From: Aliiroseovarius sediminilitoris
GTDB lineage: Bacteria; Pseudomonadota; Alphaproteobacteria; Rhodobacterales; Rhodobacteraceae
Reading direction: 5' to 3'
DNA: 64,000 nucleotides
Assembly: GCF_900109955.1 (NCBI RefSeq)
Contig: NZ_FOJB01000001.1
Span: 620,001-684,000 of the forward strand
In this document: positions 1 to 64,000 of the stretch, one piece after another
Position numbering within the stretch: position 1 is the stretch's first letter
How the letters are laid out: each line of letters opens with the position of its first letter
Made by a program: the position numbers and the translations under genes
The notes under the pieces: model-generated
The model's database searches: none
Seen by the model: only the letters and a program-made list of their open reading frames with translations
Told to the model about the DNA's origin: nothing

Positions 1-355
1 AATAGGTGTCTTCGTACTCGATCCGGTGGGGCACCTGCATCTTTTCAAGGAACTCGGGCAGGACGGTGGCGGGGAAACCCGGCTGCCCCTGGTCAAGATT
101 GCAGGCTACAAGCTCGACCGGGAGGACACCGCGCCATTTCAGCTCGTACAGCGCGGCCAGCATCGTATAGCTGTCTTTGCCACCAGACAAGCAGACCAGC
201 CATTTCGCCCCGCGTTCGACCATGCCGTATTGGTCCAAGGCTTCGCGCACATTTCGCATGATGCGTTTGCGCAGCTTCCTGAACTCGGTGGTCGAGGGTG
301 CGCCGTGAAACAGCGGGTGAATGTCGTCCAGTTGGTCGCTGATGATATCGGTCAT
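1..355 (-). CDS. ttcA: tRNA 2-thiocytidine(32) synthetase TtcA, 3' end outside window
   Basis: Partial gene: the N-terminal ~118 residues lie in the window and the rest continues beyond base 1. The reading frame carries the PP-loop ATP-pyrophosphatase motif SGGKDS, preceded by a TtcA-type start ([10 protein letters not shown], then [16 protein letters not shown]) and followed by the family stretch [18 protein letters not shown]. TtcA thiolates C32 of certain tRNAs in the cytoplasm using ATP and a [4Fe-4S] cluster; the cluster cysteines would lie outside the window. The chosen ATG (353-355) begins [11 protein letters not shown]. The frame stays open further upstream with protein-like sequence to about base 511, so a longer non-ATG start is possible (see findings). 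It follows yidD on the same strand. Confidence 0.85.
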
Positions 356-486
356 GGGCGGGCGTCTAAGCACTTTGGCGGCGTCTGGCAAGCGTTCGTA
401 ATATTTGCGGCGTGCTCTTGTGACCGCCGGGATATCAAGAACCGTGTTCAAAAGCCGCAGGCCGTGTTCGTCGGGCCACGATCCGG

Positions 487-735
487 TCAGTCCGGGGGTT
501 TGCAGTCGTGATCAGCGCCAGGCACCGGGTCATAGCCGCACGACCCCCACGGATTGCAGCGCGCAATCCGTTTTGCGGCCAACCATCCACCTTTGATCGC
601 CCCATGCATCTGCAACGCCTCAAGCGCATAGGCGCTGCATGTCGGTTGATATCGGCAACTCCAACCGACCCATGGGCTAAAGACCATTCGATAGGCGCGG
701 ATTGGAAGTGACAAGAGATAGGCGGCGGGGTTCAT
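487..735 (-). CDS. yidD: membrane protein insertion efficiency factor YidD
   Basis: An 82-residue protein with the YidD hallmarks: an N-terminal amphipathic helix ([18 protein letters not shown]), then [15 protein letters not shown] and a C-terminal [14 protein letters not shown]. The family is thought to sit at the inner face of the cytoplasmic membrane and assist YidC/Sec insertion of membrane proteins. Its ATG overlaps the rnpA stop (ATGA), so translation is probably coupled. The gene order rpmH-rnpA-yidD is widely conserved in bacteria and supports the call. Confidence 0.93.
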
Positions 736-1172
736 GATTTCTGACGCGGCGTGTGTATTTGTCTAATGGCGCGGACCAGGTCCGCTTGCAGTTCAGTGTA
801 ATCACGACTGGCGGTCCTTACAGCGCGACCGATCAGCACGTAGTCCCATCCCGGCTTGCCATGGGTCGGCAGAATGTCGCGGGCGATTGCGCGCAAGCGG
901 CGTTTGGCGCGGTTCCGGGCGACGGCGTTGCCGACTTTCTTCGAACATGTGAAACCAACGCGAATCTGCGCGGGCGGGGCCGCTTCATCGGCGCATCGCT
1001 TGCGTGCTTGCAACAGAAAGGCAGGTGCAGGTGCGCGCCGGGCGCGGGCGGCGGCCAGAAAATCACGCCGCTCGGTCAAGGTCGCAATCTTTGGATCATC
1101 TGTACAAACGGAAACCGCCGCAGGCCCTTCGGCCTCGGCGGTCTTCGTAATGTCAGCTTTGGGCGCAGACAT
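732..1172 (-). CDS. rnpA: ribonuclease P protein component
   Basis: 146-residue basic protein. It is the protein subunit of RNase P, which with the RnpB RNA removes 5' leaders from pre-tRNA. The diagnostic RNR motif is seen as [12 protein letters not shown], preceded by [11 protein letters not shown]. The family core starts near [12 protein letters not shown] (about residue 30); the ~28 residues before it ([16 protein letters not shown] onward) are variable, so the exact start is less certain. It lies 17 bp after rpmH and overlaps yidD by four bases, one transcript with both. Confidence 0.95.
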
Positions 1173-1189
1173 GACTGCGACCCGACGGC

Positions 1190-1324
1190 TTATGCGCTCA
1201 GCGACTTCCGACCGCGTGCACGGCGCGCGTTCAGAATCTTACGGCCAGCCGCAGTTGCCATACGCGCACGGAAGCCGTGGCGGCGTTTGCGAACCAGGTT
1301 CGAAGGTTGGTAGGTGCGTTTCAT
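1190..1324 (-). CDS. rpmH: 50S ribosomal protein L34
   Basis: A 44-codon gene, too short for routine ORF calling. The translation starts [20 protein letters not shown] and ends GRKSLSA, essentially the universal L34 sequence. L34 is a small, very basic protein of the large ribosomal subunit. It heads the rpmH-rnpA-yidD-ttcA run and has a well-formed promoter about 65 bp upstream. Confidence 0.97.
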
Positions 1325-1389
1325 CGCCCGTCTCCGTCAATTGCTTCCCAATCCCGGTGGATTCGGAGCGTGTGTCATTCGAAGCCCGG

Positions 1390-1418
1390 TCTATAGGGGT
1401 CATTGACAGGCAAGTCAA
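1390..1418 (-). promoter_or_regulatory. sigma-70-type promoter of rpmH operon
   Basis: On the minus strand a TTGACT -35 hexamer (1413-1418) and a TATAGA -10 hexamer (1390-1395) are separated by exactly 17 bp. They lie about 65 bp upstream of the rpmH ATG. Both hexamers are close to consensus, as expected for a ribosomal-protein promoter. The remainder of the 1325-1575 gap shows no other clear element. Confidence 0.7.
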
Positions 1419-1575
1419 ATGCCTGATGCAGAATTTTCCGGCCATTGTTACAGGCGGGAACGATTTGGTCATCTCGGTTCAACCACGCGTGATGTGGGTG
1501 GGCAAGGGGGGTATTTCACCCCATCCTGTTGCGAACCCCACGCGGCCCGACGCCGCACAGGCACCGGAGCCGCAT

Positions 1576-2319
1576 ATGATGATGATCGAACCAAAGACGC
1601 AGACGCCCAAACAAGTCCAGCACCCCTTGCTGCGCCGCCTTCCGATTATCGCCATTCTGATCGTCGCCATTGTTGGGGCCTTCACCCTCCGCGATTATCT
1701 AAGCTTCGAGACACTGGCGCAGAACCGCGAGGCGCTTCTGGCGTTTCGCGACGCCAACTATCTGATGACGGTGCTGGTGTTCATACTGGCCTATGTCTTG
1801 ATCGTCGGCTTTTCACTGCCCGGCGCGACAATTGCCACGTTGACCGGCGGGTTCCTTTTTTCAACCTTTCCCGGGGTGTTGTTCAACGTGACTGGCGCCA
1901 CGATAGGGGCCGTGATCATCTTTCTGGCGGCCCGCTGGGGATTGGGCGAGAAGCTGGCCGCCCGGATGGAAGCCAGCGAGGGTAAGGTGAAGGCGATCAA
2001 GGATGGAATCGACGAAAATCAATGGTCGGTTTTGTTCCTGATCCGGCTTGTCCCCGCGGTGCCCTTCTTCGTGGCCAACCTGATCCCCGCATTGGTCGGG
2101 GTGCCACTCTATCGCTTTGTGTTCTCAACGTTCCTTGGGATCATGCCTGGTGCGCTGGTCTATACATCCGTCGGCGCCGGGCTGGGCGAGGTTTTCGCCC
2201 GTGGTGAAACCCCCGATCTGGGTATCATTTTCGAACCCCACATCCTTCTGCCCATATTGGGACTGGCGGCGCTGGCCGCCCTTCCTATGGTGCTGAAGCG
2301 TTTCAAAAAAGGAGCCTGA
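1576..2319 (+). CDS. TVP38/TMEM64 (VTT-domain, DedA superfamily) membrane protein
   Basis: 247-residue inner-membrane protein. After a short charged N-terminus there is a hydrophobic helix (PIIAILIVAIVGAFTL), then the VTT core with LPGATIATLTGGFLF, the glycine-rich re-entrant segment and the FLIRLVPAVPFFVANL segment, ending in a basic tail KRFKKGA. VTT/DedA proteins are implicated in lipid scrambling or proton-linked membrane homeostasis; the substrate here is unknown. The frame is open far upstream, but GGAG at 1565-1568 precedes ATG 1576 and the upstream part is antisense to rpmH/rnpA, so 1576 is preferred. One base separates its stop from the next start. VTT genes beside mercuric-reductase-like flavoproteins are a recurrent pairing. 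Confidence 0.9.
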   Translation: MMMIEPKTQTPKQVQHPLLRRLPIIAILIVAIVGAFTLRDYLSFETLAQNREALLAFRDANYLMTVLVFILAYVLIVGFSLPGATIATLTGGFLFSTFPGVLFNVTGATIGAVIIFLAARWGLGEKLAARMEASEGKVKAIKDGIDENQWSVLFLIRLVPAVPFFVANLIPALVGVPLYRFVFSTFLGIMPGALVYTSVGAGLGEVFARGETPDLGIIFEPHILLPILGLAALAALPMVLKRFKKGA

Positions 2320-2320
2320 G

Positions 2321-3691
2321 ATGGTCAAACGTATCATAGTTGATGTTTGCGTCATCGGGGGTGGATCTGGCGGTCTGTCGGTGGCATCAGGCGCGGTTCA
2401 GATGGGCGCCTCCGTTGTGCTGCTGGAAGGCCACAAGATGGGCGGAGACTGCCTGAACTATGGCTGTGTGCCGTCCAAGGCGCTGCTGCACGCAGCGAAG
2501 TCGGGGATGGGTTGGGACGACGCCCACGCCCATGTGCGCCAGACCATCGCGACCATTGAACCGCACGATTCGGTTGAACGGTTCGACGGGTTGGGCGTGC
2601 GCGTCATTCAGGATTATGGCCGGTTTATCTCGCCGACCGAGGTCGAAGTGGGCGACGATGTCATCGAAGCGCGCCGCTTTGTGATTGCCACCGGCTCGTC
2701 GCCCTTCGTGCCACCCATTCCGGGGTTGGACAAGGTACCGTATCTGACGAATGAAACGCTTTTTGACCTGGAAGAGCAGCCCAAGCATCTGCTGATTATC
2801 GGCGGGGGGCCGATTGGCATGGAAATGGCGCAGGCGCATCGACGGCTGGGCAGCAAGGTGACGGTGATCGAAGGGGCGAAGGCGCTGGGCAAGGACGACC
2901 CGGAACTGGCGGCGCAGGTGCTGGATGTCTTGCGGGGCGAAGGCATCGCCATTGAGGAAGAGGCGTTGGCCGCCGAGGTGCGCGGAAAGGTTGGCGCGAT
3001 CGAGGTGGAGGTCAAAGATGGCCGCGTCTTCACAGGCACACATCTTCTGGTGGCTGTAGGCCGGAAAGCGAACACCGAAAAACTGAACCTGAAGGCCGCA
3101 GGCATCGAACCCACGCGCGCGGGTATCAAGGTGGACGACAGCCTGCGCACCACCAATCGCAAGGTCTATGCGATAGGCGACGTGGCCGGCGGGCTGCAAT
3201 TCACCCATGTGGCGGGGTATCACGCGGGGGTCATCATCCGATCAATGTTGTTCGGGTTGCCGTCCAAGCAACGCACAGATCACATCCCTTGGGCGACTTA
3301 TACATCCCCCGAACTGGCGCAAATCGGTTTGACCGAAGCCGAAGCGCGTGAAAAGCATGGCGACGGGCTGGAAGTTGCCCGGTTTGATTTCGCTGGCAAT
3401 GACCGCGCCATCGCCACGCAGCAAACCGATGGGCGGATCAAGGTGATGGTGGTCAAAGGCCGCCCCGTGGGCGTGTCCATTGTCGGGCCGGGCGCGGGCG
3501 AGATGATCAATCTTTGGGCGCTGGCACTGGCCAATAACCTGAAGATGAGCCAGATCGCCGCCATGGTCGCGCCCTATCCCACGATGGCGGAAGTCAGCAA
3601 ACGTGCAGCAGGGGCCTATTTCTCGCCGCGACTGTTTGATAACCCTTGGGTCAAGCGGATTGTCGGACTGGTGCAACGGGTCCTGCCGTGA
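2321..3691 (+). CDS. FAD-dependent pyridine nucleotide-disulfide oxidoreductase, mercuric-reductase-like
   Basis: 456-residue class I flavoprotein disulfide reductase. FAD-binding GGGSGG lies near residue 13, the redox-active CxxxxC is seen in GGDCLNYGCVPSKALL (about 43-58), the NAD(P)H Rossmann motif is IIGGGPIGMEMA (about 160-171), the second FAD motif is YAIGDVAGG (about 285), and the dimerisation domain contains APYPTMAE. In mercuric reductase the catalytic cysteines reduce Hg(II), but the N-terminal heavy-metal domain and C-terminal vicinal cysteines of true MerA are absent, and no mer genes are nearby. The H-P of the dihydrolipoamide dehydrogenase active site is replaced by PYPT. Substrate unknown; partnership with the VTT membrane protein is inferred from coupling. 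Confidence 0.88.
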   Translation: MVKRIIVDVCVIGGGSGGLSVASGAVQMGASVVLLEGHKMGGDCLNYGCVPSKALLHAAKSGMGWDDAHAHVRQTIATIEPHDSVERFDGLGVRVIQDYGRFISPTEVEVGDDVIEARRFVIATGSSPFVPPIPGLDKVPYLTNETLFDLEEQPKHLLIIGGGPIGMEMAQAHRRLGSKVTVIEGAKALGKDDPELAAQVLDVLRGEGIAIEEEALAAEVRGKVGAIEVEVKDGRVFTGTHLLVAVGRKANTEKLNLKAAGIEPTRAGIKVDDSLRTTNRKVYAIGDVAGGLQFTHVAGYHAGVIIRSMLFGLPSKQRTDHIPWATYTSPELAQIGLTEAEAREKHGDGLEVARFDFAGNDRAIATQQTDGRIKVMVVKGRPVGVSIVGPGAGEMINLWALALANNLKMSQIAAMVAPYPTMAEVSKRAAGAYFSPRLFDNPWVKRIVGLVQRVLP

Positions 3692-3715
3692 TGATGTAAC
3701 AGCGGAGCACGCGCC

Positions 3716-5104
3716 GTGTTTAACACCCTTTCAGGACGTTTCCTGATCCTGACGACCCTGTTCGTCATGTTGGCCGAAGTGCTGATCTTCGTGCCATCGG
3801 TTGCGCGGTTTCGCGAGGATTACCTGCGCACCCGACTGGAACGCGCGCAGATCGCGTCGCTGGTGCTTTTGGCCGATGACATGATCGCGCCGGAACTGGA
3901 AGTGGAGCTTCTGGAAAACGCCGAGGTTTACAACGTTGTATTGCGTCGCGATGAAGTGCGCGAGTTGATGCTGTCCTCGCCCATGCCTGCGGCGGTCGAT
4001 AAAAGTTTCGATCTGCGCCAATCGACACCTTTCACCCTGATCCGTGACGCGATGGTGCGCCTGTTCACGCCAGAACCCGAGGTGATCCGCGTGATCGGCG
4101 ACCCGGTGCGTGAAGGTGGGTTGGTGATCGAGATTACCATGATGACGGGCAAGCTGCGCAGCGCGATGCTGGAATATGGTCTGAACATCTTCTATTTATC
4201 GGCCGTCATCTCGGTGATCACGGCGGGTCTTTTGTTTCTGGCTGTGCGCTCGCTTATGGTGCGACCGATCAAACGGGTCGTCGGTAATATGAAAGACTAT
4301 GCCATCGACCCCGAGGATGCGCGCAGGATCATCCAGCCCAGCACCCATGTCACCGAGCTACGAGAGGCCGAGCTTGCCCTGAAAAGTCTTCAAACCGATC
4401 TGACCAGCGCGCTGAAACAAAAAGAACGGCTTGCGCAGCTGGGTGGGGCAGTTGCCCGGATCAGCCATGATCTGCGCAATATTCTGACGACGGCGCAACT
4501 GTTTGCCGACCGCATGGAAAGCAGCAAGGATCCGATGGTCAAACGCATCGGACCGAAGCTGGTGAACTCGATCCATCGTGCGGTTAGCCTGTGTGAAAAT
4601 ACGTTGACTTTCGGCAAGGCGGAAGAACCCGCGCCGGCATTGGGTTGGGTTGCCTTGGCCAATTTGGCAGGCGACATATTCGATAGCGAACGGCTGGCCG
4701 CAGGGGACCATGACATATCTTTTGCCGAGGATATTCCCACCGGGATGACGTTGCGCGCCGATCCCGAGCAGCTTTACCGGGTTTTGTCCAATCTCGTGCG
4801 CAATGCTCGACAGGCAATTGTGGCTTCGGGCAAGCCGGGTGAAATAGCCGTTCAGGCAACCGAAACGAGCAAGGATTGGCAGATCCGGGTGGCCGATACC
4901 GGGCCGGGCCTTCCAAAACCCGCGCTGGAACATCTGTTTCAACCCTTCGCGGGCACCAATCGCAAGGGTGGATCTGGGTTGGGGCTGGCGATTGCGGCCG
5001 AACTTGCGCGGGGGCATGGCGGGACGCTGGTGCTGGAGCAAACAGGTCCAGGCGGAACCACGTTCCTTCTGACTTTGCCAAAAGAGGTCGTGCACGCCTT
5101 GTGA
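3716..5104 (+). CDS. HAMP-domain sensor histidine kinase (orphan)
   Basis: 462 residues from a GTG start, 24 bp after the flavoprotein and probably co-transcribed. Two membrane helices (about 8-26 and 155-178) flank a periplasmic sensor loop; a HAMP segment (VRPIKRVVGNMKDYA) follows, then the H-box ARISHDLRNIL with phosphoacceptor His near residue 253, the N-box LSNLVRNARQAI, the G1 box VADTGPG and the G2 box GGSGLGLAIAAEL. It should autophosphorylate and pass phosphate to a response regulator, but none is adjacent. Being behind the VTT/flavoprotein pair suggests it senses an envelope or redox condition connected with them (inference). Confidence 0.9.
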   Translation: MFNTLSGRFLILTTLFVMLAEVLIFVPSVARFREDYLRTRLERAQIASLVLLADDMIAPELEVELLENAEVYNVVLRRDEVRELMLSSPMPAAVDKSFDLRQSTPFTLIRDAMVRLFTPEPEVIRVIGDPVREGGLVIEITMMTGKLRSAMLEYGLNIFYLSAVISVITAGLLFLAVRSLMVRPIKRVVGNMKDYAIDPEDARRIIQPSTHVTELREAELALKSLQTDLTSALKQKERLAQLGGAVARISHDLRNILTTAQLFADRMESSKDPMVKRIGPKLVNSIHRAVSLCENTLTFGKAEEPAPALGWVALANLAGDIFDSERLAAGDHDISFAEDIPTGMTLRADPEQLYRVLSNLVRNARQAIVASGKPGEIAVQATETSKDWQIRVADTGPGLPKPALEHLFQPFAGTNRKGGSGLGLAIAAELARGHGGTLVLEQTGPGGTTFLLTLPKEVVHAL

Positions 5105-5111
5105 CTATTGA

Positions 5112-8100
5112 CTATCTGTCAATCTCGATCACGCCATCAGCGTCTGCGGCCCGGCTTTGGCACAGGATCATACTGTTTGCGCGCTGGGCGTTGGACAGGA
5201 CGAAGTCGCGGTGCTCGACCTTGCCCGAGATCACGCCGCATTTGCAGACGCCACAGATGCCGTCTGAGCATTTCACATCGACATGAACACCCGCGGTGTT
5301 CAGCGCCCCTGCTGCTGTTTGATCCTTGGGCACCGCGATCCGTCGCCCATCTTTCAGTTTGATGGTGAACGGGTGGTTCTCGTAATCCGGTTGTTCGGGC
5401 GGGGTGAAGTATTCCAGATGCAGCGCTGTTTCGGGAATGCCCTGCCGCGCCGCTGCCTCCATCACCGATGACATATAGCGGTCAGCGCCGCAGCAATAGA
5501 CATGCGTGCCGTCTGGTGCGCCTGACAGGATCGCCTCGAAATCCGCCCGCGTGCCTTCATCCGAGAAATGAAGATGCACGTGTTCCGCCCATGGCATCGC
5601 AGAAAGGTCGGTCAGAAATCCCGCTTCAGATCGGCGGCTGGCCGAATAGTGCAGCGCGAAATCCGCGCCGATGGCGTGCAGACGATGGGCAAACGCGATC
5701 ATGGGCGTGATGCCGATGCCACCGCCCATCAGAAAAGTTCTTGAGGCGCTTTCGTCCAGTTCAAAGTGGTTGATCGGCTTGGCGACGAAAACCTTGCGCC
5801 CCTCGGTGAATATCCGATGCAACAGGGCTGAACCACCGCGACCGTCCGGTTCGCACAAGACTCCGATTTGATAGCTCATCCGATCCGCAGGATCACCCGA
5901 CAACGAATACTGACGCAGGAAATCTGGCGATACCAGCACATCCAGATGCGCGCCGGCGGTCCATTCGGGAAGCGGGGCACCGTCGAGGGACGAGAACTCG
6001 TACTTCTTGACACCTTCGGCCATAGGGTCGACCCGCTTCACCACCAACTGCAACACAGGCGCATCATCAGGCACGGTGTAACGATGGATCATCGTTTGAT
6101 CACCTGCCGCCAGCCGGGTGCGGTATTCGCTGGCCGGGATCATCGCCTGATAGGCTGCGATTCCGGCCTCGCGTTCCATTGGGAACGGATATGGATAAGG
6201 CGGCGGGGCAAGGGGGGCGGGATAAACAGCGAGTGTCTGATCTTCATAGCGAAGGCTCAGATCGCGGTTCAGTCCTCGACGGTTTGCCGGAATGTCGGTC
6301 GGATGATACCCGCCATCCGGGCCAAGTTTCAGATCCCACCACCATTTCTTGGTGTCATTCAGTTCACCATGGCCGACGGCATCATCCAGTTTCGCCAAAA
6401 CGGGGGCCGCACCTGGCAGGGTCGATGCCGCCCAGCGGAACGGAGTCTGCGCAAACAGCCCTTCAAGGTTCCACGGGCAGGTTTTCATACACCGACCACA
6501 CATGGCGCCACCGGGTTGGGTTACGCGATAGGTTGTGCATTTCTGACTGTCGGATTTCCAGATCTCATAGCCGTTGAACATCAGCTTCGGTCCGGCGGTG
6601 ATGGCACCCGATGGGCATTCGCGCGCGCATTTGTTGCAGGCTTCGCAGAACCGTTGCAGGCCGAAGTCGATTGGTTTGTCATGTGCTATCGGCATATCGG
6701 TCGTCACCACCCCCGATTTCAGGCGCGGGCCAAGATAGGGGTTCAGGATAACCTCGCCGATCCGGCTGACCTCGCCCAATCCGGCTAGAAGCAGAAGGGG
6801 CGGTTGCAGGACAGTTCCATCCATCACGGTATGCGCCTTGGCGGCATAGCCAAGGTTGCGGATATGTTGTGCGATCACGCCACCGATCAGAGAGAAACGC
6901 AGATAAGCGCGCATGGATTGGCTGACGGCGATCCAGTCGTCCCCCGACGCGCCCTCCATCGTCTCAAATCCCTGATCCACGATCATCGAGACCGCTTGAC
7001 CATGCGAGGGCTTGATCTCGGCCCCTGTGGCATCGTGGCTGTACCACACCCATTCCGGGCAGCGACTGGTGCCCACTGCGTCGATCCCAAGGAAATAACT
7101 GGCAGCCTTTAGCGCGGCGGCGTTTGCGACCGGGTCACTGGGACGGCTGGCTTGATCCGCGACGGGTCCGTCCTGTAGGGGTGTCAGCACCCCCAATGCG
7201 CGGCGCTGGGCATAGCTTGGCGCCGCCTTGCGAACATAAAGTCCGCCGGACGAGTTTTCCTGCAAGTGCTTTCCCATGTCACCGAATTGTGCGCGGGCAA
7301 ACATGTCGGCGCGTTTCGGAACGCGGGCAACATTGGGTTCGTCGATATAGGTTGTCGGCGTGTCGACACGCTTCAGGCGCTCGAACGGATGGGCGCCCAT
7401 GGCATAGTCGCGCTTGGCGTATGGGTCGCGGTTCAGCGCCGATTTCGTTGTCTTTGTTCCCAGCCACCACGTCGGTCCGTTGATCTGGTGCCATGGTTGT
7501 CCCGACATTGGCGCAAGAGCCTTGTCGGGTGTCAGCGCCATGTCGGTCGTCACCGCCGCCAGTCCGAACCGAGGGCCGATCCACGGCGCAACGATTTGTG
7601 CGTTCTCGATCGTTGCCAGACCCGCTGCAACCGCCAGCCGGTTCAGATCAACATCGGTGGCAGACCCCGTATGCGCCCTGGCATCAAAACCCAGAAGACG
7701 GATGTAGTTTGCAATGACAATGGCGGTTTCAGCCCCCAGCAGACAGGCGCGCTGCGCCTGCGCATCCATGATCCATGCGGCCCCCGGTTCGTCCGGTCTG
7801 GGGTCGCGGTGATACTCATAAAGGAATACCAGAGCATACCGGTGGCAGCTGATCTCGCGTGGCGATGCCCCAAGATTTTCGCGCAGTTCTGCCATCAATG
7901 TGTCGATGCCAGCGGCCAGTGTGTGCACTTCGCGGCTGTTGAGTGACGTGACAAGCGCCCCAATATTCGGATTGATGATCGGCTGTCTCAGAAAGTCATC
8001 TGACCCCAGATCCGCGATACCCACCATGGACGCGTCCGAGAAATAGCCAAACGCTTTCAGATGCTCGGCGCGCGCGGTGGGGTCATCGGGGATAGTGGCC

Positions 8101-8318
8101 CGCGCCGGGTTCACATCGCCATCCCGTATCGCGTCCAGTGCAGCCTGATAGGGCGCCATTGCATTGACGATGCTGTCCGGTTGGTCGGCACGGTCAAACC
8201 GCACCGGCGACAAGGCGGGTATGCCAGACAAATCGGGTGTGCCGTCTGTGCGGCTCAGCCCTTCAAGCGGGTATGGTCCCATATGCACCGGGCGGTTCTT
8301 GGTCGAAAACAGCCGCAT
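5112..8318 (-). CDS. self-sufficient (respiration-independent) reductive dehalogenase, RdhA-reductase fusion
   Basis: 1068 residues. Residues 1-330 form a degenerate cobalamin-type half, 340-640 the catalytic RdhA domain, 755-960 an FNR-type flavin/NAD(P)H reductase, 980-1068 a plant-type [2Fe-2S] ferredoxin. Iron-sulfur ligands of the RdhA part: Cys558/561/564/568 and Cys594/607/610/614 (two 4Fe-4S clusters). The reductase has RQYSL (802-806) and GGGIGITP; the ferredoxin has Cys1017/1022/1025/1053. No Tat signal is seen, so it is cytoplasmic and catabolic, like BhbA and NpRdhA. The Tyr/Lys/Arg catalytic set recalled for NpRdhA (426/488/552) falls at Tyr472/Lys534/Arg598 here with one constant offset. 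It should use cobalamin and NAD(P)H to remove halide, probably from halogenated phenols. Its ATG lies 1 base after the sulfatase stop. Confidence 0.9.
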   Translation of the reverse strand: MRLFSTKNRPVHMGPYPLEGLSRTDGTPDLSGIPALSPVRFDRADQPDSIVNAMAPYQAALDAIRDGDVNPARATIPDDPTARAEHLKAFGYFSDASMVGIADLGSDDFLRQPIINPNIGALVTSLNSREVHTLAAGIDTLMAELRENLGASPREISCHRYALVFLYEYHRDPRPDEPGAAWIMDAQAQRACLLGAETAIVIANYIRLLGFDARAHTGSATDVDLNRLAVAAGLATIENAQIVAPWIGPRFGLAAVTTDMALTPDKALAPMSGQPWHQINGPTWWLGTKTTKSALNRDPYAKRDYAMGAHPFERLKRVDTPTTYIDEPNVARVPKRADMFARAQFGDMGKHLQENSSGGLYVRKAAPSYAQRRALGVLTPLQDGPVADQASRPSDPVANAAALKAASYFLGIDAVGTSRCPEWVWYSHDATGAEIKPSHGQAVSMIVDQGFETMEGASGDDWIAVSQSMRAYLRFSLIGGVIAQHIRNLGYAAKAHTVMDGTVLQPPLLLLAGLGEVSRIGEVILNPYLGPRLKSGVVTTDMPIAHDKPIDFGLQRFCEACNKCARECPSGAITAGPKLMFNGYEIWKSDSQKCTTYRVTQPGGAMCGRCMKTCPWNLEGLFAQTPFRWAASTLPGAAPVLAKLDDAVGHGELNDTKKWWWDLKLGPDGGYHPTDIPANRRGLNRDLSLRYEDQTLAVYPAPLAPPPYPYPFPMEREAGIAAYQAMIPASEYRTRLAAGDQTMIHRYTVPDDAPVLQLVVKRVDPMAEGVKKYEFSSLDGAPLPEWTAGAHLDVLVSPDFLRQYSLSGDPADRMSYQIGVLCEPDGRGGSALLHRIFTEGRKVFVAKPINHFELDESASRTFLMGGGIGITPMIAFAHRLHAIGADFALHYSASRRSEAGFLTDLSAMPWAEHVHLHFSDEGTRADFEAILSGAPDGTHVYCCGADRYMSSVMEAAARQGIPETALHLEYFTPPEQPDYENHPFTIKLKDGRRIAVPKDQTAAGALNTAGVHVDVKCSDGICGVCKCGVISGKVEHRDFVLSNAQRANSMILCQSRAADADGVIEIDR

Positions 8319-8319
8319 T

Positions 8320-9975
8320 TCAGGTTTGATCCACCGACGTGGCCTTGCCGGAATAGGCGGTCAGATAGTCTGGCGGTATATCTTCGTCTCCGAACAGACC
8401 CAACAGAATACCGACGCGAGCAGATCCTCCTTTGCGCCGCGCTTCGATCTGCGCGTCCGAGATTGTGGTGCGGTGCGATTGCCGCCGCGCCCAGTGAAAC
8501 AGCTTGTCATAAAGGGCTGAGATGACTTCAGCATGATCACCCGACGCGCCCAGATCGACCAACTCGTCGGGGTCGTTTTGCAGGTCGAACAGCATCGGTC
8601 GAAAGCCGCCCTCGGCATGCGTCATCTTCCAACGGTCGGTCACGACCATGAACAGCCGGCAATCCTTCGGTGCAAGCCCCAGCCTGGAGGCCGCGCCCGA
8701 GGTCGAGAAGTCATATTCGCTGATCGCAAAATTGCGCCACGCGGTGTCTTTCCCTTCCAGAAGCGGCACCAGGGATCGGCCTTCAAGGATATGGCGCGGC
8801 ACCTCTCCGCCAGCCATCTCAACAAACGTGGCGGCAAGGTCGATCTGCTCAACCAACTTGTCGCAGACCGTGCCACGACGGGAATCGGCCGAGGGCCGAG
8901 GGTCAGAGATGATCAGCGGCACCCGTGCGGATGGGTCGTGGAACATGTCCTTTTCGCCCATCCAATGGTCGCCCAGATAATCGCCATGATCCGAGGTGAG
9001 CACGATCACCGTGTCATCTGCCTGCCCGGTGTCATCCAGATAATCCAGCAACCGCCCCAACTGGTCATCGCATTGCTTGATCAGCCCCATATAGGCGGGG
9101 ATGACGGTTCTGCGCACCTCGTCGCGGGAAAAGGCGGTGCCGACGCCGCCCTCCATGTAAGCACCGTAGACCGGGTGCGGATCTCGGCGTTCGGCGTCAG
9201 ATCGAACCACGGGCACGATGTCGTCCACGCCATACATATCGTGATAGGGCGCGGGCACAATATAGGGCCAGTGCGGCTTGATGAAGCTGACATGGGCACA
9301 CCACGGTCCCTTGCCCTTCTGCGCCTCGATGAAATCAATCGTGCGGCTTGTCAGCCACGGCGTTTCGCTGTCCTCTTCCCGGATGTTCGCAGGCTTGTCG
9401 GCATGCATCATCAGGAACCCCGAAGCGATGTCGCCTGCGCCCGTGATGCCTGCATTTGCATTGTCGTGCCACGGGTTTTCCGATGGGTAGCCCTTTGCTT
9501 TGAGATATTCGTTATAGGGCGAACGTTTTCGGTCATAGAACCCGTCCGGCCCCTCGGCCCAGAGTCCATCGTCACGAATCCATACATCGAACCCGCATTC
9601 TTCGACGCGCGCACCGATGACACTGTCTGGCGACAGGCCCAGCCGCGCCATACCTTCGGCATCCGCTTTCATGTGGGTCTTGCCGATCAGCCAGCACTCC
9701 ATCCCGGCTTTGCGCAGATGGTCGCCCATCGTCATTTCGCCAACCTTCAGGGGGAAGTTGTTATGAGCGGCCCCGTGCGAAGACACATAGCGGCCGGTAT
9801 AGGTGCTCATCCGGCTGGCACCGCAGACGGGTGACTGGCAATAGGCGCGATCAAATCGCACCCCGCGCGCGGCCACACGGTCGAAACTCGGTGTTTCTAA
9901 TGTCGGGTGTCCGGCACAGCTGAGATAATCGAACCGCAACTGATCATACATGATGAAAAGGATATTTGGAGCCAT
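8320..9975 (-). CDS. sulfatase / phosphonate monoester hydrolase-family enzyme
   Basis: 551 residues of the alkaline-phosphatase superfamily. The metal site begins with Asp11-Gln12 (IMYDQLRFDY); the nucleophile motif is Cys51-Gly-Ala-Ser-Arg55, a CxAxR version of the sulfatase signature in which Cys becomes formylglycine. A second metal motif is LTSDHGDYLGDH, with the GEKDMFHD stretch following. No signal peptide is visible, so the enzyme is cytoplasmic. The ATG at 9973-9975 has GGGAGG seven bases upstream; the upstream GTG at 9990 is part of that ribosome site. It is translationally coupled to the dehalogenase, suggesting sequential attack on one substrate. Sulfate ester, phosphonate monoester or phosphodiester substrates are all possible. 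Confidence 0.85.
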   Translation of the reverse strand: MAPNILFIMYDQLRFDYLSCAGHPTLETPSFDRVAARGVRFDRAYCQSPVCGASRMSTYTGRYVSSHGAAHNNFPLKVGEMTMGDHLRKAGMECWLIGKTHMKADAEGMARLGLSPDSVIGARVEECGFDVWIRDDGLWAEGPDGFYDRKRSPYNEYLKAKGYPSENPWHDNANAGITGAGDIASGFLMMHADKPANIREEDSETPWLTSRTIDFIEAQKGKGPWCAHVSFIKPHWPYIVPAPYHDMYGVDDIVPVVRSDAERRDPHPVYGAYMEGGVGTAFSRDEVRRTVIPAYMGLIKQCDDQLGRLLDYLDDTGQADDTVIVLTSDHGDYLGDHWMGEKDMFHDPSARVPLIISDPRPSADSRRGTVCDKLVEQIDLAATFVEMAGGEVPRHILEGRSLVPLLEGKDTAWRNFAISEYDFSTSGAASRLGLAPKDCRLFMVVTDRWKMTHAEGGFRPMLFDLQNDPDELVDLGASGDHAEVISALYDKLFHWARRQSHRTTISDAQIEARRKGGSARVGILLGLFGDEDIPPDYLTAYSGKATSVDQT

Positions 9976-10051
9976 GCCCGCGCCTCCCACGGCATATCAT
10001 TCTGTTCGCAATGGAATCAGTTGAGCATGGACGCGAAGGGGGCGCTACCCC

Positions 10052-10070
10052 ATATTGGATTCAATATCCA
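10052..10070. promoter_or_regulatory. candidate operator upstream of sulfatase-dehalogenase cassette
   Basis: Two interleaved palindromes: ATATTG-gatt-CAATAT (10052-10067) and TGGAT-tcaat-ATCCA (10056-10070). They lie about 77 bp upstream of the sulfatase start, where a repressor or activator would sit. The AT-rich symmetric form suits a GntR-, LacI- or MarR-type dimer; no regulator gene adjoins. The remaining bases of 9976-10106 show no clear promoter hexamers. Confidence 0.4.
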
Positions 10071-10106
10071 TTTCCTGTGGAGGTTGGGCTTCTCACCGGG
10101 TGTGGG

Positions 10107-10436
10107 TCAGGTCGCCTGTTGAACCCGTTCGATATAGGCACGAAGCTCACCCGCTTCTTGACGGGCGTCACGCAGACCGTCCATAGCGGCGCTAAGTTCT
10201 GCCTCGGTCTGTTGCAACTGGTTGGACATTTCAGCCTCGCGCTGCTGTAGATAGATCATGGCCTGATCGCGAGTTTCTTCTGCTTCGTGAAGGGCCTGAG
10301 CCATCTTGTCCAGCTCGTCCATTTCGGTTCCGGCGACCTGAACGAACCGATGGATCAGCCAATGGGAAAACCATCCAAGTGCGAATGCCACGAACAGGAT
10401 GATGGCGGTGACGATGATAAACTCTGTTCTGTTCAT
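10107..10436 (-). CDS. small single-pass membrane coiled-coil protein
   Basis: 109 residues. A hydrophobic N-terminal segment (EFIIVTAIILFVAFALGWF) is followed by a long charged heptad-like helix (MDELDKMAQALHEAEETRD onward, then QQREAEMSNQLQQTEAEL) to the end. It is predicted to be anchored in the inner membrane with an extended coiled coil. It starts 24 bp after the OmpA-family gene stop on the same strand, so the two probably form an operon and may work together at the envelope. I do not recognise a named family. Confidence 0.75.
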   Translation of the reverse strand: MNRTEFIIVTAIILFVAFALGWFSHWLIHRFVQVAGTEMDELDKMAQALHEAEETRDQAMIYLQQREAEMSNQLQQTEAELSAAMDGLRDARQEAGELRAYIERVQQAT

Positions 10437-10460
10437 CGTGGGAAGTCCTTGTTTGGTGGC

Positions 10461-12554
10461 CTAGCGCTCGGGGCGCGGTTGGGGGCGGGTGTCATCGGCT
10501 TCGGGCGAGTGCACATCTATGCCGCTATCGGGTAGCGGGTCGGTGTCAGGGGCTGCGTCTTCGTCGGTCGGGTTGGCATCGCCCTCGTCAGAATCTGCGC
10601 CAGCGTCTGTCTCCGCGGCCCCGGCATTTTCGGCGTCCGCATCTGCGGGGGTGCCGTCATCTGGCGTGGAATCAGCATCACCAGCGCCATCGGACCCTTC
10701 CTGATCTGTGCCCGTATTGTCATCCGACCTCCCGGATGTATCGAGCAGACGAAACTCGATCCGGCGGTTGGCTTCGCGACCTTCCTCAGAGCCGTTATCT
10801 GCAATCGGATCAGCCTCGCCATAACCCTTTGCGGTCAGGTTTGTCGTCAGAATGCGCCGCGTCAGAAGTGCATTCAACACTGCCTGTGCCCGGCTTTGCG
10901 AAAGGGCAAGGTTCATTTCCTCGCGACCTTGACTGTCGGTATAGCCCTGAATTTCCATGCGGACATCCGCGCAGTCCTTCATAATCTCGGCGATCTCGTC
11001 GATGGTATCGGCGGCGGACGCTTCTATGTTGGCTGATCCGGGCGCAAATGTGATCTTCTTCTTCGCCATGATGGCATTGATATTGGCGGCGCATTGCTCT
11101 GGGCTGGGCAACGACAGAAGTGGATCAAGCTCTTCCTGATAATCCACATTGATCTGGAAATTCTCGGACGCCCCCAGTTTTTCGCTCAGAATGCGCGAGA
11201 CGGTGTCGCTTGCATCCGGGTCGCCGGTGACGCCGCGAATGTCCACGACCTCGGGTTGGACCACGACCGACCCGCTGGACAGAAAGGACAGGGCTTCCAA
11301 TCCCGCAAGAACACGCGTCGGCCAATCACTTGGCAGTTCGCTGTCCAGCCGTGTAGCAGGATACACATTGCCCGATCCGAACTTCGCCCGAGCAAAGCTC
11401 ACGGTGGCGCTTCGCAAGGTTTCATCGGTCAGGCGGCCCCGCATTTGCACCATTCCTTCTGGACTTCGGGTGGCGACAAATTCGGGTGGCCCACTGCCTT
11501 CGCCGCTGCCGTCAATCTTGACGGGCGCTGGCAGGACGGAATGCAGGGAATAAAGGTCGGGCAGATTGTTCTCCAACTCGCCAACAATACGGTCAAAGGT
11601 TGCCTGTGATGTGGTGTCGGGGGCCACAAGTGTCACGTCCGCGTCCGAGAAGGTGATTGATCCTCCGCCCAGCTCGCTGACCGCACGAATGCCGGTTTCG
11701 ACGGCGTCCGGCCAATCTGGTGACGGCACACCCAATCCGATGGTGCAATTTGCTGCGTCGGTCAGGCCAGCTTCGGTTGCCGCCGATACAATCCGCGCGC
11801 GCCCGACGGTGGTGTGTGCGGAACACGCATCGAAGCGTGGGCCGTTTTCGTCGATCAGGAACCGCAATGTGAATGGGGTGATCACTGGTCGCGGTGCCGA
11901 AATATCAATCGACAGAAGGGCCGTGCGGGGGGCTGCGCGTTTCAGATCGCGCGCCCACTTGGCTTTCTGATCTTCGCTATCCGCCAGCGCAGTGATTGCC
12001 ACTTTATGCGCATCCATAGATATTTTCGAGCGTGGCAATGTCTCAAGTGCGTAAACCGCGAAGGCCAGCGCCTCGTCCCAATTGGCGGGCATTGGATAGT
12101 CAGCGGTTTCAAGCAGGTCGGTGACATGGGAATCGCGTGCAATTGCGTTAACGTCGCTGTTAAGGGCCTCGCGGTCAGTGGCCGCCGGGATTAGGCCTAT
12201 CATGGAAATACCGGCGTCATTGCGCAAAATCTCGATCGAAAAGCGCGGCGGCTTGATCGCTTCAGCTGCGGGGATCGTCACGTTATCAATGACACGGGTC
12301 GAATCAACAACCTTTCCGGCTGCCGCGAGCGCCCGAAACCGGGCGGCTTCACTGGGGGCCACGCCGGACAGGATAACCTGAAGCCCATCGGCTTGGACGC
12401 TGGCCCATTCATGGCCCTGCAGGAACAGTTCGTCCTTGACGCCGTCCTGCGACGTTGTCTCGATGGTGGACACCGCAAGATTGGCTGCAAGAAGTGACAC
12501 CAAAGCCGCAATAAAGAACGAGGCGGGAACAAGAAAAACTTGCGAAAGGCGCAT
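10461..12554 (-). CDS. OmpA-family protein with BON-like repeats and acidic C-terminal tail
   Basis: About 697 residues from ATG 12554 (MRLSQVFLVPAS, a signal-anchor-like start); an in-frame ATG at 12587 gives 11 more residues but has no better ribosome site. The long N-terminal part has repeated alpha/beta units resembling BON domains (GVKDELFLQGHEWASVQADG onward). Near residues 495-605 is a peptidoglycan-binding OmpA domain with FAPGSANIEA, IQGYTDSQGREEMNLALSQ and ANRRIEFRL. A ~90-residue Asp/Ala/Glu/Gly-rich tail follows. It probably ties the envelope to peptidoglycan. The gene is followed by the coiled-coil membrane protein. Confidence 0.87.
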   Translation of the reverse strand: MRLSQVFLVPASFFIAALVSLLAANLAVSTIETTSQDGVKDELFLQGHEWASVQADGLQVILSGVAPSEAARFRALAAAGKVVDSTRVIDNVTIPAAEAIKPPRFSIEILRNDAGISMIGLIPAATDREALNSDVNAIARDSHVTDLLETADYPMPANWDEALAFAVYALETLPRSKISMDAHKVAITALADSEDQKAKWARDLKRAAPRTALLSIDISAPRPVITPFTLRFLIDENGPRFDACSAHTTVGRARIVSAATEAGLTDAANCTIGLGVPSPDWPDAVETGIRAVSELGGGSITFSDADVTLVAPDTTSQATFDRIVGELENNLPDLYSLHSVLPAPVKIDGSGEGSGPPEFVATRSPEGMVQMRGRLTDETLRSATVSFARAKFGSGNVYPATRLDSELPSDWPTRVLAGLEALSFLSSGSVVVQPEVVDIRGVTGDPDASDTVSRILSEKLGASENFQINVDYQEELDPLLSLPSPEQCAANINAIMAKKKITFAPGSANIEASAADTIDEIAEIMKDCADVRMEIQGYTDSQGREEMNLALSQSRAQAVLNALLTRRILTTNLTAKGYGEADPIADNGSEEGREANRRIEFRLLDTSGRSDDNTGTDQEGSDGAGDADSTPDDGTPADADAENAGAAETDAGADSDEGDANPTDEDAAPDTDPLPDSGIDVHSPEADDTRPQPRPER

Positions 12555-12618
12555 GTTGAATGGCGTCCGTTGTCTAGTGAATCCCATGCTTCATAAGGTG
12601 TGTCGCGTCCCGGCGCAA

Positions 12619-13587
12619 TCAAAGCAATATCGCAATGGCGAGAAACAGCACAGGGATCAGTCCAGTATTCCGGTTGGATCGGAACAGTCGCAGGCAGGTT
12701 TCCGGATTGTCTGTTTTCAGTTGCCCGAGTTGCCACACCATATGCCAACCCATGAACCAGACTCCGCCAAGAGCGATGGCCAATGACAGGACATTTGCAC
12801 CGGGAACCAAGGCCAAAACAACTGCAAATGCCATCAGGGCAACCGTCAGAATCTGAAACAACAGCAACCAACGTCGGCTGTTGTCGCCAAACAGGCGGGC
12901 GGTGGATTTTACACCGATCAGGGCGTCATCTTCGGTGTCCTGATGGGCATAGATCGTGTCGTAAAACAGTGTCCACGCGATACCTGCGACATAAAGCATC
13001 ACTGCGGGCCAGCCAAGGCTTCCGGTATGCGCGGTCCACGCCAGAAGCGCGCCCCAGTTGAAGGCGATGCCCAGAAAGACCTGTGGCCACCAGGTAAACC
13101 GCTTTGCAAACGGATATATGGCGACTGGCAGCAGTGAGATAATGCCCAGCAAGATGGTCGCGCCGTTGAAGGTCAGCAGAATGCCAAACGCGATCAGGGC
13201 TTGCAGCGCCATCCAGATTGCGGCTTGCCGTGCCGTGACCTGCCCGGATGGAATAGGGCGACTGCGCGTTCGTTCGACCCGCGCATCAATGTCCCGGTCG
13301 GTGATGTCATTCCACGTGCAACCCGCCCCACGCATCAGCCAAGCGCCGATGGCACACCCCAACATGATCCACACATCAAACCAACCGAAACGCCCGGTGA
13401 CGTTGGCGGCAAGCAATACCCCCCACCAGCATGGTAGCAGTAAAAGCCAGGTGCCGATGGGTCGGTCCGCGCGGCTCAGGCGCAGGTAAGGGCGGCTCCA
13501 TGTCGGGGCGCGATGATCGACCCAATTGCCGCTATAGGCGTCGGACACCCGCCCTTTTGGCTCTGGCATATCGGCGTTTTGGGTCAT
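12619..13587 (-). CDS. ubiA: 4-hydroxybenzoate octaprenyltransferase
   Basis: 322-residue polytopic membrane protein. It attaches a polyprenyl chain to 4-hydroxybenzoate in ubiquinone synthesis at the inner membrane. The first prenyl-diphosphate/Mg motif is NDITDRDID with the upstream RPxxS-like context (RSRPIPSG), the second is DTIYAHQDTEDD; eight or so hydrophobic helices surround them. Length is close to the family norm, with a ~25-residue hydrophilic N-terminal extension. It is divergent from rsmE with only 11 bp between start codons, so the two promoters must overlap neighbouring coding sequence. Confidence 0.95.
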   Translation of the reverse strand: MTQNADMPEPKGRVSDAYSGNWVDHRAPTWSRPYLRLSRADRPIGTWLLLLPCWWGVLLAANVTGRFGWFDVWIMLGCAIGAWLMRGAGCTWNDITDRDIDARVERTRSRPIPSGQVTARQAAIWMALQALIAFGILLTFNGATILLGIISLLPVAIYPFAKRFTWWPQVFLGIAFNWGALLAWTAHTGSLGWPAVMLYVAGIAWTLFYDTIYAHQDTEDDALIGVKSTARLFGDNSRRWLLLFQILTVALMAFAVVLALVPGANVLSLAIALGGVWFMGWHMVWQLGQLKTDNPETCLRLFRSNRNTGLIPVLFLAIAILL

Positions 13588-13598
13588 AGGTTTCCCTC

Positions 13599-14324
13599 AT
13601 GAAACAGGCGAAAGTCAGGCTCTATGTAGATCACCCCTTGGCCGAGGGGCAAACCGTTTCGCTGTTGCGGGATCAAGCACATTATCTTTTTGCGGTAATG
13701 CGGCTGGGCGAAGGCGACCTTGTGGCCCTGTTCAACGGGCGTGACGGAGAGTTCCCGGCACAGATCATCGAAGCCGGGAAGCGCAAAGGCGTTCTGGAAT
13801 GTGCGGCCCGGTCGCGTCCCTTGCATATGCCGCCTGACCTGTGGCTGTGTTTTGCGCCGATCAAGAAAGCCCGCACCGATTTTATCGTGGAAAAAGCGGC
13901 TGAAATGGGCGCGGCCCTGATCCAGCCGATGCAGACGGAGTTCACCAATTCCGAACGCATCCGCCGCGACCGCCTGCAAGCACATGCTGTCGAGGCGGCC
14001 GAGCAATGCGGTGGCACCTATGTGCCCGAGGTTGTTGACTTGATGCGCATGGACAAACTGCTGGACGCTTGGCCCGATGATCGTCAGATCATGTTCTGTG
14101 ACGAGTCATTGGCGGGGGCCGCGGAAACCCTGAGTGCGGCCAGCGGCCATCGCTGGGCGATCTTCATCGGTCCCGAAGGCGGTTTTTCCGACCGCGAACG
14201 TGGGCGCCTGCTTGCTATGGATGTCGCGCATCCGGTCAGCCTTGGCCCGCGCATCCTGCGGGCGGATACGGCTGCGGTCGCTGCGATGACCCTGTGGCAA
14301 CAGACCTTGGGGGATTGGGCGTGA
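13599..14324 (+). CDS. rsmE: 16S rRNA (uracil(1498)-N(3))-methyltransferase
   Basis: 241-residue SPOUT methyltransferase that methylates U1498 of 16S rRNA. N-terminal PUA-like segment with RDQAHYLFAVMRLGEGD; C-terminal trefoil-knot SAM site with IGPEGGFSDRE and SLGPRILRADTAAVAA, both diagnostic. The stop overlaps the next start in a GTGA, giving coupling to the acetyltransferase. Confidence 0.95.
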   Translation: MKQAKVRLYVDHPLAEGQTVSLLRDQAHYLFAVMRLGEGDLVALFNGRDGEFPAQIIEAGKRKGVLECAARSRPLHMPPDLWLCFAPIKKARTDFIVEKAAEMGAALIQPMQTEFTNSERIRRDRLQAHAVEAAEQCGGTYVPEVVDLMRMDKLLDAWPDDRQIMFCDESLAGAAETLSAASGHRWAIFIGPEGGFSDRERGRLLAMDVAHPVSLGPRILRADTAAVAAMTLWQQTLGDWA

Positions 14325-15187
14325 TCCGCGTGGCAAAGCCGGGCGATGAAGGCGCGATTGATGCCTTCCTCGCGCCACGTTCCGAAAGCTCAATGTTTCT
14401 GCGATCCAATCTGGCACAGTTCGGCGTCAGCCCCGATCAGTCCGATGATCCGCGCGCTACGACCTTCTGGCTGATCGAAGAAGGTCCCATTCGCGCGGTG
14501 TTTGGGAAAAGCAATGCCGGGTTTCTGATGGGGCAGGCCCCCGACAATCACCGGACCGATTGGCGGGCATTTCGTCACGTATTGCGAGGAGCAAAGGTGG
14601 CAGGCATCACGGGCGAGACACATCAGATCAAGACTGCGCTGGATATTCTGGGCCTTCGCGATGCAGCGTTTTCCGTGATGCGGGACGAACCGCATTACAG
14701 ACTGATTCTTCAGGACCTTGAGCGCCCGACAGGCAATGCGCAGCTTCGTCCGGTCAGGTCGGATGAGTTCGACATGCTGGTTGACTGGATCATCGACTAT
14801 GACACCAGCGTGCTGGGATCGGCGATGAATGCGGAAACCCGCACCCGCGCCCTTGCCAACGCCAGCGCACACATGGATTCCAAAAACCATCGGATTTTGG
14901 AAGTGGATGGCATACCCGTCGCCAAAACCGCGTTCAATGCGGCATTGCCCGACATGGTGCAGGTCGGCGGTGTTTATACGCCCCCGGAACATCGGTCGAG
15001 AGGCTATGCCCGCACGGCAGTCGCCCTGCATCTGCTGGAAGCGCGCGAGCGTGGTGTGACGACCGCGATCCTGTTTGCCAGCGGCGAGCCCGCCTGCCGC
15101 GCTTATGAATCGATCGGTTTTCGAAGGATCGGCACCTATACGCTGGGCATCCTCGCTAAAGCGCAGGTGATTGGAGCTGAGGAATGA
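14321..15187 (+). CDS. GNAT family N-acetyltransferase
   Basis: 288 residues from GTG 14321, which overlaps the rsmE stop; an ATG at 14294 is in frame but lies inside rsmE and lacks a reason to be used. The C-terminal half carries the GNAT acetyl-CoA signature in VGGVYTPPEHRSRGYARTAV (about 205-225) and the following helix-strand with ASGEPACRAYESIGFRR. The N-terminal half is a divergent GNAT-like repeat. Substrate unknown. Adjacent rsmE and ribosomal genes elsewhere do not settle whether a protein or small molecule is acetylated. Confidence 0.83.
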   Translation: MIRVAKPGDEGAIDAFLAPRSESSMFLRSNLAQFGVSPDQSDDPRATTFWLIEEGPIRAVFGKSNAGFLMGQAPDNHRTDWRAFRHVLRGAKVAGITGETHQIKTALDILGLRDAAFSVMRDEPHYRLILQDLERPTGNAQLRPVRSDEFDMLVDWIIDYDTSVLGSAMNAETRTRALANASAHMDSKNHRILEVDGIPVAKTAFNAALPDMVQVGGVYTPPEHRSRGYARTAVALHLLEARERGVTTAILFASGEPACRAYESIGFRRIGTYTLGILAKAQVIGAEE

Positions 15188-15696
15188 GCTTTATGCGACC
15201 CGAAGCACGCGATGCGTTTGCCCGGTATCGCGAAGCCATGGTGGGCGGCGGGATCATACTGTTGGGTCTATGGTGGGCAATCGAATCGCTGGGCCTGGTC
15301 AAGTGGATCGGCCTGGCCGTCGCGGCATTCGGTGCTGCGATCCTGTGGTCGGGCATGCGTCATGCACGCATCCGTGCGGGTCACGGCGGTGTTGGGGTGG
15401 TGCAGGTCGATGAACGGCAAATCACTTATCTGGCCCCGGTCGGTGGCGGCTTTGCGTCGCTGGACGATGTCGGTCGGATCGAGATTGCCAAAGACCGCGC
15501 AGGCATGGCTGTTTGGCGGTTTCGCACCGGCAACGACATTCTGTTCATTCCAGTGCGCGCTGAAGGGGCCGAGGCATTGTTTGACGCGTTGACCGCCTTA
15601 ACGGGTGCAGACATTGACGGGGCGATCCGAGCGGCCAATACGCCACCCAATGATACTGTTGTGATCTGGCAGCGCCCGGCCGTATCGCTGCATTGA
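15184..15696 (+). CDS. two-helix membrane protein of unknown function
   Basis: 170 residues, ATGA overlap with the acetyltransferase. Two close hydrophobic helices (GGGIILLGLWWAIESLGLV and IGLAVAAFGAAILWSGM) are followed by a ~110-residue soluble part with alternating beta strands (GVVQVDERQITYLAPVGG, RIEIAKDRAGMAVWRFRTG). This layout, with strands and a C-terminal helix, resembles membrane-anchored PH-like domains, but no family is recognised. Its coupling to GNAT and rsmE suggests an operon running toward glutamate-cysteine ligase. Confidence 0.78.
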   Translation: MSFMRPEARDAFARYREAMVGGGIILLGLWWAIESLGLVKWIGLAVAAFGAAILWSGMRHARIRAGHGGVGVVQVDERQITYLAPVGGGFASLDDVGRIEIAKDRAGMAVWRFRTGNDILFIPVRAEGAEALFDALTALTGADIDGAIRAANTPPNDTVVIWQRPAVSLH

Positions 15697-15760
15697 CAGT
15701 CCCGCCCCATTGGCCCACCACTGAAAGACCTTGCAAGGCGCGAACAGTCAGGAGACGCCC

Positions 15761-17131
15761 ATGTCCATCCCTCAGTCCGGCGGCGGACCCATCACCCATC
15801 ATGACCAACTGGCCCGGTATCTGGAAGACGGCTGCAAACCGCGTGATACGTGGAAGATCGGGACCGAGCATGAAAAGTTCGGCTACTGCAAAGACACACT
15901 GAAACCGCTGCCCTATGATGGACCGCGGTCGATCCTGGCGATGCTGGAAGGCTTGCGGGACCGCTTTAACTGGACCGAGGTGCGCGAGGCGGGCAACCTG
16001 ATTGGCTTGGAACGTGACGGGGCGAATATCAGCCTTGAACCCGGTGGGCAGTTCGAGCTGTCTGGCGCGCCCTTGGACAGTATCCACCAGACTTGCGACG
16101 AGGTGAACGAACACCTGCGCGAGGTGCAAGAGGTGGCCGAGGGGATCGGCGCGCGTTTCATCGGTCTGGGGGCGGCCCCCGAATGGACGCACGAACAGAT
16201 GCCTGTGATGCCCAAGGGGCGTTACAAGCTGATGACCGACTACATGGACAAGGTTGGGACACACGGCAAGCAGATGATGTATCGGACCTGCACGGTGCAG
16301 GTGAACCTCGATTTTGCGAACGAGGCCGACATGGTGCAGAAATTCCGTGTGGCGCTGGCGTTGCAGCCTGTGGCCACCGCGCTTTTCGCCAATTCACCGT
16401 TCTTTGAAGGAAAACCGAACGGTCACAAATCCTGGCGGTCGCGCATCTGGCGTGATCTGGACCCGGCCCGCACCGGGATGCTGCCATTCGTCTTCGAAGA
16501 CGGGATGGGGTTTGAGCGCTATGTCCAATACGCGCTCGATGTGCCAATGTATTTTGTCTATCGCGAGGGCGTATATGTGGACGCGCTGGGTCAGTCTTTC
16601 CGCGATTTCATGCAAGGCAAACTGCCCGCGCTGCCCGGAGAAAGGCCGACGTTGTCCGATTGGGCCGACCACTTGACCACCATCTTCCCCGAAGCGCGGA
16701 TCAAGCAATACATGGAAATGCGCGGCGCCGATGGCGGCCCGTGGCGCCGACTTTGTGCGTTGCCTGCGTTCTGGGTGGGGCTGATGTATGACCAAAGCAG
16801 CCTTGATGCAGCGTGGGACCTTGCAAAAAATTTGGGTGCCGAAACCCGCGAGGATCTGCGGGTTGCCGCTTCGGTCAAAGGGTTGCAGGGCGAAGCGGGC
16901 GGCGTGAAGCTGCACGATCTTGCTCGCGAGGCGGTAAAAATAGCCGAAACTGGTCTGAAGGCGCGCGCACGGGCAGGGAATGCGGGGCTGGTGCCCGACG
17001 AAACTCATTTCCTGAATGCCCTTCAGGAAAGTGTCGAGGAAGGGCGTTCGCCCGCCTGTGAATTGTTGGCCAAATATCACCACGAATGGGACGGTGATTT
17101 GAAACGGATCTATGCTGAATACAGCTACTGA
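15761..17131 (+). CDS. gshA: glutamate--cysteine ligase (plant/alphaproteobacterial type)
   Basis: 456 residues. It makes gamma-glutamylcysteine, the first step of glutathione synthesis. Family motifs seen: WKIGTEHEKFGY near the N-terminus, ISLEPGGQFELSG, MYRTCTVQVNLDF, RSRIWRDLDPARTG and a C-terminal WVGLMYDQ. This matches the GCS2-type plant/alphaproteobacterial ligase, not the E. coli GshA fold. ATG 15761 is preferred over a TTG at 15731 because AGGAGA lies just upstream. A strong hairpin downstream closes the gene. Confidence 0.94.
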   Translation: MSIPQSGGGPITHHDQLARYLEDGCKPRDTWKIGTEHEKFGYCKDTLKPLPYDGPRSILAMLEGLRDRFNWTEVREAGNLIGLERDGANISLEPGGQFELSGAPLDSIHQTCDEVNEHLREVQEVAEGIGARFIGLGAAPEWTHEQMPVMPKGRYKLMTDYMDKVGTHGKQMMYRTCTVQVNLDFANEADMVQKFRVALALQPVATALFANSPFFEGKPNGHKSWRSRIWRDLDPARTGMLPFVFEDGMGFERYVQYALDVPMYFVYREGVYVDALGQSFRDFMQGKLPALPGERPTLSDWADHLTTIFPEARIKQYMEMRGADGGPWRRLCALPAFWVGLMYDQSSLDAAWDLAKNLGAETREDLRVAASVKGLQGEAGGVKLHDLAREAVKIAETGLKARARAGNAGLVPDETHFLNALQESVEEGRSPACELLAKYHHEWDGDLKRIYAEYSY

Positions 17132-17232
17132 GATGCTTTGAGTCTTCCGCGAAAGGCGGTTTTCAGGAGGCTCGTTCTACATATGAAGGGGCGCTGCCCC
17201 TCGGCCTCCCGCTGCGCGGGCGCCCTCACCCC

Positions 17233-17255
17233 GGGATACTTGTGACAAGAAAAAG
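17233..17255 (+). repeat. 23-bp intergenic element, copy 1
   Basis: Starts GGGATACTTG and ends ACAAGAAAAAG. It matches copy 2 (17366-17388, other strand) at 20 of 23 positions. Both lie downstream of a coding region in sense orientation, directly before or near a terminator. Elements of this type after genes are, from memory, widespread in Rhodobacteraceae. Confidence 0.6.
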
Positions 17256-17276
17256 AGAGGGGGCTGCCCTCTCTTT
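17252..17276 (+). terminator. rho-independent-type terminator of gshA
   Basis: Perfect 10-bp stem AAAGAGAGGG / CCCTCTCTTT around a GGCTG loop, followed by a T-containing stretch. It sits ~120 bp after the gshA stop and would also stop leftward transcripts. Confidence 0.75.
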
Positions 17277-17365
17277 CAAGCTTTCGCTTTTCCTTGTACG
17301 GTCATCGGCGTCCCCGCCTGTACCGCTGAATCAGAATAACGCTCATTGGTTAACAAAATGTTGCG

Positions 17366-17388
17366 CTTTTTCTTGTTTCAAATATCCC
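17366..17388 (-). repeat. 23-bp intergenic element, copy 2 (inverted)
   Basis: Read on the minus strand it starts GGGATATTTG and ends ACAAGAAAAAG, with three differences from copy 1 (17233-17255). It lies 3' of the leftward gene at 17593-17835, mirroring the position of copy 1 after gshA. Confidence 0.6.
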
Positions 17389-17592
17389 CGCCGGAGGCTG
17401 CCATCATTTCGACGCTTGGTGACGATGCGCCTGATGTGCACGCAAGATATGGCATTCCAGAACTGCACGCGATGCTTTCCAACTACGGATGACCTTAGCG
17501 CGGCAAACGGGCGGCAGTCATGACGCACATGCTTGCGATCGACCTCGGCACATCTCATCGCGTGCCCCTTTTGGACGCCGCGCGGCGAGTGT

Positions 17593-17835
17593 TCATTCGT
17601 CTTTTATCTGCGCCGAGCGATAGATCCCTTCTGGCAGGTTCAAAGCCGCCGTCAGGTCCCTGAGTTGTGCAAGCGACAGGGTGATCCGGTGCACAAGATC
17701 CGTGCGCGGGTCCCATTGTTCCAACGTGACGCAGTCGTCAAACGCGTTGATCGTGACGTCTTCATTCAGATGCTCGCGGCCCTCGTCCACAAGGGTGACG
17801 ACAGTGGCATCAAATTCGTGCTCAATGGTAAACAT
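17593..17835 (-). CDS. conserved-looking 80-residue acidic protein
   Basis: 80 residues, acidic, no membrane segment or cysteine pair (a single Cys in DDCVTLEQWD). The sequence is well-behaved protein: alternating strands (FTIEHEFDATVVTLVDEG, NEDVTINAFDDCVTLEQWD) and an amphipathic C-terminal helix (SLAQLRDLTAALNL). I do not recognise the family. It is divergent from the IMPACT-domain gene, with 93 bp between them. Confidence 0.65.
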   Translation of the reverse strand: MFTIEHEFDATVVTLVDEGREHLNEDVTINAFDDCVTLEQWDPRTDLVHRITLSLAQLRDLTAALNLPEGIYRSAQIKDE

Positions 17836-17928
17836 GGGACGAGTTTACGCGTTCAGACGGCAAAGGCCAGTGCCTCATTTGAGCGCAGTGTTCGAAGGTG
17901 CCGATGTAGTGGAGGGGAGCCGGGACAT

Positions 17929-18297
17929 ATGCGACAGTTTAACGGATTTCTGACGGATCGAGGATCAAAATACGCCGTGTCCGGCGGGCCGGTTGCGTCC
18001 CGTGCCGAAGTAAAGTCTTTTCTGAAAACCCTTGCGCGAGACAAACGCTTCGCAAAAGCCACTCACAATTCATGGGCCGCCATTTTGCCCGATGACGGTC
18101 CGGTCAAGGGTGACGATGGCGAAGCGGGTGCGGGGATGGTGATCCTGCGGATGCTGGAGCGCGAAGGGCTGCACGGGCACATCATCGTGGTCACGCGTTG
18201 GTTTGGTGGCACCAAGCTGGGGGGCGATCGGTTTCGCCGTATTCAGAATTGTGTGGATCATTACGTCGCCAATGCCATACTGGAGGCGCGGAGATGA
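17929..18297 (+). CDS. IMPACT/YigZ-family N-terminal domain protein
   Basis: 122 residues from ATG 17929, preceded by GGAGGGGAG about ten bases upstream; the long upstream open frame is discarded. It contains the UPF0029/IMPACT core: RGSKYAVSGG, the helix VKSFLKTLARDKRFAKATHN, GDDGEAGAGM and VVTRWFGGTKLGGDR. YigZ proteins are about 200 residues with a second ferredoxin-like domain; here only the IMPACT domain is present. Function of the family is unclear (translation-associated in eukaryotes). ATGA overlap with dgkA. Confidence 0.85.
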   Translation: MRQFNGFLTDRGSKYAVSGGPVASRAEVKSFLKTLARDKRFAKATHNSWAAILPDDGPVKGDDGEAGAGMVILRMLEREGLHGHIIVVTRWFGGTKLGGDRFRRIQNCVDHYVANAILEARR

Positions 18298-18647
18298 TCA
18301 GGTCGGAACTGAAACGCTTCTGGAACACCTGTGTTTGGTCTTGGGCGGGGTGGTGCACCGCGTGGAAAACCGAAAAATCGCTGCGCCAATGGATGATCGT
18401 GTGCCTTTTGTCCTGCGGTCTTGCGCTTTGGCTTGATCTTAGCCGCGGAGAGCGCGCCCTCATGCTTGCTTTGTCCGTGCTGGTGGTGGCGTCCGAACTG
18501 ATCAACACGGCGATCGAGCGGGCTGTCGATCTTGTGACAAAAGACATCCACCCGCTTGCAGAGCAGGCAAAGGACGCCGGCAGTGCGTTTGTGGCGTTGA
18601 CTGCCTTGGCCGGGGGCTTCGCTTGGCTGGCGATCTTGATGGGCTGA
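18294..18647 (+). CDS. dgkA: diacylglycerol kinase
   Basis: 117-residue membrane enzyme with three helices. It phosphorylates diacylglycerol, returning it to phospholipid synthesis. The DgkA active-site signature is seen as ASELINTAIERAVDLV, with N-terminal amphipathic helix and WKTEKSLRQW before helix 1. Start overlaps the IMPACT gene stop. Convergent with the next gene, four bases between stops. Confidence 0.93.
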   Translation: MIRSELKRFWNTCVWSWAGWCTAWKTEKSLRQWMIVCLLSCGLALWLDLSRGERALMLALSVLVVASELINTAIERAVDLVTKDIHPLAEQAKDAGSAFVALTALAGGFAWLAILMG

Positions 18648-18651
18648 ACCT

Positions 18652-19110
18652 TCAGCTGCCGCTTTCTTCTTCCAGATGCAGCTTCATGTCGATCAGCACA
18701 TGTTGAAGTGCCAGCGTTTCGCGCAACAGGCGTTTGGCTTCATTGATCGTGATGACGCCGTCTTCGATGGATTGCTGATACTCGCCCATCAACATGGCAA
18801 ACCGCTGTGACAGCGCGATAACATCGGAATTGACGCCGCCACCTTGGGCATTTTTACGTTCTGAATCATAGGACATGGTGATACCGCGCAGTTCCGCGAG
18901 TGCACCTGTGACATGAGGATATCGTGCAGCTTCTTCCAAGGCGGCCACTGCATCAACGGGCATGAACCTGTCCGCATGCTCGTCACTGTCAGAATAATAC
19001 CGGCCCAGTGTCGCCTTGGATTTGCCGGTTAGTTCACACGCGGCCTCAAGCCCCACATCCTTGACCAGGGCCTCGGTGTGTTTTTTCAGATAGCTGCCAA
19101 TACTGTCCAT
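18652..19110 (-). CDS. phage regulatory CII-like protein (tentative)
   Basis: 152 residues from ATG 19110 (MDSIGSYLKKHTEALVKDVG); an in-frame upstream ATG at 19233 adds 41 unstructured residues and is not favoured. The N-terminal half looks like a helix-turn-helix (LEAACELTGKSKATLGRYY), followed by FMPVDAVAALEEAARYP and ALAEL; the C-terminal half is helical with DGVITINEAKRLLRETLAL. This order resembles the phage CII/CP76 regulatory family, in which the C-terminal DG-it-x-x-E motif recurs. No other phage genes adjoin. It could equally be a lineage-specific regulator. Confidence 0.6.
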   Translation of the reverse strand: MDSIGSYLKKHTEALVKDVGLEAACELTGKSKATLGRYYSDSDEHADRFMPVDAVAALEEAARYPHVTGALAELRGITMSYDSERKNAQGGGVNSDVIALSQRFAMLMGEYQQSIEDGVITINEAKRLLRETLALQHVLIDMKLHLEEESGS

Positions 19111-19470
19111 ATTCGTAACCTCATCGCGTCCGCACAGCTTTGCGGGGAAAACCAGTTTTCTTTTCCCATTATTCTCAGCGCAATGGAATGGCTTATTTAA
19201 TTCGTGGCAAGTTGGTGAGTTTATCGAGTGCATGGTGCAGTTTGTGCCAGCGCGCGGAAAGGGCCCGTCATGTGTATTATGGCGGGGGTCTGGTCAGGTG
19301 ATCAGATCAGTGTCAGCAGGGCATAGGTAGTGAGTTTGAGGTCCGTTCCATCCCCAGGGTTTCGACCCGCAGACCTCGGTAGTGATTTTGTCCCTGCGAC
19401 CCCCTTTTCGTCTGCGCATGAAACGACAGATAGTCTTGATCGCGGGGTCGGTGCCGCGTAATCCCTGTGC
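19111..19470. other. 360-bp intergenic region between CII-like gene and tdk
   Basis: Upstream of both the leftward regulator-like gene and rightward tdk, so it should hold two promoters, but no clear -35/-10 pair was identified. The left part (19140-19230) is AT-richer than the flanks. A GGGT-ttcg-ACCC hairpin lies near 19360-19372. No gene or RNA is recognised. Confidence 0.5.
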
Positions 19471-20064
19471 ATGGCAAAACTCTATTTTCAGTATTCGACG
19501 ATGAATGCGGGGAAATCGACCCTGCTCCTGCAAGCCAGCCATAACTATGGCGAACGCGGAATGCAGACCTATCTGGTTACGGCACGGTTGGATAATCGCG
19601 CTGGGACGGCCCGGATCGGCAGCCGGATCGGTATCGGGTCAGAGGCTGATACGTTCTCAGTTGGCGAAGACCTGTTTCAAAAAATCAAGGCGCGGCTGGA
19701 TGCCGGCCCGTGTGCTTGCGTTTTCATTGACGAAGCCCAATTCCTTGAACCCGATCAGGTTTGGCAGCTGGCGCGTGCGGTCGATGACCTTGGCGTGCCT
19801 GTCATGTGCTACGGGCTGCGCGTTGATTTTCAGGGCAATCTGTTTCCGGGGTCGGCGGCGTTGCTGGCGCTGGCAGATGAAATGCGCGAGGTGCGCACGA
19901 TCTGCCATTGCGGCAAGAAAGCCACGATGGTGGTGCGCCAGGACGGGGAAGGCAACGTGATGACCGCTGGCGATCAGGTGCAGATCGGCGGGAATGAGAC
20001 ATATGTCTCGCTTTGCCGCCGTCACTGGCGAGAAGCCGTGGGTGACAACGCGACCGGCGCCTAG
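19471..20064 (+). CDS. tdk: thymidine kinase
   Basis: 197-residue type II thymidine kinase, which phosphorylates thymidine for salvage into dTTP. The P-loop is STMNAGKSTLLLQ near residue 10, the Walker B-like VFIDEAQFL near 85, and a zinc ribbon begins at CHCGKKA with the second cysteine group represented by LCRRHW; the thymidine loop contains VQIGGNETYVSLC. Full length. Its stop lies one base from the convergent stop of the 2-hydroxyacid dehydrogenase. Confidence 0.95.
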   Translation: MAKLYFQYSTMNAGKSTLLLQASHNYGERGMQTYLVTARLDNRAGTARIGSRIGIGSEADTFSVGEDLFQKIKARLDAGPCACVFIDEAQFLEPDQVWQLARAVDDLGVPVMCYGLRVDFQGNLFPGSAALLALADEMREVRTICHCGKKATMVVRQDGEGNVMTAGDQVQIGGNETYVSLCRRHWREAVGDNATGA

Positions 20065-20065
20065 A

Positions 20066-21022
20066 TCAGACTGGGTTGACCAGTGGTTTGCCCGCCACAA
20101 ATGCTTCCAGATTATCCACGGCCAGCAACCCCATCGCGGTGCGCACCTCAAGCGTGGCAGTGCCCAGGTGGGGCAGAAGCGTCACGTTTTCGCGCGCGAT
20201 CAGGGCGTCAGGCACCCTGGGTTCAAACTCATAGACATCCAGGCCCGCACCCGCGATCTGCCCGGCGTCAAGCGCAGCGATCAATGCGGCCTCGTCCACG
20301 ATTTCACCTCGCGCGATGTTCACGAATATGGCGTGGGGCTGCATCGCAGTAAACGTGCCCGCGCCAATCAGATGTTGGGTGTCTGCCCCGCCAGGGACGG
20401 CGATCACCAGAATATCGCAGGCACGGGCCACGTCCTGAATGCTATCCAACTGTTGCGCCGGGAAAGCTGGGAGTTTCGGAGAGCGGTTGAAGAATACCAC
20501 GTCCATTCCGAACCCATAGTGACAACGCGCGGCTATCGCTTGGCCGATGCGGCCCATGCCAATGATGCCGACAGTCTTTCCGGTGACGTGCATCCCCAAC
20601 ATCTGCGTGGGGTGCCAGCCGTCCCAGAGACCCGCTCGCACAAGCCGTTCACCTTCACCCGCGCGGCGTGCCGTCATCAGGATCAGGATCATCGCCATGT
20701 CGGCGGTCGCGTCTGTCACTGCACCGGGCGTGTTGGTCACCACCACTCCATGCGCGCGGGCGGCATCCACGTCGATATGGTTATAGCCCACGCCGAAATT
20801 GGCCAGCAGCTTGGCGCGGATATTCCCTGCCGCCTTGAACACCTCGGCCGAGTAGAAATCGCCCAGAGTTGGCAGCACGAGGTCATAGTCGCGCAGGCTT
20901 GCCACCATCTCGTCATGCGACATGGATGTGGTGTCGGTGCGCAGGGTCACATCGAAACCCGCGCGGGCACGATCAATCACCTTTTCTGGCAGGGGGCGGG
21001 TGACGAACAGCCGCATCAACAC
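20066..21022 (-). CDS. D-2-hydroxyacid dehydrogenase (glyoxylate/hydroxypyruvate reductase-like)
   Basis: 318 residues. NAD(P)-binding GIIGMGRIGQAIA lies near residue 152; the catalytic Arg is in VNIARGEIVDE, the Glu in VYEFEPRVP, the His in LLPHLGTATLE, and the substrate loop is NFGVGYNHID. The family reduces glyoxylate or hydroxypyruvate to glycolate or glycerate. It overlaps the upstream tRNA-binding gene by seven bases. Exact substrate cannot be fixed from sequence. Confidence 0.9.
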   Translation of the reverse strand: MLMRLFVTRPLPEKVIDRARAGFDVTLRTDTTSMSHDEMVASLRDYDLVLPTLGDFYSAEVFKAAGNIRAKLLANFGVGYNHIDVDAARAHGVVVTNTPGAVTDATADMAMILILMTARRAGEGERLVRAGLWDGWHPTQMLGMHVTGKTVGIIGMGRIGQAIAARCHYGFGMDVVFFNRSPKLPAFPAQQLDSIQDVARACDILVIAVPGGADTQHLIGAGTFTAMQPHAIFVNIARGEIVDEAALIAALDAGQIAGAGLDVYEFEPRVPDALIARENVTLLPHLGTATLEVRTAMGLLAVDNLEAFVAGKPLVNPV

Positions 21023-21354
21023 ATCCGCGCGCCGTTCGGAACGGTCTTGTCCGGGGTCAACAGCACGATGTCTTCGTTTTCGTCGGGCAGGCCCAGCACC
21101 AGAACCTCGCTCATCACCGGACCGATCTGGCGCGGGGGGAAGTTGACGACGGCCAGAACCTCTTTGCCCACCAGCGTTCCCGGGTCGTAAAGCGCGGTGA
21201 TCTGGGCCGAGCTTTTCTTTTCACCAAGCTCTGGCCCGAAATCGACCCAAAGTTTGATGGCGGGCTTGCGGGCCTCGGGGAAGGGTTCGGCACGGGTGAT
21301 GGTCCCCTTGCGAATGTCGACTTTCAGGAAATCGTCAAAACTCAGATCACCCAT
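21016..21354 (-). CDS. CsaA-like tRNA-binding (EMAP/OB-fold) domain protein
   Basis: 112 residues from ATG 21354 (MGDLSFDDFLKVDIRKG), chosen because CsaA-type proteins begin here and the ATG overlaps the proC stop; the longer frame adds 14 proline-rich residues. The OB-fold is seen as DIRKGTITRAEPFPEARKP, KSSAQITALYDP and VVNFPPRQIGPVMSEVLVLG. Such stand-alone domains bind tRNA or act as export chaperones. Translationally coupled to proC and the dehydrogenase. Confidence 0.88.
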   Translation of the reverse strand: MGDLSFDDFLKVDIRKGTITRAEPFPEARKPAIKLWVDFGPELGEKKSSAQITALYDPGTLVGKEVLAVVNFPPRQIGPVMSEVLVLGLPDENEDIVLLTPDKTVPNGARMC

Positions 21355-22171
21355 TGGCAAGCTCCTTGGATCGGTTGGCGGCAGCGGCAACGGCACGGGT
21401 TAGAAGGGCGGGGAAGCCGTCTTTCTCGTTCATCAGCACCGCAAGTGCGGCGGCGGTGGTGCCGCCGGGGCTGGTCACGTTCATGCGCAACTGGGCCGGG
21501 TCGTCGTCTGCTTGTTCCGCCAAAGCGCCCGCCCCGGCCACCGTCGCCGTGGCAAGCTGCATGGCAAGACCGGCTGACAGACCTTGCGTCTCACCGGCGG
21601 CGGCCAGCGTTTCGATCAGGTGAAAGACATAGGCCGGGCCAGAGCCTGACACGGCGGTCACCGCGTCCATCTGGTGTTCCCCGTCCAGCCGCACGACCTG
21701 CCCAACCGCAGTGAGCAGTGCCTCGGCCATGTCCAGATGCTCATCGGTGGCGAGGTCATTGCCGCAGATCGCCGTAATTCCACGCGCAATGGCGGCGGGG
21801 GTGTTCGGCATCGCGCGGATGATCGGGGTCTGGTCGCCCAGCATCGCCTTGTAGGTGGCAATCGAGGTGCCAGCCGCGACCGACAGAAACAGCGTGTTGC
21901 CATTGCCGAACCCGGCCAGTGCGGGCAGCGTATCCGCCATCATCTGCGGCTTCACTGCGACCAGAACGATGGCTGGGCTGTCAGGCAAGGTCATGTTCAG
22001 GTTCACCCCGGTGCTGGAAAGCCAGTCCGATGGATGGGGATCGTTCACCCAAACCGCCCCCGCAGGCAGACCTTGTGCCAGCCAGCCTTCCAGCATCGCC
22101 GATCCCATCTTGCCGCAGCCCAGCAGCACCAGCCCGCGTGCCTCAAGCTCTTTCATACTCCCAGTGCTCAT
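21347..22171 (-). CDS. proC: pyrroline-5-carboxylate reductase
   Basis: 274 residues. It performs the last step of proline synthesis, NAD(P)H-dependent reduction of pyrroline-5-carboxylate. Rossmann motif LLGCGKMGSAMLEGW, then IVLVAVKPQMMADTL, RAMPNTPAAIARG and the C-terminal signature AVSGSGPAYVFHLIETLAAAG plus VTSPGGTTAAAL. ATG 22171 has GGAGGAG upstream. It heads a three-gene coupled set with the tRNA-binding protein and hydroxyacid dehydrogenase. Confidence 0.95.
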   Translation of the reverse strand: MSTGSMKELEARGLVLLGCGKMGSAMLEGWLAQGLPAGAVWVNDPHPSDWLSSTGVNLNMTLPDSPAIVLVAVKPQMMADTLPALAGFGNGNTLFLSVAAGTSIATYKAMLGDQTPIIRAMPNTPAAIARGITAICGNDLATDEHLDMAEALLTAVGQVVRLDGEHQMDAVTAVSGSGPAYVFHLIETLAAAGETQGLSAGLAMQLATATVAGAGALAEQADDDPAQLRMNVTSPGGTTAAALAVLMNEKDGFPALLTRAVAAAANRSKELANG

Positions 22172-22228
22172 GTTGGCTCCTCCGCTATTCCAGCCATGGA
22201 TAACGCGATGGTCGGGCAGGGAGCCAGC

Positions 22229-22252
22229 AAAAAAGCCCGACTGAAGCCGGAC
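22229..22252 (-). terminator. terminator of ybjN-like gene
   Basis: On the minus strand a 7-bp stem (GTCCGGC / GTCGGGC, two G-U wobbles) with a TTCA loop is followed by six T residues. It separates the YbjN gene from proC. Confidence 0.6.
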
Positions 22253-22280
22253 CTTTTTCTTAACCCGTCATGAAGTGGGA

Positions 22281-22784
22281 TCAGGCGCGGCCATAAGCCT
22301 CGGCAATGGCGACCTGAAGCGCGTCGTCCACGCTGCGATCGGTCCAGCAGACCAGTTGGAAGGCAGGATAGAACCGTTCCGACGTTGCAACCGCGCTTGA
22401 GATCAATTGGTCGATTTGCTGCGGGCTGACGATTTGTCCGCCATTCAAGGCAAGGCCATAGCGATACACCATCAGACGCTGTTCATGCCAATAGGTGAAC
22501 GCACCGGTCCAGCACATGTCATTGGTGCGGTTCAAGGCCTCGTAAAGGCGAGGCAGGCTTTCTTCCGGCGGCTCCATCTCGAACGTGCAGATCAGGCGCA
22601 ACGTTTCGTCATAGGGCGACCACGCAAGGGTCAGCGAATAGGTTCGCCATTGTCCTTCAACCGCCATTGCGATCTGGTCGTCGGCCACGCGGTCAAACTC
22701 CCAAGCGTGGTGTTCGGCAATGGTTTCGACGATGTCGATGGGGTGAAGCTCGTCACTTTCGATGAACTGCTCGGTCGCGGACAT
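22281..22784 (-). CDS. YbjN domain-containing protein
   Basis: 167-residue acidic soluble protein with the YbjN/type III secretion-chaperone-like fold: WSPYDETLRLICTFEMEPP, LYEALNRTNDMCWTGAFTYW and a long C-terminal helix ending FQLVCWTDRS. The family is thought to regulate stress or envelope processes, but the mechanism is unknown. It is single, ends at a hairpin, and is divergent from the lipoprotein-release transporter. Confidence 0.86.
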   Translation of the reverse strand: MSATEQFIESDELHPIDIVETIAEHHAWEFDRVADDQIAMAVEGQWRTYSLTLAWSPYDETLRLICTFEMEPPEESLPRLYEALNRTNDMCWTGAFTYWHEQRLMVYRYGLALNGGQIVSPQQIDQLISSAVATSERFYPAFQLVCWTDRSVDDALQVAIAEAYGRA

Positions 22785-23109
22785 GATGTTGTCCTTCCAT
22801 TCGTTTCAGCCTCGCGACGCTTGGGCAGATGGTCGGCCAAGACCAAATGCGGCCACTAAGACTTGATGCCTGTACTAGGTTCGGCGTTCTGTGCGCCTTG
22901 CCCTTACTAGATATGGTGTCAGGTCGCCGAGTCCCTGTAAAGACAAACTTTCGCAGATGAAGCAGTTGTCCACAGAAAACATTTGTTTCTCCACAACTTA
23001 ACGGGGCATGACGGGGAAGGCGGAACCAAGCCAGTTTTTTCGGGTCCGCTTGACGTTGCCCCTTGGAACCCCCAACTTGCCGCGAAACAGAAGATGTCAG
23101 GAGACACAG
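22785..23109. other. 325-bp divergent intergenic region
   Basis: Lies between the leftward YbjN gene and the rightward lolC/E gene. Two DnaA-box-like nonamers, TTGTCCACA (22966-22974) and TTCTCCACA (22987-22995), each one mismatch from the standard box, sit 21 bp apart in an AT-richer patch. AGGAGA at 23099-23104 is the lolC/E ribosome site. No gene is recognised. Confidence 0.5.
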
Positions 23110-24396
23110 GTGTCCAAACACACAGCCCCGTTTGCCCGGTTCGAGTGGCAGATTGCTTGGCGATACCTGCGCGCGCGCCGCGCCGATGGGGGCGTCAGCA
23201 CGATGACCTGGATCAGCCTGATCGGTATCACGTTGGCCGTCGCGGCGCTCATCATAACGCTGGCTGTACGCACCGGGTTCCGGGACGAATTTGTCGACAC
23301 GATTTTGGGCGCCAATGCTCATGTTGAGGTCTTCGCCCAGAGCTATGTGAATAAAAATGGGCAGGTTGAACGCTCGATCACGAATTATGTGGAGTGGGCA
23401 GAACGCATCGCCCAAGTGCCCGGTGTTGTCCGAGCCGCGCCCCTGATCAAGGGTCAGGTCATGGCAAATGCGGGCCAGAACAACGCAGGGGTCGAGGTGT
23501 TTGGCATATCCTATGATGATCTGCTGGCCATCCCGCGCGTGGCCAAGCCCGAAAGCTTTGCGGGCGATATCTCGGCGTTTGAAAACGGCATTGCCATTGG
23601 GTCGGGCGTGGCGGCTGAGCTTGGTATCGGGCTGGGCGACAAGATCAAGATCATCTCGCCCAACGGGGTCAAGACGGCGTTCGGCACCAGCCCGCGGGTG
23701 AATGCCTATGACGTGACATATATCTTCACTGCCGGGCGCTGGGACATCGACCGCACACGCGTGTATCTTCCCTTTGCCGAGGCGCAGAGTTTTTTCAACC
23801 GTGAAGGCGCTGCCGATCAGATCGAGGTGATTGTTGATGAGCCAGAAAAGGTTGATCGGCTGATCGAAGATATTCTTGCCGCGACCGTGGAACCGTCATC
23901 CTATTGGACCTGGCGTGACCGATCCGGCGCGTTTCTACGGGCACTCGATATGGAAGATAACGTCATGTTCATTATCCTGTCGGTGCTGGTGCTGATCGCA
24001 TCAATGAACATCACCTCGGGCTTGATCATGTTGGTCAAGAACAAGGGGCGCGACATCGGCATCCTGCGCACCATGGGTCTGACCGAAGGGTCGATTCTGC
24101 GGGTGTTTTTCCTGTGCGGATCGTTGACGGGGATCGTTGGCACTATCGCAGGGGTTATCCTTGGCTGTCTGTTTGCCATCAATATCGACGCGATCTTTTC
24201 GGCAGTGAACTACTTTGCCGGGGGCGGGGTGTGGGATCCGTCGATCCGCGGCATCTATCGCCTGCCCGCCAAGCTGGAGTTTTGGGACGTGGCGTCCGCT
24301 GTGGGCCTATCCCTGACCCTGTCTTTCCTTGTCACCCTGTTTCCGGCACGCAAGGCAGCCCGGATGAACCCGGTCGAGGCGCTGCGCTATGAGTAA
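23110..24396 (+). CDS. lolC: lipoprotein-releasing ABC transporter permease (LolC/LolE type)
   Basis: 428 residues from GTG 23110, which follows AGGAGA; upstream residues in the open frame are not lipoprotein-transporter-like. [14 protein letters not shown] is the typical LolC/E start, then TM1 ([22 protein letters not shown]), a large periplasmic MacB-like domain, and three C-terminal helices with [23 protein letters not shown] and [18 protein letters not shown]. It extracts outer-membrane lipoproteins from the inner membrane with LolD. Alphaproteobacteria often carry one permease acting for both LolC and LolE. Confidence 0.93.
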
Positions 24397-25066
24397 CCCT
24401 GTTCTTCACCTGTCAGGCATCGAAAAGACCTATAACGCGGGCACACCCGGCGAAATCCGCGTGCTGCGCGGGGCTGATCTGGAGATTGCGCGGGGTGAGG
24501 TCGTGGCATTGGTCGCGCCCTCTGGATCGGGCAAATCAACGCTTCTGCATATCGCCGGGCTGCTGGACACGGCAGACGCTGGGCAGGTTGCGATCAACGG
24601 GCAGGATATGGGCGCGCTGTCGGATCGCAGGCGCACCGCAGCCCGCCGGAACGAAGTGGGGTTCATCTACCAGTTCCACCACCTGCTGCCCGAATTCACC
24701 GCGCTGGAAAATATCGCCTTGCCGCAACTGGCCAACGGGATCAGCGACCAATCGGCCCGCGATCACGCGATGGAGTTGATGGGTCGCGTGGGCGTTGATA
24801 CGCGCGCGACCCACCGACCGGCGGAACTGTCGGGCGGTGAACAGCAGCGCGTCGCCTTCTGCCGCGCGCTTGCCAACCGCCCCGCGCTTTTGCTGGCGGA
24901 TGAGCCCACCGGCAACCTTGACCCCGACACCGCGGACACTGTGTTCAACGCGCTGATGGAACTGGTGCGAGACACCGGTCTTTCGGCCCTGATCGCCACC
25001 CACAACCTTGAACTGGCCGCGCGGATGGATCGGACGCTCAGACTGGATGCGGGCGTCATCGTCTGA
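24389..25066 (+). CDS. lolD: lipoprotein-releasing ABC transporter ATP-binding protein
   Basis: 225-residue ATPase partner of the permease, overlapping its stop by eight bases. Walker [12 protein letters not shown] (with A-P in place of the commoner G-x), Q-loop [15 protein letters not shown] signature [15 protein letters not shown], Walker [13 protein letters not shown] and H-loop ATHNLEL. The [17 protein letters not shown] stretch is typical of LolD. Confidence 0.95.
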
Positions 25067-25171
25067 CCGCTCTCGGTTCCTGACATTCACGTGACAGGCG
25101 GCGCGCTGCCATTGCGCCGCGCGATCCTTCTGGCACACTCCGTGCTCGCAACCCGTGCATCGGAGAACCAC

Positions 25172-25819
25172 ATGCGCCACCTGACAAAATCCGTTTTCTT
25201 CGTTGCAGCACTGGGTGTGCAGGTGGCCAACGCTGGCCCTGTCGGATTTGGCGACTGGCGACAACATTGGTTTGCCCGGTTTGCGGATGTGGATTTCACC
25301 TACTCCGGCAAGTCGCTGAGCGTTCAGGCCAACGGCGCCGTGTCGATCACCTACAAGCTGCTGGACCAACAGCATTGGGATGCCAGGACCGCGCAATGGC
25401 GGTGGGCCGTGGATAGAACCGTGCCCGCAACCGACCTGCGCCAGAAGGGCGGTGATGACCGCAACCTTGCGCTCTATTTCGCGTTCCTTCCGGAAGCCGA
25501 GGCCGAACGGGTAAACGGGGGCCGCAACCTGCGCCGCCTTCTGAAAAACCCCATGGGTCGAGTCCTGGTCTATGTCTGGGGCGGCGATCACGGGCGTGGG
25601 GCCGTTCTGCCGTCGCCCTATCTGGGCACGCGCGGCAAGACCGTGGTGCTGCGGCCATCCGGAACGGGAGGATATAGCGAAAACGTCGATCTTGCCGCCG
25701 ATTATCGCCGCGCCTTTGGATCGGATCCCGGTGCCCTGGTCGCCTTGGCCGTGTCGTCCGACAGCGACGATACCGACACCATTGCGCGGGGGCAGATCAC
25801 GGATCTGGTGTTGAAATAG
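25172..25819 (+). CDS. DUF3047 domain secreted protein
   Basis: 215 residues from ATG 25172 with CGGAGA in front. N-terminal Sec signal (MRHLTKSVFFVAALGVQVANA, cleavage near ANA-GP). The mature part has DUF3047 features: DWRQHWFARFADVDFTYSG, WRWAVDRTVPATDL, KGGDDRNLALYFAF and RVLVYVWGGDHGRG. Function of the family is unknown; a carbohydrate-binding-like sandwich is likely in the periplasm. Confidence 0.88.
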   Translation: MRHLTKSVFFVAALGVQVANAGPVGFGDWRQHWFARFADVDFTYSGKSLSVQANGAVSITYKLLDQQHWDARTAQWRWAVDRTVPATDLRQKGGDDRNLALYFAFLPEAEAERVNGGRNLRRLLKNPMGRVLVYVWGGDHGRGAVLPSPYLGTRGKTVVLRPSGTGGYSENVDLAADYRRAFGSDPGALVALAVSSDSDDTDTIARGQITDLVLK

Positions 25820-25911
25820 GCGGATTGCAGCAGCTTGGGCACCTGTTCCGGTTGAACCTGCCAGACGGCGTGCTAGGGTTATGCAACCCCTTTGAAAAGC
25901 TGCGAGGTTCC

Positions 25912-26325
25912 ATGCTGCGCACCGTTCTGATCATCCCCGCCCTGACCCTGACGCTTGCCGCCTGCGAGCCGGATGGGTTGTTCACCGCAAGCACCGATAA
26001 AGTTGACGTGACGGACGAGACCGGCGCGCAAATCTTTGCAGAGAACTGCGCGTCCTGCCACGGGGCGGACGCCAAGGGCGGCGCGATGGCAGGAGCCCCC
26101 GACCTGACCACACTAACCGCCCGCCACGGCGGCAAATTCCCGGCCCGATATGTCATGTCCACCATCGACGGCTACGCCCAAGGCACCCACCGAGGCCCCA
26201 TGCCCGAATTCGGTGCCTATCTGGAAAGCGAGATGGAGGTCTGGGTGGACGAAAAAGGCGTGCAGACCCCGACGCCGGGGGCGCTGGTGCGGCTGGCGGA
26301 GTATTTGGAGAGTTTGCAGGGGTAG
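25912..26325 (+). CDS. lipoprotein c-type cytochrome
   Basis: 137 residues. Lipoprotein signal ending in the lipobox LAAC (Cys18), so membrane-anchored in the periplasm. One haem c site, CASCH, near residue 46 in ENCASCHGADAKGGAMAGAPDL; GPMPEF supplies a likely axial Met. This is class I cytochrome c of the short, dehydrogenase-partner type. Transfer partner unknown; no oxidase or dehydrogenase adjoins. Confidence 0.9.
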   Translation: MLRTVLIIPALTLTLAACEPDGLFTASTDKVDVTDETGAQIFAENCASCHGADAKGGAMAGAPDLTTLTARHGGKFPARYVMSTIDGYAQGTHRGPMPEFGAYLESEMEVWVDEKGVQTPTPGALVRLAEYLESLQG

Positions 26326-26363
26326 GACCTGACGCCGCCCCTTCGCCAGGTCGATAGACCGGG

Positions 26364-26377
26364 CAGCGCCCGACCCT
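26364..26377 (+). repeat. 14-bp inverted repeat, left arm
   Basis: CAGCGCCCGACCCT, with an exact reverse complement at 26474-26487. The pair flanks 96 bp between the cytochrome gene and the AT-rich HEPN-like gene. Its right end overlaps the terminator stem. Confidence 0.7.
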
Positions 26378-26397
26378 CCCCACGGGAGGGCGCTTTT
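26374..26397 (+). terminator. terminator after cytochrome c gene
   Basis: 7-bp perfect stem CCCTCCC / GGGAGGG with CAC loop, followed by CGC and TTTT. It ends the DUF3047-cytochrome transcript. Confidence 0.7.
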
Positions 26398-26473
26398 GCA
26401 ACGTTATCAGCACACGGAATGGGTTCGGGGGTTGTGAGTGGTTGCCTCACGAGAGCTGAACGAGCGCCCACCC

Positions 26474-26487
26474 AGGGTCGGGCGCTG
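26474..26487 (-). repeat. 14-bp inverted repeat, right arm
   Basis: AGGGTCGGGCGCTG, the exact reverse complement of 26364-26377. It ends seven bases before the stop of the AT-rich gene at 26494-27201. Confidence 0.7.
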
Positions 26488-26493
26488 TCCTAG

Positions 26494-27201
26494 TCATACT
26501 TCTTTGTCCGAACTGCGGTTTTTTTCGAGCTCGGACAAAGGGGGGACTAAATCCCAAAAATCAGAACAGTATCGCTTTGCTACACTCAACTGATCTTCGC
26601 AGTTGACTACATGAAATGTCCAAATTCTTATTGCTTCTTCAGTGAGTCTAGCGCATTGATTTGCAAGGTTAATTACTTGTCGATAATTCACCTTTCTCAC
26701 TTCGTAGCCAGACCTTTCAAGCTTTCGGCGGTGACCACTGATGTTCTCGAGATGATGCGCCAGAATCTCGTCGCGATGGATCTTTACCGCATCGAACTCA
26801 GGACTTTTCAAAGCATTTTCGACATTCTCGGCAAGACTTTCGATTGAACAGCCGACTTTTCCAATCTCAAGAAATTCCTCCGGCCAATCAGGATGTGCTT
26901 GTCTTCGAGCGTTTTCAATATGTTGCTCCATGCCTTGAATGGACCTGACGAACGTCGGAAGCGAGTTTCCATGATTGTCCAGATTCCTGCCAACAAACAT
27001 GACCACATTGCTGATGACGGCCTGCACAGCAGTATCTAAGGCGTGCCCAGAAAAGGAGCCGTCGATAACTTTGGTGACTCTCTTGTTCCCAACTGTCGCT
27101 TCCATAAAGGCCACTTCAAAGAGTGAAGCAGTAAGTCTCTTTTCTAATTCTGCAGCTATTTGGTCTAGCTTCTGAATGTTTTTGCTTGGGCTTTCGACCA
27201 T
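26494..27201 (-). CDS. AT-rich orphan, HEPN (AbiU2-like) RNase-type protein (tentative)
   Basis: 235 residues, mostly helical, with visibly lower GC and different codon use than all neighbours. A HEPN-type Rx4-6H motif is seen at Arg143-DEILA-His149 (HRDEILAHHL), followed by an Arg/Lys loop and a long helix YRQVINLANQCARLTEEAIRIW, the arrangement I associate with AbiU2-family HEPN proteins. HEPN proteins are often RNases in abortive infection or toxin-antitoxin systems. No nucleotidyltransferase partner adjoins. The gene follows parE by 16 bp on the same strand, in what looks like an insertion site between parE and the cytochrome gene. The assignment rests on one motif and helix pattern only. 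Confidence 0.7.
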   Translation of the reverse strand: MVESPSKNIQKLDQIAAELEKRLTASLFEVAFMEATVGNKRVTKVIDGSFSGHALDTAVQAVISNVVMFVGRNLDNHGNSLPTFVRSIQGMEQHIENARRQAHPDWPEEFLEIGKVGCSIESLAENVENALKSPEFDAVKIHRDEILAHHLENISGHRRKLERSGYEVRKVNYRQVINLANQCARLTEEAIRIWTFHVVNCEDQLSVAKRYCSDFWDLVPPLSELEKNRSSDKEV

Positions 27202-27217
27202 TGGCTAATTTGCCCCC

Positions 27218-29176
27218 TCAAACATCCAACTCCTCCACGAACCTCGCATTCTCCTGAATATACTGGAACCGAAGCTCGGGTTTCTTCCCCATCAACTGTT
27301 CAACCAGAGCTGCCGTTTCGCCCGGTTCATCCTCGTCAATCGTGACGCGGATCAGCTTGCGGGATGCCGGGTCCATCGTGGTTTCTTTCAGGTCTTTCGC
27401 GTCCATCTCGCCCAGACCCTTGAACCGGCTGACGTCGATTTTCCCTTTGCCGCCCAGACCTTTTTCCAGCCACGCGTCCCGCTCTGCCTCGTCCAGACAA
27501 TAGACGCGTTTGGCGCCTTGGGTCAGGCGGAACAGCGGCGGGCAGGCCAGATACAGGTGGCCCGCGTCGATCATCGGGCGCATTTGGGTGAAGAAGAACG
27601 TCATCAGCAGGGCCGCGATATGCGCACCGTCTACGTCCGCGTCGGTCATGATGATGATTTTGTCATAGCGCAGGTCATCGACGTTGAACCGCGTGCCCAG
27701 CCCGACGCCAAGGGCTTGGGTCAGGTCGCTGATTTCCGCGTTCGTGCCGATTTTCGAACCCGCCGCGCCCAGCACGTTCAGGATTTTCCCGCGCAGGGGC
27801 AGCAGCGCCTGAGTCTTGCGGTTGCGCGCCATTTTGGCGGACCCACCGGCCGAGTCGCCCTCGACAATAAACAGCTCGGTCCCTTCGCGGTTGGTGGCCG
27901 AGCAATCGACCAGCTTGCCCGGCAGGCGCAGTTTCTTGGTGGCGGTCTTGCGCTGGGTCTCTTTTTCCTGTTTGCGGCGCAGACGTTCCTCGGCCCTGAG
28001 AACAAGGAAATCAAGGATCGCACCCGCGGATTTCGTGTCGGCGGCCAGCCAGTTGTCGAAATGGTCGCGGACCGATTGCTCGACCATCTTGTTGGCGCTT
28101 TCGGTCGATAGCCGGTCCTTGGTCTGCCCCACGAAAGACGGGTCGGCGATGAAACATGACACCAGCGCGCATCCGCCCGTCATCAGGTCGTCGCGAGTGA
28201 TGTTGGCGGCTTTCTTGTTGCCCACCAGATCTCCATACGCCTTGATGCCTTTCAGCATCGCGGCCCAGAAACCGGTGACGTGGGTGCCGCCTTCAGGGGT
28301 TGGGACGGTGTTACAGTAAGACTGCAAATAGCCATCCATCGACGGCGTCCAGTTGATCGCCCATTCGACATATCCCGGCTCACCAAACCGTTCGCGAAAC
28401 TCGACCTTTCCGGCGAAGGGCTGATCGGCATAGACCGACGCGCCGCCCAACGTCTCTTTCAGGTAATCGGACAAGCCGCCGGGAAAGTGAAACGAGGCTT
28501 CGGTCGGGGTTTCGCCATCTTCAATGTGCGATTTCCAGCGAATTTCAACGCCCGAGAACAGATAAGCCTTGGAGCGCACCATGGTAAATAGTCGCTTGGG
28601 TTTGAACCGATGGTGGCCAAAAATTTCCTCGTCGGCGTGGAATGTAACATCCGTGCCCCGCCGATTGGGGGCCGCGCCGACTTTCTCAACCGGGCCAAGC
28701 GGTATGCCGCGTGAAAACCGTTGTTCGAACAGTTCCTTGTTCTTGGCAACCTGCACGACCATCGTGTCTGACAGGGCGTTCACGACAGACGAGCCAACCC
28801 CGTGCAACCCGCCCGAGGTCTGATACGCCTTGCCCGAGAATTTTCCGCCCGCGTGCAGGGTGCACAGGATGACCTCTAACGCCGATTTGTCGGGGAACTT
28901 GGGGTGTGGATCAATCGGAATGCCGCGCCCGTTGTCGCGGACGGTGACGGCGTAGTCTTCGTGCAACTCAACCTCGATCCGGTTGGCATGGCCCGCAACG
29001 GCTTCGTCCATCGAGTTGTCAAGGATTTCCGCCACCATATGATGCAGCGCCCGTTCATCGGTGCCGCCGATATACATGCCGGGCCGCTGACGCACGGGTT
29101 CAAGACCTTCCAGCACCTCGATCGAGGACGCGTCATAGATGTCTTGGCCTTGGCTGGCCAACAGGTCATTGCTCAT
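27218..29176 (-). CDS. parE: DNA topoisomerase IV subunit B
   Basis: 652 residues from ATG 29176 (MSNDLLASQGQDIYDASSIE); the upstream frame is not family-like. ATPase part: LEGLEPVRQRPGMYIGGT, EILDNSMDEA, DNGRGIPI, GLHGVGSSVVNALS. TOPRIM part: LFIVEGDSAGGSAKMARNR and DADVDGAHIAALLMTFF, with QFIQ-like C-terminus FQYIQENARFVEELDV. ParE with ParC unlinks daughter chromosomes. ParE is preferred over GyrB by length and by the DHPKFPDKSALE context. Confidence 0.93.
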   Translation of the reverse strand: MSNDLLASQGQDIYDASSIEVLEGLEPVRQRPGMYIGGTDERALHHMVAEILDNSMDEAVAGHANRIEVELHEDYAVTVRDNGRGIPIDPHPKFPDKSALEVILCTLHAGGKFSGKAYQTSGGLHGVGSSVVNALSDTMVVQVAKNKELFEQRFSRGIPLGPVEKVGAAPNRRGTDVTFHADEEIFGHHRFKPKRLFTMVRSKAYLFSGVEIRWKSHIEDGETPTEASFHFPGGLSDYLKETLGGASVYADQPFAGKVEFRERFGEPGYVEWAINWTPSMDGYLQSYCNTVPTPEGGTHVTGFWAAMLKGIKAYGDLVGNKKAANITRDDLMTGGCALVSCFIADPSFVGQTKDRLSTESANKMVEQSVRDHFDNWLAADTKSAGAILDFLVLRAEERLRRKQEKETQRKTATKKLRLPGKLVDCSATNREGTELFIVEGDSAGGSAKMARNRKTQALLPLRGKILNVLGAAGSKIGTNAEISDLTQALGVGLGTRFNVDDLRYDKIIIMTDADVDGAHIAALLMTFFFTQMRPMIDAGHLYLACPPLFRLTQGAKRVYCLDEAERDAWLEKGLGGKGKIDVSRFKGLGEMDAKDLKETTMDPASRKLIRVTIDEDEPGETAALVEQLMGKKPELRFQYIQENARFVEELDV

Positions 29177-29311
29177 GGATGTATCGCCCTGCATGCTGCT
29201 TTGCTTTGCTATTTGCTGTAGTATGACAGAGCACCCGGACCGGGAAAAGGGCGGGTGCGTCGATAGCGCGATTGATACACCAGTTTTTCGGTTTTCGGGA
29301 AGGAACCCAAC

Positions 29312-30760
29312 GTGACAGAACAATCAAATGCCCGAGGGGGTGAATGCGCAGGTTCTCTCGAACCGGCTGATTGGCAGGTGTTTCGCAAGCAGATGCACGA
29401 TCTGCTTGACCATTGTCTTGACCGAATGGTGAATGCGACCGAACACCCGTGGCAATCACCACCGGATAATTTGATCAGTGTCTATGGGATCGGGCGGGGT
29501 GGCGATCTGGTCGCGCGCCTGACTGAACAGGTCATGCCCTATCACAGCGGAAACACCCACCCCCAGTTCTGGGGCTGGGTTCAGGGCAGCGGTTTGCCGT
29601 CGGACCTCATGGCCGGGCTTGTCGGGGCGGTGATGAACGCCAATGTCGGCGGCCGCGATCATGGTGCCAATGCGATGGAACATGCGGTCATCGACTGGAC
29701 CCGCCGGAAAATGGGCATGAGGCCCGGGGCAAGCGGCGTGTTGGTGACGGGCACATCGCAGGCGACAGTAATTGCGCTTCAGACCGCGAAAATGCGCGCT
29801 GTTCCTGAGATGCGGTCCAAGGGCGGTGGTGCAAGCCTGACGGTGTATGCCGGAGATCGGGTTCACAATGCGATACGCAAGGCGGTAGAGCTTTTGGGCC
29901 TGGGCCATAACGCGTTGCGTCTGATCCCGACGGATCACGGCAAGATGGATGTTCAGGCCTTGGTGCAGCAGATCGCACAGGATTGTGCTGACGGTTTTCT
30001 GCCGCTGGCGATTGTCGGGACGGCCGGGTCGGTGGACATCGGCAGTTTCGATGATCTTAATGCCCTGGCCGATGTCGCGCAGGCGCGGAATATCTGGCTG
30101 CATGTTGACGGTGCATTCGGTGCCTGGACGCGATTGGCCGACGACCCATGGCGCAGTCTGAGCGACGGGATTGAACGGGCGGACAGCATCGCGCTTGATT
30201 TCCATAAATGGATGTATGTCGGCTATGATTGCGGCTTGGCCCTGATCGCGAACGAGGCCGAACACCGCGCCGCCTTTGCCGTCCGTCCGCCCTATCTTGA
30301 GGGGTTCGAGGCGGGTCTGTCCGGCGGCGAACGTTGGTTCTGCGACTATGGTATCGACCTGTCACGCAGCAATCGAGCGCTGAAGGTCTGGTGCGCGTTG
30401 GAGATGTTCGGGGAAGACGCATTTGCCGCGGCGATCACGCGCAACTGCGCGCAGGCTGCGCTGATGGCCGATCTGGTCCAGTCGCATGGCATGGCGCTGG
30501 TTGCGCCGGTCGTGTCAAACATTTGTGTGTTTACCGCAAGGCCGGATCTGTCGCCGCAGGAACAATCCAGCTTGAACAGACAGATTGCGATCAAACTGCA
30601 ACTGGACCGGGGGCCCGTGTTTTCGACCACACATGTGAGCGGGATAACATGTCTGCGCGCTGCATTTGCCAACCATCGGACGCGTGATCACCATATTCAC
30701 ACCGCGATACAGAATGTGAAGGCGCTTGCTGAAAATGGCCTCTTGGCCAATGGCGAATAG
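29312..30760 (+). CDS. PLP-dependent group II decarboxylase
   Basis: 482 residues from GTG 29312, with GGAAGGA upstream. Features of the aromatic amino acid/glutamate decarboxylase fold: HPQFWGWVQGSGLPSDLMAG, TGTSQATVIALQTA, LHVDGAFGAW (Asp for the PLP ring) and the Schiff-base lysine in SIALDFHKWMYVGYDCG. Substrate cannot be fixed; the His-Lys core fits L-2,4-diaminobutyrate, aspartate or aromatic amino acid enzymes. It is divergent from parE and monocistronic, ending at a strong hairpin. Confidence 0.88.
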   Translation: MTEQSNARGGECAGSLEPADWQVFRKQMHDLLDHCLDRMVNATEHPWQSPPDNLISVYGIGRGGDLVARLTEQVMPYHSGNTHPQFWGWVQGSGLPSDLMAGLVGAVMNANVGGRDHGANAMEHAVIDWTRRKMGMRPGASGVLVTGTSQATVIALQTAKMRAVPEMRSKGGGASLTVYAGDRVHNAIRKAVELLGLGHNALRLIPTDHGKMDVQALVQQIAQDCADGFLPLAIVGTAGSVDIGSFDDLNALADVAQARNIWLHVDGAFGAWTRLADDPWRSLSDGIERADSIALDFHKWMYVGYDCGLALIANEAEHRAAFAVRPPYLEGFEAGLSGGERWFCDYGIDLSRSNRALKVWCALEMFGEDAFAAAITRNCAQAALMADLVQSHGMALVAPVVSNICVFTARPDLSPQEQSSLNRQIAIKLQLDRGPVFSTTHVSGITCLRAAFANHRTRDHHIHTAIQNVKALAENGLLANGE

Positions 30761-30779
30761 AACACCGTTATCGAATAGC

Positions 30780-30811
30780 AGAAATGGTGCCGTATGCGTG
30801 GCGCCATTTCT
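30780..30811. terminator. bidirectional terminator between convergent genes
   Basis: A 12-bp stem AGAAATGGTGCC / GGCGCCATTTCT (one wobble) around an 8-nt loop. It lies between the decarboxylase and the DUF533 gene stops and, with the A and T ends of its own stem, can serve both directions. Confidence 0.7.
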
Positions 30812-30829
30812 GACAGTATCGCTTTGCGT

Positions 30830-31693
30830 TTAGCTGTATAGCGCGGGTTCGCCCATCCGCTGATGTATCGCGTTGGCGGTGCGGGCATCTATACCCAAAG
30901 CCTGGCCCAGTTCGTGCAGATATTTTGCTTCGGCCTGACTGTCGAGGTCCAAGCCGACCAGCGACATAGCATAGACTTGTGCCTCCATCCCGCGCGGCAC
31001 GTCGTTGGCAAGGCCCTGGACACTTACCGGGCGGCGGAACGCGTCGTTCAAAACATCAACCTCGTCCGGGGTCATGTCGCCCATATGCTGCATCAGCGCT
31101 TCTTTCTCGCGCTCGTCGATACGTCCGTCACACTTGGCTGCTTGCACGATGGCGCGCAGCAATACAGCGGCTTGGTCTTCTTGCTCCTGGGTTGGTGTGG
31201 CTTCGGGCGCGCCTCCATTTTGAAATGCATCGTTCAGCATGCCACCCAACGAACCGGGCGTGGGTGTCGCCACGCGCGTGTCCGGTGTGCCGCCGCCAGA
31301 CAGGCTTTCCAAAAGGCCGCCCAAGCCGCCCTGAGCGGCACCAGTGCCAGAGCGCGCGCCACCGAGCATACCGCCCAGCATGTCCATCAGATCGCCACCG
31401 GGATTGGCAGGTTGACGACCCGTCGATTGTGACCCGCCGCCAGCGTTCATGATACTGCCCAGAATATCGGTCAGTCCGCCACCAGAGCTTTGCGTGGATG
31501 TCAACTGACCGCCAGACAAACTGCCCAACAGATCGCCCAAGCCACCTTCCGGCGAATTGGTGCTGCCAAATATGCTGCCGGTGCCCGGATCGGATGCGGG
31601 GCGCTGGCGAGCCGCACCTTTGCCCATACTGGACACGCCTTTGGCGATAGCTGCACCAAGGGCCATTTTAGCCAGTGTTCCTACAAGACTCAT
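30830..31693 (-). CDS. DUF533 / TerB-like protein with glycine-rich N-terminus
   Basis: 287 residues from ATG 31693, which has GGGAGG in front; the earlier in-frame ATG at 31726 lacks one. N-terminal helix (LVGTLAKMALGAAIAKG), then a low-complexity Gly/Ser/Leu-rich region with repeated GGLGDLLGSLSGG-like units (about 45-165), then the C-terminal TerB/DUF533 helical domain (AVLLRAIVQAAKCDGRIDEREKEAL, YAMSLVGLDLDSQAEAKYLHEL). The family is of unknown function, often membrane-associated. The leucine-glycine repeats could form amphipathic helices. Confidence 0.88.
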   Translation of the reverse strand: MSLVGTLAKMALGAAIAKGVSSMGKGAARQRPASDPGTGSIFGSTNSPEGGLGDLLGSLSGGQLTSTQSSGGGLTDILGSIMNAGGGSQSTGRQPANPGGDLMDMLGGMLGGARSGTGAAQGGLGGLLESLSGGGTPDTRVATPTPGSLGGMLNDAFQNGGAPEATPTQEQEDQAAVLLRAIVQAAKCDGRIDEREKEALMQHMGDMTPDEVDVLNDAFRRPVSVQGLANDVPRGMEAQVYAMSLVGLDLDSQAEAKYLHELGQALGIDARTANAIHQRMGEPALYS

Positions 31694-31838
31694 ATCAATA
31701 CCTCCCAATTCAATCTGTATGGACATTAGAAGAGCATTTGCCCGGACATAAGGGGAAACACGGTGCGGGCGCGTCAGAAACCCATCAGATGTTCGCGCAT
31801 ACGACCGTGCAAATTGTCTGATTCGAGCCCGTGTGACG

Positions 31839-32606
31839 TCAGGCGAACGGGTCTTCCGGATAGGTCACGCCAGCCAGATAAAGACCGCCCGGGGGGCTAA
31901 CCGGACCACAAGCGGCGCGATCTCGTGCCTTGAGTGCGCGGCTGACCTCGTCCGGTGTCCAGGCCCCGACACCCACACGTTCCAGCGTTCCGACGAAGCT
32001 GCGGACCTGATTGTGCAAAAAAGACCGGGCGCGCACGTGGAAACGGTATTCGGTGCCATGGGGCAGGCGAAGCTCCTCGACCCGAAGCTGGTCCAGCGTC
32101 TTGATCGGGCTTTCGGCCTGACAGATCGACGACCGGAAGGTTGTGAAGTCATGCCGCCCCAACAGGCGGTCTGCGCCGACTTGCATGGCGTTCGCGTCCA
32201 ACTTGTGCTTGATGTGCCAGGCCAGACCGCGATCATGGGTCAGGGGTGCGCGGCGGGATATCAAACGGTACAGATACCGACGCTCCAGCGCCGAGAATCG
32301 CGCGTGGAAATCGTCGGCCACCTGCGCGCAATCCACAATCGCAACACTTTGGCCTCTCAGGTGGAAGTTCAATGCCTCGGACAGTCGAAACGCATCCCAA
32401 TCCTTTACCAGATCGCAATGCGCCACCTGCGCCAGACCATGAACGCCCGCATCGGTGCGCCCAGCCGCCGCGATTTTGTGATCGCCGGGTTCGAGTTTCG
32501 CCAACGCAGCCTCGATCGTTCCCTGAACCGAAGGGTGCTCTTTCTGGCGCTGCCAACCGGCAAAACCTGCGCCGTGATATTCGATCTTCAAAACGTATCT
32601 GGGCAT
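31839..32606 (-). CDS. truA: tRNA pseudouridine(38-40) synthase
   Basis: 255 residues from ATG 32606 ([21 protein letters not shown]). TruA isomerises U38-U40 in tRNA anticodon arms. The catalytic Asp lies in [15 protein letters not shown]; other TruA motifs are [25 protein letters not shown] and [17 protein letters not shown]. The leading in-frame residues from 32690 are not family-like. Followed by the DUF533 gene on the same strand, 145 bp apart. Confidence 0.95.
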
Positions 32607-32714
32607 AACGTTTCGCATACCGCGCAGCGAAGATGTGGGCAAGTCGCGACATGACCGAGCGCACGCATTGAACGCTCCCCTCTGGCACAAGACTGCGTGC
32701 GCGCATATGTTCGG

Positions 32715-34154
32715 ATGGATAAGAAGACGGAGGCACCCGTGGGGCTAGGCGATATCGCAGACAGCATCACCCGACAGATCGAGGCCATAGGCGACGCCAC
32801 AAGCGAGGCGTTGTTTGAGCCGGTGATCCGTTTGGGGGTTACAGGCCTGTCGCGCGCGGGCAAGACGGTTTTCATCACATCGCTGGTTGCCAACCTGATG
32901 AACCGGGGGCGTATGTCCGGGCTTCTGGCCGCGTCTGAAGGGCGCATCCAGACAGCTTTTCTGCAACCGCAACCGGACGATACGGTGCCGCGCTTCGATT
33001 TTGAAACTCATCTGGCGGCGATGACGGGGCCGACACCGCACTGGCCGGATTCAACCCGCGCCACGTCCGAACTGCGCCTGTCGTTCCGTGTGCAACCGTC
33101 GGGCATTCTGGGTGGGCTTCGCGGGCCGCGCACGGTGCATCTGGACATCGTTGACTACCCTGGCGAATGGCTGCTGGACCTGGCGCTGCTGGACCTCAGC
33201 TATACCGAATGGGCGGCACAGGTGCTGGATCGGATTGCCGACCGTCCGCAAGCGGCAAGCTATCTGGGCATGGTGCAGGGGATCGACGCCGCCGCACCGC
33301 TGGACGAGATGGAGGCGAAACGCCTGGCGGGTGGATTTGCCGCTTATCTGACATCCGCACGCCAGGACGGCTATAGCGATTGCACCCCCGGTCGGTTCCT
33401 GCTGCCCGGTGATCTGGAGGGTAGCCCGGTTCTGACCTTCGCGCCCATTCTCCAGCCCGGTTCGACCCCGCGTAAAAGCCTGTGGCGCGAAATGGAGCGG
33501 CGTTTTGAAGCCTATAAATCCCGCGTTGTGAAACCGTTTTTTCGTGACCATTTTGCGAAAATCGACCGCCAGATCGTGCTGGTTGATGTGTTGGGGGCGA
33601 TCCATTCGGGCCCCGCTGCGCTGGAAGACCTGCGCCGCGCCATGGCTGAAATCCTGACCGCCTTCCGCCCCGGTGCGAACGCTTTCCTCAGTTCGATCTT
33701 CCTTGGGCGGAGGGTGGAACGTATTCTTTTTGCCGCCACAAAGGCCGACCACCTGCATCACAGCCAGCATCCACGCCTGACGGCGATCACCGAGGCGCTT
33801 TTGCGCGAAGCTCGTGACCGGGCGGATTTTGCAGGCGCCAAGACCGCGGCCATGTCGATTGCCGCCCTGCGCACGACCGTTGAGGAACGCATGGAGCATG
33901 ACGGGCAAATGCTGGATTGCGTAAGAGGCAGGCTCTTGGACAGCGGCAAGACCGCTGCATTCTATCCGGGTGCTTTGCCAGACGATCCCGCGCGTCTGTT
34001 GTCGCCCGCGCGAAAGGGGGCTGAGGCCTGGCTTGATGCGGATTACGAGGTGATGCGCTTCGCGCCTGCCGTGGTGTCGCTTAAGCCGGGTGAGGGGCCG
34101 CCCCATATCCGACTGGATAAAGCGGCAGAATTTTTGTTTGGGGATCGGCTATGA
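32715..34154 (+). CDS. ycjX: YcjX-family P-loop GTPase (DUF463)
   Basis: About 479 residues from ATG 32715; a GTG at 32697 is also possible and neither has a strong ribosome site. The P-loop is [17 protein letters not shown], with later [16 protein letters not shown] and [27 protein letters not shown] (NKxD-like TKAD). YcjX proteins are stress-linked and are typically beside YcjF, as here. Overlaps the GNAT gene (ATGA). Confidence 0.9.
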
Positions 34155-34585
34155 AAATCTTGCCCGCGACGCCGGCCGATGCCCCCGCGATAGCAAATAT
34201 TCTGACAGGGTGGATCGCCGCAACCCCATGGATACCACGCGTCCATTCCCGCCGTTCGGAAAAAGAATTCGCGCGGATATTGGTGGATCGTGGCTGGACC
34301 AAAGTGGCACGCGACCGGGGGCGCGCGCTTGGATTTCTGGCTCGTGACGGGGCCGAAGTGCATGCGCTTTACCTGTCCCCCGCCGCGCGTGGGCAAGGGA
34401 TTGGCAAGGCCCTGCTGGACGAAGCGAAGGCCGTTTGCCCCGAGCTTTCGCTCTACGCCTTTCAGGCGAACGAAGGCGCGTGTCGGTTTTACCGGCGCGA
34501 AGGTTTCTCCGAAGAGTTTCGCACCGATGGGGCTGGCAACGACGAACATTTGCCAGACATTCGCTTTCGTTGGAGGGCTGCGTGA
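34151..34585 (+). CDS. GNAT acetyltransferase between ycjX and ycjF
   Basis: 144 residues, overlapping ycjX at the start and the next gene at the stop (TGATG). GNAT core: VHALYLSPAARGQGIGKALLDEA (acetyl-CoA loop Q/RxxGxG/A as RGQGIG) and LYAFQANEGACRFYRREGF. The target is unknown; its insertion inside the ycjX-ycjF pair suggests a functional connection, such as acetylation of a partner or of a stress metabolite. Confidence 0.85.
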   Translation: MKILPATPADAPAIANILTGWIAATPWIPRVHSRRSEKEFARILVDRGWTKVARDRGRALGFLARDGAEVHALYLSPAARGQGIGKALLDEAKAVCPELSLYAFQANEGACRFYRREGFSEEFRTDGAGNDEHLPDIRFRWRAA

Positions 34586-35592
34586 TGAGTAGATCGGAAA
34601 AACCCAGAACCGGTCCCGTGTTGATCGAATTGGACGATGTGCAGACTGTTTCGCCCGCCGATGCCCCTCCGGTTCCAGAGGTCGCGGCAGTGGATGCCAC
34701 CGGCGCGGCTATGCAGGGCGCGATCAGTTTTGCTGGGCGCAAACGTTCGCGACTTACACGGTGGTTTTGGTCGCTTCTGCTTTCAATCACCGGGTTCGTC
34801 CTGTCGGTGGCGGCGTATGATTTTGTCACCAGCCTGATCGCCCGCCAACCCGTATTGGGCTATGCGGCACTTGGTTTGATTGCCGCCTTCACCCTGGTGC
34901 TACTGATCATTGCGCTGAAAGAATGGGTGGCGTTTGCCCGGCTGCGTCGCGTCGACACGCTGCATCATGCCGCCGAAGCCGCCGTGGCCCATAATGACTT
35001 GGCCGAAGCGCGTGTCGTTGTTGAGAAACTCAAGCAGCTTTACCGCGGTCGCGATGATCTTCGCTGGGGCTTGAAGCGTCTTGACGAACGCGAAGCGGAT
35101 GCGTTCGATGTGGACACATTGCTTGCATTGACCGAACGCGAACTATTGACCCCGCTTGACGCCGCCGCGGTCAAAGAGGTCGAAGCCGCCGCCCGTCAGG
35201 TGGCCATGGTCACGGCGATCGTGCCAATAGCCCTTGCAGATGTTGTCACGGCCTTGACGGCCAATATCCGCATGATCCGCCGTATCGCGGAAATATATGG
35301 TGGCCGGTCCGGCGTGTTGGGCGGCTGGCGGCTGACTCGTGCGGTGATGGCGCATCTTGTGGCGACAGGCGCTGTGGCCGTCGGCGATGACATGATCGGA
35401 TCGCTGGCCGGGGGCGGGATGCTGTCAAAACTCAGTCGCCGTTTCGGCGAAGGCGTGGTCAACGGGGCGTTGACCGCCCGCGTGGGTGTGGCAGCCCTTG
35501 AGGTCTGCCGCCCGCTTCCCTTCGGCCCAAAGAAACGCCCCGGCGTGTCGGGTATCGTTAAGCGCGCATTGACGGGTTTGTTCGGAAGCTGA
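34585..35592 (+). CDS. ycjF: YcjF-like membrane protein (TIGR01620/DUF697)
   Basis: 335 residues; ATG 34585 overlaps the GNAT stop, and the larger frame before it is an out-of-frame shadow. Two TM helices near residues 57-76 and 85-106 (WFWSLLLSITGFVLSVAAYDF; YAALGLIAAFTLVLLIIAL), then a soluble helical part, and the C-terminal DUF697 segment IVPIALADVVTALTANIRMI and GAVAVGDDMIGSLAGGGML. Partner of YcjX in the psp-type stress response of other bacteria. Confidence 0.88.
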   Translation: MSRSEKPRTGPVLIELDDVQTVSPADAPPVPEVAAVDATGAAMQGAISFAGRKRSRLTRWFWSLLLSITGFVLSVAAYDFVTSLIARQPVLGYAALGLIAAFTLVLLIIALKEWVAFARLRRVDTLHHAAEAAVAHNDLAEARVVVEKLKQLYRGRDDLRWGLKRLDEREADAFDVDTLLALTERELLTPLDAAAVKEVEAAARQVAMVTAIVPIALADVVTALTANIRMIRRIAEIYGGRSGVLGGWRLTRAVMAHLVATGAVAVGDDMIGSLAGGGMLSKLSRRFGEGVVNGALTARVGVAALEVCRPLPFGPKKRPGVSGIVKRALTGLFGS

Positions 35593-35610
35593 GCCTCTGA
35601 TCCGGGCTGA

Positions 35611-36048
35611 TCAGCTTAGTTTCGGCACGTGCTGCGCAGGCTGCGACAGATCTTCGACACCCATCCGTAATCCGCGGCCGATCCGATGGGCCAGCATGAT
35701 CCACGCGCGCGCGGTGTTTGGTGGCAGCAGCTCGTTTGTGACCTCTTCAAACAGGTCTAGCCATGGGTTGAAATGGGCTGGTTTCACGTCTCCGGCTTGC
35801 ATATGTGCCCGCATCGGATTGCCGTCGTAACCTGGTTCTCGCAGGATGGCCCCGCGCCAGAACCTTGAAATCAGCGCGATATGCGCCGCCCATTCGGCAT
35901 CCGTCGTGCCCACGTGACCATTGAAAACCGGTCCAAGCTGTGGATGTCGTCGGATCTGCGCATAGAACTCTGCCAAAACCCGGTCGATCTGATCCGGCGT
36001 GATATCGAAAAGCCTGAGTGGATTTGGCTTTGAAGCTGTCTGTGCCAT
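35611..36048 (-). CDS. group III truncated haemoglobin
   Basis: 145 residues from ATG 36048 (MAQTASKPNPLRLFDITPDQ); an upstream in-frame GTG adds only a repeat-derived VCEKGCA. Group III features: long N-terminal arm, VLAEFYAQIRRHPQLGPVFN with Tyr, RFWRGAILREPGYDGNPMRAHM, then the proximal-His region KPAHFNPWLDLFEE and AWIMLAHRIGRGLRMG. These proteins bind O2 or NO. Convergent with ycjF; a palindrome and a tandem repeat lie immediately upstream. Confidence 0.9.
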   Translation of the reverse strand: MAQTASKPNPLRLFDITPDQIDRVLAEFYAQIRRHPQLGPVFNGHVGTTDAEWAAHIALISRFWRGAILREPGYDGNPMRAHMQAGDVKPAHFNPWLDLFEEVTNELLPPNTARAWIMLAHRIGRGLRMGVEDLSQPAQHVPKLS

Positions 36049-36075
36049 CGCACACCCTTTTTCGCACACCCTTTT
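36048..36075. repeat. 14-bp tandem duplication at the haemoglobin start
   Basis: TCGCACACCCTTTT occurs twice in tandem (36048-36061 and 36062-36075). On the coding (minus) strand each unit reads AAAAGGGTGTGCGA, so the A/G-rich ribosome-binding stretch before the ATG is duplicated. Confidence 0.8.
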
Positions 36076-36076
36076 C

Positions 36077-36091
36077 CGAGTAAAATACTCG
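36077..36091. promoter_or_regulatory. perfect palindrome upstream of truncated haemoglobin
   Basis: CGAGTA-AAA-TACTCG, 6-bp arms with a 3-bp centre. It lies about 29-43 bp upstream of the haemoglobin ATG, over the expected promoter. Size and symmetry fit a dimeric repressor such as an Rrf2-type regulator (inference); no regulator gene is nearby. The remaining 36092-36323 bases to ileS show no other clear site. Confidence 0.5.
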
Positions 36092-36323
36092 ACAAACTCG
36101 GGGCCGCCAAGGGGGGCGACATGGACAAAACAGCACAGGCCTTCATGACTTTACGCCGCCGAACCACGCGCCTATAACGCCCCCATGATGCACGCACAGG
36201 CCATCATTATTCGAATTATATGCCCGGCGCTCTGATCCAGACGAGCCGCCGGGACAAGGCGTTTGGAAATCCGCGCCGCCCCAAGCCTCTATTTGCGATA
36301 ATCTCCTGAAAAGGACCGGACAC

Positions 36324-39314
36324 ATGTGTGCCGACACCCCTGAATACAAAGACACCCTGACGCTTCCCGTCACCGATTTTCCCATGCGCGCGGGCCTGCC
36401 CAAGCGCGAGCCTGAATGGCTGGCCCGTTGGGAAAAAATCGGCGTCTATGATCGCCTGCGCGAAAAAGAAGGGCGCACACCGTTTGTGCTGCACGATGGG
36501 CCCCCTTACGCCAATGGGCACCTGCATATCGGTCACGCGCTGAACAAGACAATCAAGGATATGATCGTGCGGTCGCACCAGATGATGGGGTTTGACAGCC
36601 GTTACGTGCCGGGCTGGGATTGCCACGGCCTGCCCATCGAATGGAAGATCGAAGAGCAATACCGCAAGAAGGGCCGCGACAAGGACGCGGTCGATGTGGT
36701 CGATTTCCGTCAGGAATGCCGCAAGTTTGCTGCTGGCTGGATCGACATCCAGCGCGAGGAATTCAAACGTCTGGGTATCACCGGCAACTGGGCCGACCCC
36801 TATCTGACGATGGATTTCCACGCCGAACGCGTGATCGCCGAAGAATTCATGAAGTTCCTGATGAACGGCACACTCTATCAGGGATCGAAACCCGTGATGT
36901 GGTCGCCGGTCGAAAAGACTGCGCTGGCCGAGGCCGAGGTGGAATACCACGACAAGGAAAGTTTCACCATCTGGGTGAAGTTCAAGGTCACGGATTTCAG
37001 CCTGCCCGATATGGTCCTGTCCGACGAAGAGGAAACCGACGAAACCCGCGGGGCGGTTGCTCTGGCCAAAGACGCGGCTGCGCACGATTTTATCGGCGCG
37101 CATGTGGTGATCTGGACGACGACCCCATGGACCATCCCGTCCAACAAGGCCGTCGTGTTTGGCGAGACCTTCGAATACGGGCTATACGAAGTCACCGATT
37201 GCCCGGATGAGTGCTGGGCCGCCAAGGGCGACCGGTTCATCCTTGCCGACAAGCTGGCCGCGGATGTGATGGCGCGAGCGCGGCTGGAACCCGGGAAGTA
37301 TCGCCGCGTGCGTAACGTGACGCCCGCGCAATTGTCAGGCATGACGCTGCACCACCCGCTGGCCGGTGCAGAAGGCGCCAATGGGGAATGGGACGCTGCC
37401 CGTGACTTCCGCGCCGCCGATTTCGTGACGGACGAGGAAGGCACCGGGTTTGTCCACTGTGCTCCGTCCCACGGGATGGAAGAATTCGAACTGTATCGCG
37501 ATCTGGGGATGCTGGATCAGGTCATCACCTATAACGTGATGGACGACGGATCATTCCGCGCGGACCTGCCCTTCTTTGGCGGCACCTACATCCTGAACCG
37601 CAAGGGCGGCGAGGGCGATGCAAACAAGACGGTGATCGACAAGCTCGCCTCCGTTGGGGGGCTGCTGGCCCGTGGTAAGATCAAGCATTCCTATCCGCAT
37701 TCATGGCGGTCGAAAGCGCCGATCATCTATCGCAACACGCCGCAGTGGTTTGTGTCTGTGGATCGCGAAGTCGGCGACGGGCAGGACGAGATGGGCAAGA
37801 CCATCCGCACGCGCGCCCTGAACTCGATCGACCAATTGGTGAAATGGTGGCCGCAGACCGGACGCAACCGGCTTTATTCGATGATCGAGGCGCGGCCCGA
37901 TTGGGTTCTGTCGCGTCAACGCGCCTGGGGTGTGCCGCTGACCTGTTTCGTGAAGAAAGGCGCGCTGCCGACCGATCCGGACTATCTTCTGCGTGATCCC
38001 GCAGTTAATGCCCGTGTGGCTGAATCCTTCGAGGCGGAAGGTGCGGATGCGTGGTATAAGGACGGTGCCAAGGAACGCTTCATCGGCGATGCGGCCAGCC
38101 CGGATGACTATGAGCAGGTGTTCGATGTGCTGGACGTGTGGTTCGACAGTGGTTCGACACATGCGTTTGTTCTGCGCGACCGTGAAGACGGTACGCCGGA
38201 CGGGATCGCGGATGTCTATATGGAAGGCACCGACCAGCACCGCGGGTGGTTCCACTCGTCGCTTTTGCAAGCTTGCGGCACCAAGGGGCGCGCGCCTTAC
38301 AAGAACGTCGTGACCCACGGCTTCACCCTGGACGAGAAGGGCATGAAGATGTCCAAGTCTCTGGGCAACACCATCGTGCCGGAACAGGTCGTGAAGCAAT
38401 ATGGCGCGGACATCCTGCGCCTGTGGGTGGCCCAGACGGATTATACGGTCGACCAGCGGATCGGGCCGGAAATCCTGAAAGGGGTTGCCGACAGCTATCG
38501 CCGCTTGCGAAACACAATGCGCTTCATGCTGGGCAATCTGCATGAGTTTGACGAAGCCGAGCGTGTGGACGCAACCGACATGCCCGAGCTGGAACGCTGG
38601 GTGTTGCATCGTCTGGCAGAACTCGATCACGTTGTGCGCGAAGGGTACAAGACCTTTGATTTCCAAGGTGTGTTCTCGGCCGTGTTCAATTTCGCGACCG
38701 TCGATCTGTCGAGCTTCTATTTTGATATCCGCAAGGACGCGCTGTATTGCGACGGGGCGGACAGCCGGAACCGCCGCGCCGCGCGCACGGTGCTGGACAT
38801 CCTGTTCCATCGTTTGACCACCTGGCTTGCGCCGGTGCTGGTCTTCACGATGGAAGATGTGTGGCTGGAGCGGTTCCCGGGTGATGACAGCTCGGTCCAT
38901 CTGGTCGATTTCCCCGACACGCCTGCCGATTGGCTGGACGAGCCATTGGCCGCGAAATGGTCGGGTATCCGCAAGGCGCGCCGTGTGGTGACTGCTGCGC
39001 TGGAAGTGCAGCGGCGCGACAAGGTGATCGGGGCGTCACTGGAGGCCGCGCCGGTGGTTCATGTGCGCGACAAGGACATCCTGGCCGCGCTGAAATCTGT
39101 GAACTTCGCGGATATTGCAATCACCTCGTCTGTGTCGCTGACAAACGACCCGCTACCATCGGAAGCCTTCCGCCTGCCAGAGGTCGAGGGCGTGGGCGTT
39201 GTGTTCGAAAAAGCGTCCGGCGAGAAATGCCAGCGTTGCTGGAAAATCCTGCCGGATGTGGGCAGCCATGACCACGCGGGCACCTGTGGTCGCTGTGACA
39301 AGGCGCTGGGCTGA
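36324..39314 (+). CDS. ileS: isoleucyl-tRNA synthetase
   Basis: 996 residues. Charges tRNA-Ile with isoleucine. HIGH motif in PPYANGHLHIGHALNKT near residue 55, KMSKS as KGMKMSKSLGN near residue 675, the editing-domain stretch VVIWTTTPWTIPSNKAV, class I catalytic region WFDSGSTHAFVL and a C-terminal zinc motif CQRCWKIL plus CGRCDKAL. Length is slightly above the E. coli enzyme. ATG 36324 is used; GC-rich region upstream has no T-box. Confidence 0.96.
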   Translation: MCADTPEYKDTLTLPVTDFPMRAGLPKREPEWLARWEKIGVYDRLREKEGRTPFVLHDGPPYANGHLHIGHALNKTIKDMIVRSHQMMGFDSRYVPGWDCHGLPIEWKIEEQYRKKGRDKDAVDVVDFRQECRKFAAGWIDIQREEFKRLGITGNWADPYLTMDFHAERVIAEEFMKFLMNGTLYQGSKPVMWSPVEKTALAEAEVEYHDKESFTIWVKFKVTDFSLPDMVLSDEEETDETRGAVALAKDAAAHDFIGAHVVIWTTTPWTIPSNKAVVFGETFEYGLYEVTDCPDECWAAKGDRFILADKLAADVMARARLEPGKYRRVRNVTPAQLSGMTLHHPLAGAEGANGEWDAARDFRAADFVTDEEGTGFVHCAPSHGMEEFELYRDLGMLDQVITYNVMDDGSFRADLPFFGGTYILNRKGGEGDANKTVIDKLASVGGLLARGKIKHSYPHSWRSKAPIIYRNTPQWFVSVDREVGDGQDEMGKTIRTRALNSIDQLVKWWPQTGRNRLYSMIEARPDWVLSRQRAWGVPLTCFVKKGALPTDPDYLLRDPAVNARVAESFEAEGADAWYKDGAKERFIGDAASPDDYEQVFDVLDVWFDSGSTHAFVLRDREDGTPDGIADVYMEGTDQHRGWFHSSLLQACGTKGRAPYKNVVTHGFTLDEKGMKMSKSLGNTIVPEQVVKQYGADILRLWVAQTDYTVDQRIGPEILKGVADSYRRLRNTMRFMLGNLHEFDEAERVDATDMPELERWVLHRLAELDHVVREGYKTFDFQGVFSAVFNFATVDLSSFYFDIRKDALYCDGADSRNRRAARTVLDILFHRLTTWLAPVLVFTMEDVWLERFPGDDSSVHLVDFPDTPADWLDEPLAAKWSGIRKARRVVTAALEVQRRDKVIGASLEAAPVVHVRDKDILAALKSVNFADIAITSSVSLTNDPLPSEAFRLPEVEGVGVVFEKASGEKCQRCWKILPDVGSHDHAGTCGRCDKALG

Positions 39315-39389
39315 TCACATCGCCCAATAGGCAAGAGACCGAGCGCCCTGGCCATTGTGTCGGGGCGTTTAGTTTTGCAGGCTGCACCT

Positions 39390-39848
39390 ATGACAGTTGC
39401 AGTGGTCGATAGCCCGGTCGGGCGTTTGGGATTGGTCGAGGAAGCAGGGGTCATCGTCCGGCTGGTTTGGAATGCTGAACCGGATGGCGTGTTGACACCC
39501 GTGCTTGCAGAGGCACAGCAGCAACTCAACGCATATTTCGATCATCGGTTAACGCGGTTTGAACTTCCAACACGCGTCGCGGGCAGCGACTTTCAACGCG
39601 CTGTTTGCGATGTCATGGCGGACATCCCTTATGGTGAAACTCTGACCTATGGCGACATTGCAAAGCTGACCGGCAACTCGGCGCAAGCGGTTGGAAATGC
39701 GTGTGGCGCCAATCCGATCCCGATCATCATCCCTTGCCATCGCGTGATGGGCGCAGGCGGCAAACTGGTTGGATTTTCCGGTGCGGGCGGGGTCGAGACA
39801 AAAGTTCAGCTTTTGCGCCTTGAAGGCGCTGCCGGGTTGCTTATCTGA
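39390..39848 (+). CDS. ogt: methylated-DNA--[protein]-cysteine S-methyltransferase
   Basis: 152 residues from ATG 39390. Repairs O6-alkylguanine by transferring the alkyl group to its own cysteine. Active-site motif IPCHRVMGAGG near residue 120; other family segments are AGSDFQRAVCDVMADIPYGET, TYGDIAKLTG, GNACGANPIPI and GFSGAGGVETKVQLL. The short N-terminal part is typical of Ogt. It lies between ileS and the ABC exporter. Confidence 0.92.
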   Translation: MTVAVVDSPVGRLGLVEEAGVIVRLVWNAEPDGVLTPVLAEAQQQLNAYFDHRLTRFELPTRVAGSDFQRAVCDVMADIPYGETLTYGDIAKLTGNSAQAVGNACGANPIPIIIPCHRVMGAGGKLVGFSGAGGVETKVQLLRLEGAAGLLI

Positions 39849-39910
39849 AAGGTCTGGTCCGCAACGCGTTGTTGAACAACAAACAACCGGCGGCAACACA
39901 GGGGGACAAA

Positions 39911-40837
39911 ATGACCAAGATCCTGAACGTCAGCGGCGTGACCAAGACCTATGAGGGCGGTCATGAAGCCCTGAAAGGTGTTGATCTTGAGATCGACGAG
40001 GGCGAGATTCTTGCCCTGCTTGGCCCCAATGGCGCTGGCAAGACGACGCTGATCTCGATCATTTGCGGAATTGCGACGGCAACTTCTGGCACGATCACAG
40101 TGGGTGGGTTCGATCACGTGAAAGATTACCGCGCCGCCCGCAATCTGATTGGACTGGTGCCACAGGAAATCAATCTGGAACCGTTCGAGACAGTGATGAA
40201 CACGGTGCGCTTTTCGCGCGGATTGTTTGGACGACCGCGCGATGATGCACGAATTGAAGAAATCCTGAAACTGCTCAGCCTGCATGACAAGAAGGACAAC
40301 CGTATCATGACGCTGTCCGGCGGCATGAAGCGGCGCGTATTGATCGCGAAGGCGTTGTGCCACGATCCCCAGGTCCTGTTTCTGGATGAACCCACCGCAG
40401 GCGTTGATGTCGAGTTGCGCAAGGACATGTGGGACATCGTCGCCAAGCTGAAACAAACCGGAGTGACCGTTATCCTGACCACCCATTACATTGAAGAAGC
40501 CGAAGCGATGGCCGATCGGATCGCGGTGATCTCGAAAGGGGAAATTCTGTTGGTCGAAGACAAGGATGCGCTGATCAAGCGCCTGGGTCAGAAGGAGCTT
40601 CTGATTGAATTGGATACCCCGATTGATACCGTGCCTGAGACATTGGCTGACTATCCCCTGACCGTGTCGGGCGAAGGTGGGTTGGTTTACAGCTATGATG
40701 CGCAGGCGGGCAGCACCGGGATTACCGGCCTGCTTGCGGACCTGCGCGACGCCGGGCTGCATATGTCGGACCTGTCCACGCGCCAAAGCTCGCTTGAGGA
40801 TATTTTTGTGGATCTGGTAAGGGAGGACGCCGCATGA
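39911..40837 (+). CDS. ABC-2-type transporter ATP-binding protein
   Basis: 308 residues from ATG 39911 with GGGGGAC in front. Walker [16 protein letters not shown] near residue 36, Q-loop [12 protein letters not shown], signature [15 protein letters not shown], Walker [13 protein letters not shown] and H-loop [14 protein letters not shown]. Closest in type to YadG-like exporters. The permease overlaps its stop by four bases. Substrate unknown. Confidence 0.93.
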
Positions 40838-41595
40838 ACTGGAATGCCATTGCCGCAATCTATCGGTTCGAAATGGCGCGGACCTTTCGCACGCTGATGC
40901 AGTCCATCGTGTCGCCTGTGTTGTCCACATCGCTTTATTTTGTCGTGTTCGGTGCCGCCATCGGGTCGCGCATTGATCAGGTCGAAGGCGTCAGCTATGG
41001 CGCGTTCATCGTGCCCGGTCTGATCATGTTGACCGTCCTGACGCAAAGCACCACCAACGCCTCGTTCGGAATCTATTTTCCCAAATTCATCGGCACTGTT
41101 TACGAGCTTTTGTCCGCGCCAATCTCGTTTTTCGAGATTGTCATCGGTTATGTCGGAGCGGCGGCGACCAAGGCCTTCATGATCGGTCTGATCATTCTGG
41201 CCACGGCGCATTTCTTTGTCGATCTGACCATCGCCCATCCCGTCTGGATGATGGCGTTTCTGGTGCTGACCTGTATCAGTTTCGCGTTGCTTGGTTTCAT
41301 CATAGGCATCTGGGCACAGAACTTTGAACAGTTGCAGTTGGTGCCACTGTTGGTCATCACGCCGCTGGTGTTTCTTGGTGGCTCGTTCTATTCGATCTCG
41401 ATGCTGCCTCCGGTTTGGCAGACCATCACGCTGTTCAATCCTGTCGTCTACCTGATCTCGGGCTTTCGCTGGGCGTTTTTCGGCATGGCGGATGTATCTC
41501 TTGGCTGGTCAGTGCTTGCGATTGCAGTTTTCATGACCACATGTCTTGCAACCATCGGCTGGATTTTCCGCACTGGATATCGGTTGCGCAGTTGA
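40834..41595 (+). CDS. ABC-2-type transporter permease
   Basis: 253 residues with six hydrophobic segments. The start [20 protein letters not shown] and [21 protein letters not shown] are YadH-like, and the C-terminal motif [17 protein letters not shown] followed by [17 protein letters not shown] is the usual ABC-2 signature. It pairs with the ATPase before it as an exporter of unknown substrate. Confidence 0.92.
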
Positions 41596-41599
41596 TGAT

Positions 41600-41640
41600 G
41601 GGCGATTTGCAACAGGGGGAACATGCATCGCCCCTTTCCC
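41600..41640 (+). terminator. weak terminator after ABC exporter
   Basis: A 7-bp stem GGGCGAT (41600-41606) / ATCGCCC (41627-41633) with a ~20-nt loop, followed by a C/T-rich tail. The long loop and short T-run make this a weak candidate. Confidence 0.4.
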
Positions 41641-41666
41641 TTGTTTGATCCGGAGGCGCGATCTAA

Positions 41667-42473
41667 ATGACAGCCATGACAACCTATATACCGTTCATCA
41701 AGAAGCCGCCGCTGGTTGCGGTGATCCGCCTGTCTGGCGTGATTGCGTCAGGCGCGCGGGGGCAATTGAATGACGCAGTCCTTGCCCCGGTGATCGAACG
41801 CGCCTTTCGCAAAGGAAAACCACAGGCCGTCGCATTGGTGATAAACTCTCCGGGTGGCAGCCCCGTGCAATCCAGCCTGATCGCGGCCCGCATTCGTCGT
41901 CTGGCCGCCGAGAAAGAAATTCCCGTCTATGCCTTTGTCGAAGATGTTGCGGCATCGGGTGGATATTGGCTGGCGACGGCGGCGGATGAGATTTACGCCG
42001 ACGAAAGTTCGATCCTCGGGTCCATCGGCGTGATTTCGGCTGGGTTTGGCCTGACGGGATTGATTGAAAAAATCGGGGTCGAGCGGCGGGTCTATACCGC
42101 GGGAAAATCGAAATCCATGCTGGACCCGTTCCAACCGGAAAAGCCCGCCGACATCAAACGCCTGAAGGCGTTGCAAATGGATATTCACGAGGCGTTCAAA
42201 GCGCAAGTCGCATCCCGTCGGAAAGGCAAGCTGGCCGAAGATGAAGATTTGTTCACTGGTGACATCTGGCTGGGCCATGCCGCGATCGAGAAAGGTCTGG
42301 CTGATGGGATCGGGCATGTGGTGCCCAAGATGAAAGAGAAATTCGGCGACAAGGTGCGGTTTCGCGTCCACGGCCCGCGCCGCCCGTTCATCAGCCGGTT
42401 TGGATTGCAACTGGGGTCAGACGCGATCACGGCGATAGAGGAGCGGGCGGAATTCGCGCGCTTTGGTCTTTGA
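41667..42473 (+). CDS. S49 family peptidase (SppA-like)
   Basis: 268 residues. The SppA/SohB-type fold has the nucleophile Ser in VAASGGYWLATAA (about residue 100) and the general-base Lys in TAGKSKSMLDPF (about residue 152); N-terminal VAVIRLSGVIASG and ALVINSPGGSPVQSS are typical. Short, single-domain, no membrane anchor visible. It would cleave membrane or signal peptides. It ends with TGAATGGTC, one base before the microprotein ATG. Confidence 0.9.
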   Translation: MTAMTTYIPFIKKPPLVAVIRLSGVIASGARGQLNDAVLAPVIERAFRKGKPQAVALVINSPGGSPVQSSLIAARIRRLAAEKEIPVYAFVEDVAASGGYWLATAADEIYADESSILGSIGVISAGFGLTGLIEKIGVERRVYTAGKSKSMLDPFQPEKPADIKRLKALQMDIHEAFKAQVASRRKGKLAEDEDLFTGDIWLGHAAIEKGLADGIGHVVPKMKEKFGDKVRFRVHGPRRPFISRFGLQLGSDAITAIEERAEFARFGL

Positions 42474-42638
42474 ATGGTCATTAAGATCGTCGTTCTGTTT
42501 CTGGTTGCGATGGGCGTATTGGCCATGTTCGGGAAGCTCAGATACCCCGGGCAGCAACGTATCGAAGCCATGAAATGTCCGCGTTGTGGAAAGTACCGGT
42601 TGGGGAAGTCCCCCTGCGACTGTAGCGGAAAGGGCTGA
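42474..42638 (+). CDS. 54-residue membrane microprotein with C-terminal zinc-ribbon-like cysteines
   Basis: Too short for routine calling. The ATG follows the S49 peptidase stop directly; the stop precedes the CaCA TTG start by three bases, so all three are coupled. One hydrophobic helix (VIKIVVLFLVAMGVLAMFG) is followed by a soluble tail with CPRCGKYRLG and CDC, i.e. CxxC plus CxC in a small zinc-ribbon pattern. Continuous coding feel and spacing support a real gene. Function unknown; a membrane-anchored partner of the peptidase or antiporter is possible. Confidence 0.72.
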   Translation: MVIKIVVLFLVAMGVLAMFGKLRYPGQQRIEAMKCPRCGKYRLGKSPCDCSGKG

Positions 42639-42641
42639 GCC

Positions 42642-43613
42642 TTGGATCTGATCTATGCCATGCTCGGCCTTGTCATTCTTCTGTTCGCGGGCGACAGCCT
42701 TGTGCGCGGGGCGGTGAACATGTCGCTGCGCCTTGGTGTGCCTGCGCTGATCGTTTCGCTGACCGTCGTCGCGTTTGGCACTTCGGCACCCGAGCTTCTG
42801 ATCTCGGTCAAGGCAATCTTCGAAGGGGTGCCCGGGTTGGCCATGGGTAACGTGGTCGGGTCAAACACCGCGAATATCCTGTTGGTGCTTGGGGTGCCGG
42901 CCGTGATTTCCGGTCTGTCTACGGCGACCTGTGACACCAGGAAAAGTTATCTTCAGATGATGGGGGCCACGCTGCTGTTCATCATCTTGAGCATGAATGG
43001 GGTGATCACTTGGATACAAGGTCTGGTGCTTCTGGCTGCGCTTGGCCTGATGCTGAATTCGGCGTTTCGCGTAGCTTTGTCGCACCGACGCTCCAACCAC
43101 GTTGCGGCAAATGACGCCTGCTGCGACGGCGAAGAAGAGGTCGAGGGTGCCGACCCGGACATGCCGTGGTGGAAGGTCATTCTGTTCCTCGTGCTGGGCT
43201 TGATTGGCTTGCCGTTGGGGGCTGATCTTCTGGTCGACGCCTCGACCAACATCGCCCGTCATTTTGGTGTGTCTGAAACTGTGATCGGCCTGACGCTGGT
43301 GGCGCTGGGCACTTCCTTGCCAGAGCTGGCGACGACAGTGATGGCGGCGCTGCGAAATCAAGCCGAGGTCGCCTTGGGAAACGTGATCGGGTCGAATATG
43401 TTCAACCTGCTGGCAATCATTGGCATTGCGTCTTTGGTGGGTCCGATCCCAATTGAGCGCGGTATCCTGCATTTCGACCTTTGGGTGATGTTGGGTGCGT
43501 CCCTACTGCTGGCACCTTTCGTCTTCTTGAAATGGCATATGGGTCGCATATGGGGGGTCGTCTTGTCGTCGCTCTACGTGATCTATGTGATGATCGTTCT
43601 GGGAATGTCCTGA
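42642..43613 (+). CDS. calcium/sodium antiporter (CaCA family)
   Basis: 323 residues from TTG 42642. Two alpha-repeats, GTSAPELLISVKAIFEGVPG with GNVVGSNTANIL, and GTSLPELATTVMAALRNQAE with GNVIGSNMFNLL, form the ion site; ten helices in all. An acidic cytoplasmic loop (CDGEEEVEGADPD) joins the halves. Exchanges Ca2+ for Na+ or H+. Overlaps the SDR start (TGATG). Confidence 0.93.
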   Translation: MDLIYAMLGLVILLFAGDSLVRGAVNMSLRLGVPALIVSLTVVAFGTSAPELLISVKAIFEGVPGLAMGNVVGSNTANILLVLGVPAVISGLSTATCDTRKSYLQMMGATLLFIILSMNGVITWIQGLVLLAALGLMLNSAFRVALSHRRSNHVAANDACCDGEEEVEGADPDMPWWKVILFLVLGLIGLPLGADLLVDASTNIARHFGVSETVIGLTLVALGTSLPELATTVMAALRNQAEVALGNVIGSNMFNLLAIIGIASLVGPIPIERGILHFDLWVMLGASLLLAPFVFLKWHMGRIWGVVLSSLYVIYVMIVLGMS

Positions 43614-44404
43614 TGAACCAGCCACGCGCATTGATTACCGGGGCGGGCGCGCGGCTTGGTCGTGCCATGGCGTTGGAACTTGCGCGGCAGGGGTGCGATG
43701 TGGCGGTCCACTACGCGACATCAGAGGATGGGGCATCCGAGACCGTCGGGAACATACAATCCATGGGTCGGAAAGCCGTGGCCTTGCAGGCTGATCTTCT
43801 GGATATGGAACAGGTTGAGGTGCTCGTGCCTCGCGCGGCAAAGGCGTTGGGCGGGCCGCTGTCCCTATTGGTCAACAATGCGTCGATCTTTGAGTATGAT
43901 ACGCTGACCTCGGCCACGCAGCAAAGTTGGGACAGGCATATGTCCTCGAACCTGCGGGCACCGTTCTTCCTGATGCAGTCCTTTGCCGCGCAAGCGTCCA
44001 GAGCGGTCATTGATGATAATGGCGAAAGCCTTCCCCAAGCGCTTGTCGTGAACATGCTCGATCAGCGTGTGCAAAAGCCCACGCCCGAGTTCATGACCTA
44101 CAGCCTTGCCAAGAACGCTCTTTGGACGCTGACCCGTACTGGCGCGCAGGCTCTGGCCCCGCATGTGCGTGTCAACGGTATTGCGCCCGGGACCACGCTG
44201 ATCGGTGCGCGACAGACGCAGGCGCATTTTGACGGGCAGCGGTCAGCATCACTTTTGCAACGTGGGGCGAACGTCGAAGACATTACAGCCGCGCTTGCAT
44301 TTTTCCTGAATGCACCAGCCGTCACAGGGCAAATGATTGCTGTGGATGGCGGGCAGCATCTGGCATGGCAGACCCCGGACATTCGCGGCGTGGAAGATCA
44401 CTGA
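43613..44404 (+). CDS. FolM-like pteridine reductase (SDR family)
   Basis: 263 residues from ATG 43613, overlapping the antiporter stop. The nucleotide motif is TGAGARLG, i.e. TGx3RxG, the variant that marks pteridine reductases/FolM instead of the classical TGxxxGxG. LVNNASIFEYD follows; the catalytic region has NMLDQRV, then YSLAKNALW, and VRVNGIAPGTTL. Likely reduces pterins or dihydrofolate with NADPH. Other SDR functions are possible. Confidence 0.82.
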   Translation: MNQPRALITGAGARLGRAMALELARQGCDVAVHYATSEDGASETVGNIQSMGRKAVALQADLLDMEQVEVLVPRAAKALGGPLSLLVNNASIFEYDTLTSATQQSWDRHMSSNLRAPFFLMQSFAAQASRAVIDDNGESLPQALVVNMLDQRVQKPTPEFMTYSLAKNALWTLTRTGAQALAPHVRVNGIAPGTTLIGARQTQAHFDGQRSASLLQRGANVEDITAALAFFLNAPAVTGQMIAVDGGQHLAWQTPDIRGVEDH

Positions 44405-44556
44405 GACCCGGTAAAATGGCACAGGTTGCTTTCAGCAACCACAAAGTTGTGCACGCGTGAAGTTCCCCCTGCGGAAAGTCCATATTTTTTGCAATGATTT
44501 CATTTGTTTACACGGGCGTCATATTTCTTTTGTTAACTATCAATGGCTTAGATAGC

Positions 44557-44573
44557 TGCCTAAAAATTAGGCA
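44557..44573. promoter_or_regulatory. perfect 17-bp palindrome upstream of uvrC
   Basis: TGCCTAA-AAA-TTAGGCA, 7-bp arms with 3-bp centre, in AT-rich sequence about 150 bp before the uvrC start. It could be an operator or a small hairpin. No trans-factor can be proposed from the sequence. Confidence 0.45.
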
Positions 44574-44634
44574 CATCGCGGAAGCAGGCTGAATACAAGG
44601 GATTTTTGTGGATGGTCAAAACATGTCCTCAGAG

Positions 44635-44643
44635 TTATCCACA
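44635..44643 (+). other. DnaA box
   Basis: TTATCCACA is an exact match to the standard DnaA box. Imperfect companions lie on both sides: TGTGGATGG (about 44608-44616) and TTGTGGGC (about 44649-44656). A regulatory DnaA site near uvrC is the simplest reading. Confidence 0.55.
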
Positions 44644-44719
44644 GAAATTGTGGGCAGGTTTCCTCTTGTCTTCGTGGCGTTAAGATTGCAGGCGCGCAGA
44701 GAATCAGGGCAACAATATA

Positions 44720-46603
44720 ATGAACGCTGAGAACACCATGAAAGAGCAGGATCGACCAGAGGTTCCGGTCGGACATGGTGTCATTCAATCTTATTTGAAA
44801 ACACTGGATAATTCACCGGGTGTTTACCGGATGCTCGATGCCAAGGGGCGCGTGCTCTATGTGGGCAAAGCGCGCAGCCTGAAGAAACGTGTGTCGAACT
44901 ATGCCAAGCCGTCGGGGCATACCGCGCGTATCGCACGGATGATCAGCCAGACCGCGTCGATGATGTTTCTGACCACGCAGACCGAGACCGAAGCGCTGCT
45001 GCTGGAACAGAACCTGATCAAGCAATTGAAGCCGCATTTCAACGTGCTTTTGCGTGACGACAAGAGCTTTCCGAACATTCTGGTCACTGGGCATGATTTT
45101 CCGCAGATCAAGAAACACCGTGGTGCGCGGAAAGAGAAGGGTGCATATTACGGCCCCTTTGCCAGCGCTGATGCTGTGAACCGGACCCTGAACCAGTTGC
45201 AGAAGGTGTTTCTGTTGCGCAATTGCTCGGACGCTATGTTCGAAACCCGCACGCGACCCTGCCTGCAATATCAGATCAAGCGATGCTCTGGCCCGTGCGT
45301 CGGTAAAATTGATGCCAAAGGGTATGCAAGTCTTGTGCGCGATGCCGAGGATTTTCTGTCGGGCCGCACAACAAAAATGCAGGAAAATCTGGCAGCAGAT
45401 ATGCAGGCGGCATCCGAGGCACTGGAGTTTGAAAAGGCCGCCATCTTGCGCGACCGTATCCGGGCGTTGACCCAGGTGCAGCAAGCGCAGGGTGTCAATC
45501 CGCGTGGCGTCGCCGAGGCGGACGTGATCGCGCTTCACATGGAAGGCGGGCAGGCTTGCGTTCAGGTGTTCTTTATCCGCGCCCATCAAAACTGGGGCAA
45601 CCGCGACTTCTATCCGCGCACAGGTGCGGGGGCGGGGCCGGGCGAAGTGCTTCAGGCTTTCGTAGGTCAGTTCTATGACCAGAAGGAACCGCCGCGCCTG
45701 ATCCTGCTGTCCGATCCGCTGGACGAACAGGACCTGATGGCCGAAGCGTTGTCAGAACGATTGGGGCGCAAAGTTGAAATCTCTGTGCCATTGCGAGGCG
45801 AGAAATCCGAACTTGTCGCAAATGCGCAACGCAATGCCCGCGAAAGCCTTGGCCGTAAGATGGCGGAAACGGCCACTCAGGCACGGCTGCTGGATGGCAT
45901 CGCACGGGCTTTTGATCTGGACGTGCCACCACAGCGGATCGAGGTCTACGACAACTCGCACATCCAAGGCGCCCACGCGGTCGGCGCGATGATTGTGGCC
46001 GGGCCGGAAGGTTTCATGAAAAGCCAGTATCGCAAGTTCAACATCAAGGGCGATGATCTGACCCCCGGCGATGATTTCGGCATGATGAAAGAAGTGCTGA
46101 CGCGTCGCTTCAAACGTCTTCTGAAGGAAGACCCGGACCGTGAGGGCGAACATTGGCCCGATCTCCTGCTGATCGACGGCGGCGCGGGACAGGTCAGCGC
46201 AGTCCACGAGATCATGGAGGAGCTTGGCGTGACGGACATCCCGATGGTTGGAGTGGCCAAAGGGGTCGACCGTGACCAAGGAAAAGAAGAATTCTATCGA
46301 CGGAAACAGCGCCCCTTCGCGTTGAAACGGAATGACCCGATTCTTTACTTTATCCAACGTTTGCGGGACGAAGCGCACCGCTTTGCCATCGGCACCCACC
46401 GTGCTAAACGCGCCAAAGCGCAGGGCGCAACCCCGCTGGACGAGGTGCCGGGTGTGGGGGCTGCCCGCAAGCGAGCGTTGTTGCAGCATTTCGGATCGGC
46501 CAAGGCGGTCAGCCGCGCGGGGCTTGACGATCTGAAGGCGGTCGACGGAATTTCCGAAACACTTGCCGAAACCATCTATGGCTTCTTCCATGACAAGGGC
46601 TGA
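44720..46603 (+). CDS. uvrC: excinuclease ABC subunit C
   Basis: 627 residues. GIY-YIG nuclease domain from [21 protein letters not shown]; Cys-rich region [25 protein letters not shown] motif [14 protein letters not shown]; RNase H-like domain with [19 protein letters not shown] and [15 protein letters not shown]-terminal HhH pair [15 protein letters not shown]. It makes the two incisions of nucleotide excision repair. First gene of the uvrC-pgsA-moaDE run. Confidence 0.96.
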
Positions 46604-46621
46604 CGGGGTAAGGAGAAACCT

Positions 46622-47296
46622 ATGAGATGGAACCTGCCCAATATTCTGACCGTTGCCCGCTTGATCGCGGCTCCTTTGTTGCCGGTGATGTTTCTGTATT
46701 TCGCGCGACCCTGGGCGGATTGGTATGCGATGATCCTGTTCATCGTTGCCTCGATCACCGATTATCTGGACGGGTATCTGGCCCGCGCATGGAAGTTGGA
46801 AAGCCTGTTTGGTGCGGCGATGGATCCGATTGCCGACAAGGCCATGGTGCTGATCGCGCTTCTGGTGATCAACGGCTATGCCGGAGTGACACCTTGGATA
46901 TTGTTGCCCTCGGCACTGATCATCTATCGCGAGGTGTTCGTATCTGGTTTGCGCGAGACACTGGGTGATCGCGCGCGTGCGTTGAAAGTGACTCAACTGG
47001 CAAAATGGAAAACCACGGTGCAGATGGTGGCGATCGCGGTCCTGTTTTCCACCGGGATTTTCCAGCAAAGCCTATTGGATCGAATGCAGGGCATGGATCA
47101 AGCAATCGTTGAGGGCATCTTCAATGGCACGATTTCGGATAATGTTGGGCTGTTGTATTACGAAGCCGCCGGGCGGTGGTCGGCATGGTTGGGAATCACA
47201 CTGCTGTGGATCGCAGGCGCACTGACGGTCGTAACAGGCTGGGATTATTTTCGTAAAGCCCTGCCATTTCTGCGAGAGGAGCCTGACAATGGTTGA
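46622..47296 (+). CDS. pgsA: CDP-diacylglycerol--glycerol-3-phosphate 3-phosphatidyltransferase
   Basis: 224-residue membrane enzyme of phosphatidylglycerol synthesis. N-terminal NLPNILTVARLIAAPLLP and the CDP-alcohol phosphotransferase motif DYLDGYLARAWKLESLFGAAMDPIADK (D-x2-DG-x2-AR-x8-G-x3-D-x3-D pattern). GAGAAACCT before the ATG is a weak ribosome site. Overlaps moaD by eight bases. Confidence 0.95.
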   Translation: MRWNLPNILTVARLIAAPLLPVMFLYFARPWADWYAMILFIVASITDYLDGYLARAWKLESLFGAAMDPIADKAMVLIALLVINGYAGVTPWILLPSALIIYREVFVSGLRETLGDRARALKVTQLAKWKTTVQMVAIAVLFSTGIFQQSLLDRMQGMDQAIVEGIFNGTISDNVGLLYYEAAGRWSAWLGITLLWIAGALTVVTGWDYFRKALPFLREEPDNG

Positions 47297-47537
47297 GGTC
47301 ATGTATTTTGCCTGGGTTCGTGAACGTATCGGAGAGCCGCGCGAGAAAATCGACACACAAGCGTCAACGGTGGCCGAGCTGGTGAGCGAACTGAGCGCCC
47401 GTGAACCACGTTATGCGGCGGCGTTCGCCGATCTCGCTGCCCTGCGCGTGGCTCTGGACCAAGAGCTTGCTGACTTCGATGCCCCGCTGAAAGGAGTGCG
47501 CGAAGTGGCGTTTTTCCCTCCGATGACGGGTGGTTAG
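47289..47537 (+). CDS. moaD: molybdopterin synthase sulfur carrier subunit
   Basis: 82 residues, ubiquitin-like fold ending in the Gly-Gly tail (MTGG) whose thiocarboxylate donates sulfur to precursor Z. VEVMYFAWVRERIGEPRE at the start and EVAFFPPMTGG at the end are MoaD-type. Coupled to pgsA before and moaE after. Confidence 0.94.
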   Translation: MVEVMYFAWVRERIGEPREKIDTQASTVAELVSELSAREPRYAAAFADLAALRVALDQELADFDAPLKGVREVAFFPPMTGG

Positions 47538-47538
47538 G

Positions 47539-47982
47539 ATGTCAGTCAGGGTTCAATCAGAACCGTTTGATCCGGGCGCAGAGCTGTCGCGATTTGCACA
47601 GCGTCGCGCTGACATCGGGGCCGTGGTCAGCTTCACAGGCATTGTGCGCGATGATGTCGGCACGCTTTCGCGGATGGAGATCGAGCACTATCCAGGCATG
47701 ACGGAAAAAGCAATCACGGCGATCGTGGATGAGGCTTGCGCGCGATGGTCACTGGCGGGGTGTTTGGTGATCCACCGACACGGCCCCTTGGCACCCGGCG
47801 AACAGATCATGATGGTGGCAACCGCAGCCAAACACCGGGTCGCCGCGTTCGAAGCTGCCGAATTTCTGATGGACTATCTGAAATCCCGCGCGCCGTTCTG
47901 GAAAAAAGAAATTCAGCAGGACGGGTCAACCGACTGGGTAGACGCCAAGGTGGATGACGAGGACGCATTGACGCGGTGGTGA
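47539..47982 (+). CDS. moaE: molybdopterin synthase catalytic subunit
   Basis: 147 residues from ATG 47539, one base past the moaD stop; a GTG at 47530 is the alternative. Motifs: GAVVSFTGIVRDDVG, LEIEHYPGMTEKA-like (MEIEHYPGMTEKAI), VIHRHGPLAPGE, KSRAPFWKKEI with the catalytic Lys. It forms the heterotetramer with MoaD that converts precursor Z to molybdopterin. Confidence 0.95.
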   Translation: MSVRVQSEPFDPGAELSRFAQRRADIGAVVSFTGIVRDDVGTLSRMEIEHYPGMTEKAITAIVDEACARWSLAGCLVIHRHGPLAPGEQIMMVATAAKHRVAAFEAAEFLMDYLKSRAPFWKKEIQQDGSTDWVDAKVDDEDALTRW

Positions 47983-48010
47983 GATCGAGCAAGCGTTGGT
48001 TCGCGCATCT

Positions 48011-48709
48011 TCAGGCAGTGCCGCGCTCAGGCATGATCTGTTGCGCAATTCCCGCCCCCAACAAGTAGATCGAGGTCAGCACCAACCCCCAATGCGCCCA
48101 GCTTTCCGGGTGAAAATCGACCCATGCTGCCCATCCGGCAAAGCCAGTCCATGCAAGCGCGACGGGCAGACTGATTGCGCGCCAGCGTTCGGTGCGAACC
48201 GGGTGGATGAATTTCAGCGGCAGGAACATGGCCACCGCAAGCGCTGTCACCAGAACCAGCATGAACCAGAAATTCGGTTGCGTTGCGAACAGGACAATGA
48301 CCAGCATATTCCAACAGCCGGGAAACCCCGAAAAGCTGTTGTCTTTGGTTTTCATCCTGGTGTCGGCAAAATAGATCGCACTGGCGAAGGTGATAACGAT
48401 GATGGCAAACCAGCCAGTCCAGCCGGGCATCAGACCCGACTTGAACAGCGCGTATGCCGGTATGAAGACATAGGTCAGATAATCAATGATCAGGTCCATC
48501 AACACACCGTCATATTGCGGCGCGTTGACCGACACGTCATAGCGCCGTGCCAGCGGCCCGTCGATGCCATCGACCCCGAAGGCTACAACCAGCCACAGGA
48601 ACATCAGGCTCCAGTTTTCGTCCACGGCGGCCAGCATGGCCAGCATTGCAAAAACGGCACCTGTCGCGGTCAACAGATGGACGAGAAGGGCTTTGGTCGA
48701 AAGTTTCAT
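48011..48709 (-). CDS. pcs: phosphatidylcholine synthase
   Basis: 232-residue membrane protein. KALLVHLLTATGAVFAMLAM is the Pcs-type start; the CDP-alcohol motif runs through DGIDGPLARRYDV to the aspartates in YDGVLMDLIIDY. Condenses CDP-diacylglycerol with choline directly, a route found in alphaproteobacteria. Convergent with moaE; 61 bp after xerC's start-side neighbour, without a clear operon. Confidence 0.92.
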   Translation of the reverse strand: MKLSTKALLVHLLTATGAVFAMLAMLAAVDENWSLMFLWLVVAFGVDGIDGPLARRYDVSVNAPQYDGVLMDLIIDYLTYVFIPAYALFKSGLMPGWTGWFAIIVITFASAIYFADTRMKTKDNSFSGFPGCWNMLVIVLFATQPNFWFMLVLVTALAVAMFLPLKFIHPVRTERWRAISLPVALAWTGFAGWAAWVDFHPESWAHWGLVLTSIYLLGAGIAQQIMPERGTA

Positions 48710-48770
48710 GCGCGCTTTGTGCCGGAAAAATACAAAAGGGGAAAGAAGAAACCCGGTGGCTCCTGTTTGG

Positions 48771-49706
48771 TTACGCGCGCGGGTGAGCGGCGTTATAGAC
48801 CTCTAGCAATCGCGATGTGTCGACTGTCGTATAGGCCTGTGTTGTCGACAGGCTGGCATGGCCCAGCAATTCCTGAATGGCTCGCAAATCGCCACCGGCG
48901 GCAAGAAGATGTGTCGCGAAGCTGTGCCGCATGGCATGGGGTGTGGCGGTTGCTGGCAGGCCAAGTTGCAGGCGCACTTGCTCCATCGCCTTTTGCACGA
49001 TGCGCGGGCCAAGTGCGCCACCGCGAACGCCGCGAAACAGGGGCGCGTCAGGTGTTTCCGGGTGGGGACACAGGCGGCGATAGGTCTCGACAGCATCACG
49101 GGCGGCGGGCAGAACCGGCACAACACGTTCCTTGCCGCCCTTGCCCTTGATGCGCAAGGCGTCCGCCAGGGGCGCATCGGCGCAGGTCAAGCCAAGTGCT
49201 TCCGAGATACGCAAGCCGCAACCATAAAGAAGTGTCGCAACTGCGATGTCCCTTGCACCGACCCAACCGTGCTGAGATTGCATCCCGACCGTCTCGATCA
49301 CTGCCATGGCGGCATCGGGTGCCAGTGGACGGGGCAGTTTCTTGGTAAATTTCGGGCTGCGTGTCGACAGCACGGCGGTGGCATCGAAATCATCCCGTTC
49401 GCTCAGCCAGCGGTAAAAACTTTTGACGGCGGACAAAGACCGGGCAAGAGAGCGCGCGCCTACGCCGCGCCCGCGCTCATGCGCCATCCACGCCCGCATG
49501 TCGGACAGTGTGACGCGAGCCAGTCCGCCCCGCCCGGCTGATCCGCCCAGATGGCCTGCCATGAAAGCCAGATACGCGGTCAGATCGGTTTGATACGCCG
49601 TGACCGTGTTCGTAGAGGCACCATCCAGCGCCCGGATGTGATCCAGCCATTCCGAAAGTGCTGCGCGTGCACCGTCCGAGATTGCAAATGTGTCCTTGGC
49701 TGTCAC
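48771..49706 (-). CDS. xerC: tyrosine recombinase XerC
   Basis: 311 residues. N-terminal SAM-like domain (WLDHIRALDGASTNTVTAY) and catalytic domain with Arg in CGLRISEALGL, HAMRHSFATHLL (HxxR), LLGHASLSTTQAYTTVD with the nucleophilic Tyr. XerC/D resolves chromosome dimers at dif. The DUF484 gene directly upstream (overlapping four bases) is the classical partner and favours XerC over XerD. Confidence 0.94.
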   Translation of the reverse strand: MTAKDTFAISDGARAALSEWLDHIRALDGASTNTVTAYQTDLTAYLAFMAGHLGGSAGRGGLARVTLSDMRAWMAHERGRGVGARSLARSLSAVKSFYRWLSERDDFDATAVLSTRSPKFTKKLPRPLAPDAAMAVIETVGMQSQHGWVGARDIAVATLLYGCGLRISEALGLTCADAPLADALRIKGKGGKERVVPVLPAARDAVETYRRLCPHPETPDAPLFRGVRGGALGPRIVQKAMEQVRLQLGLPATATPHAMRHSFATHLLAAGGDLRAIQELLGHASLSTTQAYTTVDTSRLLEVYNAAHPRA

Positions 49707-50410
49707 GACAACCAGCGGCGCATCGCGCGTTCAAACACACCACCGAAGAACGCCAGAAGATCGGTGCCCTGACCGGGTTTGAACAGCTGCGCGTCCTCGA
49801 CCCCCAGAACCAGCATGCCGGGCAAACGGCCTTCGCCGAGATCCAGACGAATGCAAGCCTCGGACCGGACCCAGAAACCAGTGTCACCATAGATAGTTTC
49901 GTCTTGTTCTTGAATCTGGCGCAGAAAGACCTGACGCGTGGATTGATCGCCGCTCATACCCAGATAGTCATTTACGAACCCGGGGGCTGCGATGGACAAG
50001 ACCGGGCCCAACCGCCCGACTGCGCGGTTCTTTTCGCCGTGTTCAGTTTCCAGAACCAACCGAACACAATCGACGCGTAAGATTTCGGCCACTTCGCCGC
50101 TGAGGTCTGCCATGAACAATTCAAAATCCGCCGGGTCCAGCATCCTGAGCACGGCACGGTGGATCATGTTCATGCCGGAAATGTTGTTGTATGCTGCTGC
50201 GATCACCGACCGATGGGTATCTTCCAGACGGTCCAGACGGGCCTCAAGCCGCTCCATCGCAATGCCACGCAGGTCCACGATATTGGCCCCCATCGCGCGT
50301 TCATTCGCGGCGATTAACGCACGCATGATATCCTGATCATCCAGAATTGTTTCGGGTTGCGCGATTAAATGCGCGCGCAATTCATCGTCAATCGTAGCTG
50401 GTACGCTCAT
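49703..50410 (-). CDS. DUF484 family protein
   Basis: 235 residues with a GAF-like core: LRAHLIAQPETILDDQDIMRAL, LDRLEDTHRSVIAAAYNN, then VLRMLDPADFELFMADLS and a C-terminal GMLVLGVEDAQLFKPGQGTDLLAFFG. DUF484 genes sit beside xerC in many proteobacteria; the role is unknown. Overlaps xerC by four bases. Confidence 0.92.
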   Translation of the reverse strand: MSVPATIDDELRAHLIAQPETILDDQDIMRALIAANERAMGANIVDLRGIAMERLEARLDRLEDTHRSVIAAAYNNISGMNMIHRAVLRMLDPADFELFMADLSGEVAEILRVDCVRLVLETEHGEKNRAVGRLGPVLSIAAPGFVNDYLGMSGDQSTRQVFLRQIQEQDETIYGDTGFWVRSEACIRLDLGEGRLPGMLVLGVEDAQLFKPGQGTDLLAFFGGVFERAMRRWLS

Positions 50411-50503
50411 CTGCTGCCTCAGTTTTGTTTTGGTCGTTTTGACCGAACATACACCAAGCCGAAGCGCGGTTGGTCAATTTTTTAACACCTGCCCCAACAG
50501 AAA

Positions 50504-50523
50504 GAGGGGGCCGTGGCCCCCTC
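50504..50523 (-). terminator. terminator of transaldolase-family gene
   Basis: 9-bp perfect GC stem GAGGGGGCC / GGCCCCCTC with a 2-nt loop centre (effective loop longer), followed on the minus strand by TTTCTG. It sits 28 bp after the fsa stop and separates it from DUF484. Confidence 0.72.
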
Positions 50524-50550
50524 GTAACAGTTGTGCAGTCGTAAGACCGC

Positions 50551-51204
50551 TTACAGAATTTTGATACCAGCCGCTTTGATGTCGGCCAGAAACCCATCCA
50601 GACCCTTATCGGTCAGGACGTGTTTCGCCATCGCCTTGATGACCGAAGTCGGCGCGGTGGCCACATCAGCCCCGACCAGCGCGCAGTCTTTCATGTGGTT
50701 GACCGACCGGATCGACGCCGCCAAAATCTGCGTCTCGAACCCGTAATTGTCATAGATGGTCCGAATGTCCTCGATCAGTTCCAGCCCATCCATGTTGATG
50801 TCATCCAGACGGCCGATGAAGGGTGAAATGAAGGTGGCACCGGCCTTTGCGGCCAGAAGCGCCTGGTTGGCCGAGAAACACAGCGTCACGTTCACCATAT
50901 TGCCTTCATCGGTCAGCACCTTGCAGGCTTTCAGCCCGTCCCAGGTCAACGGGACTTTGATCGCGATGTTGTCTGCGATCTTGGCCAGCTTGCGTCCTTC
51001 GGCGATCATGGTGTCAGCATCCAGGGCGGTGACTTCGGCAGAGACTGGTCCATCCACGATGTCACAGATTTCCTTGGTCACTTCCAGAATGTCACGACCG
51101 GATTTTGCGATGATCGAGGGGTTGGTTGTCACGCCGTCAAGCATTCCAGCGTCGTTCAGTTCCTTGATGGCGTCGATATCGGCAGTATCAGCGAAAAATT
51201 TCAT
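50551..51204 (-). CDS. fsa: transaldolase / fructose-6-phosphate aldolase family
   Basis: 217 residues. Short transaldolase type (TalC/Fsa): [31 protein letters not shown], Schiff-base Lys in [39 protein letters not shown] and [12 protein letters not shown]. At this length it is either fructose-6-phosphate aldolase or a short transaldolase; the sequence alone does not separate them. Ends at a strong hairpin. Confidence 0.92.
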
Positions 51205-51306
51205 GTGCGCGACTCCTGTAGCTGTTGGGCGTTTGCGCTCTCATACCCCATGGGCGCGCGGGCAGAAAGCCCTTATGGTGCGCCCGACGACGGGGACTCA
51301 GGCGAA

Positions 51307-53502
51307 ATGAGCGACATTCAGCATTTTTCGGAAGGCGCGCGCGTCGGTGTTCTGACCGCGCAGCCCTTGGACCGCATTCTGACCTACCGCGCGCCTGAAG
51401 GGGGCTGCGTGCAGGGTGACTTTGTCGAGGTGCCGCTTGGCCCGCGCAAGGTGTTGGGCGTGATCTGGGGGCCGGGCGAAGGTGGGTTTGATGCCTCAAA
51501 ATTGCGCGCCGTGATCCGCGTGCTGGACGTGGCCCCGATGCGCGCCGAAATGGCCGAGTTCCTGACCCGTGTGGGCGATTATACCCTCACCCCGATGAGC
51601 CAGATGCTGCGCCTTGCCACCCGCGCGCCGGGATTGTCCGATCCGCCCTCGATGCGGAAGGTTCTTAAGGCATCGGGTCATCGCCCCAACCGCCTGACGG
51701 ACGCGCGTGCGAAGGTGATGGACGTGCTGATGGATCAGCCCGGCGTTGGGTTCACCCAGAAGGAACTGGCCGATCTGGCGGGGGTGAGCGGATCGGTAGT
51801 CAAGGGGTTGGTGACACTGGGCGCCATCCGCGAAGAGGGTACACCCCGTGATTTACCTTATCCGCGACTTGATCCGGACCTGCCCGGCAAGGAATTGACC
51901 GACGATCAGGCCGCTGCGGCCAAGCAGTTGACCGACGGGGTGCGCGGTGGTCGATACGGCACCACGCTCTTGCGCGGGGTCACGGGCGCAGGCAAGACCG
52001 AGGTTTATCTGGAAGCTGTCGCCGCCGGTCTGCGCAAAGGGCGGCAAGCTCTGGTGCTTCTGCCCGAGATCGCCCTGACTGCGGAGTTCTTGAAACGCGT
52101 AGAAGAACGTTTCGGAGCGCGCCCTGCCGAATGGCATTCCGGTGTCACCATGACCGAACGCCGCCGATGCTGGCGGATGGTCGGGCAGGGGGAGGCTTCG
52201 CTGGTGGTCGGTGCTCGTTCTGCGCTCTATCTCCCTTTTCGGGACCTTGGCTTGGTGATTGTGGATGAGGAGCATGACGGCTCCTACAAGCAGGAAGACG
52301 GTGTGCTCTATTCCGCGCGGGACATGGCGGTGATGCGGGCCTCTATCTGTGATGCGCAAGTAGTGCTGGCGTCTGCCACGCCGTCGTTAGAGACTTGGGC
52401 CAACTGCGAAGCGGGCAAGTATAAGCGCATTGAATTGACAAGCCGTTATGGCCCCGCCGTCATGCCCGACATGCGTGCGATTGATATGCGGCAAGAGGAT
52501 TTGCCGTCGCAAAGCTGGATATCACCCACACTGAAAGCCGCTGTGACACGCCGCATCGCGAAGGGTGAACAATCGTTGCTGTTCATCAACCGCCGTGGCT
52601 ATGCGCCGGTCACGATCTGCCGCGCCTGCGGACATCAGATCGGTTGCGACCACTGCGACGCACGCATGGTGGAACATCGCTTTCAGAAACGTCTTGTCTG
52701 CCACCAATGTGGCGAGACGAAACCGATGCCCGAGGCTTGCCCGGAATGCGAGGTTGAAGGCAAGCTGGCCCCTGTTGGCCCAGGAGTCGAACGGCTGGCG
52801 GAAGAGATCCGAGCGAGCTTTCCCGACGCCCGCGTTGCTGTGTTGTCGTCCGACCTTTTTGGGTCAGCCCGCGCGCTTAAAGAACAGATCGAGCTGATCG
52901 CCGAGGGCGGTGCCGACATCATCATCGGCACGCAACTGGTGGCAAAAGGGCACAATTTTCCAAAGCTGACTCTGGTCGGGGTGATTGATGCCGATCTTGG
53001 CTTGCAAGGGTCCGACCTGCGCGCGGCTGAACGCACCTTCCAATTGATCCGGCAGGTTGCAGGCCGGGCCGGGCGGGCGGAAACACCCGGCGTAGCGCTT
53101 TTGCAAACATTCCAACCCGAACATCCGGTGATCCGAGCGATCCTTGCGGGCGAGGAAGAGAAGTTCTGGCGCGCGGAAGCGGCCGAGCGTCAGGCTGCGG
53201 GCGTTCCGCCCTACGGTCGTCTGGCCGGGATCGTCCTGTCCTCGCCGGATATTCAGGCAGTGTTCGATCTGGGGTCCGAGATGGCGCGGCGATCCGAACC
53301 GTTGATCCAGATCGGCGCGCAACTCTACGGTCCCGCGCCTGCGCCCATCGCCCGCGTCCGCGGACGGCATCGTGTTCGATTGCTGGTGAAAGCGGATAAG
53401 AGCGCGCCCATTCAAGCAGCGCTGAAACGTTGGCTGGCGCAGTTCCAGATCAAGGGGGATATGCGCGTATCCGTGGATATTGACCCGCAGAGTTTTTATT
53501 GA
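51307..53502 (+). CDS. priA: primosomal protein N' (replication restart helicase)
   Basis: 731 residues from ATG 51307 (MSDIQHFSEGARVGVLTAQPL). Helicase motifs: LRGVTGAGKTEVYLE (Walker A), VIVDEEHDGSYKQED (DEEH), FINRRGY, ADIIIGTQLVAKGHNF, QVAGRAGRAE. Zinc region with ICRACGHQIGCDHCDA and CHQCGETKPMPEACPEC. Reloads replication forks after arrest. Confidence 0.96.
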   Translation: MSDIQHFSEGARVGVLTAQPLDRILTYRAPEGGCVQGDFVEVPLGPRKVLGVIWGPGEGGFDASKLRAVIRVLDVAPMRAEMAEFLTRVGDYTLTPMSQMLRLATRAPGLSDPPSMRKVLKASGHRPNRLTDARAKVMDVLMDQPGVGFTQKELADLAGVSGSVVKGLVTLGAIREEGTPRDLPYPRLDPDLPGKELTDDQAAAAKQLTDGVRGGRYGTTLLRGVTGAGKTEVYLEAVAAGLRKGRQALVLLPEIALTAEFLKRVEERFGARPAEWHSGVTMTERRRCWRMVGQGEASLVVGARSALYLPFRDLGLVIVDEEHDGSYKQEDGVLYSARDMAVMRASICDAQVVLASATPSLETWANCEAGKYKRIELTSRYGPAVMPDMRAIDMRQEDLPSQSWISPTLKAAVTRRIAKGEQSLLFINRRGYAPVTICRACGHQIGCDHCDARMVEHRFQKRLVCHQCGETKPMPEACPECEVEGKLAPVGPGVERLAEEIRASFPDARVAVLSSDLFGSARALKEQIELIAEGGADIIIGTQLVAKGHNFPKLTLVGVIDADLGLQGSDLRAAERTFQLIRQVAGRAGRAETPGVALLQTFQPEHPVIRAILAGEEEKFWRAEAAERQAAGVPPYGRLAGIVLSSPDIQAVFDLGSEMARRSEPLIQIGAQLYGPAPAPIARVRGRHRVRLLVKADKSAPIQAALKRWLAQFQIKGDMRVSVDIDPQSFY

Positions 53503-53565
53503 GCACTACTGCCGCTGGCCTGGTGCAACATTCCATGTGGTCCGCGCATCGGCTATACTGCGCAC

Positions 53566-54000
53566 ATGACCGGCCCTGTGACCTACCATTTTTTGAACGC
53601 AGAGAACGCCCGGATGCTCGAAAGGGCAGACGTCTTTGACAACGCCGTTGATCCCGAGTTTTTGAAGGCGTTCGTGTCGACGTCAGGGCACGAAATGATC
53701 TTTGCGCGAGTGGATGACAGCGTTATTGGATTTGCGTCAGGCACCGTTTTGCTGCATCCCGACAAACCCCCTGCGTTTTTCATCAACGAGGTCGGTGTGG
53801 CCGAGGAAATGCGCAGACGTGGCATCGCAGGCACGCTGTGTCGAAACCTTATCGAACAAGCGCGCGATGCCGGGTGTCAGGGCATCTGGCTTGCCACGGA
53901 GATGGGGAACAAGCCCGCGCGCGCACTTTATCAGAGTTTGAATGCGCGCGAGACTGGCGAGATTGTCGTCTATGATTGGGATGGAGCAATGGATGTCTGA
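53566..54000 (+). CDS. GNAT acetyltransferase (AAC(3)-I-like)
   Basis: 144 residues, 63 bp after priA. INEVGVAEEMRRRGIAGTLCRNLIEQA holds the acetyl-CoA loop (RRRGIAG); ATEMGNKPARALYQSLNARETGE follows the AAC(3)-I plan. A small-molecule or aminoglycoside substrate is possible, but the family is broad. Convergent with the YeeE gene. Confidence 0.83.
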   Translation: MTGPVTYHFLNAENARMLERADVFDNAVDPEFLKAFVSTSGHEMIFARVDDSVIGFASGTVLLHPDKPPAFFINEVGVAEEMRRRGIAGTLCRNLIEQARDAGCQGIWLATEMGNKPARALYQSLNARETGEIVVYDWDGAMDV

Positions 54001-54008
54001 GGTGCGGA

Positions 54009-55082
54009 TCACGCCGCCGGCAGCGCTGCGCCTCTTCCCTTCGACTGATCGACCAAAGCATCGGTAAAGACCGCCCCGATCCACATGCACAAAAGCGCAA
54101 GCCATGCGGTTCCGACTAAGATCGACGTGCCCGTCACACCCGCACCGATAGCGCACCCCCCGGCCAGCATGGCACCGAAGCCCATCAGCACCGCCCCAAA
54201 CATCGAGCGGCGCATGTTGGCCTCGCTGTCGAAGCCTTGGAACTTGAACTCCCCGGCCAGCCAACTGGCGGCAAAGGCCCCAATGACAACGCCGGGAACA
54301 AGGCCCACATCGAACTCCAACACCGGATCGGGGATCAGGAAGAACATAAGCGTGTTGGCGGACGGGCCAGAGAAGGTGACGGAGTTTACGGTCACAGGCT
54401 CGAACGCAGCAAGAGACAGTTGATACGTCAACACCCAACCCAGTGCGACGGCAAAGCCGACACCGGACCCGAAAACAAGACGCCGGTATCCCATGCCGGA
54501 TTTGCGCGCGATATAGATCGCGAGGACGGCAATCAGTATGCCAAGCGCGAAACCGGACCAGTCCGGCACGCCAAGCGCATTCAGCAGGTTCACATTCACG
54601 CCGCCATCGGTCATCCACAGCCGGGCCAGTTTATCGCGCGTTGGGGCGAGCCAGCCATGCAGGCTCATCTGCGCGACCACCGCGAAGATCAGGCCGGACA
54701 CCACCGATCGCAGGTTGCCGGTGGCCGCCAGCACCAGAAGGCGGCCCGAACAGCCACGCGCCAGCACCATGCCCACGCCGAACATCAACCCGCCAATGAT
54801 GGCACCCGACCAAGTGCCAGTCACCGCCATCATGCGCGCGTCCTCGGGTCGCAACAGGCCCAGAAGTGACGCCCCCTGCACCCAGACAAGAGCGGTTGAG
54901 AAGGTCAGAAGCCAAATCGCCACGGAACTGTCCATCATACGCCGGGCGAACTCCACGGTCGCTGCGCGCAGGCAAAACCGGGACCGTTGGGCCGCGACGC
55001 CAAAGACAATTCCGGTTATCAGCCCGAACAGCGCGGCTGTCGGCTCCTCTCCGATACGATCAATCAGGGGCACAATATCCAT
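54009..55082 (-). CDS. YeeE/YedE-family thiosulfate/sulfur transporter
   Basis: 357 residues from ATG 55082 with AAGGAGAT in front (longer frame to 55154 rejected). About ten membrane helices. The conserved cysteines of the family are seen in QRSRFCLRAA, GMVLARGCSGRLLV and LAGGCAIGAGVTG. Imports thiosulfate or another reduced sulfur compound. Divergent from the MFS gene. Confidence 0.9.
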   Translation of the reverse strand: MDIVPLIDRIGEEPTAALFGLITGIVFGVAAQRSRFCLRAATVEFARRMMDSSVAIWLLTFSTALVWVQGASLLGLLRPEDARMMAVTGTWSGAIIGGLMFGVGMVLARGCSGRLLVLAATGNLRSVVSGLIFAVVAQMSLHGWLAPTRDKLARLWMTDGGVNVNLLNALGVPDWSGFALGILIAVLAIYIARKSGMGYRRLVFGSGVGFAVALGWVLTYQLSLAAFEPVTVNSVTFSGPSANTLMFFLIPDPVLEFDVGLVPGVVIGAFAASWLAGEFKFQGFDSEANMRRSMFGAVLMGFGAMLAGGCAIGAGVTGTSILVGTAWLALLCMWIGAVFTDALVDQSKGRGAALPAA

Positions 55083-55216
55083 ACGATCTCCTTCAATTGC
55101 TGGGTTAACTTGCCGGGTTATGTTTCGGCCTACCTTGACATAAATCATTAACACATACGATTGAGTGAATGCGTTTTGATCTCGCCAATTGAAAAAAACA
55201 GGCGTAATGCGAGATC

Positions 55217-56452
55217 ATGAGACACCAGATCCTGACACTCGACGAAGCCCGGATGCTACCGTTCTGGCGTCGCCCCATCTTTCTTTTGATGCTGATGGCG
55301 GCCGGGATGCCGATTGCGTTTTTCACCTGGTCCGCCCTTCTGAACAACTTCGTGATCGAGGTAGCGGGTTTCACCGGCGTCGAAATCGGCTGGTTGCATA
55401 CGGTGCGCGAGATTCCCGGCTTTTTGGCCATCGGCGTGATCGCCTTGCTCATGCTGTTTCGCGAACAGGTTCTGGGTGTTGTGGCGCTTGGTCTACTGGG
55501 CGCGGCCACCGCGATCACCGCATGGTTTCCAAGTTTGGGAGGCATTCTGACAATCACGATGTTGTCGTCTATCGGGTTTCATTATTTCGAGACGGTGAAC
55601 CAGTCGCTTCAGCTTCAATGGATCGACAAAAAACGCGCGCCGCAAATGTTGGGGTGGATCATGTCCATCGGGTCTGCGGCCGCTTTGCTGAGTTATGGGC
55701 TTCTGATGTTGACGTGGAAGACATTCGATCTGAGCTATAATCTTGTCTACATGATCGCGGGCGGCACTACGCTGGCCATTTCGGTGTTCGCTTTCTTCGC
55801 CTATCCGCAGTTTGAAAGCCCCGAGCCGCAGTTGAAGCAGTTCGTGCTGCGCCGCCGTTACTGGCTTTACTACGCGTTGCAGTTCATGGCGGGCGCCCGG
55901 CGACAGATTTTTACGGTCTTCGCCGCCTTCATGATGGTCGAACGCTTTGGTTTTGAGGTGCACGAGGTCACGGCGCTGTTCCTGATCAACTACCTTGCCA
56001 ATATCTTCTTTGCGCCATTAATGGGGAAAGCGGTTGCCAGATGGGGAGAACGTCGTGCGTTGGCCTTTGAATATACCGGGCTGATCTGCGTGTTCCTTGC
56101 CTATGGCGGGATCTATTATTTTGGCTGGGGTGTGGTGCTGGCGGCAGCGCTTTATGTGCTCGACCACCTGTTCTTCGCGCTGGCCTTCGCGCTGAAAACC
56201 TATTTCCAAAAGATCGCAGACCCGAAGGACATCGCGCCGACAGCTGCCGTCGCCTTCACAATCAACCATATTGCAGCGGTCTTCCTGCCGGCGCTGCTCG
56301 GTTATCTGTGGGTTGTGTCGCCGGGGGGCGTCTTTGGGCTGGCCGCGGCCATGGCTTGTATCTCTCTGATGCTGTCGCTTCTTATCCCACGCCACCCGGA
56401 GAAGGGGAACGAGACCGTCTTTTCGCGCCCGTTGCCGCAGGTTGCCGAGTAA
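55217..56452 (+). CDS. MFS transporter
   Basis: 411 residues, about 12 hydrophobic segments. Start MRHQILTLDEARMLPFWRRP, then TM1 IFLLMLMAAGMPIAFFTWSALL; MFS loop YLANIFFAPLMGKAVARWGERRALAFEY resembles the GxLaDrxGrkr motif between helices. No closer family is recognised. Divergent from the sulfur transporter; 82 bp before prmA. Confidence 0.88.
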   Translation: MRHQILTLDEARMLPFWRRPIFLLMLMAAGMPIAFFTWSALLNNFVIEVAGFTGVEIGWLHTVREIPGFLAIGVIALLMLFREQVLGVVALGLLGAATAITAWFPSLGGILTITMLSSIGFHYFETVNQSLQLQWIDKKRAPQMLGWIMSIGSAAALLSYGLLMLTWKTFDLSYNLVYMIAGGTTLAISVFAFFAYPQFESPEPQLKQFVLRRRYWLYYALQFMAGARRQIFTVFAAFMMVERFGFEVHEVTALFLINYLANIFFAPLMGKAVARWGERRALAFEYTGLICVFLAYGGIYYFGWGVVLAAALYVLDHLFFALAFALKTYFQKIADPKDIAPTAAVAFTINHIAAVFLPALLGYLWVVSPGGVFGLAAAMACISLMLSLLIPRHPEKGNETVFSRPLPQVAE

Positions 56453-56534
56453 CTCGCCTGCCAGCGTTGTGGTTGTGGTTGACCGCGCGGGCGCTGCTCG
56501 CTAGGCCGTTTCTGTCATCAGAAAGGATGCTGTC

Positions 56535-57404
56535 ATGTCCACTTGGACCGCACTTACCACGTTGGACGGCCAAGACGCCGCCGAAGCGCTTGGCTTGGCG
56601 ATGGAGGTGTTGACCCCAGACCCCATCGGCGTCGGTGTGTTTGAAGTGGAGGACGGGAGCGGAATTTGGGAAGTCGGCGGCTATTTCACAGAGGAACCTG
56701 ATGCCGCCGGACTTGCCCTGCTGGCGGCGATGCACAAGGCAAAAGACTTCACTGTCTCGGAATTGCCCGAGGTTGATTGGGTCGCCCATGTGCGCCGTGA
56801 ATTGTCCCCGGTCGAAGCCGGACGCTTTTTCGTGCATGGCAGTCATGATGCCGACAACGTGCCGGAAGGAAAGATCGCACTGCTGATCGAAGCTGCGATG
56901 GCATTCGGCACAGGACACCACGGCACCACGCTGGGTTGCCTGAAGGCGCTGGATGGATTGGTAGAACAAGGGTTTGTCGGCAAGAATGTCGTCGATATTG
57001 GTTGCGGGACCGCCGTCTTGGCGATGGCTGCCGCGCGTGTTTGGCCCAATCCGGTCTTGGCCAGTGATATTGATCAGGTGGCCGTTGATGTCGCAAGAGC
57101 GAATGTTGCTGCCAACGATCTTGAAGAACGTGTCCATTGCGTAGAGGCAGCAGGATTCAATGCTCCAGAGTTGCATGAAGCGTCGCCATTTGATCTGGTA
57201 TTTGCAAATATTCTGAAAGGGCCATTGATCGGACTTGCCCCGGATATGGCAAAACACCTTTCTACCAAGGGATATGCGATTCTATCGGGTATTCTGAACC
57301 CGCAAGCAGACGAAGTGATTTCCGTTTATCTCCAAAACGGGCTTAATCTGGTCGAACGCACCGAAATTGTTGACTGGACGACACTGGTTCTTCAAAAAAG
57401 TTAG
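56535..57404 (+). CDS. prmA: ribosomal protein L11 methyltransferase
   Basis: 289 residues from ATG 56535 with CATCAGAAAGGA in front. C-terminal SAM domain: AFGTGHHGTTLGCLKAL, VVDIGCGTAVLAMAAA, ASDIDQVAVDVARANV, FDLVFANILKGPLIGLAP (NxxxxPL active-site region), AILSGIL. Trimethylates L11 of the large subunit. Confidence 0.94.
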   Translation: MSTWTALTTLDGQDAAEALGLAMEVLTPDPIGVGVFEVEDGSGIWEVGGYFTEEPDAAGLALLAAMHKAKDFTVSELPEVDWVAHVRRELSPVEAGRFFVHGSHDADNVPEGKIALLIEAAMAFGTGHHGTTLGCLKALDGLVEQGFVGKNVVDIGCGTAVLAMAAARVWPNPVLASDIDQVAVDVARANVAANDLEERVHCVEAAGFNAPELHEASPFDLVFANILKGPLIGLAPDMAKHLSTKGYAILSGILNPQADEVISVYLQNGLNLVERTEIVDWTTLVLQKS

Positions 57405-57508
57405 TGTTTTTTACGCGAAAATTTGACAGATTTCTGGTCATAAACACTTTTTTGCCATATTCTGAACTGGGTGTATTTTTAATTTGTTTATTGGGGAGGG
57501 TATTGAAA

Positions 57509-57853
57509 GTGACTGATGCACAAGTTCAAGACTTTCAAAAACGAGTGCGCGGAATTAGCCGTCAGCACCGTCGCTTGTCGCAGGGCTATGTCCAGCTGGT
57601 AGAGCGCGATGGGCTGTTGGTGCCCAGCAAGCCCCGGCTGCGGCGGGGGTTCCCGATCAAGGGACTGATCCTGACGCTTATTGGGTTCATGCTGTTCAAA
57701 GGCTTCCTGTTCAGCCAGGTCGGCGTGATCAACTACAATGATCGTCTTGACCGACTGTCGCAAGGGACGATGATCGAACAAGCCGGGGCTTGGATCATGC
57801 AGGACGATCCGGTGACAACTGCCATTAGCGGGTTCATGTCCAACCCGTTCTAA
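57509..57853 (+). CDS. single-pass membrane protein of unknown function
   Basis: 114 residues from GTG 57509, chosen because GGGGAGGG lies eight bases before it; TTG 57503 is too close. Basic N-terminal helix (FQKRVRGISRQHRRLSQGY), basic PRLRRGFPIKG, then one TM helix (LILTLIGFMLFKGFLFSQVGV) and an acidic tail ending FMSNPF. No family recognised. 104 AT-rich bases separate it from prmA, probably its promoter, and two hairpins follow. Confidence 0.72.
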   Translation: MTDAQVQDFQKRVRGISRQHRRLSQGYVQLVERDGLLVPSKPRLRRGFPIKGLILTLIGFMLFKGFLFSQVGVINYNDRLDRLSQGTMIEQAGAWIMQDDPVTTAISGFMSNPF

Positions 57854-57874
57854 CGTGGACATCTAGTTTCAATG

Positions 57875-57916
57875 CCAGCCCGCGCGCGACAAAGCGTTTC
57901 GGGCTGGTTTCGTTTT
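57875..57916 (+). terminator. terminator 1 after the membrane-protein gene
   Basis: 8-bp perfect stem CCAGCCCG / CGGGCTGG with a 17-nt loop, followed by TTTCGTTTT. Confidence 0.7.
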
Positions 57917-57921
57917 GAAAC

Positions 57922-57960
57922 GTGGCTTTCGCGATGTCATTTCGACGCAAAGCCACATTT
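57922..57960 (+). terminator. terminator 2, tandem hairpin
   Basis: 8-bp perfect stem GTGGCTTT / AAAGCCAC with a 19-nt loop, then ATTTT. It lies six bases after the first terminator's T-run. Confidence 0.5.
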
Positions 57961-58023
57961 TCCGTTACGGTAAGCTGTCTTGACTGGCAAATCCTCTTGG
58001 CCTTGCCTATCTGCCTTGTCTAG

Positions 58024-58376
<353 letters not shown>

Positions 58377-58377
<1 letters not shown>

Positions 58378-59090
58378 TGATCGGTCTGCGGGCTGCCCTG
58401 ATTTTCATCTGCCTTGCAGCCCCGGCGGCAGCGCAGATCACGTCGGCCCGATATGTTGAACGCACGGACCGCTATGGCCATGGGGCGGTTCCCGGTGGCG
58501 AATATGGTGCGCTTGAGGTGACGCTGGCTGACGGTGCGCGCGCTGTGTCCCGCGTCTCTGGCGGCGTGTTCGAGGATACGACACCGCGACTGCACGATTT
58601 CGATGGTGACGGCGCGCCCGAAATCGTGACCGTGTTCAGCGGCGATGATGTCGGCGCAATGATCCGCATCTATGCGTGGCGTGATGGCAAGCTGGTGCTG
58701 CGTGGGGCAAACACCCCGATCGGCGCGCGTCATCGTTGGTTGGCCGTGGCAGGCATGGCAGATTTCAATGGCGATGGGTTGGACGAGATCGCCTTTGTCG
58801 ATCGTCCCCATTTGGCCCGCAGGCTCATACTAACAACAGTCAAGCCTGGTCGTGACGGCGTTGCATTCAGCGAGTTGGCCACCGTCGGAGGTCTGACCAA
58901 TCACAAATTCGGTAGCCCGATGATCGAAGGTGGCGTGCGTGATTGCGCGGGGGAGCCTCCGGTCGTTGTGACCGCCAGCGCCAACTGGTCCAGGGTCATT
59001 GAAACCCGTCTGGACGGTTTGGAACTGAAGCTGATCAATGTCGGTCGGTATCAAGGACCGGACAGCCTGTCGGCGCGTTTGGGCTGTTAG
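58377..59090 (+). CDS. exported VCBS/FG-GAP repeat protein
   Basis: 237 residues. Signal peptide MIGLRAALIFICLAAPAAAQ. Two FG-GAP/VCBS calcium-binding motifs: HDFDGDGAPEIVTV and ADFNGDGLDEIAFV. Predicted periplasmic beta-propeller fragment of unknown function. Convergent with purD, six bases between stops. Confidence 0.83.
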
Positions 59091-59096
59091 GGGTGG

Positions 59097-60359
59097 TTAA
59101 AGCGCCCGCCAGCCGATATCCGAGCGGTTGAACCCCTCGGGCCAGTCAATCTTTTCGATCATCGCATAGGCGCGGTCGCGGGCCTCGTGCAGGCTGTCGC
59201 CGCGGGCGGTGACGTTCAGGACACGTCCGCCGCTGGCGGTGATCTTCCCGTCGACTTCGGTCGTTCCAGCGTGAAACACCATATTCTTCGAATCCTCAGG
59301 CAGATCATCCAACCCGTTGATAACCGTCCCCTTCTGATAGGTCCCGGGATAGCCCTTGGCCGCCATCACCACCGTGATTGCGTGGTCGTCAGCCCAGTTG
59401 ACCTTGGCCTTGTCCAACTGCCCCTCGGCACAGGCCAGCATCAGATCCAACGCCTGCGCGCCCAACCGCATCATCAACACCTGACATTCCGGATCGCCGA
59501 AACGGGCGTTGTATTCCACCAAACGCGCTTGCCCGTCCTTGATCATGAACCCCGCATACAGAACGCCCTGATAGGGTGTGCCGCGCTTGGCCATTTCGGT
59601 CACGGTCGGCTCGATGATCTCGCGCATGGCACGGGCGGCAATTTCGTCCGTCAGAACCGGGGCAGGGGAATAGGCGCCCATGCCGCCGGTGTTCAGCCCG
59701 GTGTCACCATCCCCCACACGTTTGTGGTCCTGCGCTGTGCCAATAGGCAAGGCCGTCTTGCCGTCGCAAAGGATGAAGTATGATGCCTCTTCGCCCTCCA
59801 TGAATTCTTCGATCACGACTTCCGCGCCAGCCCCACCAAACACGCCGCCGAACATGTCGTCTATGGCGTCGAGCGCGGTCTGAACGTCCATCGCGACAAT
59901 CACGCCTTTACCAGCAGCCAGCCCATCGGCCTTGACCACAATTGGGGCACCTTGCTCGCGGATGTAAGCCTTGGCGGCCTCGGCGTCGGTGAAATGCCCG
60001 TAGGCCGCTGTCGGCGCGCCCGCCGCGTCGCAGACCGCTTTGGTGAAGGATTTCGAGGCTTCCAGTTTGGCGGCCTCGGCAGAAGGGCCGAAAACCTTGA
60101 TCCCGGCCTCACGCAAACGATCCGCGACACCTTTTGCCAACGGGGCTTCCGGGCCGACGATCACAAAATCTATGGTGTTTTCCTGTGCGAACGTCACAAC
60201 CGCGTCACCATCTTCAATATCCAGTTTCGCACAATCCGCGATCTGGGCCATTCCGGCATTTCCCGGCGCAACAATCAAACGGTCGCATTTCGGGTTCTGC
60301 ATCACCGCCCATGCCAGCGCATGTTCACGCCCACCGCTGCCCAGAATAAGGATGTTCAT
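59097..60359 (-). CDS. purD: phosphoribosylamine--glycine ligase
   Basis: 420 residues, ATP-grasp enzyme of purine synthesis. MNILILGSGGREHALAWA at the N-terminus, VVKADGLAAGKGVIVA for ATP, EEFMEGEEASYFILCDGK, TGGMGAYSPAPVL, and ARFGDPECQVLMMRL. Divergent from xseA with about 80 bp between. Confidence 0.96.
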   Translation of the reverse strand: MNILILGSGGREHALAWAVMQNPKCDRLIVAPGNAGMAQIADCAKLDIEDGDAVVTFAQENTIDFVIVGPEAPLAKGVADRLREAGIKVFGPSAEAAKLEASKSFTKAVCDAAGAPTAAYGHFTDAEAAKAYIREQGAPIVVKADGLAAGKGVIVAMDVQTALDAIDDMFGGVFGGAGAEVVIEEFMEGEEASYFILCDGKTALPIGTAQDHKRVGDGDTGLNTGGMGAYSPAPVLTDEIAARAMREIIEPTVTEMAKRGTPYQGVLYAGFMIKDGQARLVEYNARFGDPECQVLMMRLGAQALDLMLACAEGQLDKAKVNWADDHAITVVMAAKGYPGTYQKGTVINGLDDLPEDSKNMVFHAGTTEVDGKITASGGRVLNVTARGDSLHEARDRAYAMIEKIDWPEGFNRSDIGWRAL

Positions 60360-60440
60360 GGATATTCCCCCGCTTGGCCTTCCGTCACCGGCGTTCTAAG
60401 GTCGGGGCGCTGAAATCACAAGGAAAGAGACACCGGCCCC

Positions 60441-61949
60441 ATGTCCGACCTGATCGACGATCCACAGCCCGGCGAAAATGCGCCAGAGTTCACCGTCTCG
60501 GAAATCTCCGGCGCGCTGAAGAAAACCATCGAGGGCGCGTTTGGTCGCGTTCGCGTGCGGGGCGAGGTTGGGCGTGTGATGCTGGCACGGTCGGGGCATC
60601 TTTACTTCGATGTGAAAGATGATCGGTCTGTTCTGGCCGCTGTCAGCTGGAAGGGGCAGGTCAGCCGCCTGTCGATCAAGCCTGAAGAAGGGATGGAGGT
60701 GATCGTCACCGGCAAGCTGACAACCTTTGGCAGTCAGTCGAAGTATCAGTTGAACGTTGATGACGTTGTCGTGGCCGGAGAAGGCGCGTTGATGGCGATG
60801 TTGGAAAAGCGAAAGAAAGTGCTGGCCGCCGAGGGACTCTTCGCGCCCGAACGCAAGAAAAAGCTGCCTTTCCTTCCCGAGGTGATCGGCGTCGTGACGT
60901 CCCCGTCCGGTGCCGTGATCCGCGATATCCTGCACCGTCTGCGCGACCGGTTCCCGCGCAAGGTGTTGATCTGGCCTGTCGCCGTGCAGGGCGAGGCCTG
61001 TGCACCACAGGTCGCCGCCGCAATCGAAGGCTTCAACCGCATGCAACCGGGTGGTGCACTGACGCGACCCGACCTGTTGATCGTTGCGCGCGGTGGTGGC
61101 TCGATCGAGGATCTGTGGGGGTTTAATGAGGAAATCGTCGCGCGCGCCGCCGCCGCGTCGGACATTCCCCTGATCTCGGCTGTGGGGCACGAGACGGATA
61201 CAACTCTGATCGACTATGTCTCAGACCTGCGCGCGCCCACGCCGACGGCAGCTGCCGAACATGCGGTGCCTGTACGGTTGGAATTGCTCGCATGGACTGA
61301 GGAACAAGGCACCCGTCTGACCAGATCGCTGGAGCAGGCATTGACGCAACGCGGCCAGCGATTGCGCGATCTGGCGCGCGCCCTGCCACGGGTCGAGACC
61401 TTGTTGGACAACCCACGCCAACGGTTGGATACCGTCAGTCACAAACTGCCCGCAGCGCTGCGCAGCATGACCCAGACCCGGCGGGTGAAACTGACAGAAG
61501 CGTCAGCAGGTCTGCGCCCGCGTGTTCTGACGGCGCGATTGGCACCGATGCGGGATCGGCTTGGCATGGTGGCGTCGCGATTGGACCCGGATCGTATCAC
61601 AGACGCCAACAAACGCCGGACGGTCGAGATAACGGGCCTGTCAGCGCGATTGGATCGTGCCTTTCTGGCGAATACGAAGCGGCACGTGGATCGGCTGTCC
61701 AGCCTTGAACGGATGCGCCAGACGCTGGGATACACCGAAACGCTGAAGCGCGGCTATGCGGTTGTGCGGGGCGACGGAGATGTGGTGACGACGCAGGTCG
61801 CGGCGGCGCAAGCCAAGTCGCTTGAGATCGAGTTTGCGGATGGTCGATTGGCGCTGGATAGGGCAGCGACATCGGCGGTGAAGCCGATCAAACCTGCAAC
61901 AAAGCCCAAGCCCAAAAAGGACGCCCCCGATCAAGGATCGCTGTTCTAA
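60441..61949 (+). CDS. xseA: exodeoxyribonuclease VII large subunit
   Basis: 502 residues. OB-fold N-terminus VSEISGALKKTIEGAFGRVRVRGE, GHLYFDVKDDRSVLAAVSWKG, then the catalytic part with GVVTSPSGAVIRDIL, VARGGGSIEDLWGFNEE and SAVGHETDTTLIDYVSDLRAPTPTAAAE, a long coiled coil, and ETLKRGYAVVRGDGDV. Degrades single-stranded DNA with XseB. Purine/xseA adjacency is common in this lineage. Confidence 0.95.
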   Translation: MSDLIDDPQPGENAPEFTVSEISGALKKTIEGAFGRVRVRGEVGRVMLARSGHLYFDVKDDRSVLAAVSWKGQVSRLSIKPEEGMEVIVTGKLTTFGSQSKYQLNVDDVVVAGEGALMAMLEKRKKVLAAEGLFAPERKKKLPFLPEVIGVVTSPSGAVIRDILHRLRDRFPRKVLIWPVAVQGEACAPQVAAAIEGFNRMQPGGALTRPDLLIVARGGGSIEDLWGFNEEIVARAAAASDIPLISAVGHETDTTLIDYVSDLRAPTPTAAAEHAVPVRLELLAWTEEQGTRLTRSLEQALTQRGQRLRDLARALPRVETLLDNPRQRLDTVSHKLPAALRSMTQTRRVKLTEASAGLRPRVLTARLAPMRDRLGMVASRLDPDRITDANKRRTVEITGLSARLDRAFLANTKRHVDRLSSLERMRQTLGYTETLKRGYAVVRGDGDVVTTQVAAAQAKSLEIEFADGRLALDRAATSAVKPIKPATKPKPKKDAPDQGSLF

Positions 61950-61961
61950 CCGGTAACCATG

Positions 61962-62954
61962 CTACTTGTTGCGTGAACCGGGACGACCCTGGGGCTTGCC
62001 GCCCGGGCCTTTGCCGCCAGGGCCTTTTACCGCCGGACGTTGACCGGGTTTCCCACCGGGCCGCCCACCTTTGAATGCAGGCTTGGCCCCCGGTTTGCTT
62101 CCATGCTTGCCGCGCGGGATCTCTTTGCGCGTCCGCATGGGCGCCGGCTTTGCATCTTCCAACCCAAGCTGGTCGCGCACAATGCGCTGGCGGATTTCCT
62201 CGACCTCGCCGGGTTTCAATTCGCCCAGTTGGAAGGGGCCGTAGCTGACGCGCAGAAGCCGGTTCACGGTCAGGCCGACCGCTTCCATGGCGCGGCGCAC
62301 CTCGCGGTTCTTGCCTTCGCGCAGGGTCACGGTCAGCCACGCATTCGCGCCCTGTTGCCGGTCCAGCGACACGGCCATTGGTTGGAACCGCTCACCATCG
62401 ATGGTCAATCCCTTGCGCACGGGCGCAAGCGTGTCTTCGGTCGGGCGTCCATTCACCCGCACGCGGTATTTGCGCGACCAACCGGTCGAGGGCAGCTCCA
62501 GCTTGCGCTTCACGTCGCCATCATTGGTCAGCAGCAGCAGGCCTTCAGAGTTAATGTCGAGCCGCCCAACGCTCATCACCCTTGGCATATCTTCAGGTAA
62601 GGCGGCGAAGACTGTATTGCGCCCTTTCTCGTCACGCTCGGTCGTCACAAGGCCGATGGGCTTGTAATACAGCCACATGCGCGGCGGTTCCGGGTCGGTC
62701 AAAGGGGCTTCGTCAAACAGGATAGTGTCCTTGGCCGTGACATTCAGGGCGGGGCTGTCGATCACCTTGCCGTTCACGGTCACACGGCCCGCTTCGATCA
62801 TGCGCTCGGCCTCGCGGCGGCTGGCGATACCGGCACGCGCCAGAACCTTGGCAATGCGGTCGCCTTTCGACGGATCAGCCGTCGCGGCGTCCGGCTTTTT
62901 CGGTGCAGGCTTGCGGGCCGGTCTGGGAACGGGGGGGCGTTTCTTGTCAGTCAT
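61962..62954 (-). CDS. RluB/E/F-type rRNA pseudouridine synthase with basic tail
   Basis: 330 residues from ATG 62954 (MTDKKRPPVPRP). A proline/lysine-rich N-terminus precedes the S4 domain (RIAKVLARAGIASRREAERM). The catalytic Asp lies in MSVGRLDINSEGLLLLTNDG, and other motifs are KYRVRVNG and REGKNREVRRAMEAVGLTV. The last ~65 residues are low complexity, rich in Gly/Pro/Lys (GKPGQRPAVKGPGGKGPGG). Modifies 23S (or 16S) rRNA; the exact target cannot be fixed. Confidence 0.9.
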   Translation of the reverse strand: MTDKKRPPVPRPARKPAPKKPDAATADPSKGDRIAKVLARAGIASRREAERMIEAGRVTVNGKVIDSPALNVTAKDTILFDEAPLTDPEPPRMWLYYKPIGLVTTERDEKGRNTVFAALPEDMPRVMSVGRLDINSEGLLLLTNDGDVKRKLELPSTGWSRKYRVRVNGRPTEDTLAPVRKGLTIDGERFQPMAVSLDRQQGANAWLTVTLREGKNREVRRAMEAVGLTVNRLLRVSYGPFQLGELKPGEVEEIRQRIVRDQLGLEDAKPAPMRTRKEIPRGKHGSKPGAKPAFKGGRPGGKPGQRPAVKGPGGKGPGGKPQGRPGSRNK

Positions 62955-63025
62955 GCCCCCGCATAGCGCGAGGCGGCGCAAAGGGGAAGCCTTGGCAAGC
63001 GTTCCGGTCCGGGGCAAAAGGGGGC

Positions 63026-63478
63026 ATGAGTAGGTTCACAAGCCATATGGATACCGCGCTGGCTGAGGCCCGCGCCGCCGCCAAACGTGGCGAGGTGCCC
63101 GTCGGCGCAGTCCTGGTGTCGCCGGAAGGCAAGGTGATCGCGGCGGCGGGCAACCGGACACGCGAGTTGAACGACCCCACGGCCCATGCCGAAATCCTTG
63201 CGATCCGCGAAGGCTGTGCGCAGGCCGGATCAGAGCGTCTGCCCGATCACGACCTTTACGTAACGCTAGAGCCTTGCGCGATGTGCGCAACCGCCATGTC
63301 GGCGGCGCGCATCCGCCGGGTCTATTACGGTGCGGCGGACCCGAAATCAGGCGGCGTCGCACATGGCGCGCGCATCTTCACACATCCGCAGTGTCACCAT
63401 ATCCCCGAGGTCTATGACGACATCGGCGCGGACGAGGCCGAGCAGATATTGAAGGATTTCTTCGCGTCCCGGCGTTGA
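63026..63478 (+). CDS. tadA: tRNA-specific adenosine deaminase
   Basis: 150 residues from ATG 63026 with AAGGGGGC in front. Deaminase zinc site: THAEILAI-type HAE (AHAEILAIREGC) and EPCAMCATAMSAARI (PCxxC). Family stretches RGEVPVGAVLVSPEG and YYGAADPKSGGVAHGARIF match TadA, which makes inosine-34 in tRNA-Arg. Convergent with the next gene, three bases between stops. Confidence 0.93.
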   Translation: MSRFTSHMDTALAEARAAAKRGEVPVGAVLVSPEGKVIAAAGNRTRELNDPTAHAEILAIREGCAQAGSERLPDHDLYVTLEPCAMCATAMSAARIRRVYYGAADPKSGGVAHGARIFTHPQCHHIPEVYDDIGADEAEQILKDFFASRR

Positions 63479-63481
63479 TCC

Positions 63482-64000
63482 TCAGATCGTGATCGGCTTC
63501 AGAACCTCTGGTTCCACCACATTCACGTCCGGCAGGGCGGCAATCAATTCATCAGCGGATTGTGCCAGGACGGGGAAGGTCTTGTAGTGGCAGGGAATTA
63601 CGGTCTGGAAATCGAAATACCGTTTCGCCGCATAGGCCACGCGCGCCATATCCATCGTGTAATGCCCCCCGGCGCACAGAATGCCGATATCGGGTTTGTG
63701 CAGGTCGCCCATCCACTCCATATCCGCCATGATGTCGGTGTCGCCGGACAGATAGATCACGTGCCCTTCGCCTGCGATCATAAACCCGACCTCGGCACCT
63801 GCGCAGAGGGGCCGATCGCCGCCCAGATAATCGAAGCTGGCGGAATGTGATGCGTTCACCATCGTCACCTTGGCTCCGTTCAGGTCGATGGTGCCGCCCT
63901 TGCCGAACCCCAGCGTATCGACCTCGCCTTCATTGCCCCAGAAGGTGGCAAGCTCATGGATCGCCGCAATCGGAATGCCTTTCTCGCGTGCAATGGCTAG
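63482..64000 (-). CDS. UPF0173 metal-dependent hydrolase, 5' end outside window
   Basis: Partial gene: the C-terminal 172 residues. Frame is open to the last base. Metallo-beta-lactamase-fold features: NASHSASFDYLGGDR, YLSGDTDIMADMEWM, DIGILCAGGHYTMDMARVAYAAKRY and VIPCHYKTFPVL. The N-terminal HxHxDH motif would be beyond the window. Function of the family is unknown. Confidence 0.9.
   Translation of the reverse strand, partial: LAIAREKGIPIAAIHELATFWGNEGEVDTLGFGKGGTIDLNGAKVTMVNASHSASFDYLGGDRPLCAGAEVGFMIAGEGHVIYLSGDTDIMADMEWMGDLHKPDIGILCAGGHYTMDMARVAYAAKRYFDFQTVIPCHYKTFPVLAQSADELIAALPDVNVVEPEVLKPITI

Follow-up and report, generated by a model that had tools for sequence, protein, structure and literature searches.

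A self-sufficient reductive dehalogenase gene adjoining an arylsulfatase gene in Aliiroseovarius sediminilitoris, with sulfated bromophenols as candidate substrates

What does a reductive dehalogenase that carries its own reductase act upon, and does the gene beside it offer any indication? The question is raised by an open reading frame within a stretch of 64,000 nucleotides of Aliiroseovarius sediminilitoris DNA (the window). An earlier note had described the product as a self-sufficient, non-respiratory reductive dehalogenase (RdhA) with reductase and ferredoxin in a single chain, and both the sequence and the predicted fold back that description. It had further claimed a degenerate and an active RdhA half, two 4Fe-4S clusters, a plant-type ferredoxin and no Tat signal, all of which are recovered below. 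Absent from the note was the adjoining gene, for an arylsulfatase, the stop codon of which lies one base before the start of rdhA.

Domain organization and relatives of the dehalogenase

The rdhA gene occupies positions 5112-8318 of the minus strand and encodes 1068 amino acids from an ATG start, with no internal stops. A search of the organism's own genome recovered it as a single copy (100% over residues 1-1068). The earlier note had proposed profile searches for RdhA and Fer2; the reductive dehalogenase profile TIGR02486 matches at 199.4 bits (cut-off 160.35), and PF12838 (Fer4_7) and PF00111 (Fer2) also score above their cut-offs. PF13486 matched neither this protein nor anything else in the genome, nor any of 14 control genomes. 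Since it also misses two control proteins, BhbA and the Nitratireductor OM-1 enzyme, this is a limit of the model, and PF13486 was dropped as a deciding profile.

A sequence search of the PDB matched the protein to NpRdhA of Nitratireductor pacificus (4RAS, 6ZXU; E ~1e-161) over residues 1-108 and 158-738, and to phthalate dioxygenase reductase (2pia) over residues 748-1065. An AlphaFold2 model (mean pLDDT 73, pTM 0.65, the catalytic half being the weaker part) superposes on NpRdhA with a TM score of 0.88, normalised on the target's length, at 39% sequence identity. The alignment with NpRdhA shows the two RdhA halves. By analogy with NpRdhA, the N-terminal half (approximately residues 1-330; 7329-8318, minus strand; border approximate) probably does not bind cobalamin, its role being vestigial as set out in the available text of PMC10463259. 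The catalytic cobalamin half (approximately residues 395-740; 6099-7136, minus strand; borders approximate) contains S468, M469, Y472, K534 and R598, and F340 sits just ahead of it; these residues correspond to S422, M423, Y426, K488, R552 and F291 of NpRdhA, respectively. The equivalents of S468, M469, Y472, K534 and R598 are invariant in all 92 rows of an RdhA alignment, four of which repeat others.

The two 4Fe-4S motifs identified by profile search and alignment (residues 558-617; 6468-6647, minus strand) are CEACNKCARECP at residue 558 and CGRCMKTCP at residue 607. Cysteines C558, C561, C564 and C568 are likewise invariant in 92 of 92 rows, and C607, C610 and C614 are invariant in a 33-row alignment. 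Next comes a flavin/NAD(P)H reductase module of the phthalate dioxygenase reductase type (approximately residues 750-975; 5394-6071, minus strand), supported by the PDB search and the model and carrying an RQYS motif at residue 802. The chain ends in a plant-type 2Fe-2S ferredoxin domain (approximately residues 984-1067; 5118-5369, minus strand), where PF00111 matches residues 991-1057 and the cluster cysteines are C1017-x4-C-x2-C and C1053. Inspection of the N-terminus by eye revealed no twin-arginine motif or Tat signal, and the genome encodes the cobaltochelatase CobN. This anatomy and these residues are read directly from the sequence, and we hold the assignment of the dehalogenase, taken alone, with high confidence.

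Enzymes of this type are already known, and the window enzyme widens the class and does not found it. JtRdhA of Jhaorihella thermophila (WP_104007082), characterised in 2023, is described in the available text of PMC10463259 as NADPH-driven, oxygen-tolerant and active on bromophenols and iodophenols only. By that description it has the same architecture (no Tat signal, a duplicated cobalamin domain, two 4Fe-4S clusters and a phthalate dioxygenase reductase-type fusion) and the same key residues, and its identity to NpRdhA (~39%) is that of the window enzyme. By analogy with JtRdhA, the window enzyme may likewise draw on NAD(P)H and tolerate oxygen. BhbA of Comamonas sp. 7D-2 (plasmid pBHB), which belongs to bromoxynil degradation according to the same source, also shares the architecture (50% identity) and the profile matches, with 203.3 bits for TIGR02486. 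Its cluster includes a protocatechuate 4,5-dioxygenase, a tricarboxylate-transporter binding protein and porins, with no sulfatase among the genes listed in an incomplete gene table. NpRdhA shares the fold of residues 1-738 and the active-site residues but, as described there, lacks the reductase and ferredoxin domains, which makes the earlier label of "NpRdhA-type" inexact; it also reduces chlorinated compounds (PMC10463259). The chlorinated substrates that the note had envisaged are nonetheless doubtful, because chlorophenols only inhibit JtRdhA in the available account (PMC10463259). A further marine non-Tat enzyme, Ros_A3X954 of Roseobacter sp. MED193, debrominates 2,6-dibromophenol. The position of its 4Fe-4S motifs, residues 283-345 (PMC13101508), suggests that the long duplicated N-terminal half seen in the fused enzymes is missing from it. 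The note had also held that such enzymes are few, a view that does not survive the finding that, among 394 genomes sampled from the family (393 genera), 151 contain a relative (E of 1e-100 or better); most of the matches listed span nearly the whole length.

The adjoining arylsulfatase

A profile scan of the two neighbours of rdhA identified one histidine kinase and one sulfatase (PF00884; 8320-9990, minus strand). The sulfatase and rdhA meet in a TGA-A-ATG junction (8316-8322, minus strand). The sulfatase is listed with a GTG start, and an ATG at 9975 behind GGGAGG appears the more likely start from the sequence. No signal peptide was seen by eye. Its closest solved relative is SpAS2 from Silicibacter pomeroyi, to which PDB entry 4UPL is assigned in the available text of PMC12421950 and which it matches at 787 bits over residues 6-547. 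The segment C56-G-A-S-R60 fits the sulfatase motif C/S-x-P/A-x-R as given in the same text, in its cysteine form. SpAS2 is a measured arylsulfatase, with a reported kcat/KM of 2.1e5 on 4-nitrophenyl sulfate (PMC12917725, PMC12421950), and choline-sulfatase activity was not detected for it according to PMC5870055. A choline sulfatase identity for the window protein was rejected in turn, as TIGR03417 scored 221.2 bits against a cut-off of 433.45. The available portions of PMC12421950, PMC12917725 and PMC5870055 describe no dehalogenase linkage for SpAS2.

A formylglycine-generating enzyme (FGE; PF03781) was found in 4 of 14 control genomes and not in the organism's own, which we count against the explanation favoured below. 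In E. coli, maturation of the sulfatase cysteine is ascribed to an unknown endogenous enzyme in the available text of PMC5870055.

Linkage of the two genes among relatives

We surveyed 80 named rdhA loci, using tblastn coordinates and DNA up to 10 kb on each side. Eight of them (L001, L002, L003, L041, L047, L063, L064 and L068) have an orthologue of the sulfatase, 60-89% identical, that either immediately precedes rdhA or lies no more than 3 kb away, and in the surveyed DNA of the remaining 72 none was found. L001, from A. zhejiangensis KCTC 42443, shows the pair as it stands in the window. Five without it (L004-L007 and L009, four named Aliiroseovarius and one MAG placed among those on the tree) retain rdhA at the same site as in the window. 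At L064 both genes are broken; this locus is not an independent case, because its neighbouring genes and the sulfatase tree place it in the window's genus. The G137 sulfatase lies on the opposite strand.

Sulfatase orthologues recur near rdhA in several unrelated contexts, above chance. Among at least 95 same-genome pairs, drawn from the 150 matches listed for each gene, the two lie no more than 5 kb apart in 6 cases, where 0.35 would be expected; for a distance of 10 kb the figures are 8 observed against 0.59. The expected values are for genomes of 4 Mb with genes placed at random, and the co-occurrence statistics carry no correction for kinship or marine lifestyle. Excluding the window's genus leaves 4 and 6 linked pairs, respectively. 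On an RdhA tree of 88 rows, which leaves out L081, L091, L094 and L097 as repeats and L064, L077 and L082 as partial and on which L095, at 9.7 kb, counts as unlinked, the linkage label changes 7 times, at least 5 of these being forced by starred branches. All four repeats are among the 92 alignment rows, and L091, L094 and L097 were taken as equal to L041, L063 and L003. A single clade of dehalogenase-linked sulfatases was rejected, since the 33-row sulfatase tree has 8 changes, at least 4 of them forced. The sulfatase group is itself broad: 70 of the 184 genomes that have it carry no rdhA, and ten of the closest sulfatase relatives outside the genus (L107-L116) show no rdhA within the 12-16.5 kb examined.

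Other genes found beside rdhA include those for LysR, FAA hydrolase, amidohydrolase, alpha/beta hydrolase, DctM, TctA, GcvT-like and VanA-like proteins. These differ by locus, and no single substrate could be drawn from them. Within the window, promoter and terminator scans returned 1 and 8 hits, against 2.1 and 4.2 in shuffles, and neither result was used.

A proposed route for sulfated bromophenols

The gene linkage suggests a sulfated bromophenol as substrate. We favour, with moderate confidence, an explanation in which the sulfatase frees the phenol of such a compound and RdhA debrominates the product. After import, the sulfatase would act first, because the dehalogenase would bind its substrate through a free phenolic oxygen. 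By analogy with JtRdhA and NpRdhA, NAD(P)H would then reduce the flavin, and electrons would reach cobalamin by way of the 2Fe-2S domain and then the two 4Fe-4S clusters; S468, K534 and R598 would grip the phenolate so that the halogen meets cobalt, and Y472, paired with K534, would donate a proton as bromide or iodide is released.

It is rather unlikely, in our view, that RdhA debrominates free bromophenols (algal, sponge, worm or bromotyrosine-derived) while the sulfatase is an unrelated neighbour serving sulfur supply or other aryl sulfates. Free bromophenols are indeed JtRdhA substrates in the available description (PMC10463259), and both the loci lacking the sulfatase, five at the window's own site, and its frequency in genomes without rdhA fit such a reading. 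However, the linkage recurs in different contexts well above chance, the genes are one base apart in the window, and sulfatase and rdhA share same-strand runs in L092 and L093. That the neighbour is instead a phosphonate monoester or phosphodiester hydrolase is improbable: the PehA model gives it 295 bits (cut-off 900), it matches PMH structures, and SpAS2 itself is promiscuous according to the available text of PMC12421950, but among its matches SpAS2 stands far ahead (787 bits vs 227 for 2vqr, RlPMH), and for SpAS2 that text gives a kcat/KM of 2.1e5 on sulfate and 4.0e2 on phosphonate (~500 times). We give almost no credence to organohalide respiration, as the RdhA core held in common with PceA is here duplicated and fused to a reductase and ferredoxin, with no Tat signal by eye.

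A further possibility, from which we lean away, is that the pair serves to detoxify bromophenols and does not support growth, so that the phenol left after debromination is excreted or enters no pathway. The chemistry would be that of the favoured explanation, and the two differ in the fate of the product. Profile searches of the organism's own genome found no PobA above the cut-off and no intradiol dioxygenase (PF00775), HpaB is absent, and no further catabolic gene was recognised next to the pair. An alkylsulfatase-like MBL protein was also absent (search at E 1e-80). In light of these negative results, the product is at most a candidate growth substrate. Two LigB-family matches are present, HpaD and a 4,5-DOPA-dioxygenase-like protein below its cut-off, with no relatives of the L092 lig genes beside either; feeding into 4-hydroxybenzoate or protocatechuate pathways in this genome was accordingly rejected. 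Against detoxification, HpaE, HpaD and HpaH score above their NCBIfam cut-offs, with HpaE and HpaH encoded beside HpaD, and could take a product that is already catecholic; relatives, moreover, have rdhA alongside ligAB or pobA. The window pair may perhaps feed this homoprotocatechuate branch.

The fullest arrangement, in G379 (L092), consists of eleven consecutive genes on one strand: ligA, ligB, a GFO/IDH oxidoreductase, the sulfatase, an alkylsulfatase-like MBL protein, a coniferyl-alcohol-dehydrogenase-like (aryl-alcohol-dehydrogenase-like) SDR, rdhA, PIG-L, ligK, 4-oxalomesaconate tautomerase and a lactone-hydrolase-like gene. The MBL gene directly adjoins the sulfatase in both G176 and G379, and all 21 of the 394 genomes that encode it (E of 1e-80 or better) also have rdhA. 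As a tentative extension, which we judge slightly less likely than not, marine Rhodobacteraceae may possess an undescribed aerobic pathway for red-algal sulfated bromophenols, with the window holding a two-gene core. Import would proceed through a DctM/NMT1-like or NMT1-type ABC transporter; the SpAS2-type arylsulfatase and, in fuller versions, the MBL alkylsulfatase would remove aryl and benzyl sulfates; and aryl-alcohol dehydrogenase, debromination by the self-sufficient RdhA and protocatechuate 4,5-cleavage would follow. Lanosol-4,7-disulfate, a major metabolite of extracts of the red alga Vertebrata lanosa in the available text of PMC9322897, has one aryl and one benzyl sulfate and would suit two sulfatases.

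The sources cited above deal with such dehalogenases in connection with bromoxynil, with a flame retardant and with model bromophenols; the linked sulfatase points to a natural substrate of this reductase-fused class that can be put to the test. The retention of rdhA in 151 of the 394 sampled genomes could be due to sulfated algal bromophenols and, if the proposal is correct, marine bromine and sulfur cycling would be tied to one gene unit.

A fused reductive dehalogenase of a known class

The rdhA gene (5112-8318, minus strand) is an uninterrupted frame of 1068 codons with an ATG start, present in one copy in its genome. Its product scored 199.4 bits against the reductive dehalogenase profile TIGR02486 (cut-off 160.35), compared with 203.3 bits for BhbA, and Pfam recognises in it both a 4Fe-4S dicluster domain and one of the 2Fe-2S type. 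In a search of PDB sequences, NpRdhA aligned with stretches 1-108 and 158-738 and phthalate dioxygenase reductase with 748-1065. The earlier note had read the gene as a dehalogenase carrying reductase and ferredoxin in one chain and lacking a twin-arginine signal. The profile, 2Fe-2S and reductase matches bear out the fusion, and inspection of the N-terminus by eye, in which no such signal was seen, agrees with the last point.

An AlphaFold2 model built from a 26-row alignment (mean pLDDT 73.2, pTM 0.65) had NpRdhA as its top structural match (TM 0.88 by target length, 39% identity), followed by self-sufficient P450s and 2pia. Residues F340, S468, M469, Y472, K534 and R598 correspond to NpRdhA F291, S422, M423, Y426, K488 and R552; S468, M469, Y472, K534 and R598 are invariant in 92 of 92 aligned rows, four of which repeat others. 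Active-site roles described for NpRdhA are phenolate binding and proton donation, and its K488Q and R552L variants are badly compromised in activity (PMC7565698).

Catabolic reductive dehalogenases with a vestigial duplication and a PDOR fusion were set out as a class in PMC10463259. The tree legend of that paper also names RdhA genes of Ruegeria pomeroyi, Tropicibacter and Pseudovibrio, which may belong to this or to other subfamilies. A functioning example is given there in the Jhaorihella thermophila enzyme JtRdhA, which is driven by NADPH, works aerobically, uses bromo- and iodophenols and is only inhibited by chlorophenols (PMC10463259). The window rdhA is a real, open gene of this already known kind, and its product a further member of the class. 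Such enzymes had been thought few; they proved commoner, with matches at E 1e-100 or better in 151 of 394 family genomes (393 genera). A relative aligned across 80% or more of the length occurs in eight plasmid records. The window has its gene order around rdhA in common with named Aliiroseovarius loci.

Pairing with an arylsulfatase

Directly upstream of rdhA lies a sulfatase gene (8320-9990, minus strand), overlooked in the earlier note, whose stop codon falls one base ahead of the rdhA start (TGA-A-ATG); we infer a probable shared transcript from this spacing. Among solved structures the sulfatase is nearest to 4UPL (787 bits), which is SpAS2 (PMC12421950), a measured arylsulfatase with a kcat/KM of 2.1e5 on 4-nitrophenyl sulfate versus 4.0e2 on the phosphonate (PMC12917725, PMC12421950) and, according to PMC5870055, no choline-sulfatase activity. 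No export signal was seen by eye in the sulfatase or in RdhA. Two more genes similar to the sulfatase occur in the same genome, in which no FGE-type maturase was found.

Of 80 named rdhA loci, 8 (L001, L002, L003, L041, L047, L063, L064 and L068) have an orthologue of the sulfatase (60-89% identity) immediately upstream of rdhA or no more than 3 kb from it; none was found in the other 72, in DNA reaching up to 10 kb a side. Across the 394 genomes the sulfatase, counted as present at E 1e-120 or better, occurs in 184, and 114 carry both genes (Fisher odds ratio 7.6, p 7e-20, a statistic that ignores kinship). The matches listed give 95 same-genome pairs, of which 6 lie no more than 5 kb apart where 0.35 would be expected, and 8 no more than 10 kb apart where 0.59 would be expected; with the window's genus removed, 4 and 6 of the listed pairs remain. 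On an 88-row RdhA tree, built by a quick method and with four long rows flagged, the linked state requires seven changes, at least five of them forced by starred branches. On the sulfatase tree, the members adjacent to rdhA are spread over several subgroups (eight changes, at least four forced). Against the pairing, however, the sulfatase is absent from the window's own site in L004-L007 and L009, and 70 of the 184 sulfatase-bearing genomes lack rdhA. Among the open-licence papers searched, we found none linking a reductive dehalogenase with a sulfatase, including in a Rhodobacteraceae or bromophenol context, the single match being a paper on calf diarrhoea. The coupling of the two is a new, testable point.

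Fuller gene runs in relatives

Genome G379 (locus L092) holds both genes in an eleven-gene run, all on one strand: ligA (5161-5553), ligB (5538-6404), a GFO/IDH oxidoreductase, perhaps ligC (6349-7359), the sulfatase (7356-8996), an alkylsulfatase-like (MBL) protein with an alkylsulfatase dimerisation domain (8996-10258), an SDR (10312-11088; scoring 228 bits against coniferyl-alcohol dehydrogenase, with a cut-off of 242), rdhA (11100-14318), PIG-L (14379-15113), ligK (15113-15787), 4-oxalomesaconate tautomerase (15780-16847) and a 4-sulfomuconolactone hydrolase-like gene (16861-17736; 207 bits, cut-off 500). LigA, ligB, ligK and the tautomerase score over their NCBIfam cut-offs. Genome G176 (L093) has the order sulfatase, MBL, DctM, NMT1-like binding protein, SDR, rdhA, and Sulfitobacter sabulilitoris (L063, treated as identical to L094) has an NMT1-type ABC transporter between rdhA and sulfatase. 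At E 1e-80 or better, 21 of the 394 genomes encode the MBL protein, and every one also has rdhA (hypergeometric p 7e-10, again ignoring kinship); the window's own genome lacks the MBL protein. Sulfatase, MBL, DctM and NMT1 also recur together without rdhA within 16 kb at L121, L122 and L124. Elsewhere, the BhbA gene adjoins ligAB and the Nitratireductor OM-1 rdhA adjoins pobA.

Near the L093 run, a second stretch related to the window's sulfatase (L093:17859-19001; 66% over residues 5-385) is truncated where the retrieved DNA stops. L117 carries the rdhA-less cassette, within 16 kb, minus the MBL gene.

Possible route, product fate and other loci

The anatomy, residues, spacing and linkage of the pair are observed; the route they might serve is proposed here. 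By analogy with JtRdhA and NpRdhA, electrons would pass from NAD(P)H through flavin, 2Fe-2S and 4Fe-4S to cobalamin, the halogen would contact cobalt, and the tyrosine would donate a proton. Gene linkage suggests that the sulfatase may act first, unmasking the phenol. Red algae store sulfated bromophenols, and lanosol-4,7-disulfate (2,3-dibromo-5-hydroxybenzyl-1',4-disulfate) is a major compound of this kind in the extract of Vertebrata lanosa (PMC9322897). One of its sulfates is aryl and the other benzylic, which would match the arylsulfatase and MBL pair of L092 and L093. The disulfate calls for caution as a substrate: of its two bromines, only that at C3 lies ortho to the oxygen on C4, and previously characterised catabolic enzymes were specific for ortho-halogenated phenols (PMC10463259).

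The window's own genome encodes CobN; PobA over cut-off, intradiol dioxygenase and HpaB were not found in it, but around G000:C1:1037900-1042050 it has HpaE, HpaD and HpaH, all scoring above cut-off. This Hpa route could take in a catecholic, homoprotocatechuate-like product; detoxification without growth is equally possible.

In window 16000-64000, seven of ten large ORFs scanned are housekeeping genes (LolC/E, ParE, IleS, UvrC, PriA, PurD, XseA), and three gave no strong match. At 25 of the 80 named loci, most of them from Ruegeria, a LysR regulator is divergent from rdhA (as at L010:9015-9917, minus strand), and no relative of it was found at the window locus. In Shimia sp. Alg240-R146 (L061:6314-13210), a GcvT-like gene lies directly ahead of rdhA and a VanA-like Rieske oxygenase farther upstream, an arrangement that would suit O-demethylation of bromoanisoles before debromination. 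In G269 (L127:2985-6184) and Primorskyibacter aestuariivivens (L077:10043-13233), rdhA is frame-broken in or near the linker that joins the vestigial half to the catalytic half; these are probably ordinary broken or misread copies.
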